From Hymenoscyphus infarciens (taxonomy: Eukaryota; Ascomycota; Leotiomycetes; Helotiales; Helotiaceae), in the NCBI GenBank assembly GCA_001414345.1, contig LLCB01000036.1, positions 1-64,000 on the forward strand: DNA of 64,000 nucleotides, in the 5' to 3' direction. A program made the translations under genes and the position numbers. Below are positions 1 to 64,000 of the stretch, piece after piece. Position 1 is the stretch's first letter. Every line of letters begins with the position of its first letter. The notes under the pieces are model-generated. The model did no database searches. It was not told the origin of the DNA and worked only from the letters and a program-made list of their open reading frames with translations.

Positions 1-360
1 ATTTATAAAGTACTTTCTATTCTAATAAATATATTAGACTTATAATTAAATTCTATATATTAAAAAGTAATTAGTATATATTATTAGAGTATTTTAAAGC
101 TTTTAGAAGAGTAGTATAGAGAAGTAAGTAGTATAGAATAAAAGTTAAACTTATTAGAAACTCTAAGAGTATAATTTATCTTATTTCTAGTTTTATATAA
201 CTTTAATATTTATAAAGATAAATATAAAAAATAGATTAATTAATTTAAAGCTTTTTAGAGATAAGAAATAGATAGTTTATAACTATAGTTATAGTTAAAA
301 GTATACTTAGATACTTTAAAAAATTATGTTATTAATTTAAAGCTATCTATACTTTTTTTT
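1..360. repeat. AT-rich, RIP-mutated repeat relic at the window edge
   Basis: This stretch is strongly AT-rich, almost free of CpA and TpG and full of TpA. That is the same composition as the mutated LTR element further right and unlike the genic DNA around it. It stops abruptly near position 360, just before a CACGTGA sequence. No protein could be read from it. It is probably the end of a transposable element that continues to the left of the window. Confidence 0.6.
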
Positions 361-481
361 AGTGGGGTAGGCACGTGATTTACTAATTAGGCCTAGCGGG
401 CTTAGCAACGCCAGGTTTTAGACCACGGTCCTATACTCGAAAACTGTTAATCCGCCTCTAGAATTAACTTAGACGAGTTTT

Positions 482-743
482 GCTAAATCCCCTGATCCTT
501 TTGACTAAATCGCCTAATCTAACTAAATTAGGACATTTTCCGGTCGCGAACACTACTAAAGAACAAAATCATATATCACTAACCCTTATCCCTAGCCCTA
601 ACCCACACCCGATCCCTAACCCTAACTAACCCTAACTAACCCTACTATCCCTTAGAATAGATAATTAGTATTATACGCGCGTAATAGGAGTGCCTAATCG
701 GGTTAGAGTCAGGCGATTTAGTCAAAAGGGTCAGGGGATTTAG
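482..743. mobile_element. Small inverted-repeat (MITE-like) element
   Basis: A block starting GCTAAATCCCCTGATCC at 482 recurs as its reverse complement ending at 743. Over the first 34 bases there is one mismatch, and weaker similarity continues about 20 bases inward. The ends can be read as TA-flanked (TA at 484-485 and 740-741), which would suit a Tc1/mariner-type MITE, but the exact boundary is uncertain. The 262-bp interior has no reading frame and contains telomere-like repeats. The superfamily is inferred only from the possible TA flanks. Confidence 0.6.
580..652. repeat. Interstitial telomere-like CCCTAA tract
   Basis: Several imperfect CCCTAA/CCCTAACTAA units lie here, resembling the C-rich strand of the fungal telomere repeat TTAGGG. 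The tract lies inside the inverted-repeat element at 482-743 and is flanked by ordinary sequence. It is therefore not a chromosome end. Confidence 0.6.
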
Positions 744-800
744 CTGAAGCCACTTGGACTATGGCAACATTGCGGCACGGGAGGTTAATCATTGCCGAAC

Positions 801-828
801 TGTGTACCTGTGTACCTGTGTACCTGTG
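801..828. repeat. 8-bp tandem repeat (TGTACCTG)
   Basis: The unit TGTACCTG is repeated about 3.5 times. Nearby, 844-866 and 938-975 hold short A/G-rich tandem repeats (ATAAGAAATG- and GAAAAGAGT-like). These are simple sequence with no visible function. Apart from these repeats and the elements listed, 361-1314 contains no gene that I can support. Confidence 0.6.
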
Positions 829-1314
829 CTGTCAGCATTCTTTGTGATAAGAAATGATAAGAAATACGAGGTGGTACCTACTTCGACAGAACCCCGTGAC
901 TTGACTTAGCTGTCTATTTTCGGTAAGCACAGCACCCAGAGCAATGAAAAGAGTGAAAAGAATGAAAAGAATTATATAGAAGTTGATTTCAAGCTGTTAG
1001 CAGGAGCATTGTAGTATTTTGCAGTTTACATGCGGGGTTTAGTTTATAGGCAGGATTTGAATGTCGACCGAGGCTACGAGTAGGCCAAGGCGCCAGGCCC
1101 AGGGATGCAAGTTACGGTGACCGCCCGACGGTAACTTACTCACCTGCATCAACGGCGATCCGCTACTCAATAATAGGAAGGTGCTCGAGAAGGACTTGGA
1201 CATTGACGAATCATACCATTTCACTATCCCGACCATCACCCAGTTTTGGTTCTTATGTCACCCCACAATTTACAATTTATTTCGTTTTAATTTGCCGAAC
1301 CGACTCGCAGAGAG

Positions 1315-1806
1315 GGGTACGATTATTTGGTACGGAAGACGCATAAAAGTGAGGCATGCATAAGTGCGGCTGGTGAACGAATCTATTCCTATTTTAGCTA
1401 GCCTCGCGCTTAATCATCGAGCTCCGCTATAGCGCCTTCCTACCTTTCTATCGCCTTAACGCTGATATAACATATGCCAAGAGCTATCTTTTATAGTATA
1501 TAGATCTTTTAGTAAATAAACGTTATTAATAAGGGGAAATAATATCTTCTGATTAGTAAGACTTATACTAAAGAGTAAAAGAAGGTTAAAAAGGAGACCT
1601 TAGCAGTAGGCGACGTCATATGGTAGAGTATAAAAAAGTTATAAAGTAGGGTAGTAGGAGTGTAAGCGGTTAAATACCGGCGTAGGCTAGCCGGACTTTA
1701 GCCCGGGTTGGATGGAATCTAGTACTAATTAGGCATAGTATAGGCGTGGAGGCGTTGTTGTGCACGCCTAACTTTTATGCGTCTTCCGTACCAAATAATC
1801 GTACCC
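1315..1806. mobile_element. MITE with 45-bp terminal inverted repeats and 8-bp target duplication
   Basis: The terminal inverted repeats run 1315-1359 and 1762-1806. They start GGGTACGATTATTTGGTACG, the outer 36 or so bases are identical, and the inner end has two mismatches. GCAGAGAG occurs directly outside both ends (1307-1314 and 1807-1814), an 8-bp target-site duplication. An 8-bp duplication is typical of hAT elements; Mutator-like elements (8-11 bp) are the alternative. The interior is 402 bp, AT-rich and RIP-like from about 1460 to 1740, with no transposase, so this is a non-autonomous element. Small reading frames here are chance. Confidence 0.82.
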
Positions 1807-2053
1807 GCAGAGAGTGGTTCCTTCCACTTTTGGTAACGGACGAGGAAGGCGGGTATGGGTATGTACGAGTAGCCAAGATACGCGGACGAGGACGATGGCC
1901 TGCAAAACCGTTGTGGCGGGTGAGGAATCTAGATCTCTGGGTATGGAGCAAGCAGGTATAAAAGTCTGTCGTCCCCGCCAGAAGCTTGATTGTCTTGGAC
2001 GCTTGGCTCAAGAGCTCTTCATTGTTGCTCTTTCTCCTACATTCCTCCCTTAG

Positions 2054-2113
2054 CTTCTCGCTTCTCGCTTCCCCTTCCCCTTCCCCCTCCCCTTCCCCCT
2101 CCCCTTCCCCCCA
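2054..2113 (+). promoter_or_regulatory. Pyrimidine-rich (CT) tract just upstream of the peptidase start
   Basis: Nearly pure C/T sequence, with repeats of CTTCTCG then CCCCTTCC, ends about 15 bases before the ATG at 2128. CT-rich stretches near transcription starts are common in filamentous fungi. A role as a core promoter element is inferred from position only. Confidence 0.4.
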
Positions 2114-2127
2114 GGAACGTAGCCAGC

Positions 2128-4227
2128 ATGAGGTCCACGTTTTCCATCATCAGTGTGATTGCACTTGGTGCACAAACTGTCTTGGGAACACCAATCCAGT
2201 CTCGTACGGCATACGAGGTGAAGGAAGTACATCAAGCTCCCCGAAAGTGGAATCAGCTTGGGCGCGCGCCGGGAGATCACAAGCTCCATCTTCAGATTGG
2301 GTTGAAGCAGGACAATTTTGCTGAGCTCGACCGACATCTGTACGAGGGTAAGAAACTTCCACCACTCTATAGGAGATAGTTCTAACCTTTTTACAGTTTC
2401 GGATCCAGACCATGCTCGGTAGGAATTCAAGCTCTATGTCCAAACAATTCCAACTAATATCAATCTAGCTATGGCCAACATTTAAGCATCGAGCATGTCA
2501 ATGATTTGGTGAAACCAGCGGAAGAGACTTTAGATCTCGTTCACGAATGGTTACTCACCAATGGCGTCCATGAATTGAACTACTCTCCTGCCAAGGATTG
2601 GATCAGCGTGCAAATTGATGTTTCCTCTGCGGAAGCGCTCCTCGATGCCGAGTATTCCGTATATCAGCATGAGGATGGTTCTGTTCTTGTCCGAACAGAA
2701 AAATGGTCTCTTCCAAGACATCTTCACGAGCACGTGGATACTATCCAGGTATGTTTCTTCCCCTTCTCAGCCCATAGATTACAATATTACTCGACCTTTC
2801 TCCGAAGCATAAACTAATTCTCTGACAGCCAACAACTTCGTTTATGCGAACAAAGCCAAAGAGCTCCGACTGGAGACAATTCGCAGAGCCCTTGGTGCCA
2901 GCTGGTTACAAGCCTCCGTCCAACGAGACTATCGCCAAAGTTTGCACATTCTTCCCAGTCACAATTCAATGTTTCCAAACCCTTTACGGAACCATACATT
3001 ACAAACAAAAGGTCCCAGGAATCAACAAGATTGCTTTCAACAATTACCTCAACCAGACTCCCATCCGACCAGATATTGAGATGTTCCTCAAGAAATATGT
3101 ACCAGAAGCTGCTTCAACCGCTTATACTTTCAAGTCAATTGAGATTGATGGAGGTCCAGCTGCTCAATTCACACCATTGACTCTGGAACAAGCGGCGGGA
3201 GATGACTTTGTCCGAGAGGCAAATCTTGATGCTCAAACCATTCTTGGAATGACATATCCCCAACCTGTCTACTCTTACTCCACCGGCGGAAGCCCACCTT
3301 TTATTCCAGATGTCAACTCGCCAACCGATACCAACGAGCCTTATCTCGATTGGGTCAACTTTGTCATGGCTCAAAGGGATGTTCCCCAAGTCATCAGCAG
3401 TTCTTATGGCGATGACGAGCAAACAGTCCCCAAAGCATACGCTGAACGTGTATGCAAACAATTTGCTCAACTTGGAGCTCGTGGAATCTCTCTCTTAGTT
3501 TCAGTGGAGATGACGGAGTTGGATCAGATGATGCTGGAGCTTGTGTTACAAATGACGGGAAGAATACTACAACATTTTTGCCAGCATTCCCAGCAGGATG
3601 TCCGTATGTTACTACCGTAGGAGCCACGCAGCAATTTGAGCCAGAGGTCTCCGCATACAGACAACCTGGAATTGGTCCTGATGGATTAAACCACGGCTTT
3701 TATGCTTCAGGATCCGGTAAGTCCCACTGCTATTTTTTATTCTTCCCAAGACTAACGAAATATTCCTAGGATTCTCATCATACTTTTCCCGACCTTCATA
3801 TCAAGACGCCGTTGTTCCAGCCTACATCAAGAGCCTCAATGGTTCCTACGATGGGTTTTACAGCAAAGACGGACGAGGATACCCAGATCTTGCAGCCCAA
3901 GGTCTTTACTTCGCATTCGTCTTCAACCTCACAGAAAGCTCCATCAGTGGCACATCCGCCTCTTGCCCATTAATGTCAAGTATCATTTCCCTTGTGAATG
4001 ACGCCCTCATCTCCAGCAACAAGCCTCCTCTAGGATTCCTCAACCCATGGCTTTACTCCAAGGGATACAAGGGTTTCACTGATATCTTGAGTGGCAACTC
4101 TCAAGGCTGTGGTGTTACTGGTTTCCCAGTTACTAAGGGTTGGGATCCTATTACTGGGTTTGGAACTCCGGTTTTCCCGGAGTTGTTGAAGTTGGCGGGG
4201 GTTGGTGGGGGACATGGTCTTCCTTAG
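2128..4227 (+). pseudogene. Secreted sedolisin-type (S53) tripeptidyl peptidase, frameshifted
   Basis: There are five exons: 2128-2347, 2397-2418, 2469-2748, 2829-3716 and 3770-4227. The first residues form a signal peptide (MRSTFSIISVIALGAQTVLG). A pro-kumamolisin prodomain follows, then the sedolisin catalytic domain. The Glu/Asp pair is in REANLDAQ (codons at 3216 and 3228), the nucleophile is in SGTSAS (about 3945), and the oxyanion Asp lies in SGDDG. Splice phases agree except at about 3500, where one base is missing between the VS and SGDDG codons. The exon total is one short of a multiple of three (1,868 nt; 623 codons once one base is added). A splice solution would delete conserved residues, so this is either a recent one-base deletion or a sequence error. 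If repaired, it would be a secreted acid tripeptidyl peptidase of about 622 residues. The start is the only ATG giving a signal peptide. Confidence 0.82.
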
Positions 4228-4455
4228 CGGCTTGATTTGTTGATATTCTTGTACTGAATTAGATATACGTGATAATGTATATATTTAAATTCTCTGAAAT
4301 GCCTCTTTTGGTAAAATGTTTTGGATATTTATTCAAGGTTCAATTGAATCCCTGAATTATACCACATTTTTGACCCCCTCTTTCATAAGAAACTCCCGGT
4401 TATATGTTCACGTGACCATACCCCCTTTTTAACCTTTGTGGCCACTTCTGAAGAA
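4228..4455. other. Convergent 3' intergenic region
   Basis: This short AT-rich spacer separates the stop codons of the plus-strand peptidase and the minus-strand monooxygenase. It presumably holds both polyadenylation regions. A CACGTGA sequence occurs near 4409. Nothing else is visible. Confidence 0.5.
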
Positions 4456-5754
4456 CTAGCGAATGAGTGCATCAACATGCTCCTCAATCTTTGGATCAAA
4501 CAACCATCTTTGGCCCTCCTCCGACCCATCGAATGTCCATTCCTCAGTTGACAATTTTGCCAACTGTTCGGTAGGCAAACGTCTGTTATTCAATTTCTTG
4601 GTCAAACCCAAAATCTTTGCAATCCGTTCATGTCTATACTTCAACCACGGTTCCAAGAAATCCTCAAGTTTTCTATCTTCCGGCAATTTGGAGAAGAGAT
4701 AGGCGAAAGAAAAAACATCCTCGAATGCCTGACAAGCTCCCTGTCCTGCTGTGGGAGGAATCGCATGGGCAGCATCACCCACGATAATAACGCGTTTCTT
4801 CGTCGAGAACCAAGTATCGAGGTGCGGAACGACGTAGAATGGCCAGATGGACAGTTTCTCAACCATGATATTCTCCATGGCTGATTGAACGATATCCGGA
4901 CAGCTTTTCTGGTCCGCGGTCAACATGTTGAGCAGCGAGGCTTTGTCGTTCTTGAGGGCTTTCCATCCGTCCTTGTCGAGTTCCACGTGTCGGTTTTGTC
5001 TCCCGACTAGAATTTCGCTCCCCTCTGGGTTCTGCGGTGCCATTACCCATGCCCCGTGAGCGCCGTGGATGGACACGGGAAGTGGATATTCTTCGCCCTT
5101 GTCTTGGGCGGGGAGACGAAGTGTTGATCGTGAGACGGCGGCTGTGATGGCCATTATACCGCTGTAGATTGGTTTGACCTCAGGGTGGAGATATTTCCGG
5201 ACTTGCGAGTAGATTCCATCAGTTCCGATGAGGAGTGACGCCGTTTCCTGGGAGCCATCTTCGAACTCAAAAGTTACGGAATCATCGCTTTCTTCGACAA
5301 CCTTTGAGAATCTGCGGCCGTAGACGATTTTGATTCCGCGGTTCGTGGCGGCGTTGCGGAGTTCTTGGAGTAAGGTCTGTCTGTAGATTCGGAGGGCTTT
5401 GTATCCGAATGCGTGAGCGCTCCCCATGTTGTACGAGTCCATGGTCTTGTTTTCGGAATCTTTGTAGACCACGTTTTCGAACTCGTAGCCGTGCGATTTG
5501 ATGCTTTGATATATTCCGAGGGTGTCCAGGATGCGAAGTGCATTTGGAGAGAGCATTAGTGCGCCATCGGTTGAGGAGGTTGGTTCTCGGAGTTCGTAAA
5601 TGGTGACTTTGGTTCCTGGCGAGCATTTGTGAAGGGAGAGCGCCAAAGTGAGACCCTATGAAGTGTTAGATTTATCATTTTAGGAACAGGAAGACAAACT
5701 TACGGCTAGTCCGGCACCCACGAGTGCCAAATTTGAAGGGGATTGAGAGCCCAT
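4456..5754 (-). CDS. FAD-dependent monooxygenase (salicylate hydroxylase-like)
   Basis: There are two exons on the minus strand, 5704-5754 and 4456-5655, with a 48-bp GT-AG intron that splits the dinucleotide-binding motif. The spliced product is 416 residues. It has the three marks of class A flavoprotein hydroxylases: GAGLAGL at about residues 13-19 (ADP part of FAD), GTDGIYS at 161-167 (DG motif) and GDAAHAIPPTAGQG from about 310 (FAD ribityl/phosphate binding). Such enzymes use NAD(P)H and O2 to hydroxylate small aromatic or terpenoid compounds; the substrate cannot be told from sequence. No membrane segment is seen. It is transcribed divergently from the RNase III-like gene at 6469 and convergently with the peptidase. 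All key motifs are intact. Confidence 0.88.
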
Positions 5755-6468
5755 GTTGGAATGAAAGGAATTGTGAGGGAAAAGTCTGTCTGATGTTTTG
5801 CCTAGGGCGAGTATGTGAGTGAGATGAAAAGAAATGCTTTTTGAGACGAAGAAGCTTGCAAGTTCTGGCAGAACGTGAGAGCATATATACTCAAGGCAAA
5901 GACCGAAATCCCACAAGGCCGTAGGTAGTTGTTCCCAGTAAATCGGTGTAGGCAGCCCGGATCCGAGTCGGATCCGAAAGTCGTGCCGGCATATACGAGC
6001 ATGCAGCCAATTACCATGGAAAACCATTGAAAAAGCGATTATGTCAGAATTCTCCGTATGGGCGACTCGTTTACGAAATAGACGCCCTACTAGTTGGGCC
6101 AGAAGCTGATTGGATTCAGGTCACTTGCTGCATACTATCCATACAGCATGCATCGCCAACACAAAAGCGGACACTTCCTGAGGTTTAGTGGAAACCCGTG
6201 GAATGAAGTGACAACTGGACTCTTATATCCCTTGCTCTTGTCTTCTATGCCCTTGTTTTTTTTTTCTTGAAGTCCTCTGAGATTCCCATCAATGGGGAGC
6301 CGATGAGGAATGGGGTACTATTTGCGTGAACTAGTTCGCTACCTAGAAAGGAGTGGAATGAGGTAGGGGTGCAGATTTTGCCAAAGAGGTTACTCGGTCA
6401 ACCGAGAGGCTCACAGAACCCCTTCGATCAGAGACTATAAGAAAAAGATAGTTCGCAGAGGTCGTACC
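5755..6468. other. Divergent promoter region between monooxygenase and RNase III-like gene
   Basis: This is 714 bp without a credible gene; the short minus-strand frames here are chance. It holds the upstream regions of both divergent genes. These include the CGGATCCG pair at 5958-5976, a T-rich run near 6258, and an ACTATAAGAAA TATA-like sequence at about 6435, roughly 35 bases before the rightward ATG. Confidence 0.5.
5958..5976. promoter_or_regulatory. Paired CGGATCCG palindromes upstream of the monooxygenase
   Basis: Two copies of the perfect palindrome CGGATCCG (5958-5965 and 5969-5976) are separated by AGT. Together they form CCGAGTCGG, itself palindromic, in the centre. CGG/CCG half-sites are the usual targets of Zn2Cys6 regulators. 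The site lies about 205 bp upstream of the minus-strand start. The regulator is unknown. Confidence 0.35.
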
Positions 6469-7078
6469 ATGGGTTTCATCGCACTTCCACAGCAGAAAAC
6501 AATGTCGAAACTCATAACCCTTTTCAAGAAGAACTCAGTCACCAAGAAAGAAACAATCACCGAACTCGAAAGCTGGATTGGATACAAATTTCGAGATCCC
6601 GACATTCTATGGCTAGCTTTGCAAGCCGCGGGCTCTGGAATAGGTGGACCAGACGGAAACAAGCGTCTAGCTATGATAGGCGGCGCGGTCATGAGATTGA
6701 TTTTAGTCGATGATTTAGTCGAAGCTGGAAAGTCCAGAGGTTTGAGTTCTCATCATAGTGCCTAGAACTCCGCTAACTTCTTTAGGGGTCTTTGACAAAA
6801 CCATCCAGAGTATCGTATCGAACGAAAATCTTGCCAGTGTCTGCACAGATTTTGGATTGGCAGCCTGCATTAATCTGAACTCTTCCCATGTCGGACCACC
6901 GGCTCCCAAGACTTGTTCGGCGACAATGGAGGCAATTTATGCAGCTGTATACATTGATTCGGATAGAGATCTGGGAAGAGTTAGGAGCTCCATGATGTCC
7001 TTGGGTTTGGGGGCCCCAGGTATAGGCCCCATTTATTGGGATAGGCTGTTGTGTAAGAACCCAGGGGGTGTTTATTGA
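6469..7078 (+). CDS. RNase III-like domain protein A (catalytic Asp replaced by Gly)
   Basis: There are two exons, 6469-6739 and 6786-7078, with a 46-bp intron carrying a GCTAAC branch site. The product is 187 residues. It belongs to the small RNase III-like family seen in many Pezizomycotina: a GYKFRDP helix, LAMIGGAVM where active enzymes have the LEFLGDS signature, and a TMEAIYAAVYIDSD segment matching the second acidic motif. Active RNase III needs two Glu and two Asp; here the signature Asp is Gly (about residue 72) and the preceding Glu is also absent, so cleavage activity is unlikely. A TATA-like ACTATAAGAAA lies about 35 bases upstream. The ATG at 6469 has a good context (ACCATGG), but the in-frame ATG at 6502 is a plausible alternative. 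It is paralogous to the gene at 7689, including part of the promoter. Confidence 0.72.
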
Positions 7079-7688
7079 GCGGTCGCATAAGAGCAAGCTA
7101 ATAAGAGTGCTGGGGCAGAACGCCACTTTCCTTTTGGGTGTTAAAGAGAGGCAGTTCTGGACTCTAATCTCCTGATGGGGTTTCACATACCTAGGCTTCC
7201 AGTAATAAAAAACCAACTGATTATGAAATAGCTTGTGGACCTTGGTGAAGGTGTTTGTTGTTTTTGTGATGAACTTGTTTTTTTCATCACGAAGCTCCCT
7301 TGTCGTATCTCGAAACTCCCGCAATTCAAACAATCTCAATCCATTGAAGGAATGAGAAATAAAACGAGGAAAGTTCTTTACCTACCTTGAAGCGCTGGCC
7401 GAAAATCGAGCCAAGGCAGTGCAAGGCTCCCTATGAAACGCAGCACCAACCTGGCCAATTAAGCGCGACGAAAAAGAAAAAAGGGTCCAGTTATTGGTAC
7501 TGTTGTGTAACACCGCGTTGCACTTCTAGAAGGAACGACTAACCGAAAGAGGTTCACCGAACCCCTCACCAAGATATAAGAACTGCATGATTCCGCAGAC
7601 ATGCAAACAAAGACCAACTCCCTACATCTCCAAAGTCGCACCACTCTTCCCATCAATCTTACGAAAATCCCAAAACAAACTCGACAAA
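7079..7688. other. Spacer between the two RNase III-like paralogues
   Basis: No gene is supported here. The last 150 bases resemble the region upstream of paralogue A: both have an ACCGA-GAGG-TTCACCGAACCCC-like block followed by a TATAAGAA box (about 7574 here). The tandem duplication therefore included the promoter. Confidence 0.5.
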
Positions 7689-8229
7689 ATGGCCAACAAG
7701 CAGGAAGCAATTACGGCCGTCCAAGGTATTCTTGGGTACAATTTCAAAGACCCAGAGCTTCTCTGGTTGGCCTTGCAAGCCGCAGGATCTGGCGTCGGCC
7801 CCACGGATGGGAATAAAAAATTGGCCATGATCGGGGATGCCGTGATGAAATTGGTCATACTTGATGATTTGTATACCGACGGGAATCAAAGAGGTTTGAT
7901 CTGCCAAAAATAAAGATTTATTTTCGCACAGTCTGACTTCAATAGGTTCAATTTCCACGGCGGTTGATTCCGTCGTATCCAATCAAAATCTCGCCGCGGT
8001 GTGCATCACTTCGGACCTGAACCCACATATCAACAAAAATCCCTCCCAGTATGGGGAAACACCGCCAAAAACTCGCGCGGCGACTGTTGAAGCTGTTGTG
8101 GCAGCTGTGTATAGAGACTCCGACCGTGATATAGCCGTCGTCAGAAGGGTCATGGTAGCGTTGGGCTTGGTATCTCCCATCCAAACACCCACCGAAACAC
8201 CAACCCAAGCACCTGCTGAATCGGGGTGA
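7689..8229 (+). CDS. RNase III-like domain protein B
   Basis: There are two exons, 7689-7893 and 7946-8229, and the product is 162 residues. The intron sits at exactly the same codon as in the neighbour (after the Arg of NQR/KSR, phase 1), which proves a tandem duplication. The domain reads GYNFKDPELLWLALQAAGSG, then LAMIGDAVMKLVI with the signature Asp kept (about residue 50), then ATVEAVVAAVYRDSD with the Glu kept (about residue 117). The first Glu and the second Asp of the canonical RNase III quartet are replaced (Lys/Asn and Ala), a pattern I recall as common in this fungal family. Function is unknown; dsRNA binding without cleavage is possible but untested. The tail is Pro/Thr-rich. The ATG at 7587 is in frame, but MANKQ at 7689 fits the family better. 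Confidence 0.75.
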
Positions 8230-9112
8230 ATATAAACAAGCGATCCCTTCCAGATATACTTTTACATAGGGGCCTAGAAGGTACCCCTCGAGAGATCCAT
8301 CTGCCACCTCTTCGCCTGCCAGGGATGAAATTCCATTCTTCCATTCTCGTGCTCTCCCCACGGACTTGCTTAAAGAGTGTGCCTGACTGTCCTTTCGAAC
8401 ATACTTTGTTCCTGGAGCGGTGTACCCAAAAGCCCCAATGGGCTGACGAAGTGGAAACGGATGGACCCGTCGAGGGGGACACTTTGGGCCCCAATGCGAT
8501 AGAATCTCTTGATAGTGCATCACACACCCTTAACAAGAGATGGGAGCTCTCTGGCTCTCAGCGAAAGACTACTCTTGGATTTTGCGATGTTGGATACATA
8601 GGATGAAAGTCTTGTTGGTTTTGTGGTTTGTGGGAGGAAGGAGACTACTTTTTGTTGCGAGGTTCACTCCTTTCCTCAATACTTTGATTTTTACTACTTG
8701 TTGCATTTGATATATTGGTATAAGAGGGCTCAGCGGACGGACATTGCTTGGAGATCGATGTTTGTTGTTGACCGTTATTGGGTCCACTCTTCCCCCAACA
8801 TCCGGTTGTTTCGCTTCACACTAAACATTCTGTCAAGATGGGCTCCTCGAGGTCTGGGAATTTTCGAATCTTCAGTCTTCACCCAACATATACAAATGAT
8901 ATATAATTGCATCGCAACTCGTTCCAAATTGCCTTGCGTCGTGACATGTCTCATAAATTCGTAAGTAAGAAGGAAAAGCAAGTCGTACAAAAAACCTCCG
9001 GAAAGGAGTTCGAACCGAAAATCCGACGAAACCTACACAACCCTTTATTAAAAAAAAACTGCTGCCAGCGAACTGCCTCTCTCTTCTTACTCCATTATTT
9101 CCTTGGGCCGTA
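8230..9112. other. Intergenic stretch without recognisable gene
   Basis: Open frames occur on both strands (for example 8226-8606 plus), but none has recognisable domains, matching introns or a good start context. The region lies between RNase III-like gene B and the MITE at 9113. I see no RNA gene or clear repeat. Confidence 0.4.
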
Positions 9113-9207
9113 GGGCGTCCCGTATATACCAAAAGTCGGAAACGACGACTAAATCGCAAATTACAAAAGTTAATAGATATAGTAAATCTTAAATTATATT
9201 ATCCTAT

Positions 9208-9313
9208 TCTCTTACTCTCTTGCTCTCTTGCTCTCTTACTCTCTTACTCTCTTGCTCTCTTACTCTCTTGCTCTCTTACTCTCTTGCTCTCTTACTCTCT
9301 TGCTCTCTTACTC
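9208..9313. repeat. CTCTTACTCTCTTG microsatellite
   Basis: About 105 bases of alternating CTCTTA and CTCTTG units lie inside the MITE at 9113-9893. This is simple sequence with no coding content. Confidence 0.8.
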
Positions 9314-9496
9314 TTCTATCCTATTCTTCTACCTAGGTATATATTACGTATACTAAGAGAGTGTAGGAGAGAGTGGGAGAAGAATGAGGGTAAGGTAAGG
9401 GGGTAAGCAAAGGAGAGAGTAGGAGGTAGCAAACATTCTAGGGGAAGGTTTTTCCTAGCATAGGTAAGAGGAGTTTAAAGCAAACATTCCCCCCAC

Positions 9497-9593
9497 TCTT
9501 TCCCTCTTCTTCCCCTCTTCCCTCTTCCCCTCTTCCCTATTCCCCTCTTCCCTCTTCCCCTCTTCCCTCTTCCCTCTTCCTCTCTTTCTCTCT
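9497..9593. repeat. CCCCTCTTCCCTCTT pyrimidine repeat
   Basis: A nearly pure C/T array of CCCTCTT/CCCCTCTT units lies inside the same MITE. It is separated from the other microsatellite by AT- and purine-rich DNA. Confidence 0.8.
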
Positions 9594-10017
9594 TATTTAT
9601 CTAAAAATAATAGAAAGAATATAAGATAAGAGTTAGGTAATAGAGATAGATAATAAGGAGGCGATATTACTACTATATATATAATACTCGTCTTCCCTCC
9701 CTATCCTCTATTTAGTTGCTATAGTTAAGACTATCTATAGTGTCTAGTCTAGAGGAGGGGAGGGGTGAAGGAGGGAGAGAGAACTTAAATTAAAAAAATA
9801 TATATTTATACTTATAAAAAGTAATACTTTACGATTTACGATTTGCGATTTGCGATTTAGTCGTTTCCGACTTTTGGTACATACGGGATGCCGTAGGCCG
9901 CCTCTGAGAGCCAATTGTCATATGAATAAAAAGAACAAAACCCTAAAATTTGACAACAAGCGACAAAATTCAAGAACAAGACAGAAAAACAAATTTCAAA
10001 AAAAAAGGGAACCCAAA

Positions 10018-10872
10018 ATGACAACGGACACAGTCCTAACAATAGGCTGCTCAGACCACGGCCTTCCACAATCACGGTCTCCACATCTTCGCAACAGCCC
10101 GCGACCCCTCAAAACCAAGTCAACTCTCTAACCTAGAAAACATCACACTCCTCACCCTCGATATCACATCCACCATTTCGATCGCAGCAGTAGTTCAATC
10201 AGTCAAAGAAAAAGGCGGAAAGTTGAAATATATCGCAAAGAAGTCGGGTGTAGGAATGGTGATGCCACTATTAGATAGTGACATCGAAGCAAGTAAGAAG
10301 TTGTTTGATATTAAGGTTTGGGCGATGTTGGAGGTTTCTGAGGCTTTAGTGCCGTTTCTCGTAGAGTCGAAGGGGACAATTGTAAATGTTGGGAGTAGTG
10401 CTGGGTTGTTGCTATTGCCGTGGACTGGTACCTAGGATTTTTCCATTTCGCGGAGAAAAGAAGTTTGCAAATGAGAAATCGTGGAGTGTAGGCATCCTCT
10501 GGGGGAGCGGAAAATATCATGCCTGAGACCCTTCGCTATGAGTTGCAACCCCTCGGTGTGGATGTGATTACTGTAGTTGCTGGAATCATCAAATCGAACT
10601 TCCTCGCAAACATGCCGGAGTTCGACCTTCCTTCGACTTCTCTCTATCGGAGTCTGGAGAAGAAGATTGGGGCCGCAGCTAGTGGTGGCGATATTCCAGC
10701 AAATTCGATGAGTGCTGAACAATTTGGACGCGAGGTTGTGAGTGATGTATTGGCTGGGAAAAGAGGAAATGTTTATCGTGGGACTTTGGCTTGGGGAGCA
10801 GAATGGATTCCGTTGTTTCCAACTACATTTTTCGTGAGATTCGGAACAAGGCAGACGTTTGATAGCGACTAA
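10018..10872 (+). pseudogene. Short-chain dehydrogenase/reductase pseudogene
   Basis: Fragments of one classical SDR are spread over three frames. The N-terminal part begins at the ATG at 10018 with TIGCSDHGL, a damaged TGxxxGxG NAD(P)-binding motif; several codons and the frame are then lost. A long block follows, with ATARDPSK, an NNSG-like motif altered to KKSG, and IVNVGSSAG, and it ends in a stop near 10435. Where the catalytic YxxxK should lie there is unalignable sequence and another frame shift. The C-terminal part (10519-10872) covers the region after the active site. The overall look is that of the NADPH-dependent acyl-dihydroxyacetone-phosphate reductase (Ayr1-like) group. Changed motifs and at least two frame breaks make it non-functional. 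Confidence 0.78.
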
Positions 10873-11027
10873 CCTGATAATGAGACTGGTACTTGTAGAG
10901 ATCGTGGGCAGCCCAAGAAGTTCCAGAATATTCAATACAGGCCCAACGAGAAGAAAAAACATACACAGACAGCATTCCCCCGACAATTTATCTCTCATAA
11001 TTTGAAGTATAATTGAATATAACTCCG

Positions 11028-13287
11028 TCAGTATAAGTACTCATGATCTGGCAATGCTCGAGGCCGCTTCGCTTCTTGACGCTGTCTTTTAGGAAGTTCT
11101 GGATCACAACTAGCTCTGACCGCACTATAATCTCCATCCTGAAACCCGGATGTTGTGACAGACCAAAAAGCCGATGGTTCATGCCCTTCGAGCACCCGAA
11201 AACCACGAGCTTCCGCGTGTTCCAACTCCTCGTCCCAAGCACCGGGACACAAGTGACTTTCTTCATTCTCCCATATATCTTCCACTAGGACGGAGATATC
11301 GTCGTCTCGTTCACCATAATACACAGTAAAGACGCGGATGATTGATTTTCGGTGAAACACGAATGGTCTAAGTTTACCGCGACCGTGGAGTGCTTCTTCG
11401 TTCTTGAAATACTCGGCAAGATTGATACCAACCTTGTGGAGACAAGACAGCCAAGAAAAGATCAGGCATTCCTTATTTACATCCAATCGAGGGTCATTAA
11501 AACCAACAAGCAGATCCCAAGGTGTCAATCCATGAATGGCCTGAAAATTAACATCAGCTCCTGATTTCATGAGTTCCGAGATAAAATCCAGCTCTGCAAC
11601 AACTATACCATAAATATCGAAATTGTAAGAAAGACGCAAAGCGGCACCAACGAGGAAGCTGGCCAGGCCGTCGAAGAATCTGGAAAACCAAAACTCGGTG
11701 GCGATCTGGAATGATATCTCGCGATTCCCAATTAGCCTTCTTATTATTAGTGGTGCATACGCATTGAGGCTTGTCCCTATAGACTGAAGAAGGGTTTCAT
11801 TGGAAATCTGAGAATAATCGACAGAAAAGTGTTGTTGTGAATAAACCAAGTATTCGAAGACACTAGTGTGTGAATACCAATAATCCAAACATGTCCAGCC
11901 CGTGTCGTTTCGTGAAAGTGGATCGATCTGTCCCTTCTCAACTAAAATCCTAGCACAGTTGAGAGTAGCTTCGATATCGCTTGGCCATTTAGCCAGAATA
12001 TGTAGCGGGGTACTGTCGTGCATTTTAGCTAGAACTCTCAGAAACTATGGGAGAATAGACAATACAGTTGTTTTTCATCTACGGCGGTACAATCAACACC
12101 TTGCGCGATAAGCCAAACGCACATGTGCGGTTTTTGGGCACACGCTGCATACTATCTTTGATAAGTAGTGGGAGCGAACGAATTTGTAGAAACGAGGAAA
12201 CAATCTCACATGAAGTAAAGTTTTCCCATCAGGCAGGACATCGTTTATAGTAGCCGAACCCGAGCCAAACAGTTCGATGATTCTCTCCACATCTCCACGC
12301 CAACATGCTTCAAAAACCTCACTACCGAGTGGGACCGTTCGAGCAAGTTTGAAGGAATACTTCCAGCCATTGCCACCAAATTCGAAAAATGATTGCCTTG
12401 GACGTAACCAGGATGCAGGTACAAGCCTCCACTGTGTTATTGTGTCGCACTCTTCGACTGATTCTTGGTCGCCGTCTTGCCGTCTCGTAGGGCTCACAAT
12501 AGTTTCCAGTTGAAAAAACCCCGGGAGCCACCAAGATTTATATGTATTCGTGCTCCTTCGTGCACCTCGCAGAAAAGTCCGACGGGATCCTATGGCACCT
12601 GGGGTCAGTGTTACTGTATTCTGGTGAGTTTTGGAAGGCGGTTTTGGTGGCTCGTTGGTAGTTAGATTGACTTGTAGCAACGTCATTGAGTTCTTCAACT
12701 GAGATTGGAGCGCCCTGTCCAAGTTTCATTAGTGATAAACTTCTTTGTGGGAGAAGGGAGTGATGATTCTTCTGACTAGCATTTATGGCCTACAATGTAG
12801 GAACGAGCGATAAATTCCAAAAGCTAAATTTATCAGAGAACATTACTTACAGAGAATAGCATGCAACCGCCAAGCTGAGCATTTGTTTCGCTCTATCAAG
12901 TCTCGATTGGATATCTTGAATCTCCCTTTTCATGAAAGCACCCCTAATGCCAATCCATAATCTCCGGCTCGCCTTTGTATCGGGGTTGGGTTGCAATTTT
13001 GTGACAATGCTTTCGAGCTCGTCGGCTGTTTTCTGGCAATATGCCAAACATCGACTGGTGGTAGAGTCTCCTCCTGGTGGTATGTTTCCGTCCTGTGCAA
13101 GATGTTCTTGTGATTCTTGCAGTGTACACCCAAGGAGTTCGAGTTCTTCGAGGGTATCTCCAATATTCCGGGGCGCATCCTTCACGTCGCGCCAAAAAGT
13201 ATGCAGGTTGCGTGCGGAGCGAACGATCTGGTCTGCAAGTTGGGTGACGGCGATGCCGCTTGCTACAACACCTAACACTTCGGCCAT
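11028..13287 (-). CDS. Ankyrin-repeat protein with fungal STAND-type N-terminal domain
   Basis: The model has four exons on the minus strand: 12851-13287, 12210-12714, 12100-12151 and 11028-12028, about 664 residues. The N-terminal 145 residues (start MAEVLGVVASGIAVTQLA) match the helical domain found at the head of many fungal NLR/STAND and ankyrin proteins. A linker follows with a KSWWLP segment common to this group. Ankyrin-like units are GKTLLHYAACAQKPH and STPLHILAKWPSD, with further degenerate helices. Introns 1 and 2 are phase-consistent. Intron 3 is unsure: 12029-12099 (71 bp) is preferred, while a 38-bp alternative (12045-12082) keeps four more residues of repeat. No NACHT or effector domain is present. 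A role in signalling or heterokaryon-type recognition is only an inference. The ATG at 13287 is chosen because the domain conventionally starts there. Confidence 0.72.
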
Positions 13288-13444
13288 CGTGAGCGAGGCA
13301 TGTATGTAGTCGCAAAAATGATTATGAAGATAATGATTCAATGGAAATGGAAGAAGAGGTTAGGCCATTTTGTTGAAGTTGCGGGCAGCTGTGTTCCCGT
13401 TATGTGTTGGCTATGCATGGGCACTGCATGGAAGAAAAGTCGGT

Positions 13445-13642
13445 ACAGCAGTAGAGCTTCTAAATAAACTTGAAAATTAAGGAGCATTTAAATTGAATCT
13501 AAGGATTAATCTATCTTTATAAACTAGTTAAATTAAAACTCAAAAAGATACAAATCTTAAAACTTTTTATATATCTTAGGTAAGTAGGAAAGTACCTAGA
13601 CTTAAGTTATATAATAAAACTCTATTAATAATAATTAGAAGA
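13445..13642. repeat. AT-rich RIP-like flank
   Basis: CpA/TpG-poor, AT-rich sequence lies left of the small LTR element, with a matching block to its right (14920-15100). This is probably an older repeat into which the LTR element inserted. Nothing coding is visible. Confidence 0.5.
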
Positions 13643-14912
13643 TATAATAACAAGGTAGAAGTAGAGTAGAGAAGTAGTCTATTCGTGGTTATTAACGCGA
13701 AAACTAAAGGTAAAGAGCGAAGAGTAGAGATAGCTCTAAACGATACTAATATATAGGATTCTACTAGGTAGTAAGAGAGTTATATAATAGGTCTAAAACC
13801 GTTATATTTCCCCCTCTTTAGTAGAGCTCGCTCTCGAGCTTTATAGAAACCCGTATACTTATATATCTATATATCTACTAGTCCTAGCCTATACTCTTTC
13901 TTCTACTAAGGTAGTTATAAGATACTAGCTCTAGTAAGATACTAGCTATATACTAAGTTACTTAAAATTCTCTATATTCGCTCTCTAATACTAATTTATA
14001 TAATCTGCTAAGCGACTAGTATATACTTCTATAATTTTGTCAATTACTAAAGTATAAGCTATAAGAGCTTTTATAATATCAGAAGGAGAAGAAGGAGGCT
14101 TTAAGAGTTATTAGAAAATAATATAGCTAAAAGTAAAAAGGTTTACTTAAAAGGCTTCTCTCGTCGAAGCGTAGAGAGGCTCTTTAATAGTAGAAAGCTT
14201 AGATTAAGACTTCTTCTTATTAGTAGAAGACTTGGATTAAGGCTTCTTTTTATTAGTAGAAGGCTTAGATTAAGACTTCTTCTTATTAGTAATAAGCTAG
14301 ATAAGCTATCTTATCGAAGCGTCGATTACGCGAGTGTATTAATATTTCTTTTTAATAAGAGAGCTAAAGTTATATACCTAGCGTACGATATTAGAGTCTA
14401 TTATTAGAGTAGTTAGATACTAGCTATTTAAAGAGAGAGAGAGGAGGTCTATAGACGCTAGAGAGAGAGAGATTCGAAGATACTAGAAGAGAGTTCGAAG
14501 ACACTAGAAGGGAATCCAAAGATACTAGAGAGAGATTAGATACTAGAAGAGAGTCTAATGCTAGAGAGGGGTTAGATACTAGAAGAAGGGGATCCGAAGC
14601 TAGAGAGAGGTCTTAAGCTTAGTATCGATTCAAAAGTCGCTAGTAAGAGGTCTAGGAAGCTGTTTAAAAGAGTTCGTAGAGTCGGCGACAGAGAGGCTGG
14701 AATAGAAGTGAGGTTAAGAAGCCTAATAAGAAGAGTAATCTTTAGTTTAATATAATAATAAGGTAGAAGTAGAGTAGAGAAGTAGTCTATTCGTAGTTAT
14801 TAACGCGAAAACTAAAGGTAAAGAGCGAAGAGCGGAGATAGCTCTGAACGATGCTAATATATAGGATTCTGCTAGGCGGTGAGAGAGTCACGTGACAGGT
14901 CTGAAACCGTCA
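13643..14912 (-). mobile_element. Non-autonomous LTR retrotransposon (TRIM/LARD-like)
   Basis: Two 162-bp direct repeats, 13643-13804 and 14751-14912, differ mainly by C/T and G/A changes. TAGAAGA sits just outside both ends (13636-13642 and 14913-14919), the target-site duplication plus shared bases. Read on the minus strand the LTR begins TGACGGTTTC. A purine tract AAAGAGGGGGAAA abuts the downstream LTR on that strand (13808-13822), which sets the orientation. The 946-bp interior has no gag or pol reading frame, only a 33-bp tandem repeat and a GA-rich minisatellite (about 14440-14600). It is RIP-mutated, more strongly in the left LTR than in the right one. Confidence 0.85.
14192..14290. 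repeat. Three tandem 33-bp repeats
   Basis: Three consecutive 33-bp units (14192-14224, 14225-14257, 14258-14290) lie inside the small LTR element, each starting AGAAG/AGAAA and ending TTATTAGT. They differ by a few transitions. The period is a multiple of three, so they may be the remains of a coding repeat, but no open frame survives. Confidence 0.75.
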
Positions 14913-15108
14913 TAGAAGATAAGTTACTAGTTTAAGCTTATATATAATATAGAGAATTATTAATCCTAGCTGAATAATTTTATATAAATTTCATGAAACG
15001 TTTCATAAAGTTATACTAATAATACTATATAAAATATATTAACTAATAAATATAAGAAATAAATGGTAAATTTAAAGATATTTTTTATATAGTTCATTTG
15101 GTGGGCCT

Positions 15109-15316
15109 AATTATCGAGGCAGCCTCATCAGGCTCCCTTCGATCTGCAAGCAAATACCGCTGAAAGACAAATAGGTCGTGGTTTCTCTCTCTCCAAAAGC
15201 ATGTCGCATAGCAGGATTATTATTCCAGTCCGTGGCTTCAGTACGCCCTGCGAAAAGAATACCCCGAAATCCTAAACCTGCGAAACTTGACAAATATAGT
15301 GCGACACGACTTTCTT
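15109..15316 (-). pseudogene. Possible fragment of an unidentified fungal gene
   Basis: The minus strand has an open stretch of about 65 codons whose composition (SSFAGLGFRGILFAG, then FGERE and SFSGICLQIEG) looks like genuine protein rather than chance. It starts without a usable ATG and ends at a stop beside AT-rich repeat DNA. I do not recognise the family. It may be the C-terminal remnant of a gene broken by transposon activity. Confidence 0.3.
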
Positions 15317-15514
15317 AAACACTCTACGCACGAATAACAACCTATGCAATGCCTTCCTTCTTTATGGATTGCTCCAATATCCATATGTATAAAAAATAGG
15401 TATTTCTTTAAGGGCATCAACAACTATTTCCGTCCCTGTTGTAGCTTTTGTGTGGAATGTCAGGAGTCTGCTGCTGATTGGGTATTTGAACATAGAACTT
15501 ACCTCGACATAGAA

Positions 15515-15532
15515 CCCCCCCCCCCCCCCCCC
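15515..15532. repeat. Run of 18 C residues in a C-rich stretch
   Basis: An uninterrupted C18 is followed by further C6-C8 runs up to about 15560. Homopolymers of this length are error-prone in sequencing, so the length is uncertain. The surrounding 15317-16076 has no gene that I can support. Confidence 0.85.
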
Positions 15533-16076
15533 ATACAACCCCCCCCGATTCCCCCCCAGTTGCTCTCGCAAATTCTTTTACACACCCCCCAATCCCAGGG
15601 AATAATAGCAAGCTATCGGAAAAGACATTCTTGCGATTCTGCCGGATTAAGAAGGCGCGGCCCGAACTCCCCTGGCTCTTTCCCCAGAGAGCGTTTTGGG
15701 TTTTCTCATTCTCGCACTTGCGAGCTTGAGATCTAGAACTTGCGATATAGGGCTCCAATGCGAAGAAAGAACAATGGAAGGAGTTGATCTGACGTTGTCG
15801 CAGTGTTGTCGAGACTTTAAGAATGGTGCTGGAATGGAGTTCCACAGTGCCAAGCACCAGGTATGAGGTACATCACGAGCGAGGATAAGGTTACGGAAAT
15901 AATTTTCAACTCTTCAACAATGTATTGAGATATTGCCCTTTAAAATTGTGAAGTTTTTCTTTCTGCTTATTTTGAGAAAATTTGCTGAAATAGTTAATTT
16001 TCGTCTCTGCTCCAAAGGTATTCTTCACTCCATCATATAAATGAGAAAGAAGTACTCGAACAGCATACAAATCATG

Positions 16077-16190
16077 TCCCTTCAGCTCTCCATACACCCC
16101 ACGTATATACGTGCTAGTAACTCCGGTGTAAAACTAAGTAAGATGACACTAAGACTAGTATATGTCGCTAATAAGAACGAATACTAGAAC
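16077..16190. mobile_element. Left half of an inverted-repeat element split by the LTR retrotransposon
   Basis: TCCCTTCAGCTCTCCATACA at 16077, continuing to 16104 (28 bases), reappears as its reverse complement at 30076-30103 with one mismatch. The two copies flank the large LTR element. The 114 bases here plus 96 bases on the other side would form a roughly 215-bp MITE-like element. No target duplication of this older element was found. Confidence 0.65.
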
Positions 16191-16195
16191 AGTAC
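16191..16195. other. Left target-site duplication (AGTAC) of the large LTR element
   Basis: AGTAC lies immediately before the 5' LTR and again immediately after the 3' LTR (30003-30007). Five bases is the usual duplication for Ty3/gypsy integration. Confidence 0.9.
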
Positions 16196-16388
16196 TGTTG
16201 TAGGGTGCACCACGTGACTCTTGGCGCTCATAGACGGAGGAACCTATAGATAGCTTCGAGCGCCTTATACTCTCTTCTCTCTTTAGACGTTTTATATACT
16301 ATAATTAATCATATTAAATCTACCTTTCTTTTAAGCCTTAACTAGGGTAAGATAATAAAACTATATTTAATATAACTATTCTATAATA
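16196..16388 (+). repeat. 5' LTR of the large chromovirus
   Basis: 193 bp starting TGTTGTAGGG. It aligns without gaps to 29810-30002, and almost every difference is a C/T or G/A transition. The first 70 or so bases keep CpA and TpG (for example CACCACGTGACTC); the inner half is fully RIP-converted. Confidence 0.92.
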
Positions 16389-16405
16389 TAGTAGTAATAC
16401 TATAA
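16389..16405 (+). other. Candidate primer-binding site
   Basis: TAGTAGTAATACTATAA directly follows the 5' LTR. Allowing for RIP (TGG to TAG, CA to TA), this is compatible with a TGGTAGCAAT-type site complementary to a tRNA 3' end. The tRNA cannot be named. Confidence 0.4.
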
Positions 16406-16750
16406 TTCGATTCTAGATAAGCCTCTATTAAATAACAAACCCTTACGCTTCTGTATACGCTCTATTATATATCTACTAATTCTTACTTCTACTTCTCGCC
16501 TCTATTATAATCTTATACTCGTATACTTAAATCGAATACTAGCCTATACTAGTATAACTCTATATAGAGTATATAACCGTCTCTTAGAAAGCTCGATTAG
16601 TAGTAAGTATAACGTAAAGCACTACTCTCCTATACCTTAATTCGCTCCGCTTTATAGACTATAACCTATATACTAAGAAATAAGAGTATTAAATCTCTTA
16701 GTATTAGAACATACGATAAGAATAGTTAATATCGAATAAATAGTAGATTT

Positions 16751-19250
16751 ATAAAGGCGCTAACTCTACTATTTAAGAGACCTTTACTAAAAGCCTTAGA
16801 AGCCCTAGAAGCACCAGAAGCCTTAGAAGCCTCGAAAGTACTAGAAGTATTAGAAGTCTTAGAAGTCCTAGGTATTATAGTAAGCCTAACACCTCTACTT
16901 ATTATAGAAGCTTAGGATTCAATTCTATCCTCTTTCCTTCGTTGCTCTCGAAGCCTCTTAAATCCTCTACTAGCTTCTTCGTACCTTCCTTAATCTATTA
17001 ACTTAGAAGTAGAAGTGCCTAACCTTAAGACACTCTAGGTAAGAGTAACTACTTATACTACTTAGAAAGGCACTAGAGATAGGACTACTCTCTTTAACTA
17101 ATTAAGACTTAATAACCTAGTCTTTATAATATTTTAAAGTATTCTATTAGTATTACCTTCTCTAGCTTCTCTTATAGCTTTAAATAGCGTACTATCACTA
17201 CTTACTACTAATACCTTTAATAAGAGTACTTTTACTACTTATACCTTTTATTCTAATATTATAACCTCTAAACTAGTAGTAATAATCTAAGCTTTATAAG
17301 ACTTCGAGATAACACCGAACCGAATACTTACTCTTAAAGTTAACCTTTTTACCTTTTCTCTTTCTTAGATTAGTATAAGAAACTCTTTTAGATATATTTA
17401 TAATAAAGTATAATCCTTATACTTTCTTACTCTTTTATACTTAGGTAATAATATATTAAATTAGCTAAGAGAATAAGACTAAAGTAGCTCTTTATAATCG
17501 AGTAATAATATATCGAATTAGTAGAGAAAATAAGACTAAAGTAGCTAGGTACTAGAATAAGAACTATTTAATAATCTATATATATAATACTTATAATAAA
17601 AAGACACTACTTTAATTAGATACGTTATAGTAAAGAATTCTATACTATTAAATAAGTTTCTACTCCTAAATAGCGTAATTACTAATAATAATAAAGAAGA
17701 TACTATAGATACTTTAGATCTAATAGATATTAAGAAACGCTAAGATATAGAAGCTAAAGCGGTTATAAATACTAGAAAGCTAGCCTTATCTATAGCTTTA
17801 TAAGCGGACTTTAAAGTACTCCTAAGTCGCTTTTAAGATAGCCTAATTATTATAGCTCTTACTCCTAGAAATAGTTATTCTCTAGCTAATTAAAACTATT
17901 ATTAAAATAATTCCTAAAAGGACTAATATAAGCTATAAGTACTATACCTTAAAGCCTATAACCTAAAGTATAATAGTACTACGCCGGTTACTTTATAGCT
18001 AAATCAGATAGAAAGCTTTATTTAAAGCTATAATAACTACTAGGTATTAGCTCTCTTACTATAAGCTATAGAGAGAGATACTTAATTATAATATAATAGC
18101 TTATTCCTAGAAGTATACGCTCTACTTTAAAATAACTTTAAAGAATAGAGAGAGCGTATAACTATATACTTCTAGAAGAACCTATTACTATTATTAAAAG
18201 AAGCTAATAGTATAAAGTTTAAATTTAAGAATAAATAGGAATTACTACTAAGAAAATACCTATTTAAAAAGTAAGTTATATATATAGAAGCTAGTAGTAT
18301 AACTAAAGATTAAATAGTTTATCGACTATACTTAGATTTAGACTCTTTCCTCTAAGCTAATATATTACTAAAGTAGTATAATAATACTCTAGATTACTTC
18401 TATACTTAATATTTCTAGTAAAAGTACTTCTTAAGAGCCTTATATAAAACCTAGTAACGATAATTCTAAGTAATAATTAATATATAATTTAAGTTTAAGA
18501 AGACTAAGGTTAAAGAGTAAGAAAAGGAACTTAAGAAGCTTAAGAACTAATAGGATTGCGATTACTACTTATACTAAAATAGTAGCTAGAATAATTAAGA
18601 TAATCGAGATAATCGAATTAATTAAGATAATTAGAATAATTAAGATAATTAAGATTAAGATAATTAAGATAATCGAGATAATTAAGATAATTAAGATAAC
18701 TAAGGAAACTATAAACGACGTTTTCTTAGAGGAAATCAAATAGATAATCGCTACTAAAACGTATAACTAAATCTATATAACTAATTTATACCTATACTAG
18801 GATATTCTTAAGCCTTTAATAGTTAGCCTCTTCCTACTTAGTAGTCTTAGTATATTCCTAGGAGTACGGCCTAATACCTTTAAGATACGCTGCCTTTTAG
18901 ATAATAGTAGTAGCTTTTATAGGTTTTACTAAATATATTAAATAATTAAAAACAGATTACTCTTATAGTTCTAGTATATCTTATAGAAGCTAATAATAAT
19001 AACCTTATTCTTATAGATAAATAGACCTACGCTTAATTCGCTTCTATTTATAAAGTTAATATATTATAAGACTAAGAGAATTAGCTAATTAATCTATATT
19101 CTAATAATAATTTAGAAAACGACTTTAGTAGTCGCTCTAGAGTAGTATATTATCTATAATTTCTTCTATTATAACCTTATTACCTAATATTAATAGTATA
19201 GTATAATAAGATATTTATATATTATTATTACTCTTATTAAGTACTATAAA
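16751..19250 (+). pseudogene. gag region of the chromovirus (RIP-inactivated)
   Basis: One frame stays in phase from about 16751, where an ATA probably stands for a mutated ATG, to about 19.2 kb, broken only by TAA/TAG of RIP type. It begins with an Ala-Leu-Glu-rich repeat (16796-16880). A Gag-like helical region follows (about 17900-18500), then a Cys residue of a damaged zinc knuckle at 18557, and a stretch of DNQ/DNR tripeptide repeats (18590-18710). No capsid function can remain. The 3' limit is approximate because pol runs in a different frame. Confidence 0.65.
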
Positions 19251-22200
19251 GGAGACTAAAAAAACTAAAAACCTAAAAATAATTAAAAAACACGAACCTC
19301 TTACTAAAATAAGCGAAATAGCTAAGATAGTTCCTATTATACCTAATATTATTAATACCTCTATTATTAATAGTTCTATAATTACTCTAATAGATACTCT
19401 AAATAAAGATATTAAGGTATTACTTCTTTTCTTAGTAGCTTTAAATATAACTTTTTTACTATCTTTAATAAACTATAAATTACTCTTAGATAATCTAAAT
19501 AAAGATATATAAGTAAATAGCTTACTAGATAAAATTAACTTCTATAGTAAACTATCTTATACTAATTAACCTAGAAGAAGGCTTAAACCCTTAATAGAGC
19601 TATTAAAGAAGGAGGTTCCTCTAGTAGTTATTAGAAAGCTAACTAGCTTATACTTCGTTAACGATACCTTATATAAGTATTATAGTAGTACTAAGTATAT
19701 AATAAAATCTCCTAGTAGCTACTTAATAGAATTCTACTCTAATACTAGCTTAGGAATTAGTCTAATTAGCTTATAGATTCTTAAGAAATGTTTTTCTAAT
19801 ATTATACTAACTATTAGCCCTAGTACTATAAACTTAAACAAGGTAGAGAAAGGCTCTTTAAGCTAAAACTTCGTTAAATTACTCTTCTACCTATACTCTA
19901 TAAATAGAGTAGTTTTTTCGTTTATAGCTAAAGTATATATTATAGAGAACCTAGGCTATAACATTCTTATTAGCACTAGGTTCTTAAAGCTAAACTATAT
20001 AGATTTCTAATAGTAGAAGAACCTAACTAAGATAGACCGTATTTAATATTATAAATATTAATTTCGTATTATATACCTTAATAACATAGTAAAAGAGCGA
20101 GCTTATATAACTATATATACTATAGAGACTTATATTCTTAAACCTCTTAAAGCTATAAATATACAAGTTAAACACTATATTATACTAGTATATACTTAAG
20201 AGTATCTTATCATACCTTATACTTAAAAAGATATAGTAATTAGCTCTTATAAAAGCCTAGCGTATACTATTACTAATAAGAATAATAAGCTATTAATATA
20301 TATAAACCTTAGAAATACGCCTATTTATATTATTAAAAGCTAAATCCTAGAGTTCTTAGAATAGCTTAAAGAGGCTCCTAGAAAGGACCCTAATTATATA
20401 GTATACCTAAGCTTAACTAACGTTTTTAAAGAACTTCTACCTATATCTAAGTAACCTAAAAGTAAGTAACCTAATAAATAGCCTTATCTAGTAGCTCTTA
20501 TTAAACCTCTTTTCACCGATCCTAACTCTATTAACATCTTAAAGACGAATATATCTAAATATTAAAGAGAAGATTACTAACTTAAAGTAAGTAATATTAT
20601 TTAAAGTAACGCTTTACTATTTTATAGTAAGCTTAGATATTTTAATAATAGAATTAAGATATCTATTAACTTTTAAGATAGTATTAATATTAAGGACCTA
20701 AAGTAAGCCTTTTATAATATATCTTATAGAGATAAGTAAGCTATTAATAGTATTATTAATCCTCTTACTAAGATCAAAGTAGTAGAAAGAGTCCCCTTAG
20801 ATTAGCCTTTATTAGCAGTATTACTAGCCTTTCTTATATAGCGAGATAGTAAACCTTATATAGTAGTTAACTTTTAGAGAGTTAATACTAAGCTCTATAT
20901 AGATATATAGCCTCTACCTTACTAAGATAATATCCTATAAGCGATATATAAGGCTATAATATTCTTAGTACTAGATATAACTAAAAGCTTCTTCTAGTAA
21001 AAGATTAGGTTAAAAGATAGATAGAAAACCACCTTTATTACTCTATACTATAGCTAAGAATAGCTTATAGTTAGTATAATAGATTTAGTAACCTTTCTAT
21101 CCTTCTTTTAATATTATATAGAAAATCTCTTTAGTAATCTATTATAGTAATTTATATACGTTTTTATAGACGATACTATTATCTTTTCGTAGATAAAAGA
21201 GGATTATCTAGTCTACCTTTCCTAAGTCCTTAAGCGACTATATAAATCTAGTATTATCTTATTATTACTAAAATACTATTTCGCTTAGCCTAGACTAAAG
21301 GCCTTAGAGTATTAGGTTACCTACTATAGCTTATATATAGTAGAAGATAAAGTAGAAGCTATTAGAGCTATTAAATAGCCTAATACGCTATTAGACCTTA
21401 AGAGAGGATTAAGTCTTTTTAGATATTACTATAAATTCGTTAGATATTATATAGTAATTACTAATCTACTAAATAAGATTAAGACCCTTAGATTTAAAGA
21501 CTTACCTATTAGTAGAAAGAGTCGTAATATCTATATAAAAAAGAAGCTATATAATTTCCTTAATAATTCTAAGCTATACTAGAAGCTTTTAAAAGAAGAA
21601 TAAGAGATATAAGAGAAGCTAAAAGATAAACTTTACTTAATACCTATCTTAGCGTTCCTTAATTTTTTAAGGCTCTTTATTTTATACGTAGACAGTAGCT
21701 ACGAGATAGGTTATAGCGTTATACTATACTAGAAAAACGACGAAGAGGTTAAGCACTCTATTCTCTTCTTATCTAAATTATTAACCTCTATAGAGGATCG
21801 ATACTAGCCTATAGAGCTCAAGACCGGTATACTTATCTAGGCGCTTAAAAAGCTATCTTAATACCTCGATAGCGCGGATTTTATAGTAATTATAGACTAT
21901 AGTACTATAATAAATACTTTTAAAAACATAGGTCTAGTAAAAGAGAAGTAATTAGTAAGATTAATAAATTAGTAATTGTTCTTATCTAAGTATATAAAGA
22001 ATATAATAATTATTTATTAGACTAGAAAATCGTATATTAATATAGATACTCTTTCTAAGCTCTCTAAGAACTCTCTAGTACTAGAGACTATTAAAATTTA
22101 AACTAGAAAAGCTATTATATTAAGTACTTAGAAATATTATAGACGTAGTACTTCTTACTTTATATACTATTTCTTAGTATAGACTCGATAGACTATATTA

Positions 22201-23760
22201 AAAGTAACCTCTTCTACTATAATTATTTTAAATATAAGATATTCTATAATTAAATCGACTACTCTTATAATAAATAAGGACATTTTAAGAGATATAGCTA
22301 AGGAGATACTCTATAACTATACTTTTAGACTTATATATAGAAAGCTAGCTAAATAATATACAAATACAAAAAGTAGTACTTCTCTTACTACTCTAGAAAG
22401 CTTCTATTTTAACCTTATAAGTAGGCTTCTATTCTTTTAAGATTAAGATAAGAAAAGACTATATATTCCTTAAAAGTATATTAAAGATATTCTTATTACT
22501 ACTTATAATAATAAAGGTTATTTTAGTATAAAGAGAATATATAAATAAGTTAAGGAATATATATTTTTCTCTAAGATATATAGAAGGATTAAGAAGTATA
22601 TTATAACCTATTCTACCTACTAAATAACTAAGCCTTTAAATATCCTACCTTAGAGAAGTCTTTAGTTTATTAAATATCTAATAATACTATTCGTAGTACT
22701 TTCTATAGACTTTATCAACAGTCTACTTATAACTAATAATAGAAATAATAAAATCCTTATAATTATATATAAATATATAAAAGCTATTAAGCTAATAGTA
22801 AGTAAAGACATATATACTATAAAGGACTAGGTAAACCTTTTTTTTAAGAGAGTATATAGTAATTAGAGCTTACTATATTATATTATTTCTAATTAAGACT
22901 TAAAGTTTTAATCTATCTTCTAGAAAAGACTCTTTAAATTATTAAAGACTAGGCTAGCCTTTACTATAATATATTATTTAGTAGTAAATAAATAGGTAGA
23001 AAGAAGTAATTAGATAATAGTATATATATTATACTATACTATTAGTAAAGTATATAATTAGTCTAAATAGAAAGATATTATCTCTTTTATCTAGCTATCT
23101 CTAAATACCTTTATTAACGTATTTATAAAAGTTATACTATTTATAATAATATATAACTATAAAGTAAAGACTAAACTAAGAATAGGTAAAGTAGAATTGG
23201 ATTTTAACTTTATTATATATAGAGCCTAATTACGAAAGTAGGTAAAAGACTTAGTTAAAATAGTATAAGCACGTATAAAGATATACTATAATAAAAAGTA
23301 TATATCTTTTAAATTCAACGATTACGCCTTCCTTTGTATAGCTAAGAGTTATAAGAAAGGCTACTATTTATAAAACTTTATTAAGCTCTTATTTCTAAAA
23401 CTAAGACTATTTAAGATTATTCGCCTTATTAGTAACTTAGTATTTAAACTCGAACTACTCTTATACCTAAAAGCTATTTATTTAGTCATCTTAGTAGAAT
23501 ACCTTAAACTTATAAAGAGTAACCTCTTTAATCGTCTATAGCTTAAACCTAGCTATATTATAGTTAATAGTAAAGAGTAATATATTATTAAAGAAATCCT
23601 AGATAAAGAGATATAAAAGCTAATAAAAGGTCTTATATAGCTATACTTTAGAGTAAAGTAGTTAGAATATAAGGATATAATATAGAAACCTACTTCTATT
23701 ATTTAAAAGTAAGCTACTTTAGTATTTAAAGCCTACTAGGCTAAGAAATAGAGTAGATTA
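19250..23760 (+). pseudogene. pol region of the chromovirus: RT, RNase H, integrase, chromodomain (RIP-inactivated)
   Basis: This lies in one frame, shifted relative to gag, with many TAA/TAG codons at former Gln/Trp positions. The reverse transcriptase active-site motif YVFIDD is encoded at 21157-21174. RNase H begins near 21640 (YVDSSYEIGY at 21685). The integrase core has its first Asp in SIDFIN (22702-22719) and its second in a RIP-altered SDRD-like segment (about 22890). A chromodomain-like segment (YIIKEILDKE) starts at about 23581. That order defines the chromovirus branch of Ty3/gypsy. The limits of the protease region between gag and RT are not clear. Confidence 0.85.
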
Positions 23761-24359
23761 TCCTTATAATATCCTATGAGATATAGTACTCTTTATTAGA
23801 TATTAGTACTAGCTGTTAGAAGGTGTACTTATAACGGTTTCTATAAATTATCCTCTCTAATCTTAAAAGCTATATTTAAGATATAAATTAGAACTAGTTA
23901 TCTATTAATTCTATAGTATTAAACTAACCTATATTTATTTACAACGCCTTAACCGTTCTTAGTAAAGGACTTATAAGGTCCTCTCTAAAGAGTATAGCGT
24001 ATATATACTTTTAAAAATATTAATAAAATATCTTTTTATAATAATTTAATTATAATCCTTATAATATTATATATTCTTTAATCTTAATATCTCTTAATCT
24101 AACTACTTAGTCTTAGATTAGATATTGTCTATTTAATCTTAGATTTAAATATTATCTATTATCTTTACCTTTAATAATAATCTAATTAAACTAAGAGCTC
24201 TTATTAGTTAGCTAACTTGTTATCTACTAAAAACCTTATCTTTAGCCTAACGCCTAAGATAGTAATTATATAACTTTATAAAGTTTAAGCCTTAATATTA
24301 AGATCGTAGATTAAACCTTATAATATCTTCTATCTATCTTATAACTTTTATTCTTTAAT

Positions 24360-27300
24360 CTATTATCTATTAATATAATCTAAATCCCTACTATCTTGTC
24401 TATTAACCTTAGAACTATTAAATAGTATAAAACTATTATTATAATACGTAGTAAGTACCTTAATTATAATATATTTACTAGTTAATAGATTATTAAACGA
24501 AATATTTAGTAACAGCCTAGAACAACTATGTCTAATTAAAGCTAGTAAACGTTATACTAGCTTTAATACTATTATAACCTTTTATAATATAGCTACTAGT
24601 ATAATATCTACTAAGAGCGACAACGCCCTCGACTATATTATAAACGCTAGTAGCTTATTAAGTCTCTTAGTCTTTAAGATCGTATCTATACTTTAAAAGA
24701 ATTAGAAAGTAAATCTCGAAATACTAGCTACTAAACTTATTAAAAAGTCTATTAATAAGTTTAAAGATAATTAGGAAAATTAACTTACTATTACTTTAAA
24801 CAATAAAGGCTTCTTAGTAGCTTTTAGTAAAGTCGAAGCCTAAAGTATTACTATCGTACTTATATAAGAGCTAGTATATCTAATTTATAAATCTTAATCT
24901 TAGCCTAATATTAAATCTTAGCCTAATATCGAGCCTTAGCCTGATATTAAATCTTAGCTTAACTCTAAATCTTAGTCTAACTCTAATTCTTAGCTTAACT
25001 CTAAATCTTAGTCTAACGTTTAGCTTAATAACTCTTTTACTTAAGGTTATATAGACTTAGAAGAATCTTAGCCTTAGCTTAATAACCCTTTTACTTAAGG
25101 TTATATAGACTTATAAGATAAAGCCTAACCTTAGCTTAGTAATACTTTTATATAAGGTAGGGAATACTAACTATAAGCTAAAGAATAACCGGAGTTTGAT
25201 AGTAATAGAAAGCGTATTAAGATACTATAGAGTCGCTTAGATTTCGTACTACTTAAAGAATCTAAGAAATACTAAGATCTTCTTAAATATTATATAGTCT
25301 TAACTATAGTATACTTAGTAAATAGTATATTATATAGCTTACTTTAAGATTATAATCTTACTAATATTAATAGTCTATATACCTCTATTTATTAGATAAA
25401 GATCTACTATATATAAGAAAATATATAATTTACTATATATCTTAAGATAAGTAGTAACTAATATATTAACAAGCTAGATAATAAAGATAAGGTTAACCCT
25501 AGTAGTAAGCCTTAATATATAATTTATACTACTATTAAGGCTACTACTGTCGAAGACCTTTAGATAGAAGATACTACTAAAGATAATCTATTTATTAAAG
25601 TCTTTAAAGTAAAGAATTTTAACTTAGAAAAGAAGCTTATTATATATATAAAGGTTAAAGCCTCTCTTCTTAAGACTAGTAGTAGTTAAGAAATACCTAT
25701 TATATACTAAGCTAGTTATAAGACTAAGATACTTTAATTAGTAAATATCTTATTCTATATAAAGGCTAATAATAAGACTATTACTTTTATATAGGTTATC
25801 TTCTCTATATATAAGGAAGTATAAAAGATTATATAAAAGATCGCTAATAATAAGTAGTTAGATCTATTACTAAGATAGATTAAAGACTTATCTAAAGCTA
25901 GTAATCTTAATATAGGTAATCTATTCTTAGTTGTATAATAGCCTACTCTCTAAGTAAAAGGTAAGTTACTATATTATATTAGAGTATTCTAAGACTAGAT
26001 ATATATATATATTCTACCTATATATACCTTTTTTAACGAATTCTAATTAAATAAGAGTCGTTTTTAAGACTAGGTATAAGATTAATTCGACATATCTATA
26101 TTTAGATTTAAGAGATTATATAGAAAGCTTAGTACTTAGGATTATACTAAGCCTAAAGCTTTTATTACCTTTTTAGACTTAAGAAACTATTTCTACTATA
26201 ATCTTAACAAAGACGAATACCTTATTATATAATTTCTAGACCTTAAGGTAAATAAATATATTAAATACTAGGGACCAAATAAGAAGAAGCTATATAATCT
26301 ATAAGAATAGTTAGACGAGGATATAGATATTAAAGACAAATTACTTAATAATAGAGATAAAGGCCTAGAGAGTAGTAAAACTATTATTAAGCCTAAAGCT
26401 TCTAAGATATATACTATTCTTTAGTATAAGCTTAAAAACATCTTATATACTCTTACTAAAATAGTTATTAAATTCCTAAGAGCTTTATTAAGTACACTTC
26501 CTCTCCTTCTTACTATAAGAAAGAATAGATATTAGAGAGGACTACTTAGAACTAAAGTGTTTATTAATATTAATATTCTTACTAACGAATTATATCTAGA
26601 AGCTCTTAATATTATAGAGTATAATAACTAGATTAAGTATAAAGTTATAGTAATATTAAAGATAACTAACTAGCTTTTAAAGGATATAGTCTACTATATT
26701 AATTTTAGGCGACTAGTAAATATAAAAAACATTACTTTATAATATATACTAGCCTTTATTCTTATACTATTTATTAACTTTAATAATTCCCTTTATTTTA
26801 AGCTTTTAAATTTTTAGAAGGACTATTATAAACGTTTCTTTATAGACTTATTTATCTAGTATATTATTTATAGCTTCTTATCTAACTACTTAGTAAATTT
26901 TAAGTCTTATAAGAATACTATCTCTTTTATCCTAATTTAAGAGAGCGTTACTACTTATAAGACTGATTATATAGGTTATATAATTATTATAGTATATACT
27001 AATCTAAATAAAAAGAAGCGCGCTCTTCTTACTTATCCTACTAATATAAGAACTAACGAATTAGCTAAAAAGATAGTAGCTTTATTTAAGAAATTTAGAT
27101 TAGATAAGATAGTTATTTATATTAGTAGTCTTAGGATTAAGAAATTAAAATTCCTTATATACTATATTCTAAAGAATTTTATATTTATTATTAAGCTATA
27201 AAATAAGGTAGTATAGGATAATCCTTATAATAATACTAGAAATAAGAATAAAGATAATAAGAGTAGAAATATAACTATAATTATTAGATATATATTCTAA

Positions 27301-29780
27301 GAGCTACTTTATAATATAGCTATAAATATAGATAATAATAAATAATAAGGTAATAAGAGATTTAAGATATATATATATATTTATACCTTAGCTTTTTATA
27401 TAATTAAGAAGATCTACGACTACTTTAACAACTTTAAATATTACTAGCTAGACTACTTTATAATAGAGCTTAAATTAAATCTAAATAACCTAGAGCTTAA
27501 CCTAGCTACTATAAAGCTAGTAATTAAGAGAATCGTTTATAAGATATACTATAACACTAATATCCTTATTACTACTCTAGCCTTAGCTTTATAGACTTAG
27601 GTAGTTAAAGCTATTAGTCTAATTTATGTTTTTAAGAATAATAAAAGCAGCTTAAGAGACCTAGCTATTATATTAGCTCTTATATTAATTTATAAATACA
27701 AGATTTTTATTAATAATAGTAATAAAAAGCAAGGTAAGCCTTTTATTTAGTTAAAAGATAATAAGGCTATCTAGAATCCTCTCTCTTTACTTCTTAGTTT
27801 AACTATACTAAGTCGAGCTATTTATAGTAAAATCTCTACTATATATCTAATATATTCTTATTACTACTAAACCTCTCTTACTATCTAGTTTTTAAGTTAG
27901 TAATACTATAATAGTATACTTATTAATATTATAAAAGACTATAGATAATTATTTAATAACTTGTTTACCTAAAAGCTAAATAAGAAAGTCTTTAGAAATA
28001 GTAGCTAATTTCTTATAGTTATTATTTAGAGAGTATAGTCTAATATTAAAGAATATAGCTATAGTATTTATAACGAAGTATATATAGATAAAGTATACTA
28101 TTATACAAAGGCTATTACTAGCTTATAATATTTTATAAAGCTAGAGAATCGATATAAATTTACAGCTCTTAGCAAATATAAGACTAAGGTAAACGCTTTC
28201 ACAATTAAAACCGACTAATTAAAGGATCTGAATTATATCTTATATATAATCGAAACTATATAAGGTAATACCTACTCTTTTATTATTTTAGACTTCTTAA
28301 GTACTATATCTCTTTCTTTATAAGTAAGTAGCCTAGAACGTTTATTAGTTACTCTTATATACTATATATATAGTTTAGTAATCCTTATTAGTAACTATGT
28401 TTTCGACTCTACTAGGTATAGCTATAGTAAAAAGGATACTAGATTATTAATAGACTATAAGGTAGTCGAAGAGCTTTATAGCCTATACTACTATACTCGA
28501 GACTAAGGTTATATAGTAGAATAATAGGCTTCTATAGTAAAGGTATATCTAAATTATAGAGAGTATAGTTATAGGAAATCAGAATATCTAAACGATCTAG
28601 TCTTTAAATATAAATTATACTTAGAGTTAAGATATAAGAAACATAACTACTTAAATAAGCTCTTAAAGGATTCTAAGAGCTATAACCTTTTTAGTTAGAG
28701 ATATTATAAATACTAATCTTACTTTTACCTTTATAAAGAATTCTTAAATAGTTACTTATAATATAGATATAAGGTATATAATTAGTAATATTATAAGTAT
28801 TATTACTATAATAAATATACTTAAATAGAATATAACTTCTTAGTATATATAGCTAATGTTATTTATAAGACTTATAGTAGTCTATATCGAGTATAGGATT
28901 ATATAGTATTTAAAGAACTTGTTAGGAAATCTATATAATAAGTCTTATAAATAAGAGAAGTTAAAGAATTACTATAATTACTAGCTAAGAACGAGGTAGT
29001 AATAGAGGTAGTAATATATAAGCTATAATAGGATATAATTAAGTTACCTCTATAATAAGTAGTTAATTATCTTATAAAGTATATAGATATTACTTTAGTA
29101 GTTCTAAATTACCTAGTATTAAGTTTATATATAATACTTATAATCGAGGACGATGTCTTTATAGTATATACTTCTTTAAAAGTATTAGAAAACGTTTATC
29201 CTCTCTTTATAACTAATAGAATAGAATACGTAATTAAGCTTCCTTAAAACTAATATACTATAGGATAGCGATAGGAGGTAAACGGTTAAAAATTTAAGTC
29301 CTTTATTATTATAAACCTTCTAAATAACTATAAGATTCCTTACTTCTTAGCTATCGACTTCGCTAAGTAGAAGTACTTAATAATTATAAAGATTTATAAG
29401 ATCGAGTAAGAATATAAGTATTAGGAGAATACTAGTAACAATTAGGTATCTAAGCTTAATAATAATCTAAAGGATAATTATATAACTAGAAAAGACGTTA
29501 CTTATAATAATTAATCTAATTATTAATTCTAAGACAATTAGTAATCCTAGGATAGTAAATAATCTAAGCATTAGTCGTAAGACGATTAATCTTCTTAAAA
29601 CAATAACATCGCTTACGTTGATTCTGTTCTTAGAATACTAAGAGGCTTTATAAAGAAGGAAGAGGAAGCTCTAAAGAGTACTATAATAAGAAAGATAAAA
29701 GGATTAAAGAAGAGCTTATTTAAGCCCTCTTCCTAGTAGTAAGTTAAGAAAGGAAGGATTAAAGGTAAATTATTTCACTC
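24360..29780 (+). pseudogene. Extra reading frame: UPF1-like superfamily 1 helicase (RIP-inactivated)
   Basis: A single frame of about 1,800 codons keeps phase from roughly 24.36 kb to the polypurine tract; its stops are nearly all TAA or TAG, the expected RIP products of CAA, CAG and TGG. An N-terminal part holds 18-bp repeats encoding SQPNIK-like hexapeptides (24895-25020). From 26920 it follows the order of an UPF1-type SF1 helicase: a Walker A-like site (26935-26964, TYKT in place of GTGKT), a motif Ia-like YPTNIRTNELAKKI (27034-27075), a segment like GDxxQL in spacing and setting (about 27700-27735), QQYYNSILIN (about 27900), motif V TIQG (28255-28266) followed by FIILDF, and a motif VI-like LLVTLIYYIYSLVILISN (28342-28395). 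Mutation has altered key residues, so this assignment rests on motif order and spacing. It sits inside the LTRs, after the chromodomain. Confidence 0.62.
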
Positions 29781-29798
29781 CTAGGAAGGAACGTTTTT

Positions 29799-29807
29799 AA
29801 GAGGGGG
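29799..29807 (+). other. Polypurine tract
   Basis: AAGAGGGGG lies two bases before the 3' LTR. It is the expected primer for plus-strand DNA synthesis and confirms the element's orientation. The small LTR element at 13643-14912 has a closely similar tract on the minus strand. Confidence 0.8.
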
Positions 29808-29809
29808 TA

Positions 29810-30002
29810 TATTATAGAGTATACTACGTAACTCTTAGCGCTTATAGACAGAGGAACTTATAGATAGCTTTAAGCATCTTATACTCTCTTCTCTCTTTAG
29901 ACGTTTTACATATTATAATTAATTATATTAAATCTACCTTTCTTTTAAGCCTCGACTAGGGTAAGATAACGAAACTACGTTTGATACAACCATCCTATGA
30001 TA
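29810..30002 (+). repeat. 3' LTR of the large chromovirus
   Basis: 193 bp matching the 5' LTR without gaps. Here the last 45 or so bases keep CpA and TpG, while the first half is RIP-converted, the mirror image of the 5' LTR. It is followed by the AGTAC target duplication (30003-30007). Confidence 0.92.
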
Positions 30003-30007
30003 AGTAC

Positions 30008-30103
30008 CTTCTTAGGACAGGACCAATAGAACACGTCGGATATTCGTTGCGCACCTCACTTTTGTACGCTAGTGCACGTGGGGTGTATGAAGAGCTGAAG
30101 GGA
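30008..30103. mobile_element. Right half of the split inverted-repeat element
   Basis: It ends with the 28-bp inverted copy (30076-30103) of the terminus at 16077-16104. It is not RIP-mutated, like the left half and unlike the LTR element between them. Confidence 0.65.
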
Positions 30104-30298
30104 TAGAACTGTTGAATAGACGCAGTTCGATATATGCATATAAAGAAGTAATTTCGAGAGAGATCAAGAAGAAATTGTCACAGTCAATATATCCGGAAAT
30201 ATTTACCCGCAACACCTCTCAAACCCGTATCATATACACTCAATACATAAGAAAATACCCCTAGTATATACAACATCATACTCCTCTAAACCCACAAA

Positions 30299-31040
30299 AT
30301 GTTACCCCAAACTCCCATCTCAGGAACCCTCTCCGCAAACTCCGACACCATAAACCCTCTCCTCTCCAAACCCGATTTCGAAACCTGGTACTGCTCAGAA
30401 CACATTCCAGGCGTAGTCTCCAAATCCGGTATCACCCACGCCCACCACTACAACAGCGACCCCTCTACTCCCTCTCGAAAACTAAATTTTTTGACGATAC
30501 ATAGAATGCCCGATATCGGGTTCATGCAGAGTCCAGAGTTCAAAAGTTTAGAAGGACAGAGTCCAGGACCGAGTAGGGAGAGTTCGATACTAGGAGTTAT
30601 GGATTCGTAGACATTGATGGGGAGAGGGAAAGAGGTGAGTGATTTTTAGGGGAGGTGCGGATGGGATGGAAACTGATGGATGTGAATAGGGCTCGCGAAG
30701 TTTCTTGTTTTTATGGCTTTTAAACCTACATCAGAAGGAGAGTTTGAGAAGTGGTATCGAGAGAAATATGGGGAGAGGATAGCGAAATACAATGGATAGA
30801 GACGTACCACTCGGTACGCGTTGGCTAGTCGCTCGATACTATTGGCTTTTGAGCGCTCGTTTCCTTCTGCGCCGGGGTGTTTTGGTGGTATATGAGTTTG
30901 AGAACGAGATTCCTTGGGAGGAGTTAAAAAGTGCTAATGAGACGGAATGGGCGAAGATGATACTTCCAGATATGAAGGATGTAGATATTGGGGGATTTGA
31001 GTTGTTGAAAGTCTTTGGAAAGAAGGATGGGAGCGTGTAG
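30299..31040 (+). pseudogene. EthD-like (dimeric alpha-beta barrel) protein pseudogene
   Basis: The first part (30299-30610) opens with MLPQTPISG and has the DFETWYCSEHIPGV pattern and a MPDIGFMQSPEF segment of fungal EthD-type proteins. A stop follows, where the frame should continue. The second half resumes near 30700 (KPTSEGEFEKWYREKY), meets an in-frame TAG at about 30799 where Trp is expected (TGG to TAG), and changes frame again near 30890 before running to 31040. Members usually have two such barrel halves of about 100 residues each. With at least one nonsense change and two frame breaks it should be inactive. It lies 190 bp from the split MITE and LTR insertion. Confidence 0.68.
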
Positions 31041-32214
31041 ACCCGAAATAATTGTGTTTCCACGTAAGTTGAAAAGTAAATTCCCACCGTCGTATACGGG
31101 GCAGTGACAAATGTTATTTCAAAAACGTCGGAAATCAGACAAACAGCGGCGTCACGGAAGGGGGTTTTCATCCGAGTCTTGTACTGAAGTTTGAGTCGGA
31201 AGTCCGAGGTGGTGAGAAGGATTCCGCTGACGGCGGAGTTTCCTATCCACAGTACAGTCTGTAGGTAAGCAGAAGGAGTCAGAACGAGATAAGACGGAAT
31301 CTTCGGGCGGAATCTTGTCGTGTTTTTTAGATTTGGAAAAATGCCATCATGATGACGAAAGGTGTGAGATTGGTGAGATTTAATATCTCGGCAGGCGGTT
31401 GGCACTCGCCGAGCGAGACCCTTATTTTGCTTATTTTCAGACCCCTACTGCAGATCGTCTTTTCATCTCGCAACGACACAACACAACCCGAAATTCCTGC
31501 TTTCAAGGCGACAAATAATGAATATCAGTCATATTGTCCACGTATACCATGCCCGGGTGCAAGGCAAGTGCAACTGTGCCGCACGTGATATCAAACGAGC
31601 TCGATTTCCAAGAGCCGAGTACCTTCTTCAGCTATCCAGCCAATGAATGTATCAAGATGCTAAAGGGGAGTTATCGCGCTGTACGTATGCGAATCCGGTC
31701 CTCCGCTCTTACTTCCGCACATGCAGGTGTCTCGCTCTCGCTTTCTCTATCAAGAGCCAAGCGAGTCCTCTCCTCTACAGTATCAAGGATGCAAGACTCG
31801 GCTCTGCAGTCATGATTACTACATCACCAGGACTCTTCAGTGAAGCCATATGAATCAACAGCTTTCAGCCTCTATTGATGCTTATTCGTCCGTCCTTATC
31901 CCACCGGCCATTTTTATCCCCAGTCGGCTTTAGGCCAATTCGGTCTCCGCCTCCTTGATGCCTCCACTAGCTCGTAGTTACACCACAGCTATCTACGCTG
32001 TCGTTCCTGGGCAAACGCAAGCACACTTCTTTTTCTACATTTCCTGAAAACAACCACCTTCCCCTCATTTCTCTGATTTTCCTGACCTTCGTACAACTTT
32101 ACTAATACCCGATGCATGCTAAAGAGTGAATACAACGACCGTTCCTACACCCAATTCTACGCGTGTGATTTCTAAAGCCCAAGCTAGTCGTTTGCAACGA
32201 CCACACCAACAAAC
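31041..32214. other. Intergenic region and promoter of the ABC transporter
   Basis: No gene is supported over 1.17 kb; the open frames at 31349-31853 lack features. A GCACGTGATATC sequence is at about 31580. The last 300 bases before 32215 are C/T- and C/A-rich, as usual for a fungal promoter and 5' leader. Confidence 0.4.
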
Positions 32215-35200
32215 ATGGCGTCCCACGAGCCAAACGAAAAGATGGGCTTTCAACCGGAAAGAACTGAAAACATTCTGACCGGCGATTCTCATCCTGGATA
32301 TTCACAAGGAGAAATCGAGCAAAGACCGCAACCTTCCGAGTCCTCGATGTCCGGGTCAGAAAGAAAGGAGCATTTAGAACGGACAGAAACCTATTCCTCG
32401 CAACGATCCCAACGAGAGCAACATTTCGAGCCCATTGCCAATGGCGACCGGGCAGAGTTACAGAGGATTGCTTCAGAATTTGGAGGGTCAGTTGCATTGG
32501 CAAGGACGCGAACGAATGCATCGCAATCTCTGGAGCGGACGGATACACTTGCTGGTATAGAAATTGGTCATCCGGCATTGGACCCATCGTCACCGGAATT
32601 TGATGTTTATAAATGGGTTCGAATGTAAGTTCTGACTAGGAATAATTTTGTTGGGCAGTTGCTGATTGTCTAACCTACCAGGTTAATGAAACTCACGGAC
32701 GAAAAAAATGTCGTCCAAAGACGTGCTGGCATTATTTGGAAGAACATGAAAGTATGTGGTTCTGGCTCAGCGATCAACCTTCAAAAGACTATGGGTGATA
32801 TATTTCTCGCCCCATTCAGAATTGGCGATGCTTTTGGAAAAAGTCCGGAAAAGACGATCTTGAATTATTTTGATGGCGTTCTCAAGAGTGGTGAGATGCT
32901 GGTGGTACTAGGCCGACCTGGTAGTGGTTGTTCGACTCTCCTTAAGTCGTTATCAGGCGAACTCAACGGTCTCGATATAAAAGACCAATCTACAATTCAT
33001 TATAACGGTCAGTCAATTTTATCCCGGTTTCAATATCCATCACTAATATGTGCGATAGGTATAACACAAAAGCAAATGCTCAAACAGTTCAGAGGAGAGA
33101 TTGTTTACAACCAGGAAGTCGATAAGCATTTTCCCCATTTAACGGTTGGAGAGACCCTCGAATTCGCAGCCCGAGTCCGTACACCACAGCAACGAGTTGT
33201 CGATGGCTACGACCGGGAGAGTTGGGCGAAGCATATGGCACAGGTTGTTATGGCAACCTTTGGTCTCTCGCATACTTACAACACCAAAGTGGGCAATGAC
33301 TTCATCCGAGGTGTTTCTGGTGGTGAGAGAAAGCGTGTTAGTATCGCGGAGATGGCCCTCGCGGGATCACCAATCGCTTCTTGGGATAATTCTACCAGAG
33401 GTCTGGATGCTGCGACTGCGTTGGAATTTACCAAATCGCTTAGGATGACTGCCAATGTCGGCGGAACAGTTCAACTTGTCGCTATTTACCAGGCATCGCA
33501 AGCTATCTACGACCTATTCGACAAGGCAGTTATTCTTTATGAAGGACGACAAATTTATTTTGGTCCAGCCAACGAAGCCAAGCAATACTTTGTGGATATG
33601 GGATGGGAGTGTCCTCCTCGACAAACGACTGGCGATTTCTTGACTTCTGTGACGAACCCGGCGGAACGCACAGCAAGACCTGGATTTGAAGGGAAACTCC
33701 CACGTACGGCAGAGGATTTTGAAAGATACTGGAAGGCATCGTTGCATTACAAATTATTGCAGCAAGAAATCACAGAGCACGAAGCCGAATTCCCCCTAGG
33801 AGGTGGCAGTACCCTCGAACAATTTCAAGAATCGAGAAAAGGAATGCAAGCCAACCATGTTCGAGCCGAGTCGCCATATACTATCAGCATACCGATGCAG
33901 GTAAGGTATTGTACAAGACGAGCATATCAACGTCTTTGGTAAGACATTCATAGCCATCTTTCCATGCAAATTACTTACTCTAAAATAGGAACGATCGAAC
34001 ATCAACAGTCACAACCCTTTTCAGTCAAATGGTATTGGCCCTGGTCATCGGCTCCATTTTCTACGGTACTCCAAACAACACAAGCGCCTTCTTTCAAAAG
34101 GGAGGTGTGATATTCTTCGCCGTCTTGCTAAACGCTCTCATCGCCCTCTCGGAAGTAAACACACTCTATTCTCAAAGACCAATTGTGGAAAAGCAAGCTT
34201 CATACGCATTCTACCATCCTTTCGCCGAAGCTTTAGCAGGTGTCGTCGCAGATATTCCAATCAAACTCTTAATCGCTACTGGTTTCAACGTCATTCTTTA
34301 CTTTCTTGCTGGACTTAGACGAGAACCTTCTCAGTTCTTTATCTTCTTCTTGTTCAATTTCATGGCTAGTCTTACGATGAGCCAGATTTATCGAAGTATT
34401 GCTGCGAGTACGAGGGCGGTAACACAGGCTCTTGCGCTTGCCGGGTTTGCCACCTTGGCGATTGTTATTTATACTGGCTATGTTGTGCCACGGCCACTTG
34501 TGAGGCCTGTGAGTTGTTATCCAAAGTATTTGGGAAATAAATGAGCTAACTGGTTCTAGTGGTTTAAATGGATTAGTTGGATCAATCCCGTCGCTTATGC
34601 ATTTGAAGGCTTGTTTGTCAATGAACTCCACGGACAACGGTTTGACTGCTCACAATTAGTCCCATCAGGTATGATGAAACCATTTTTCAAGCAATAGAAA
34701 TATACTGATTTGAATAGGCGGCGGGTATGTCCTCCAAGGCAACACTTTCATCTGCAGTGTCCCCGGTGCAGTCGCCGGACAAACCACCGTCTCAGGCGAC
34801 GATTACCTGATGGCCGCATACCAATACTCATACACCCACATATGGCGAAATCTCGGATTCATGTTTGCTTTTATGATTTTCTTCCATTTCGTTTACCTCG
34901 CTGCTACAGAATTCATCTCCGAATCGGGAAGCTCAGCCGAGGTTCTTCTTTTCAGACGTGGACACGTTCCGAAATATCTCGAGAAGGCCCTAAAGGACGA
35001 GGAGTCGAATGCAAATTCCATCATACAAAGCGTTACCAAGGATGAGGCGGAACAAAATGAAGCTCAAAGGATTCGAACTCTGGCACCTCAGACCGAGGTC
35101 TTCTCGTGGAAGGACGTGAATTACGACATCAAGATCAAGGGGACCCCACGAAAGCTTCTAGACAATGTCTCTGGATGGGTAAAACCCGGTACACTTACAG

Positions 35201-37261
35201 CTCTCATGGGTGTTTCCGGAGCAGGAAAGACGACACTTCTCGATGTTCTCGCACAACGGGTTTCCATGGGCATTGTCACTGGTGATATGTTCGTCTCTGG
35301 GAAACCACTTGATGAGTCTTTCCAGCGGAAAACTGGTTATGTTCAGCAACAAGACCTTCATTTAGAAACTACGACCGTCCGAGAGGCACTTCGGTTTTCG
35401 GCTCAGCTTCGACAGCCAAAGACTGTTTCTCAGAAAGAAAAGTATGAATATGTTGAGGATGTTATTAAGATGTTGGCGATGCAGGATTTTGCTGAAGCCG
35501 TTGTTGGTATCCCGGGCGAGGGCTTGAATGTTGAGCAAAGGAAGCTTCTTACTATTGGTGTTGAATTGGCTGCTAAACCGGCGCTTCTTCTGTTTTTGGA
35601 TGAACCTACTTCTGGGCTGTAAGTAACCTTTCCCTTGATTTCTTTCGAACACCCCTTGCCTTAGTGATCGAGAGGACTTTTAACCCTCGCCCGCTCTTCT
35701 GAGCTGTTGAATTAGCGTGAAAATATATGCTAATTCGCGTTACAGTGATTCCCAATCCTCATGGGCCATCGTAGCGTTCCTCCGAAAGCTAGCAGACAAC
35801 GGCCAAGCCGTCCTCGCAACAATCCATCAACCCAGCGCCATCCTCTTCCAAGAATTTGACCGACTCCTCTTCCTCGCCAAAGGCGGACGAACCGTCTACT
35901 TCGGCGACATCGGAAAGAATTCCCAAAAACTAATCTCATATTTCGAATCCCAGGGCGCCGAAAAATGCGCCGACGACGAGAATCCAGCAGAATGGATGCT
36001 AAACATCGTCGGCGCCGGTCCAACCGGAAAATCAAAACAAGACTGGCACGACGTATGGAAGAAGAGTCATGAAGCTGTGGCCGTGCAAGAAGAAATCCAA
36101 AGGATCAACGACGAAATGGGAGGGGAAATGACGGAAAGCGAGCCTGGCTCACATTCCGAATATGCCATGCCTTTCTACTCCCAATTCACCGCGGTCACTA
36201 TACGGGTATTCCAGCAATACTGGCGTACCCCAGATTACGTGATGGGGAAACTGGTTCTGGGAATCCTCTCCGCGTTATTCATCGGGTTTACGTTCTTCCA
36301 CGCGGATTCTACACGTCAAGGAACTCAAAACGTCATCTTCTCCATCTTCATGATCGCTACAATGGTTAATCCCATGCTCCAACAAATCATGCCCCGCTTC
36401 GTGCTGCAAAGGGATCTCTACGAAGTGCGCGAACGACCATCAAAAGCATACAGTTGGCCAGCTTTCCTGCTCGCCAACATCCTTGTTGAAATCCCCTACC
36501 AAATCCTCGTAGGAGTTTTGGTATATGGAGCTTATTTTTACCCTATTTATACACACAATGGCATCCCTTCTTCTGAGCGCCAGGGCCTTATTTTGTTGCT
36601 TATTATTCAGTTTTTTGTCTTTGCTAGCACATTTGCTCAGATGATTATTGCTGCTCTCCCCAACGCAGAAACCGCAGGAAATATCGCGACGTTGTTATTC
36701 TCCATGACCCTCATTTTCAACGGTGTCTTCCAACCCCCCGCGGCCCTTCCCGGATTCTGGATCTTCATGTATCGCATCTCGCCCCTCACCTACATCGTCT
36801 CTGCAATTGCCTCCACCGGGCTGGCGGGAAAACCAATACGCTGTTCCTCTGTTGAGTTGGCGGTTATGCAACCTCCACCCAATACCTCTTGTGGTACCTA
36901 CCTCGGAGACTACGCCAGGAGCGCGAGAGGAAGCATTTATAACCCAGACTCATTCTCCGATTGTCAATACTGTTCTCTCCAGGACACGGATCAGTTTCTG
37001 GGGCAAGTGGCTGTCAAATATTCGACGAGATGGAGGGATTACGGGATTATGTTTGCGTTTATTGTTTTCAATATTGTTATGACTGTTGTTCTTTATTATG
37101 CGTTGAGGGTGAGGAAGGGGAGTGGGCAGGGGATTGGTGAGAGGATTGCAGGGTTGAGGAAGAGGGTTGGACTTGGGGGGAAGGAGAAGGCGGGTGTGGA
37201 GGGGGAGGTGGTGAGTGAGGAGCGGGGGAAGGGCGAGAGTGGGGAGAGTGTTGGGTCTTGA
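32215..37261 (+). CDS. Full-size PDR-type (ABC-G) multidrug transporter
   Basis: There are seven exons: 32215-32624, 32682-33007, 33059-33938, 33989-34508, 34560-34668, 34718-35618 and 35746-37261. All phases agree, giving 1,553 residues, normal for this family. The order is (NBD-TMD)x2. NBD1 has the PDR-specific Walker [13 protein letters not shown], signature [13 protein letters not shown] and the degenerate Walker B ending [12 protein letters not shown]2 has Walker [13 protein letters not shown], a degenerate signature [12 protein letters not shown] and Walker [14 protein letters not shown]. This reciprocal degeneracy is typical of fungal PDR pumps. Each TMD has about six helices. It should sit in the plasma membrane and expel lipophilic compounds such as fungicides or defence metabolites; close relatives (BcatrB/atrB types) do so, but the substrate here is unknown. 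Intron 2 (51 bp) has no stop and keeps frame. The long N-terminal extension is hydrophilic. Confidence 0.95.
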
Positions 37262-38115
37262 GAGTGTTAATGACGTTTTTGGGACTTGGTTGAAAATGAA
37301 GCGGGAGCTTTTTGGGTTGTAATGGAATGGGATGGATTTGTTTACTAGGGTTTAGAAGGATGGGATGATAGAGGAGATTTAATTTGAGTTGAACTTGCAT
37401 TGATCCTTTAGCGATAGATCCCAATCGAAAGGCTTTACCGCCGCGCTGTTCAGAGTTGAAGATCGACTCTCCTAAACTGATAAAATTCTTCCACTAGCCT
37501 TCACGCTAAATCCTCCTTGGGCTCTTTCTCAGTTTTGTTGCACATCGCAAAGCTGCCTGTATAATTAGCGGGATTTGGCGTCAACTAGCTCGAGTCCACA
37601 AAATCTCTCATTGGTCCAACATCAAGTTCATAAGTCGACAAAGACGTATTTATAAAGCCCGAATAGGGATAAGCAGCTATGTAGGTTCTGAGTCATGTCT
37701 TTGGTTTATTTTTGAACTATGTTGTGATGAAATGTGCTGTGTCGAGGACCAAAGTGTGGCGTCCAGTCACTATATTCTTCTAGGTATCCAGGTAGGGTTC
37801 AAGACTTTGGGACCTGTCACGTGATAACACCCTTGGAGCATTTCTCCCTATTTAACCGCTCAAGTACAAGAAAGGTTCTCCCTCCTTCCTATATCTTTTT
37901 AATGAGAAACTTTCCGGGGATTTGCAGCTAAATCAAGGGGTGGTGAGTGGATCACGGGAAATGTTAGTTCCTGTTGATTTTTCGCGTTGTCATTTTCGTA
38001 CGGTCTCAAATCCAACCACAACTCCCCTTACGGCAATTTACAACTTCCAAGGTTAGCACACAAGGAGCAACTTTGATGCCTTTTGTCATGCGGAGAAGAT
38101 CAACTCCCACAAGCC
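37262..38115. other. Intergenic region downstream of the ABC transporter
   Basis: This is 854 bp with no gene that I can support. A CACGTGATAAC sequence is near 37818. Base composition is ordinary and there is no RIP signature. Confidence 0.4.
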
Positions 38116-38878
38116 ATGGAAGACTACTATACGGTTCTTAGGGTACCCTAAAATGCTAGCCAAGAAATAATTCATAAATCGTACAAAAGGCTAGCGCTTC
38201 AACAGCATCCGGATAAAAATCTGAGCAATGAGGAATTCGCGACCGAAGCTTTTCAATTGGTATTACACCAGATGTTTTCTACTCGAAACGAGAATTTCAC
38301 TGACAATCTCAAAGTTAGGAAGAGCATATGATACCTTCAAAGATGAGAACAAACGGATGGAATATGATCTTCAATACCTCTAGAATCCCCCTGGCTCATC
38401 AACACCATTCCCAACCACCGATTCCGCTTCTCAACCAAAGCAGAATCTAAATAACGCCGAGTTAATTACCCAAATAAATAGGTGGAAAGCAACTCGTGCC
38501 TCCCGGTGGAGAAAAACCAAAACCACGTGCGAACGCGAGATTGAGGAATTGAGACGAGAGATTGAACAGCTACAGCAAGAAATCGGGGAGATGGTGTGGG
38601 TTCAAGAGGTCGTGGAAGAGTTACTCGCACGTGGTGAGTTGCTATTGCATCAAGATGGGGAAGCGGAGGCAGGGCAACGATTACAAAGGGTCCAGACGCG
38701 TACCCTCAAGGAGCAAGAGTTGGATGGGAAGAAGAATTATTTGCAATTTCTCGAGCTTGATATTCTTCAAAAGAAAAACGAGTTTGAGGCTCAGAATGAG
38801 GTGGATGATTTCCTACAGAGAATGGCGGAACAGGGAGGAGGAAGTAGAGCAGAGAACAGCGAGGGAGAGACATTCTAG
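38116..38878 (+). pseudogene. J-domain/coiled-coil protein pseudogene 1
   Basis: There are two exons, 38116-38259 and 38315-38878. The J domain is complete, with the HPD motif in LQQHPDKN, then GRAYDTFKDENKRMEYD. A long charged coiled coil follows (38530-38870, Glu/Gln/Arg-rich), so the product would be about 235 residues. Two nonsense codons interrupt an otherwise open frame: TAA at 38149 (codon 12) and TAG at 38381. Both sit where Gln is expected, so each is explained by one C-to-T change. A full protein cannot be made. Intron position and layout match the neighbour at 39104, so the two arose by tandem duplication. Functional relatives would stimulate Hsp70. Confidence 0.78.
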
Positions 38879-39103
38879 GAGAACAAGGCTGATAATTTTA
38901 ATGTTCTTATGTCTTCTTGGGGAAACAGCATCTGGAAGTCAAGGATCTCGCAAGTCACGGGACATGCAAGCAAACATACCCCTCGTCTTCCCTTGCGATA
39001 CCTGTTTGCGCAGGTTTAATACCCTTCAGCGACACCCATAAAGCTTTTACCTTCAACTCCTGCAATTTGCCAAAAATTCTAGATCATTCTATTTGCATAA
39101 GCC

Positions 39104-40200
39104 ATGGCCACTTCCATAGATTATTATGAGGTTCTTGAGGTTGCACAAAAGGCCACTCGGGAACTCATCCTTAGATTATACAAACAGCGGGCATTTCATC
39201 GTCCCGACCAGAACCCCGAAGATGCGAGCGAAGCTTCCCAATTGGTAAACTATATTATAGCTCCTTTCAATACGTTATTTCACCCCCTTATAGTATTTAT
39301 GTTCTTCGTAGTTACAAAGAGCATACGACACCCTGAAAGATGCACGCAAACGAAGAATCTACGAGAACGAACTTCAATTCTTCTAAAGACCGACTCGTTC
39401 AAGAATCCCCAAAGCCAACAACAGAGTTAGTAAAACCTAGCTTAACCATTACAAAATCGAAATAAGACAATATAAATGATACGGATTTGATTGAGTAAAT
39501 GAAGAAAATAAAAGCAGCGCGCGCTTCCTGGTGGCAAGATACAATGTTTAAGCACAATTGCGAGGTCTTTGACTTGAAACGAGAAATTCGGCCGCTGAAA
39601 AATTTACCGGAAGAGTTTACAGAGCAAGCTGAAGAGGAATTTGCCAATAGTTGTATCGGGTGGATCTGGTCGCTGTTCTATAAGAAGGTCGAGGATACGG
39701 AAGAGGAGAAGGGACGGAAGGCAAATGAACGAGTTTAAATACAACTATGCTAGTAGATTGGCGGAGGAAAATCTGCTGTAAAGGGGGGCAGAGTTGAAAG
39801 TTATCGAGGATGTTCTAGTCCAGAGGTAATATGACTTTATTTCCTAAAATATGGTTGACGATTGCAGGGAAAGTTCGATCGAGGAGTGAGTTTCCGAGAG
39901 AAGAGCGGAATAACAAGAAGAAAAGGAACGCGTGGGGAGAGTGGCGAGGGAATGGATTCAGTGTGAGGCGCGCAAGAAAAGTGAGCGGGAGAGATCGAGG
40001 AAGGAGAAAGCGGACCAAGTGTGAGGGGCCGCCAAACAAACAGTGGAAGACGCAATAAGACATGAATTTGAGAGGAATGAAAAAGAGAGGCAAGAAAGGG
40101 AATTGCTTGAGTAGCTGGAGTTACGAGCTGCACAAGAAAGACGGTGACAGCAAGCCGAAGAGGATGTAAGAATGCAACGACAAGAAGAGTCATGGTTATA
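39104..40200 (+). pseudogene. J-domain/coiled-coil protein pseudogene 2
   Basis: The first exon (39104-39244) encodes the start of a J domain, but HPD is broken to HRPDQN. After a 67-bp intron (39245-39311), exon 2 gives RAYDTLKDARKRR and meets TAA at 39384, where Gln is expected. A frame change lies before 39499, from which a longer open piece runs to 39738 (FDLKREIRPLKN, a segment seen in fungal J-domain/coiled-coil proteins). Beyond it, Glu/Arg/Lys-rich coiled-coil remnants in shifting frames reach about 40200. It has decayed more than pseudogene 1 and shares its intron position. Confidence 0.72.
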
Positions 40201-41433
40201 GTTTACGATTCAGTCATCGCCATACATATCTTCGAGTGAGTTACACAGAGCAGAAATGCACTCAAGTCGCTACTCACGGTCGGATAAGCCTTTTCCAACA
40301 TACACATCACGGTCTGGCTGCCTCCACAGTGGTTGGTGGCCACAGATCGACGGGTACATGGCTTGCGAAAATTGAAACGACTGGCATGGTTATCTTCTCC
40401 AATGTCCGGATTGCAATATAAGAACGTGTGCTTCTGTGAAGAGTGGATGCGACAAAGCAGAGAAGTATTTTGAACTGAACCTGCACCCTGTCTATTCATA
40501 TTAGTATCCCCGTCTTTGAAAATCTGTACTTTGTTTTCTATAATCTTCATGTAGTTGAGTAATTTGGCAATGTTTCACATTCTTCATCGTTGTTCATTTG
40601 AATTCACTACCTGGATAGTTTCACAGCTCCCCTCGAGTCAACAAAGATAACGACCTCAAGACGCGCTGGTATTTTCGCGCCCCCGCGGCATCACCGAAAA
40701 AGGAAATCCAAAACCAAGTCCCCAAAAAATCCTAAAAAGTGCAAAAGACCAGCAAAACTCTACTCGCCCGTAGGCAAGTGGAGAATACCCGGTATATTGG
40801 ATGTTTTTGCTTCTAGGGAACAGTTGGTGGCTATGAAGGCTACACACATTAACTGACTAGGCCAGGCGCACAAGCTCTAGTTTTGTGATATGAAATCAAT
40901 CTAATTATGGTTATGAAAGGATTTTGGTTTTGTGGGCGCCAGGTGGGTCTCTGGTTAGCGAGAAGGGTTAGCGGGGGAATTCACTTGTTTGGGTATCGAG
41001 GAACAAGTGCTTGTCTGCACTCGGAATTTGACTTTTTACTGTCCTCCACACGTATCGGAAGGGACTTTTGATTGGAGATATTCTATGGAAATACAAATCT
41101 TCTCGACACATTCACTTGAATTTTTCAAGGCACTAAATATCTCGTCCTTCTAACTAACTTCGAAGCTGCAACCTATCAAATCGTATCTCTAAGACTAAGC
41201 AAGTCGCTGAAGGTCTTTCGTAAGCCATCTGCATGAATATTTTCGGGGGGAGGAAGTCGGAGACTAGGGTTGGTAAGTACCGAAAACCAACTTACGGTCG
41301 GAGGCTATTTTTATGCAGGTATCTGGGCAATTGAAGTAAAGGGAAGAGTATTTCGTTAAAATACTGGAACGAATTTTAGTCCCGAACAAGTCGCTTCCTC
41401 GCCATACTGGAGCGAAACAACAACTCACGCTCA
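40201..41433. other. Intergenic region upstream of the O-methyltransferase
   Basis: 1.2 kb with no gene that I can support. The last 200 bases contain GTCGGAGAC (41257-41265) and GGTCGGAGGC (41297-41306), similar CGG-type half-sites about 130-180 bp before the methyltransferase ATG. Confidence 0.4.
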
Positions 41434-42804
41434 ATGGCTTCTCAAACTCCTCAAAATGAAGACCCTCTTCCCACTCCCAACCTTCCACCAGACGCCCTCG
41501 CTAGAATCGCAGCAGCAAACCATTGCATCCAACTAACCGAACTCGCCATCCTCAAAACCTTTATCGACTATAAAATCTTTGACCTTATTCCAGAAACGGG
41601 ATCTATCTCATTGCTTGAACTGGCTAAAAAGGTTGAAGGTTCTCAACACCAACTCACCGATTCCCAAGATTCGATGAACAAGAAGGGTCTTTCTCCTTCG
41701 CATGAGAATCAAAGCAATACCAGCCAGCCTAGTCAATCCAACGAATCCAGCCAACCCACTCTAAGACAAAAGAACGATCCCACTTCGTTCCTTCTCTTAA
41801 CCCGTTTCTCGAAATTCCTCCTCTCAACCGGCGTTTTCCTCGCCCCTTCCCCGGGAGAAATAGCACACACACCCCTTTCAAGAGGGTACAGGGAGGGAGG
41901 TGTACCATCCATGCTTTTAAGTCACATTTCTAATTTTTTGATGCCGGCGGTTTCCGTGTGGCCAGAATTCTTTGCGAAACATGGACTTAGGGAACCGGAG
42001 AGGGCGAATTGCATACCGCTGGGCTTGGCTATGGGGGCTGAGGAATTGAATTTCTATGAGATTTTGAAGAGGGATCCAAAGAGGGAGGAAGGCTTTAATA
42101 GATTTTTGGGAGGGATTACACATTTGGTGGACTTGAAGGGGGTTTATGATTTTAGTTGGGTTTTGGAGAAAGGAGAGGAAGGGAACCTGGAGGAGGAAAG
42201 GGTGTTTATTGTTGACGTTGGGGGAGGGACGGGGGCAGGTTTGAAAGCTATTCTTGAGGATTATCCCGCAATTCCGGCAAGTCGATGTGTGATCCTTGAT
42301 CGACCTATTGTTATAGAAGAGAATAAGTGGGATATCGAAGAAGCCTTGAGAGAGGTACAACTGGTGGAGGGGGATATCTTTCAGCAACAACCAATTCGAG
42401 GTTTGTCTACTGCTCCCCAAAGTTTCCACAAAACTGACGTCCAAATAGGGGCACTAATTTACCACATCTCCCGCGTTCTAAATGATTGGCCGGATTTCGA
42501 TTGTATCCGTCTTCTCAAACATATACGCGAAGTTGCAGTTGAAGACTCTAGAGTTTTGATTGTGGAGGAATTGTTGGTTGAGAATCCGAGTTCTTTGAGT
42601 CTTACGCAGGATATTTTTATGTTGGGGCTAGGGGGGAAGAGAAGGAATGAAGAGATGTTTGGGGAATTTGGGAGGAAGGCAGGGTGGAAGGTTAATGGGT
42701 GTTATAGGGGCGATGGGTGTGGGGTTGTTGAGCTTGTTGTTGATGGGGATTGGGTACGAGAGATGAGAGATCAGAATATGGGGATTTGTAGAACAGATAG
42801 ATGA
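41434..42804 (+). CDS. SAM-dependent O-methyltransferase with catalytic His replaced by Asn
   Basis: A single exon of 456 residues of the COMT-like family. An N-terminal dimerisation/winged-helix domain (residues 25-190) holds an unusual Ser/Gln/Asn-rich insert (about 75-110). The Rossmann part starts with the SAM-binding DVGGGTGAGL at about 260-269, then EGDIF. The segment that in fungal relatives reads RVLHDWPD is RVLNDWPD here, so the catalytic base His is Asn (residue 350). This predicts weak or absent methyl transfer to phenolic oxygens unless another residue serves. It is 3.4 kb upstream of the regulator and on the same strand as the PKS-NRPS, so it may be the left member of that cluster. 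No intron is seen, and the start at 41434 gives a normal N-terminus. Confidence 0.85.
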   Translation: MASQTPQNEDPLPTPNLPPDALARIAAANHCIQLTELAILKTFIDYKIFDLIPETGSISLLELAKKVEGSQHQLTDSQDSMNKKGLSPSHENQSNTSQPSQSNESSQPTLRQKNDPTSFLLLTRFSKFLLSTGVFLAPSPGEIAHTPLSRGYREGGVPSMLLSHISNFLMPAVSVWPEFFAKHGLREPERANCIPLGLAMGAEELNFYEILKRDPKREEGFNRFLGGITHLVDLKGVYDFSWVLEKGEEGNLEEERVFIVDVGGGTGAGLKAILEDYPAIPASRCVILDRPIVIEENKWDIEEALREVQLVEGDIFQQQPIRGLSTAPQSFHKTDVQIGALIYHISRVLNDWPDFDCIRLLKHIREVAVEDSRVLIVEELLVENPSSLSLTQDIFMLGLGGKRRNEEMFGEFGRKAGWKVNGCYRGDGCGVVELVVDGDWVREMRDQNMGICRTDR

Positions 42805-45800
42805 CGAAGGTCGAACTAGCTTTTGATGTGATCACGTAATTGATAGTCACCTGTGCGATCCAAATTGGGTAAGAATGGGAAATTATTGAAATGAAATTAC
42901 TCGGAGAACGGTTTTATATGAACTTCGGCGTGGTATCGATTTTACAGTTTTAACGAGAAGTGACAATTAGATGAAGGGCTAGGAGCAAAGTCTCTGCTTA
43001 CTGGCTTGAGAGAACTCAGCCTTGATTATTTATTCAACTTTTGAAATCACCAATTTTACCGTGGCGAGTTTCCAAGTTAGATATTCCACCTCAAACATAA
43101 ACCTAGAAGCAACTTGAGAATTTCCCACCTATCAACACAACAAAATAATTACACCAACATTGATTGTACGCGGCATAGTGAAGCGATGCATATTGAGGTA
43201 ACTTGACCTCACACAAAGCCTTACGAACCAAAGGAACACGAAAACGTCCAACCACGAGGTAACATTCTCCCACGATACATATGCATTGCGTTTTCTAAGT
43301 TTCAACCGCCGCCACCATGGTGGTGGCGTTCACCGGTATCGCCAGTTGGATTAGACTCGTGGATGTGGCGTTCGGGACGGGAACCAGGGTGTCTCCGAAA
43401 TCCCGGTATTGAGCTGCAAAGACGGCACATACTAGGAAGCTCAGTTCTCCAACCCGCCAATTCCCCCACATGGGAATAAGATTCAGGCTCAGATCATCAG
43501 ATGGAGGCGTTTGCAAGATGGCACGGGAGGTTCAGGCTTCGCGAAAGTTGCCTTGTTATGGTAATGATGGGTTAGTTGCACGACTTTTACGTGCTCAGAT
43601 CCCATTGGAATGCGCAAGTCTACATACAACAACTGGCATATTAAGTTTTTGAGATGTTGTGTCGTTGAGTTCCTTACTTGGTAATTTAGTGGGACAATTC
43701 CCCCCTTTTACTTCGCTTACCAGTTGATTGTCTTGCGAAACAATCACAACAGCGACACTTGTCACTTTTATCAAGCTGTCTTCCGGTTCCAGTGCAGCTA
43801 CAAATTTTGCTACATATGAATGCTTGTAAGGCTGTCTGTCACGTGAAAAGGTTACGAACGTTTGACCTCTTACACCTCTTAACATGAGGGGAAATCTTTG
43901 AGTTGATCCCGGATAACACCATAGAGATTTACTAACATGGTCAAGTTCTGCAAATAACTTGACCATGTTGAGTCACCAGTGCTGCGTTTCTTTCCGAATA
44001 TAGCAACTGCATCATCAAAGTGGAGCTAATGCAACCGTATGATTGCATATGTGAACTCCTCTTTTTTTGCTGCCCAGTTATTGACTTGAAATGATCGCTT
44101 CAAGCTTTTAGGATATTGCTGCACACTATCGGCTTCAGAAAATTACAAACAGGTTACTTCCAGCACTGTACTGTCATAGCTGGTAAAGTGCGTTCGCCTG
44201 GAAATGAAGCAGTCCATCAGATATATTCATGATATGATTGGTGAATTGCTTGTAAGATGAACTTTGAAGTGCATGGGTAGAGCAAGTCTTGGTGGGTAAG
44301 GCTTAACGTAACTAAGCAACCACTAGCAATGGCTTGGGTTGCTTCGTGTGAACGAGGCTGTATGCAGAGCAGCCTAATATTCTGTCCCACGCCGCCGCAT
44401 TCAACTTTTGCTTAGGGTAAGCTACGGCGACGGAAGAAGGATTCCACCCCACGCCAAGCACATGGTGAGACTCACATAGAGCTACATGGTCTCTCTTCCA
44501 TTAGTGGTCCTCAAGTGGACCCTGACCTGCAGATCCTCAACTTTGCACGTCTCAAAAGCCTGGCGATAGAAACATTCACATAATCAATTGACAATCAACG
44601 TCCAGACAGTCTCGAGAGAAAGCTCCGATTCGAGAACCCCAAAGCCTCCGAAGAAGCAATAGATTAATTGAACAAGGACTTTCGTGGTGTGGTTTCTCCT
44701 CGGAACAAAGCACATCGTTCTCTGACACCACCCTGACGGCCCCGCTTCTAGTCAAGTTTCTACTCCATCGAATCTTTCCTTCGTAAGCTGACCCGTCTAT
44801 CCGCCGAAAAGGAAAGCTGTACATTGACCAGATAGCGAAATGCACGATCTCATCAACCATCCCGTAAGACCAGTCTTTCTTCAACACGACTGTGTTGAGG
44901 ATTATCAATCCTTCCACCATAACTGCTCGATAATTTAATTCAAGTCCCCATTGGACGAAACGTCCAGTCATTATTCAGCAGCCTTGTGTTCGACTAAACT
45001 CGGGGTAGATAAACGATACGATATTTGTCCTCACCACATTAATGGGGTCACACCCCAGAGTAACAGAAAGCCATGTTCCTTGGCTGAGAGGTTAACTGCT
45101 CAGCCGGTAGGATTGTGTTTCGACTTTCATGCGTCAAGACTCCAAATGATCTGTCGTTCTTGGAACGATTCTGCAGGTCTGCGTTGAGAGAAGGTGTGAA
45201 GTGCTTGGAAAGCTTACTACCTCGTACCATTAGCCTTCTTCCCTTCAACACGGCAGCCAAGTGCGGGAGACGCAAGCTTACTTTTGTCCAAGATAAAAGC
45301 CAAGGACGGGAATGGCTAAGATGGCGAAAGCCTTGCATAGGAGAATAATACGGCAAGTAGCGGGAGGCTTACGACGAAGGAAGAAAGATATACGTAGGAA
45401 TGAGGCACAATAGCCAACTATACGCGTATCAACATTGAAAAAGATGCATTTACGGGCCCAAAAGAAGTCGCAAAACTTGGAGTAAAGATGAGTTGACTCC
45501 TGATAATTGTTTTGAAGAATTTGGAAAGTTCCGGAACTTTTAACCCAGTGTGTGGTTTGCTTTGTAGCACCATTCTGGTGGGGGTGGGGTGCCGAATAGT
45601 TGCAGCTTATTTTACAGTCTCCTACTCGATTAGCTGCCCAAGTCCTTTCAACCTGTCCAGTCAGCTGTTAGAATTAATATGCATCCTGTAATAGAGTACG
45701 AAAATGGCAACGTCAAAACAAGGGTTGAATGCGAGCGGGGAACAACCCCTGCGAATCTTACACAGAGTACTCGGCCCGGTGTAACAGTATTCGATTGGTT

Positions 45801-46179
45801 CTAGCAGACAGTGAGTCTACGGTAACTTCTCTCTATGAGACTGTATCCTTTTACATACGTTAGGCTAAACGCACGATTTTATCTTGATCATGATGTTCTC
45901 CTCATCCCATAGCTCCTACTGCCAATTCAACTCGAGACCATCACCCATTGAACTCTCACCAAACAACAAGTTGCCATGTAGGGTTGGAAGTGCAAATGAC
46001 GTAAGCCAATTCTATTCCTTGAAGTGAATTTCCTGTATGCATTGTCTGTATTCTTTATGTCTGTATTATGCAAGGATAACAAGTCGACAAAGATGCCCAT
46101 CACATAATTGCTTTGGCTTTGGCTAATTATCGCTGAGCAGGCTAAAGACTGAACTGCACTACTGAGTATTCGAACAAAA
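42805..46179. other. 3.4-kb gene-poor stretch
   Basis: Frames such as 43595-43966 (minus) and 44576-44971 (minus) are open, but I recognise no domain, splice pattern or codon bias that would support them. Visible features are a 14-bp perfect hairpin at 43934-43969 and a palindromic CGCCACCATGGTGGTGGCG-like block at about 43308-43328. Composition is ordinary and not RIP-like. The last 150 bases should hold the promoter of the Zn2Cys6 regulator. Confidence 0.4.
43934..43969. other. Perfect 14-bp inverted repeat with 8-nt loop
   Basis: AACATGGTCAAGTT is followed by eight bases and then its exact reverse complement. It lies in the gene-poor stretch with no gene on either side within 1 kb. It is not followed by a T run, so a terminator reading is not supported. 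Role unknown. Confidence 0.55.
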
Positions 46180-47709
46180 ATGCAGCCAACGAGATTTGCT
46201 TGTGATCGATGCCGTGGACAGAAGCTTCGCTGTATAAGAGAAAACGGCTACTATCAGCCATGCAAACGTTGTCAAAAAGCAAGCGTGGACTGTATCGACA
46301 GCCCCCAAGCGCGAAATAATCGAATCCGTCGAATATCCTACGAGCCAGAAACCCGAGAGCCAGCATCCGCTACATTCCAGAGAGGGGGCTCGGATTTTTT
46401 CCCGGTCTTAGCCGAAGGCTCTTTCGTAGGGGATGCTATCCTTTCTCAGTCTGCAGATATACGATTTGGCGAGGCGTCTGATGTGGATCTATCTGTGGAC
46501 TGTTGGGGAGACTGGGACACATCACATCAATCACCACCCGGTGGTATCCAATCATCTGGCTTGATGTCCTCGCGGCGAACAAGTTTACCGAGAACAAGCC
46601 CAAGTGACAGCTTGCGAGCACGACATACATCGCAAACAACAGGGGATTATGCGGAAAGAAACACAGAGTATGGTGATCACAGAACAAACGAGAATAGGGG
46701 AGACTCACAAGGACATGTGTCCCAGCCAAATCCAAGTGTACTCGATTCTGGGGATGTAGAGATGGACTTTTCAATGGAATCAGAAATGAAACAGCTCCTA
46801 GCATTAACGCACTCACTATACGTGCAACAGAAAAAATTAGAGTCTGCGCCTTGGGCAAAATATCTCTCCTCGCTTTCTTTCACGGCCGGTCAGAAGCTTG
46901 CACACGGAGAAGATGGAGCGGGAAAAGCAATTGGAGAGATTCTCAGTAACTCCGAACTTTTTCTCAAAATCATAACCCAATTTTTGGCTTTGACAGAAAA
47001 TCGAGAACCGCCAAGTAGAAGAGAAAATGAAGATTTCTGGACCTCTGCAGATGTGTCTTTACAAGAAGTTGAAAGTAATGGAAATCGTGGCCGTTGGGGA
47101 GCGAACTCGGAACACCCGAGTTCTTCTTTCCAGCAAAATTCTGCATCGTCCACGACAGTCGCCCACTTTCTGTCTCCCCCTACAGAGCCACCAAACCCAG
47201 ACCAGCTCGACACGCCAACTATTCTTTTGGTTCTAAACTGCTACAATCGTCTTCTCTTTATATATGCAACTCTTTTCTCGCACATAAAACAATACCTTTC
47301 CTCGTCATCTCCAACGGCTTCAAGCAACAAAGTCAGCAATCTTGGTACGAGTAGTAATCCGGCGCCCTTGCATATCGGTGGGTTTTCCTTGGGGAGCTAT
47401 GGGGATATCCAAATAAAGGTCCTGGTCGACATTAGTGTCCATTTCATTACCAGAATCCAGCAGGCTTTGGGAGTGCCGCTGAATCATACTCTCATGGGTA
47501 ACGACACCACTGAGAGTATGGAACTTTGTGATAGTCCGGGTACGGATGGAGGTCTGTCGGAAATACCACAGATGAGAATGTTACTGGAAACATTCATCAA
47601 AACGGTCGGAATGGATAGCCATGAGGGAACGCAGGAGCGTGGATATGGTTTTACGGAGTTGAAGAAAGAGTTTAAAGAGCTGCAGAGATTGCATAGAGGG
47701 AAACTTTAG
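46180..47709 (+). CDS. Zn2Cys6 transcription factor, AflR-like, probable cluster regulator
   Basis: A single exon of 509 residues. The Zn2Cys6 binuclear cluster is at the very N-terminus: Cys 8, 11, 18, 28, 31 and 38 (C-x2-C-x6-C-x9-C-x2-C-x6-C), with the basic RGQKLRC between. No fungal-specific middle homology region is seen. Instead there is a low-complexity Ser-rich linker (about 120-200, 300-350) and a C-terminal helical part with LVLNCYNRLLFIYATLF at about 350, the layout of AflR-type pathway regulators of polyketide clusters. It ends about 1 kb before the PKS-NRPS start on the same strand, so regulation of that gene is the simplest inference. It probably binds CGG-containing palindromes; a CCGAGTCGG lies in the PKS-NRPS promoter. 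Confidence 0.87.
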   Translation: MQPTRFACDRCRGQKLRCIRENGYYQPCKRCQKASVDCIDSPQARNNRIRRISYEPETREPASATFQRGGSDFFPVLAEGSFVGDAILSQSADIRFGEASDVDLSVDCWGDWDTSHQSPPGGIQSSGLMSSRRTSLPRTSPSDSLRARHTSQTTGDYAERNTEYGDHRTNENRGDSQGHVSQPNPSVLDSGDVEMDFSMESEMKQLLALTHSLYVQQKKLESAPWAKYLSSLSFTAGQKLAHGEDGAGKAIGEILSNSELFLKIITQFLALTENREPPSRRENEDFWTSADVSLQEVESNGNRGRWGANSEHPSSSFQQNSASSTTVAHFLSPPTEPPNPDQLDTPTILLVLNCYNRLLFIYATLFSHIKQYLSSSSPTASSNKVSNLGTSSNPAPLHIGGFSLGSYGDIQIKVLVDISVHFITRIQQALGVPLNHTLMGNDTTESMELCDSPGTDGGLSEIPQMRMLLETFIKTVGMDSHEGTQERGYGFTELKKEFKELQRLHRGKL

Positions 47710-48694
47710 ACAGGATAGAAAAGGGGTTAACGACAGAGCTTTTCTCGAATCTAACCAGAGTCGTTGGCGGAGGTACCGGCAGACGTTATTTACTGTTTTC
47801 TAAGAATACGTTAGAATGCCACGTGTTATCAAAACCATCAAATAACACAAGCATACTGTAAAACTCTACATCTTGGTTCGCTCTGGCTCAGGGTGGAGTC
47901 ACGTGGGAGGCTGTGAAGAGGGGTAATTTCCTTATTCTTCCGATTGGTCAAGCTTGGCGGTTCAATTCCCCAACCTCCCTCTTTCTCGGCTCCTTGGTGC
48001 ACCACTGCCTTCCTTCCATCCACGACAAGAGAAAGGAAACCACACGTCGAGTTTCAAGCTTGAGAATGTATTTAACGTGCCCCAACAGTACCCGAATCTC
48101 TCACAATAAACTCAAGGCTTGTGGATGCCGGAAATTCCGGCTCCATTCCGCTTCCGAACAGCATTCCCCAACATCTAGCACCTTCATCTAGAAACAACGG
48201 AGTCCTGGTTTATGGCACTATTCTTCTGCAACAAAATTTCAGGGCGAAGATTAGTTAGCCTGTGTCGGGAATTATGCCTCTCGGCTACCTTAAAGCCAAT
48301 TCGGTGCGGCTCAAAATGCAGCTCCCTCCGAGTTTTCTGCATCCGAAGGTTGCGAATTGTTTCGTACTCCTATTAAGTTGAGGTTCCGAGTCGGGATTGA
48401 GATCATCTACCCAAGCACCGAAATTCTTGTTCGTTTCGGGGTGCCGACCTCGCTTGCCTCATATCGTGGTGACAGGGGGGTATGTTCCAACTTCCAATCT
48501 AGTGCAGAATACCGAATTCCCCTTTTCACTGTGGCTGAAGAGATGGGTATAGTACAGAGGGTTGATGGCCTGCCTTGCACAGGCACAAAGAGAAAATTAT
48601 CCTCAAGCTTCAACATAGCCTTGATCAAAACTCTTTACAGCACTCACAGCTGAAAATTTACCTCATACACCCACTTCATCAAGCTTCATCAAGA
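47710..48694. other. Promoter region of the PKS-NRPS
   Basis: 985 bp between the regulator's stop and the synthase's ATG, with no gene supported. It contains CACGTG sites at about 47820 and 47900, CTCCGAG at about 48326 and the palindrome CCGAGTCGG at 48386-48394. The last 80 bases are C/A/T-rich. Confidence 0.45.
48386..48394. promoter_or_regulatory. CCGAGTCGG palindrome upstream of the PKS-NRPS
   Basis: A perfect 9-bp palindrome about 300 bp before the start codon. The same nine bases occur in the monooxygenase promoter (5963-5971). CCGAG also occurs in the spacer before the MFS gene (about 61600, 61697 and 61766). A Zn2Cys6 binding role is inferred from the CGG/CCG half-sites and the neighbouring regulator. 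Confidence 0.35.
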
Positions 48695-51600
48695 ATGGCT
48701 TCTCATCAGGACGAACCAATTGCCGTGATAGGTAAGTCCCAGGTTCTTGGAGCACCTGTTCCTATTTTAGTCATTTCGGGAGTAATGTGATACTCTTATT
48801 TACTCCCGAGACGTGTCTAGCAACTCTTGGGTCTTTCTCAAGGAGGTAAAACTGACTCCAATGTTCTGGGAATAGGCACGGGATGCCGATTTCCTGGCAA
48901 TTCAACTACTCCTTCAAAATTATGGGATCTCTTGAGAGAGCCTAGAGATGTACTCACAAAAATTCCGGTCGAACGGTTCAACCCTGAGGGCTTCTACCAC
49001 CCTGATGGAATGCACCATGGAACTACTGATGTGAAAGAATCATATATGTTGTTAGACGACCATCGCCACTTCGACGCCCAGTTTTTCAACGTCAACCCGA
49101 TGGAAGCAAATTCCTTGGATCCCCAACAGCGATTGCTGCTAGAGACTGTTTATGAGTCTCTTGAATCGGCAGGCCTACCTCTTGAACGACTTCAGGGCTC
49201 ACCTACGGCGGTATTCGTTGGATTGATGTGCGAAGAATACAGTTCCCATCTTCTTCGTGATCCTGATACTACGCCAGTGTATATGGCAACCGGCACAGCA
49301 AGAAGCATCATGTCGAATAGAATTTCATATTTCTTTGATTGGCATGGACCTTCTATGACTATCGACACTGCCTGCTCGTCTAGTCTAGTTGCTGTCCATC
49401 AAGCGGTTGGTGCTCTTCGTTCTGGAGAGTCTCGGGTAGCGATCGCCGCTGGGGCGAATCTTATTCTTTCACCAGAGCCATATATTGGTGAGAGCAAACT
49501 GAAGATGCTGTCTCCAGGGAGTCGATCACGTATGTGGGACTCGGAAGCAGATGGATATGCTCGTGGGGATGGAATTGCATCGGTCGTCCTGAAGACCCTC
49601 AGTGCTGCTCTTGAAGACGGAGATGATATTGAATGCATCATCCGGTCTAGTGGAGTCAATCAGGATGGAAGGACGACAGGAATTACCATGCCTAGCGCAG
49701 GAGCTCAGGCAAGCCTAATTCAGCAAACTTATGCGAAGGCAAGGCTAGACCCTCAGAACGAGGCAGATCGCTGCCAGTATTTTGAAGCGCACGGGACTGG
49801 TAATCAACCCTTTCATTCTACCTTCTTTCTATTCAATGTACATGTTAACTCAACCATGAATGGAATGCTAATATCATTTTCTCCCAAAAGGTACACCTGC
49901 TGGGGATCCCATAGAAGCCGAAGCCATCAACAAGGTATTTTTTGGCTCAGGGAGATCGAGTGATCCAAAAACCGTTTCCGAAAAGCTTTACGTTGGCTCC
50001 ATCAAAACTGTGATTGGACACACAGAAGGCACAGCTGGCCTTGCGGGGGTCATTAAGGCCTCGCTCGCCCTAAAAAACAAGGTCATTCCGCCAAATTTGC
50101 TGTTCAAAAATCTCAATCCAAAAATCAAGCCATTTTACGGTAACCTCGAAATCCCTGTGACCGCCATGCCTTGGCCGATAATTCCACATGGCCAGCCTCG
50201 CCGCGCTAGTGTCAATAGTTTTGGGTTTGGTGGAACGAATGCCCACATTATTCTTGAGAGCTATGAAACCTCGAAAACGGAAAATGCAAACTCACTTTCC
50301 GACCTCCCAGCATCCATGCCTTTTGTGTTCTCCGCCGCATCGTCTCAATCCCTTGCTAAAACATTATCAAGATATTCTGCACTCCTCAAGTAAGTCATTT
50401 CTTTCTTATTTGTTCTAGAAGTTTTGCACAATCTGGGCGGGCGTTAGCCTTTTTGAATAATCGGATACCCCGTTGTTTCTGAACCCTTCGAACAATTACT
50501 TCTCCTCATAATGCTCATATACCCATGAAACCAGACTTGGTGAAGTAAACTGACTTCGAGCTCTTGGGAAATAGGATCAATACCTCTCTCAGTCTTCGAA
50601 ACTTGCTCTATACGTTGCACTCTAGGAGATCTCTTCTCCCTTTCAGATTCTCCGTCTCGGCTTCGACAGCAGACCAGCTCTCATCTAAGATTGATTTCGT
50701 TGTTTCTAATAAAGACAAGGAAGTTGGCAATCGAATCTCAACAAATACTCCCTCCATTTTGGGTATATTTACGGGGCAAGGGGCGCAATGGGCAAACATG
50801 GGACGGGAGCTCGTTCTCAGCTCACCTCACGCACAAGGAATTATCGCTCGTCTTGACGGAAGACTCTCACAACTTCCTCCCGATGACCGTCCCTCTTGGA
50901 CCCTAAACGAAGAGCTCTTGGTTGAACGATCAAAATCCCGACTTAGCGAGGCCGAGTTATCCCAGCCATTATGCACAGCAATCCAAATCGTTTTGGTTGA
51001 TCTCCTCCACGCTTCTGGAATCAACTTCAAAGCAGTAGTGGGGCATTCTTCAGGAGAGATAGGTGCTGCGTACGCTGCGGGCTATGTGTCTGCGTCTGAC
51101 GCTATTACCATCGCATATTATCGAGGTTTTTATGCACATCTTGGCCGCGCGAAAAAACCAGGGGCGATGTTGGCCGTAGGAACTTCGCTAGAAGATGCAA
51201 CTGAGCTTTGTGAATTTCCGGAATTGGAGGGACGTATCTGTGTTGCAGCTTGCAATTCTTCGGAGAGTGTGAGTACCCAGCTCTGAGCAAATTTATTCTA
51301 AAAACCAGAGTTGAAGCTTTTCACATTCTTAAACTTTTGATAACAGTCCTTCTACTCCTCAGATATTACCAGAGAAGTATACTGACGCCGAGAGCATGTA
51401 GGTTACATTATCGGGAGATGCAGATGCGATGGAGGAGGCAAAACTGATTCTTGAGGACGAGGGTAAGTTTGCAAGGCTTCTCAGAGTTGACACGGCCTAT
51501 CATTCGCACCACATGAAAGCATGTTCCGATTCATACCTCAAGGCTTTGAGAGCCTGTGATATCCAGGTTCTTTCACCCAAACCGACTTGTGTGTGGTATT

Positions 51601-54600
51601 CCAGTGTGGACAAGAACGCGATGAACGGTGGTCGAATCGATCTCAAAGATGCTTACTGGAATGACAACATGCTAAATCCTGTTCTATTTTCCGATGCTAT
51701 AAAGACCGCAATTTCAGACAGTGGACCATTCAACCTCGCTATTGAAGTAGGACCACACCCCGCTCTCCAGGGGCCCGCTTTGCAAACATTCCAGGATGTT
51801 ACCATGAACACCCTACCTTATACTGGAACTTTGAGAAGAGGCGGGGATGCCATGACAACTTTGTCGGATGCGCTCGGCTTTGTGTGGGAAAATTTTGGGC
51901 CGGATTCCACCAATATTCCCCACTTGAACGATATCCTTTCGACGAAAACTGAAGCGCCAACTGTTCTGAAGGGCCTACCATCTTATTCTTGGGATCATGA
52001 CCGGGTTTTCTGGTTCGAGTCACGAAGCACCAAGATGTATCGTACTAGGTCAACCCACACCCACGAGTTGCTTGGTACAGTATGTGACGATAGCAACGAG
52101 GAATCCCTTCGATGGAGGAATCTCCTTCGCCCGAGCGAAATACCATGGCTTTCAGGTCACAAATTACAGGGCCAGATGATATTTCCGGCAGCTGCATATG
52201 CCGTCACAGCTATGGAAGCGGCAAAAGAACTTGCGAAGGGACAGCCAATCAAGCTTTTGGAGGTTCAGAATCTTGTAATCGGAAAATCCATGACTTTCGA
52301 AGAAGGAGATCTTGGTGTTGAGATTGTCTTTGCTATCACGAATATCAAAGCGCAGGACTCTCGCGTTTCTGCCGACTTCACCTACCATGCAGGTTTGGGC
52401 AAGAGTCCTGACACTCTCACTCTCATGGCAAGCGGTAGCGTGCAACTTGTCCTTGGTGATCCAATGGTCTCCTTATTACCCCCCAAAAGTTACCAAGCTT
52501 CGAACCTTGTGGATGTGGATCAAGATCTTTTCTACGAAGCTCTCGAAGGACTTGGCTATGGCTACTCTGGACCCTTCCGGGCGTTGTTTGATATTAGGAG
52601 AAAGTTGGATGTTGGAACAGGAAAGCTCGCTAATCCCCATTCCTCACTTCCTCGAACACCCCTTATCATCCATCCAGGGCTCCTAGATGCGACATTGCAG
52701 TCCTTATTCTTGGCATTTTGCTGGCCTGGAGATGGCAGTCTCAAGGAGCTTCATGTCCCAACAAAAATCAAGAGCATCAAAATCAACCCGACACTGTCCC
52801 AAAATCTCGAGAGCGAAGGAGCTCTTCCTTTCAATTGCTTTTTGACAGAAAGATCCCGAGGAGGGGTCAGCGGCGATGTATCTATGTACACATCAGATGG
52901 CGACGACGCAATTCTGCAAATACAGGGCGTTGACGTTGTTCCGTTTGCTCCTTCCAGTGCTGCCCTTGATCGTGCTTTGTTCTCTCGTATCGATTGGGAT
53001 CTTGCCACTGTAGATGGAAAGGTAGCGGCTGCTGATGATCAACCTACCGAGGAAGAATATCAGTTCTCTTCGGTTGCGGAGCAGACAGCCTTATACTACA
53101 TGCAAAAGCTCCTTGCTGAAGTTTCAGATTCAGAATGGGCGCAATCCGAGTGGCATCATGCCCATCTTCGGCATTATGTTACTGATACAATTCGAAAGGT
53201 CCAAAATTCTGACATTACCTTTTGGAAGAAAGAATGGCTCAGCAATACTAGAGAAGATATAATCGATCTGGGAAATAGGTCAGTCGAGAAACTCTGAAAT
53301 GTTCGATTACCACTAACAAATGTAGGTACCCAAGTAGCTTTGAGCTGGAACTCATTCGAGCTGTTGGGGAAAACTTGCCTGCTGCCGTTCGTGGGGAAAA
53401 ACAGATTCTTGAGTTCATGATGCAAGATAACATGCTCCAAAGACTTTACGCTGAAGGCACAGGTGTGGGGGAACAAACAGTGTTTTTAGGCCGAATGGCC
53501 AAACAATTAGTTCATCGCTACCCTCAGACAAACATATTAGAAATAGGTGAGACTTACTCTTCGCATACAACCACTGGTTCTAACTTTTTGTATAGGTGCG
53601 GGGACTGGAGGAGCCACAAAGAGTGCTTTGAAAGAGATGGGCGAAGCGTTCACCTCTTATACTTTCACCGATATCTCTCCAGGTTTCTTCGAGAAAGCAC
53701 AGAAGGTGTTTGAAGAATATAGCAACCGCATGTCATTCAAAGTCTTGGATGTTGAAAAAGACATTGAAGCGCAGGGGTTTATACCGGCATCCTACGATGT
53801 TATCATTGCGTCCCTGGTTTTGCATGCCACCAAAAATATTGAAGCCACACTGCTCAATGTCCGCCGTTTGCTTAAGCCCGGAGGATTCCTTCTTATGTGC
53901 GAGCTTACCAGTCCTCCACCTTTGAGAATGGGGTTCGTGTTTAGTGGCTTACCTGGCTGGTGGCTTGGTGTCGACGATGGCCGCACCCTCTCTCCATGTA
54001 TCAATCCTGCACAGTGGGACACAGTCTTGCGTAAGACTGGATTTTCTGGTGTAGATTCAATGACTCCAGAAGTCGATTTCATGGTGCGGCCTGGATTTGT
54101 GGTTGCATCTCAGGCTGTTGATGATAGGACAATGGCTCTTCGTCAACCCTTGGTATCGCCTCCGACAGTTGCAAATATGCCGGAACTCATCATCATTGGC
54201 GGCAAAAAGCCACAGTTAGTTGAACCAGTCGCAGATATTTTGTCCCCTTACTGCACTCAGATACAGAAAATCGTTAGTTTGGAAGACGTCCAAGAGAACA
54301 CCGTCTCTCCGACCAGTGTCATTCTCATCCTGGCAGACCTTGACACGCCCATTTTCAAAGACATCACCACACAGAAGCTTCAAGGTATCAAATTTCTCTT
54401 CGATCATGCCAGAACGGTGTTATGGGTTACAAGTGGCTCTAGAGCTGCGGTTCCATATTCTAATATTGCAGTGGGATTTGGTCGATCCTTGGCAGAAGAG
54501 CTGCCACATGTTAGGCTGCAATTCCTAGATCTTGAGAATTCTCATACTCCTGATCCCAATTTCATTGCCGAACATCTTTTACGAGGGCATTTGTTGGATG

Positions 54601-57600
54601 CTTGGGAGCACGAGCGAGTCCAGGGTAATATGCTCTGGTCCAAAGAGCCGGAGATCAGTCAAATCAAGGGTCGAATTTTTGTTCCTCGCTTGATCGCAGA
54701 CAAACCACGAAATGATATTTACAACTCCGGGCGGCGTCTCATAACTAAAGAGGTCGATCCTAGGCAATCACCCGTCCAACTCTATTGTTCAAGCACATCT
54801 TACGATGTCAAGGAGAATCTGTATTCCAATTCCTCCGCCAACACGATTTCTCTAGAAGTCACGCACTCTTTGCTCTCTCCAATCCAAATTTCCACAACAT
54901 CTTCCCTTTACCTTGTATTCGGGATGAATACCAAGACCCAAACGCTTGTTCTGGCATTTTCTGAAATCAATGCATCTACTGTTCAAGCACCTTCTGAGTG
55001 GGCAACTGATTGCGAAATACCAGCTAGATGTGAAGCAGAAGCACTACGACTTGCAGGAATTCATCTTGTCGCGCAAGCGATCGTCCCAACAGACTATCCA
55101 GGAACAACCGTTCTAATACACGAGCCTGATTTAGAAATGACATCTATACTTTCAAAACTCGCCAGTGAGAGGAACTTGAAAGTCAGATTTACAACGCATA
55201 TACCCGAAAAAGCAAATCTAGCTGGACCATGGACTTTCGTCCATCCTCTGTCAACAAATGACGATATCAAGCAATCACTCCCGCATGATATCTCGGTATT
55301 TTTTGATTTGGCAGCTTCGACCGAATTCAAGTCAATAATCGAACCATGTCTACCATCCTGGTGCAAGACTTGCAGTCTCACTTCGATTTTTGGAACCAGT
55401 GCTCGATTACAAGGAGAAGGTCTTAGCGACAGAATATCCAAATTCTTCTCCGGGTTTTCTGAAGCGTTAGTTGAAATGAACAACATCCAGAAGGCGCCAA
55501 AGATTCGAGTTGAGAACGTACCGAAAGCCTCGAATATTGATAATCTAAGTGTGGTTGATTGGACGGAAGTCTCGACTTTGTCTGTGCCCTTGGAGCCTGT
55601 TGACTCTAGAAATTTGTTTGTTCCAAATAAAACATACATCTTGTTTGGTCTCACGAGTAATTTGGGACAATCACTTGTTACTTGGATGGTTCAACGAGGG
55701 GCTAGGAACGTGGTCCTCACAAGTCGACATCCAAACATTGACCACGTCTGGATTCAAAGCCTAGAGAAAATAGGAGCTTCCATCAAAGTATTTGCAAAGT
55801 GAGCAACCCCTGCGCAGAATTTTTGTATTCGATACTAACGCGTTTAGTGATATTACGGACAAGACATCTTTGCAAAAGTTGTGCCGAGAAATTCGAGACC
55901 GTTGTCCGCCAGTGGGTGGTATCGCTAATGGAGCCATGGTGCTTCAAGACACTTTGATCCGCGACCTTGACATCGAGACTCTTGTGAAGGTTCTCAAACC
56001 AAAAGTGGACGGTAGCAGATATCTCGATGAGATCTTTCATGACGACAAGCTTGATTTTTGCGTATTTTTCTCGTCTCTCGCAGGTATATACGGCAATCGA
56101 GGACAGAGTAATTACAGCGCGGCCAATGCCTTTATGGCGGCTCTCGCAGCCCAGCGAAGAAGTAGGGGCCAAGCAGCATCGATCCTTCATCTTGGTGCGG
56201 TGATGGGAGCTGGTTACGGTATGTCTCTATCTTTCACTATCGGGCTCTTTTTGAATATATCTTATACCTGCCTACTCTCAGTATTTTCTGCCTTTTGGCC
56301 CTTATTAACGTTGTATCTAGTATCCCGAGAGGGTACCTCGGCGCTATTAAGGTCCCTTGACCGAGCAGGATGGCTATGGTTGTCAGAAAGAGACTTTCAC
56401 CAATCCTTTGCCGAAGCGATTGTGCGTGGAAATTCAGACTTCGAACATCCACACAAATGCGAGGTTCTAGTCGGTGTGCGACGCGTCGAGCCGGAAGAAG
56501 GCGTTGAGCGGCAATGGTTTGATAATCCCAAGTTCCAACATTGCGCGAACCAGCAAGGCAGCGCTGTGAGCAAGCCGAATGATTCCTCAGCTACTGTGTC
56601 ACTGAAGTCCCAGCTGCTTGCAGCAATCACCGAGAAAGAAGCGTACGAAATGATAAAAGGTATCCCAACCCGAACTGGCCAATTGAAGCGTTGCTAACCA
56701 TTATTAAGATTCATTCCTCGCAAAGCTAAAAGTTTCACTCCAACTACAAGAGATTCCAGAAGGAAAGCGGCAGGCCATACTCTCACAAGGGGCCGACCAG
56801 TTGGGAATGGACTCTTTGATTGCAGTAGAAATCCGCTCATGGTTTCTGAAAGAATATCAGGTTGATATTCAAGTACTCAAAATTCTCGGAGGAGCGACCA
56901 TTGGCGAAATTCTTGATTTGGCACTCGAGAAGTTACCTCGGGGGCTGATTCCAAACATTGAATATTCCGATTCCGAGACCTCCCACCATGCAGGCGTGGA
57001 AACTCCAGTCTCCGAAAATAAGGCGACAATCACGAACTCGGTCGCTCTCAGCTTAGAAAGCAACGAGTCAGGTTCAACACAACTAACCACCTCTTCGGCG
57101 TCCACTACGTCTTCTGATGAATTTCAGTTTGTGAGAACAGAAGAAATGGGCTATGGGCAGTCAAGATTCTGGTCACTTCGAAGCCTCTTAGAGGACCAAA
57201 CAACTTTCAATATTGTTTGCTCCGGTCGCCTTACTGGTCCTTTGCGCATATCCCAGCTTGAAAAGGCTATCCTGAGAGTGGCTCAGGTACACGAAGTCCT
57301 GCGTACTGCGTTCTTTGAGAGCAAAAATCACAAAATCCTTCAAGGGATCTTGCCACAATCAAAAATTCATCTCGAGCACCAAAAAATTACAAGCGAGAAA
57401 GAATTATCCCGGGAACACGATAAAATGCGTGCCCATGTCTTTGACCTGGAACATGGTGATACCTTTAGATTCAAGGTGCTCTCGCAATCTTCAAGCTTGC
57501 ACTTCTTGGTCATTGGCTACCACCATATCGTTATGGATGGAATGTCTCTTGAGGTCCTTTTGTCCGATGTTGCAAAGGCATATGAGGACAAGCGACTCGA

Positions 57601-60600
57601 TTCCCCACCTTTGAATTATTGCGACTTCTCCTTAGAGGAACGCGAAAACGTCACTTCCGGCCGAATGGCTACTGAAATAGCCTTCTGGAAAAAAGAATTC
57701 TCTGAAATTCCCCCTCCCTTGCCATTACTTCCCTTTTCGCAAACTCGGGCTCGCCGAAATCTGTCATCATACGATTTTGTCAAGGTCGATGTCAAAGTAC
57801 AAGCTTCACTGGCAACTAGAATCAAGAGCGTATGCAAGGAACAAAAAGTCACACCCTTCCATTTCTATCTGGCTGCTTTTAAATCGCTACTTTTCAGCAT
57901 ATTTGATACGGAGGAAGTTTGTATTGGGATGGCCGATGCCAACAGAACCAACAACACCATCATGTCAAGCTTGGGGATGTTTTTGAACCTTCTCCCGCTA
58001 CTGTTCCGTGCACAACCCAACCAAGAATTCAAGGATGCTCTGAGAGAGGCTCGAATCAAGGCCTACGCAGCTTTAGCAAATGGCAACGTGCCATTCAACG
58101 TTCTTCTTGAAGAACTCGACGTACCCCGGTCTGCGAGCCACTCACCCTTGTTTCAGGCATTCATCAATTACCGACAAGGTGTTCAAGAAAAGAGGTACAT
58201 AGGCAACTGTAAAGCAGAGGGCCTTGATTATCAGATTGCACGAAGCTCTTACGATATATCATTGGATATTATTGACAATCCTGGAGGAGATTCCACTATA
58301 GCCTTTATGCTTCAAGAAGGATTATATTCTGAAGCTGACTCCAAGACACTTCTGGATTGCTTCTTGAATATTCTTGAAAGCGCTTCGTCCAATCCCCTGC
58401 TGCCCATTGATTCGTTACCAATATTCAGTCCCTCGAGCATCCAAGAAGCAATTGCGCTTGGGAGGGGTTAGTAACATATAATTCTCATTTCGAATTTTCT
58501 AAACATAACGCTAACCAATTTCAGGACCAGAGGCCAACTCTACATGGGCTATTACTCTTAGCCACCAGATTGACGGTGAAATCAAGAAACGAGAATCTGG
58601 AATTGCTATCAAAGATGGAGTAGGACCGGACTTGACCTTTAGGCATATGTCTAATCGCATAAATCAAATTTCGGCTGCTCTGTTAGCCTACAATCTTCCG
58701 GCGCAGTCGATCGTTGGGGTTCTTCAAGAACCGACCTCAGATTGGATATGTTCTTTACTTGCAATTTGGAGAATTGGGCATATTTATCTCCCTTTGGATA
58801 CCCAAAATCCACCCACGAGGCTTGACGCGATTATATCGGATTGCAACCCTGCTGCCATCTTAACTCACTCTGCTACCTCGCAAGTGGGGGCTTCTCTGAT
58901 ATTGGACAGCATCCAATTACTCAATATTTCTTGTATTTTTGAGGGCAACGCATCAGAATCAACAAACAGAGCAACACCTCAAGATATAGCCGCCATCATT
59001 TATACCAGTGGTTCCACCGGCACTCCAAAGGGTATTGTGTTAAAACATTTCGCTTTAGTCAACCAGATGGAACAGTATGTTACTGATCTTGGGATCAACC
59101 GACAAGTGGTAATGCAACAAAGTGCATTCAGCTTTGACTTGTCTCTGTGGGAGATGTTCATGGGTCTCACTTGTGGAGGATCTGTCTACGTGGTTCCAAA
59201 CTTTAAACGCCGAGACCCTATCGCCATAACGAAATTGATCACTGAAGTGGGTATTACGCTGACTCTTGCAACACCTTCAGAATACATGAGCTGGCTGAAA
59301 TACGGATCCTCGTTGAAATCATCAAAGTTAGTGTACGCACTTTCAGGAGGAGAGGCATTGACGTCGAGTCTCAAACAAGCGTTCTATCATCTATCTAAAC
59401 CTGGATTGCGTCTTTTTAATTTCTATGGTCCCGCAGAGGCAACCATCTCGTGTCATACAGCGGAGATAAATTACCTAGGAGATTATTCAACGTCGAACCA
59501 CACAGAGTCTATCCCTGCAGGTTTCACTATACGCAACACATCTACTTACATTGTTGATGAAAACTTACAACCACTCCCAGTCGGATTCCCCGGAGAGGTG
59601 GTCATTGGAGGGGCTGCAGTCGCTTCGGGGTATTTTAACAACGACGCACTCACGGCTCAAAAATTTCCAGATAATCCATATGCTACACCCCGCGAGATGT
59701 CCAAGGGATGGGCAAAAATGCTCCGAACGGGAGACAGAGGACATCTTCGAGAGGACGGCGCTTTGATACTCAGAGGGAGAATTACTGGCGACACCCAAAT
59801 CAAATTTATGGGGGTTCGAATTGAGTTGCAAGAAGTGGAAGCTGCTTTGCTACAAGCTGCAGATTCGATTCTCACGGAGGCTGTAGCCTCTTTCCGCGCG
59901 GAGTCACAAATTCTCATTGCTCATGTGGTGTTTTCCGCAGACTACCCAGTTGAAAGACGAGACAGCTTTTTGAAACGACTACTTCCTAGCCTCCCTCTAC
60001 CACAATATATGCGCCCCGCTATGATAATTCCCCTGGATGTATTGCCAATCACTACCCATTCCAAGGTCGACAGGTTATCAGTTCAAAAGCTGCCTCTTCC
60101 GCAACTTCAGCGATCCGCACTCTCCCACCCCCTCACAGAGACTGAACAACAACTGAAGCAAATTTGGGAATCTGTCATTGCAAAAGAAGTAATCGAATAC
60201 AACCACTTTACGGCAGATTCGGACTTCTTTCACGCGGGAGGAAATTCGGGAATCCTCGTCAGGATACAATCGCTCGTAAGAGAAAGTTTTGGTGTGGTGA
60301 TACCTCTTTTCGAGTTTTTTGAAGCTAGTACTCTTGGTGCGATGGCATCTAAGATCGAAAACGCTATTCCAGAAACCTCTATCAACTGGGAAGAAGAAAC
60401 TTCTGTCTCCTCATTATTGGCCCAGACGATTGCTACTTTGCCTAGCCCACAGACATCAAAATCTACGGGCAAGGCGGTACTTCTCACAGGAGCAACTGGC
60501 TTCCTTGGAAGCAAGATTCTCGAAACTCTCATTGATGATGTTGAGATTTCAAAAATCAACTGCATAGTTCGCGGAGAACGGGATATGCCAATCAGATCAG

Positions 60601-61373
60601 ACAAGTTGGTAGTGCATTCCGGTAATCTTACAGCACCGTTCCTTGGCTTAGCTGAAGAGACTTTCAACATGCTGGCACAAGAGGTTGATCTCATTATTCA
60701 CAGTGGTGCTCAACGCTCTTTCTGGGAATACTACCAACTATTACGCAAAGCAAATGTGTCAAGTACCAAAGAAGTAGTGATGATGGCAGCACCTCGCAAG
60801 ATCCCCATCCACTTTATCAGCTCTGGAGGTATTCTCAAACTTCGCGAATCGCCTCCGCCAACTGATGGTTCTGATGGATATGTGGCATCAAAATGGGCGA
60901 GTGAGAAGGTGCTGGAGAAGGCAGCAAAGTCTTTTGGCATACCCGTTGTCATTCATCGAACGCTGCCAGCAAACGACACTTCAGGTCTCACATCCCCTGT
61001 CTTGGAGCAATTCCTCGACCTCACACGCCAGTTGAAGGCACTTCCATTTGCAACTGGCTGGACAGGTGAGATGGATCTGCTGCCCATCAACACGGTCGCA
61101 ACGGGAATTTGCAATGCTTTAAGTGATGACCACGTAGTCGATACGGTTCCAAGGTACATCACCTATCATGCGGAGGTCAAATTATCGGCAAGCAAGTTAT
61201 CTGAATATTTAGAGAGCCATGTTGGAGATGAAACGGAATTCACGAGAATGCCTGGATTGGAATGGGTTGGGAAGATTAAAAAGTTGGGATTTGGGTATTT
61301 CATTGCGTCTCAGAAGATGACTTTGGATGCGGATGGAAAATGGGCTAAAAATCCTCTCGTTTCAAGTGCTTGA
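48695..61373 (+). CDS. Hybrid PKS-NRPS megasynthase (KS-AT-DH-cMT-KR-ACP-C-A-T-R)
   Basis: Eleven phase-consistent exons: 48695-48731, 48876-49799, 49891-50389, 50575-51268, 51402-53278, 53326-53546, 53596-55798, 55848-56218, 56321-56659, 56709-58466 and 58525-61373 (3,923 residues). Approximate domains: KS 5-440 ([28 protein letters not shown]); AT 550-880 ([14 protein letters not shown]); DH 935-1240 (His in SGHKLQG, Asp in [10 protein letters not shown]); cMT 1340-1600 (GAGTGGATK); KR 2095-2290 (GLTSNLGQ, Tyr in NYSAANAF); ACP (GMDSL, about 2420); C 2530-2960 (HHIVMDG); A 3000-3490 ([25 protein letters not shown]); T (GGNSG, about 3545); R 3625-3923 ([17 protein letters not shown]). It should build a reduced, C-methylated polyketide, join it to one amino acid and release it reductively. 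There is no enoylreductase motif between cMT and KR, so a trans partner is expected if chains are saturated. All catalytic motifs look intact. The 185-bp intron 3 is the least certain. Confidence 0.95.
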
Positions 61374-61941
61374 TTGATTAGTTAACTATTAGATATATAA
61401 TTTCAATGCTATTTTAGTTTATTCCCCTCCCTCCCGCACGTCGTGAAGATTGGTCTCTCTCGCTTTTAGGACATCAAAGAGCAACGAAGCTGTTCACGGT
61501 CGACTACTTCACTAATTTCCACCAAAGCGGTGACCAATCAACAGCGAGCCGTTCTTGCCGCAGGTGCCCGTGAAGCTCGGGATGGGGTGTGCATGCAGTA
61601 CCGAGTCCCCCCGAAGGTGGCCGAAAGTCTGCACAAAAAGTCGGGAGGCGCTGACCGAATCCCTTTATTGGCTATAAGCCTTTGTTGCGGGAGCCCTAAG
61701 TGCCGAGTCTAATGTATGCACAATTATTCACAAATACCACAGTTATGAACGGGAGGCTCAAGTGCCGAGCATTTTCACAATTACTATCAAGAAACACTTC
61801 CAAACAACAAAGTCAAAATGTTTCCTTCTCAAATCATACGCGGCAGCAACCTCTGCGCTCTTTCTCATGAAACTTTGCGCTTTCTTTTTTCAAGCCTTTT
61901 ACTCTTGAACAGTACAGTTCTTACGACGTGAGCGAATCAAG
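61374..61941. other. Spacer between PKS-NRPS and MFS genes
   Basis: 568 bp with no credible gene; a 60-codon frame at 61530 lacks features. It should contain the synthase 3' end and the MFS promoter. CCGAG-containing sites lie near 61600, 61697 and 61766. Confidence 0.45.
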
Positions 61942-63767
61942 ATGGCTACTCCTGCTGTTCAGTTGCGAGAGATGAACGACGAGGCTCTAGGTGTTGGAAA
62001 CACGGTTGCTCCAGCGCCATCTTCTTCCATGCCTCCTTCAAAAGTTAATCAACAAATGGACGAAGGTAAACCAGCAAACCAAGAGACCGAACCGACTACA
62101 GGTGATGCTACCGAGGAGTCCACAGAGAAACCCAAACGCGGTGTCGCCTTTTGGAGTATCATCGTAGCTCTTTGTGTAACAAGCGTCTTGTCCTCTTTGG
62201 AAGGAACCATCGTCTCGACGGCACTTCCCACAATAGTTGCAAAACTTGGTGGACAGGAAGTGTATATTTGGGCGGTTAATTCGTATTTCTTGACCAGGTA
62301 AATAAACACATTTTACGTTTCACCTAGAATACCATCTAACATAAATCTAGCATGGTGTTCCAACCATTGTACGGACAGACAGCCAACATCCTAGGACGCC
62401 GAAATCTCATGATATTTGCCACAACAGTCTTCATCATCGGAAGTGCAATGTGTGGCGCTGCACAGAATATGTCCATGTTGATCGCTGGACGTTCAATTCA
62501 AGGAGTTGGCGGAGGTGGTCTCAATATGTTGACCAACCTCATCATATCGGATATTGTACCGCTTCGAGAGCGTGGAAATTTCATGGCCTATCTTTTTGCT
62601 ACTGTCATTATCGGAACCGGAATTGGTCCGTTTATTGGTGGGATTATCGTCCAGAGGACGACTTGGAGATGGGTCTTCTTTCTCAACCTTCCCATCGGTG
62701 GCCTGGCGCTCCTTCTGACGGTCCTATTCCTCAGAGTCAGTTACAAGAAGGACACATCAATCACTTATCGCCTCAAGCGTATCGATTTCATCGGGAATGC
62801 GATTTTCGTTCCTTCCGTTGTCGCCATTCTACTTGCCTTGACGTGGGGTGGCACGACTCTCCCTTGGTCATCCTGGCGAGTGATACTTCCGCTCGTCCTA
62901 GGATTCGTGGGCTTTGGGATATTCTCAGCCTTTGAATCTTCACGTTTCTGTGTTGATCCTACCATGCCACCAAGACTTTTCATGAACCGCACTAGTGCAG
63001 CAGCCTTCACCCTCGCATTTATTCAGACTGCTCTGCTATACTGGGTCGTTTATTATCTTCCAGTATATTTCCAGGGAGTCTACGGTTCTTCGCCATCACG
63101 TTCCGGTATCCAACTCCTTCCAACTGTCCTCATCATGATACCTTTTGCTGTATTAAGCGGCAAACTCCTAACTCGATTTGGAAAATACCGTCCGTTTCAC
63201 TGGGTAGGATTTGCCTTTGCAATGATCGGACTTGGGTGTTTTACTTTATTAGGACCCGGATCTAGCACTGCGGCTTGGGTTTGCTATCAAGCAATCATCG
63301 CAGCTGGACTAGGTCTGATCTCGAGCACAACTCTTCCAGCTATTCTCGCACCATTAGGCGAAGAGGATGTAGCTACGGCAACGGGTACCTGGGCCTTTCT
63401 TCGCAGTTTTGGAATTATTTGGGGTGTTTCTATTCCCGGTGCTGTCTTCAACAATCGGTTTTCCCAACTTGCTACGAGAATTGGTGATCCTGCGACGCGA
63501 GCTTTGTTGGAGGACGGAGGCGCCTATGAACACGCGACTAAAGATTTTGTTGACTCTTTTTCGGATCAACCCATCTTGAAAAAACAAATTGTTGATGGCT
63601 ATAATGATAGTTTGAGGCGGGTTTGGCAGGTCGCGATTGCTATTGCTGGTCTTGCTTTCTTGTTGGTGTTTGTGGAGAAGGAGATTGCGTTGAGAACAGG
63701 CCTTAAGACGGACTTTGGAATTGAGGAGAAGAATAAAGAGAAAACTGAAGAGGCTGGCGAGACTTGA
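61942..63767 (+). CDS. MFS drug:H+ antiporter-type exporter (14 TM)
   Basis: Two exons, 61942-62297 and 62351-63767, giving 590 residues. The hydrophilic N-terminus has about 68 residues (acidic, Pro/Thr-rich). Around 14 hydrophobic segments follow, with the motif A-like GQTANILGRRNL after TM2, RSIQGVGGGGLN (motif B, Arg kept) and GTGIGPFIGG (motif C, the antiporter signature). This is the DHA2-type exporter architecture commonly found in fungal toxin and secondary-metabolite clusters. Its position 568 bp after the PKS-NRPS on the same strand suggests it exports that product or protects the producer. The ATG at 61942 has a good context (AAGATGG). The C-terminus is charged and cytoplasmic. No defects are seen. 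Confidence 0.92.
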
Positions 63768-64000
63768 GAGGATCTTATGGGAAGGTCGTGGCAGCGTTTG
63801 TAATTCTATGTATCAATACATCCCCACACAACTTTGAGAACACCTCGAGCTCACCAGAAACTTGGTCTTGGAATCAAATCTATTTTTCGGGGACGAAATA
63901 TTTGCAATTTAAGCTTAAAGAACGCCAAGTATCCCGGCCTTTACTCATAACCCCATCCTCCTCAAGATGTCAATCAAGTAAAATGAGAAATCACCCCTGC
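63768..64000. other. 3' flank of the MFS gene
   Basis: Non-coding sequence to the end of the window. No feature beyond the probable polyadenylation region is visible. The cluster could continue to the right. Confidence 0.4.

What the first reader, a model, noticed from the sequence alone, without database searches (positions are those of the whole stretch)
24360..29780. A Ty3/gypsy chromovirus that carries an UPF1-like SF1 helicase reading frame after pol
Inside one LTR pair with a perfect 5-bp target duplication, a frame of about 1,800 codons follows the chromodomain. It keeps phase over 5.4 kb, its stops being of RIP type, so it was intact until recently. Motif order and spacing fit an UPF1-type helicase: Walker A-like, the YPTNIRTNELAKKI block, a region like the GDxxQL setting, TIQG of motif V, and a motif VI-like LLVT segment. 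I know of no chromovirus described with such a helicase. It may be a captured host gene or an established extra element gene. The recognition is by eye on mutated sequence.
Basis: partly seen in the sequence, partly recalled or inferred. Interest (0 to 1): 0.88.

Follow-up and report, generated by a model that had tools for sequence, protein, structure and literature searches.

The report
Fungal retrotransposon with a helicase gene
Two related families of virus-like jumping genes in a fungus carry, after their usual genes, a third gene that looks like a UPF1-type RNA helicase with zinc fingers, which suggests that these elements handle their own RNA with a tool of their own.

The parts
16191..16195 (.). 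target site duplication AGTAC, left
16196..16388 (+). 5' LTR, 193 bp
16676..18751 (+). gag-like frame (tentative, approximate limits), matched at 26-28% in the sister family F2; ends in a repeat of Asn/Asp with stops and Arg, no clear zinc knuckle
   Evidence: tblastn E 6e-30 to L052, 1e-22 to L051; another frame of part of this stretch also matches (E 1e-15), so the frame is not certain
18880..23760 (+). pol frame (approximate limits): RT by eye, RNase H, integrase
21595..21993 (+). RNase H-like domain (PF17919/PF17917)
   Evidence: E 3e-12 and 9e-12
22465..22620 (+). integrase H2C2 zinc-binding segment (PF17921), below Pfam's cut-off
   Evidence: E 0.0086; E 0.00012 to 0.0093 in 4 of 4 F1 copies
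23578..23710 (+). chromodomain-like segment, recognised by eye in F1 and F2; no Pfam match
23751..24360 (+). stretch between pol and the third frame, without codon-position signal
24361..29778 (+). third frame (ORF3): 1,806 codons, broken by 132 RIP-type stops; start codon not identifiable
24901..25160 (+). low-complexity repeat segment of ORF3 (approximate limits); F2 has a repeat segment at a like place
26917..27003 (+). helicase motif I (Walker A) block; the residue before Lys reads Tyr in all 15 aligned copies
27616..27684 (+). helicase motif II (Walker B) block; placed here by F1+F2 (rank 29) and one residue earlier by the window alone (rank 24), elsewhere by F1 rows alone; F2 reads D/N-K-A/T-S
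27694..27747 (+). helicase motif III block (GDxxQL setting)
27838..27918 (+). helicase motif IV block (YRM...FY setting); copy L027 reads YRY
28231..28308 (+). helicase motif V block
28315..28404 (+). helicase motif VI block; copies L030 and L031 keep the Arg
28546..28587 (+). CCHC-spaced zinc knuckle 1 (Cx2Cx4Hx4C)
28609..28650 (+). CCHC-spaced zinc knuckle 2
28753..28794 (+). CCHC-spaced zinc knuckle 3 (overlapping further spaced matches to 28848)
29808..30002 (+). 3' LTR, 195 bp
30003..30007 (.). target site duplication AGTAC, right

Best explanation
This is a Ty3/gypsy-type, chromovirus-like LTR retrotransposon with an established third gene downstream of pol. That gene encodes an SF1 helicase core of the UPF1-like kind followed by CCHC zinc knuckles. 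It was probably part of the element before its two families in this genome (F1, F2) split, and RIP has since broken every copy scored. Most likely function (inferred): the protein sits on the element's own long genomic RNA, held there by the knuckles, and remodels or protects that RNP. It would keep a 13.8-kb transcript with several frames away from host RNA surveillance (nonsense-mediated decay or RNAi), or hold it open for packaging and reverse transcription. Shown: presence, position, conservation between families, motif order. Inferred: RNA binding, activity and benefit to the element.
Confidence: 0.72

Rival explanations
1. The helicase-like frame is a nested element or a chance insertion caught inside one LTR pair.
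For: Other insertions do occur: 4 of 11 F1 LTR pairs are 16-24 kb long. Two scored pol copies lack the frame downstream.
Against: 41 of 43 scored pol copies carry the frame downstream on the same strand; 33 of those 41 at 3.0-3.2 kb. No F1 LTR pair spaced 5-13 kb exists among the 41 LTR matches listed (40 of 101 candidates were scored). Two families about 34% identical in this frame share it.
Confidence: 0.02
2. The helicase likeness is an artefact of AT-rich, tyrosine/isoleucine-rich RIPed sequence.
For: Standard profile searches fail; single-pair alignments are not significant; F2 alone is weak.
Against: Wrong frames of the same DNA and equally RIPed pol score at chance, while RIP-simulated known helicases score like this frame or higher. 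Copies differ in a way that keeps the motif Arg in some.
Confidence: 0.05
3. It is an SF1 helicase taken from an RNA virus (alphavirus-like type), as in insect LINE and LTR elements, rather than a cellular UPF1-like one.
For: Precedent in insects (PMC5563155, PMC6338049, passages). F2 motif VI reads T-stop-H/Y, compatible with the Thr-Arg-His of viral helicases (recalled).
Against: Blocks built only from cellular UPF1/Sen1/Dna2-type helicases match in order with like spacing; motif Ia and IV look cellular (by eye). Not tested against viral profiles with RIP allowed.
Confidence: 0.1
4. ATPase-dead decoy: the protein clamps RNA or host partners without turning over ATP, as a dominant negative against NMD or RNAi helicases (UPF1, SAD-3/Hrr1 type).
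For: All 15 aligned copies of both families read Tyr (codon TAT) at the Walker A position before Lys; a C-to-T type change cannot make that codon from a Gly codon. Helicases SAD-3 and Hrr1 act in fungal silencing (PMC5384783, passages).
Against: Motifs Ia, IV and VI at least are kept between families, more than a mere clamp might need. The lost Gly may be tolerated.
Confidence: 0.25
5. The helicase serves reverse transcription directly: it unwinds RNA structure or displaces strands on an unusually long template.
For: The element is 13.8 kb; the frame lies in the genomic RNA beside pol; similar suggestions were made for insect elements (PMC6338049, passages).
Against: Most chromoviruses manage without one (recalled); no test here separates this from RNP protection.
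Confidence: 0.25

Closest known systems
Ty3/gypsy chromoviruses (Metaviridae with an integrase chromodomain)
   Same: LTRs, 5-bp duplication, gag-like frame, RNase H before integrase, chromodomain-like end
   Different: About 13.8 kb with a third frame of 1,806 codons after pol; usual chromoviruses are far shorter and have none (recalled)
Cellular UPF1-like SF1B helicases (UPF1, Sen1, Dna2; SAD-3/Hrr1 by recall)
   Same: Motif order and spacing from Walker A to motif VI
   Different: Encoded inside a retrotransposon; CCHC knuckles after motif VI; altered Walker A. Which subfamily is nearest could not be told
Insect retrotransposons with virus-derived SF1 helicases (TRAS, Jockey, some LTR elements; PMC5563155, PMC6338049, passages read)
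   Same: A retroelement that took up and kept an SF1 helicase
   Different: Those are of RNA-virus type, in insects, in LINEs and in proteins of some LTR elements; this is UPF1-like, in a fungal Ty3/gypsy element, as a separate downstream frame
Helitrons (Pif1-type SF1 helicase in a transposon)
   Same: Transposable element with an SF1 helicase (recalled)
   Different: DNA rolling-circle elements; Pif1 type (recalled); here LTRs and pol

Membership tests
Ty3/gypsy chromovirus | LTR pair with 5-bp target duplication | tested here: met
   window copy; a duplication was not established for F2
Ty3/gypsy chromovirus | RNase H before integrase (Ty3 order), with RT ahead | tested here: met
   RNase H over Pfam cut-off, H2C2 downstream but below its cut-off, in the window and 4 of 4 F1 copies; 0 matches in the one F2 piece; RT only by eye
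Ty3/gypsy chromovirus | chromodomain at the integrase C-terminus | tested here: inconclusive
   by-eye pattern agrees in F1 and F2; no Pfam match in any of 5 pieces, one of them cut in the wrong frame
UPF1-like SF1B helicase | motifs I, Ia, II, III, IV, V, VI in order with UPF1-like spacing | tested here: met
   motif II weak, F2 alone weak
UPF1-like SF1B helicase | Walker A GxxxxGK[ST] | tested here: not met
   Lys kept in all 15 aligned copies, Thr in the 11 F1 rows, Ile in the 4 F2 rows; the Gly before Lys reads Tyr in all 15
UPF1-like SF1B helicase | match to AAA_11/AAA_12 profiles above the curated cut-off | tested here: not met
   best AAA_11 E 0.037 (1 of 15) and 0.048 (1 of 6); no AAA_12; the test has low power on RIPed sequence
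UPF1-like SF1B helicase | ATP-dependent unwinding or translocation | not testable with these tools
   needs protein
CCHC zinc knuckle protein | repeated Cx2Cx4Hx4C | tested here: met
   spacing in window and F2 columns, 0 of 5,000 shuffles of a region chosen after it was seen; ligand letters mostly Tyr, C or H in some copies

The most novel reading that the evidence does not exclude
A distinct lineage of helicase-bearing chromoviruses in filamentous fungi: the element moved its nucleocapsid-type zinc knuckles out of Gag onto a UPF1-like helicase, perhaps one without normal ATP turnover. It would thus make its own version of the host's RNA-surveillance motor to shield or steer its genomic RNA.
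Probability: 0.3. Interest if true: 0.85.

Novelty: new variant of a known kind. Interest (0 to 1): 0.68.

Why it matters
LTR retrotransposons rarely gain enzymes beyond gag and pol (recalled). One that carried a UPF1-like helicase long enough to split into two families would show that RNA surveillance or RNA remodelling is worth more than a third of the element's length. It gives a natural case for asking whether fungal retroelements fight NMD or RNAi with a copy of the host's own machinery. It also shows how to test heavily RIPed frames for homology when ordinary profiles fail.

Tried and rejected
Plain Pfam, NCBIfam and PDB searches of the RIPed frame: nothing significant. Two protein-database searches: 7,995 and 7,990 candidates scored, none passing; one of three left unused. 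AlphaFold on the aligned core: pLDDT 28, not searched further. Single-pair RIP-aware alignment: not significant. Naming the nearest host helicase: not resolved. Nested element, and AT-rich chance: rejected. Ten paper searches in all. Those aimed at a helicase in an LTR element (30, 31, 37, 46, 69-71, 82): searches returned no paper; in the other listings the titles and abstract starts that I saw name no such fungal element; one search listed only unrelated piRNA and fly papers (10 of 34 shown). In the 2011 survey of fungal LTR elements the word helicase does not occur in the main text (PMC3248453, passages).

Full report
What is in the window. The window lies in a 65.6-Mb assembly of 742 contigs, unnamed here. 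Positions 16196-30002 are one LTR element: LTRs of 193 and 195 bp, AGTAC on both sides, 29 differences between the LTRs, all transitions. The inside is RIP-saturated: GC 0.24 against about 0.45 in the flanks, and (CpA+TpG)/(ApC+GpT) 0.10 against 1.1-1.2. A tentative gag-like frame (about 16676-18751) and pol (about 18880-23760) are recognised by conservation against the sister family and by Pfam RNase H and a weak integrase H2C2 match. Part of the gag stretch also matches in another frame (E 1e-15 against 6e-30). A chromodomain-like segment near 23578-23710 is seen by eye in both families, but no Pfam model reports it.

The third frame. From 24361 to 29778 one frame runs for 1,806 codons with 132 stops, 76 TAA, 56 TAG and no TGA, as expected of C-to-T changes in Gln and Trp codons. 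Six of 14 fetched F1 loci align over nearly its whole length in a single tblastn piece. Among differences between the window and eight other copies in 25786-29040, 2,177 of 2,307 are C/T or G/A, codon position 2 is depleted (543 against 853 and 911), and 6 of 8 indels are multiples of three; the 23751-24360 stretch shows no such depletion. So pol and the third frame look like separate frames. The true start is unknown.

Two further features. Behind motif VI, Cx2Cx4Hx4C spacings recur; five, some overlapping, lie in the same columns of the window and of F2 copy L036 (0.16 expected, 0 of 5,000 shuffles; the stretch was chosen after I had seen the pattern). Most ligand columns read Tyr, which RIP makes of Cys and His codons and which could also be native, but some copies keep Cys or His (column 921 Cys in 2 of 11 F1 rows, 934 in 3 of 11, 955 in 1 of 11, 950 His in 1 of 11). 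No comparable array is seen in the gag-like frame. And the residue before the Walker A Lys reads Tyr, codon TAT, in all 15 aligned copies of both families, which RIP cannot have made from Gly. So the P-loop was already unusual, if the alignment is right there.

Established gene, not a nested insertion. In this genome a second family, F2, is about 34% identical in this frame and about 55% in the RT-RNase H part. On contig C32 it has its own LTR pair of about 198 bp, about 14.3 kb from end to end, with pol and then the helicase inside; for the second F2 copy examined, C558, only the 3' LTR was found. Of the scored pol copies, 13 of 14 F1 and 28 of 29 F2 have the frame downstream on the same strand, 33 of those 41 at 3.0-3.2 kb (the pol search scored 47 of 156 candidates, so more distant pol families without the frame were not examined). 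The two without are C125:9382 and C1:719738; three helicase copies have no scored pol. Of 16 same-strand neighbouring F1 LTR matches, 11 are 13.5-24.3 kb apart and all 11 enclose the frame; the other five are 1.2-1.4 kb (three) or over 100 kb (two) apart. Seven of the 11 are 13.56-13.69 kb apart, four are 16-24 kb (the LTR search scored 40 of 101 candidates). F1-F2 nucleotide identity by codon position is about 0.53, 0.63, 0.43 in three F2 copies, as under coding constraint, though an alignment made on protein favours this.

How it may work. Inference only. An SF1 motor with RNA-binding knuckles, encoded on the same RNA as gag and pol, most likely acts on that RNA. Two pressures fit: a long RNA with several frames is a natural target of UPF1-driven decay, which retroviruses are known to steer (PMC4693258 and PMC4764554, abstracts), and fungal silencing itself uses the helicases SAD-3 and Hrr1 (PMC5384783, passages; that they are SF1 is recalled). 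The altered Walker A leaves open a clamp or decoy without normal ATP turnover. Help to reverse transcription is the main rival.

Known and new. Insect LINEs and some LTR elements carry virus-derived SF1 helicases (PMC5563155, PMC6338049, passages). I found no report of a UPF1-like helicase in a fungal LTR element in the listings; the library holds only open-licence papers. I rate this a new variant of a known kind.

Noticed in passing
13642-13806 and 14750-14914: A 165-bp direct repeat, 90% identical, 1.1 kb apart, in a moderately AT-rich stretch upstream of the element.
   Followed up: no
18500-18740: The gag-like frame ends in a long run of Asn/Asp alternating with stops and Arg, as an Arg-Gly repeat would look after RIP, in place of a zinc knuckle.
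   Followed up: partly
32686-33942: Intact 418-aa frame with a P-loop like that of PDR-type ABC transporters, 2.7 kb downstream of the element (by eye).
   Followed up: no
G000 C1:126433-134096: A broken F2 helicase copy in pieces, two of the three clearly more divergent (86, 74 and 55% against 84-89% in the other copies), perhaps an older insertion.
   Followed up: no
G000 C337, C261, C251, C739: Four F1 elements with LTR spacing of 16-24 kb, so they probably hold further insertions.
   Followed up: no
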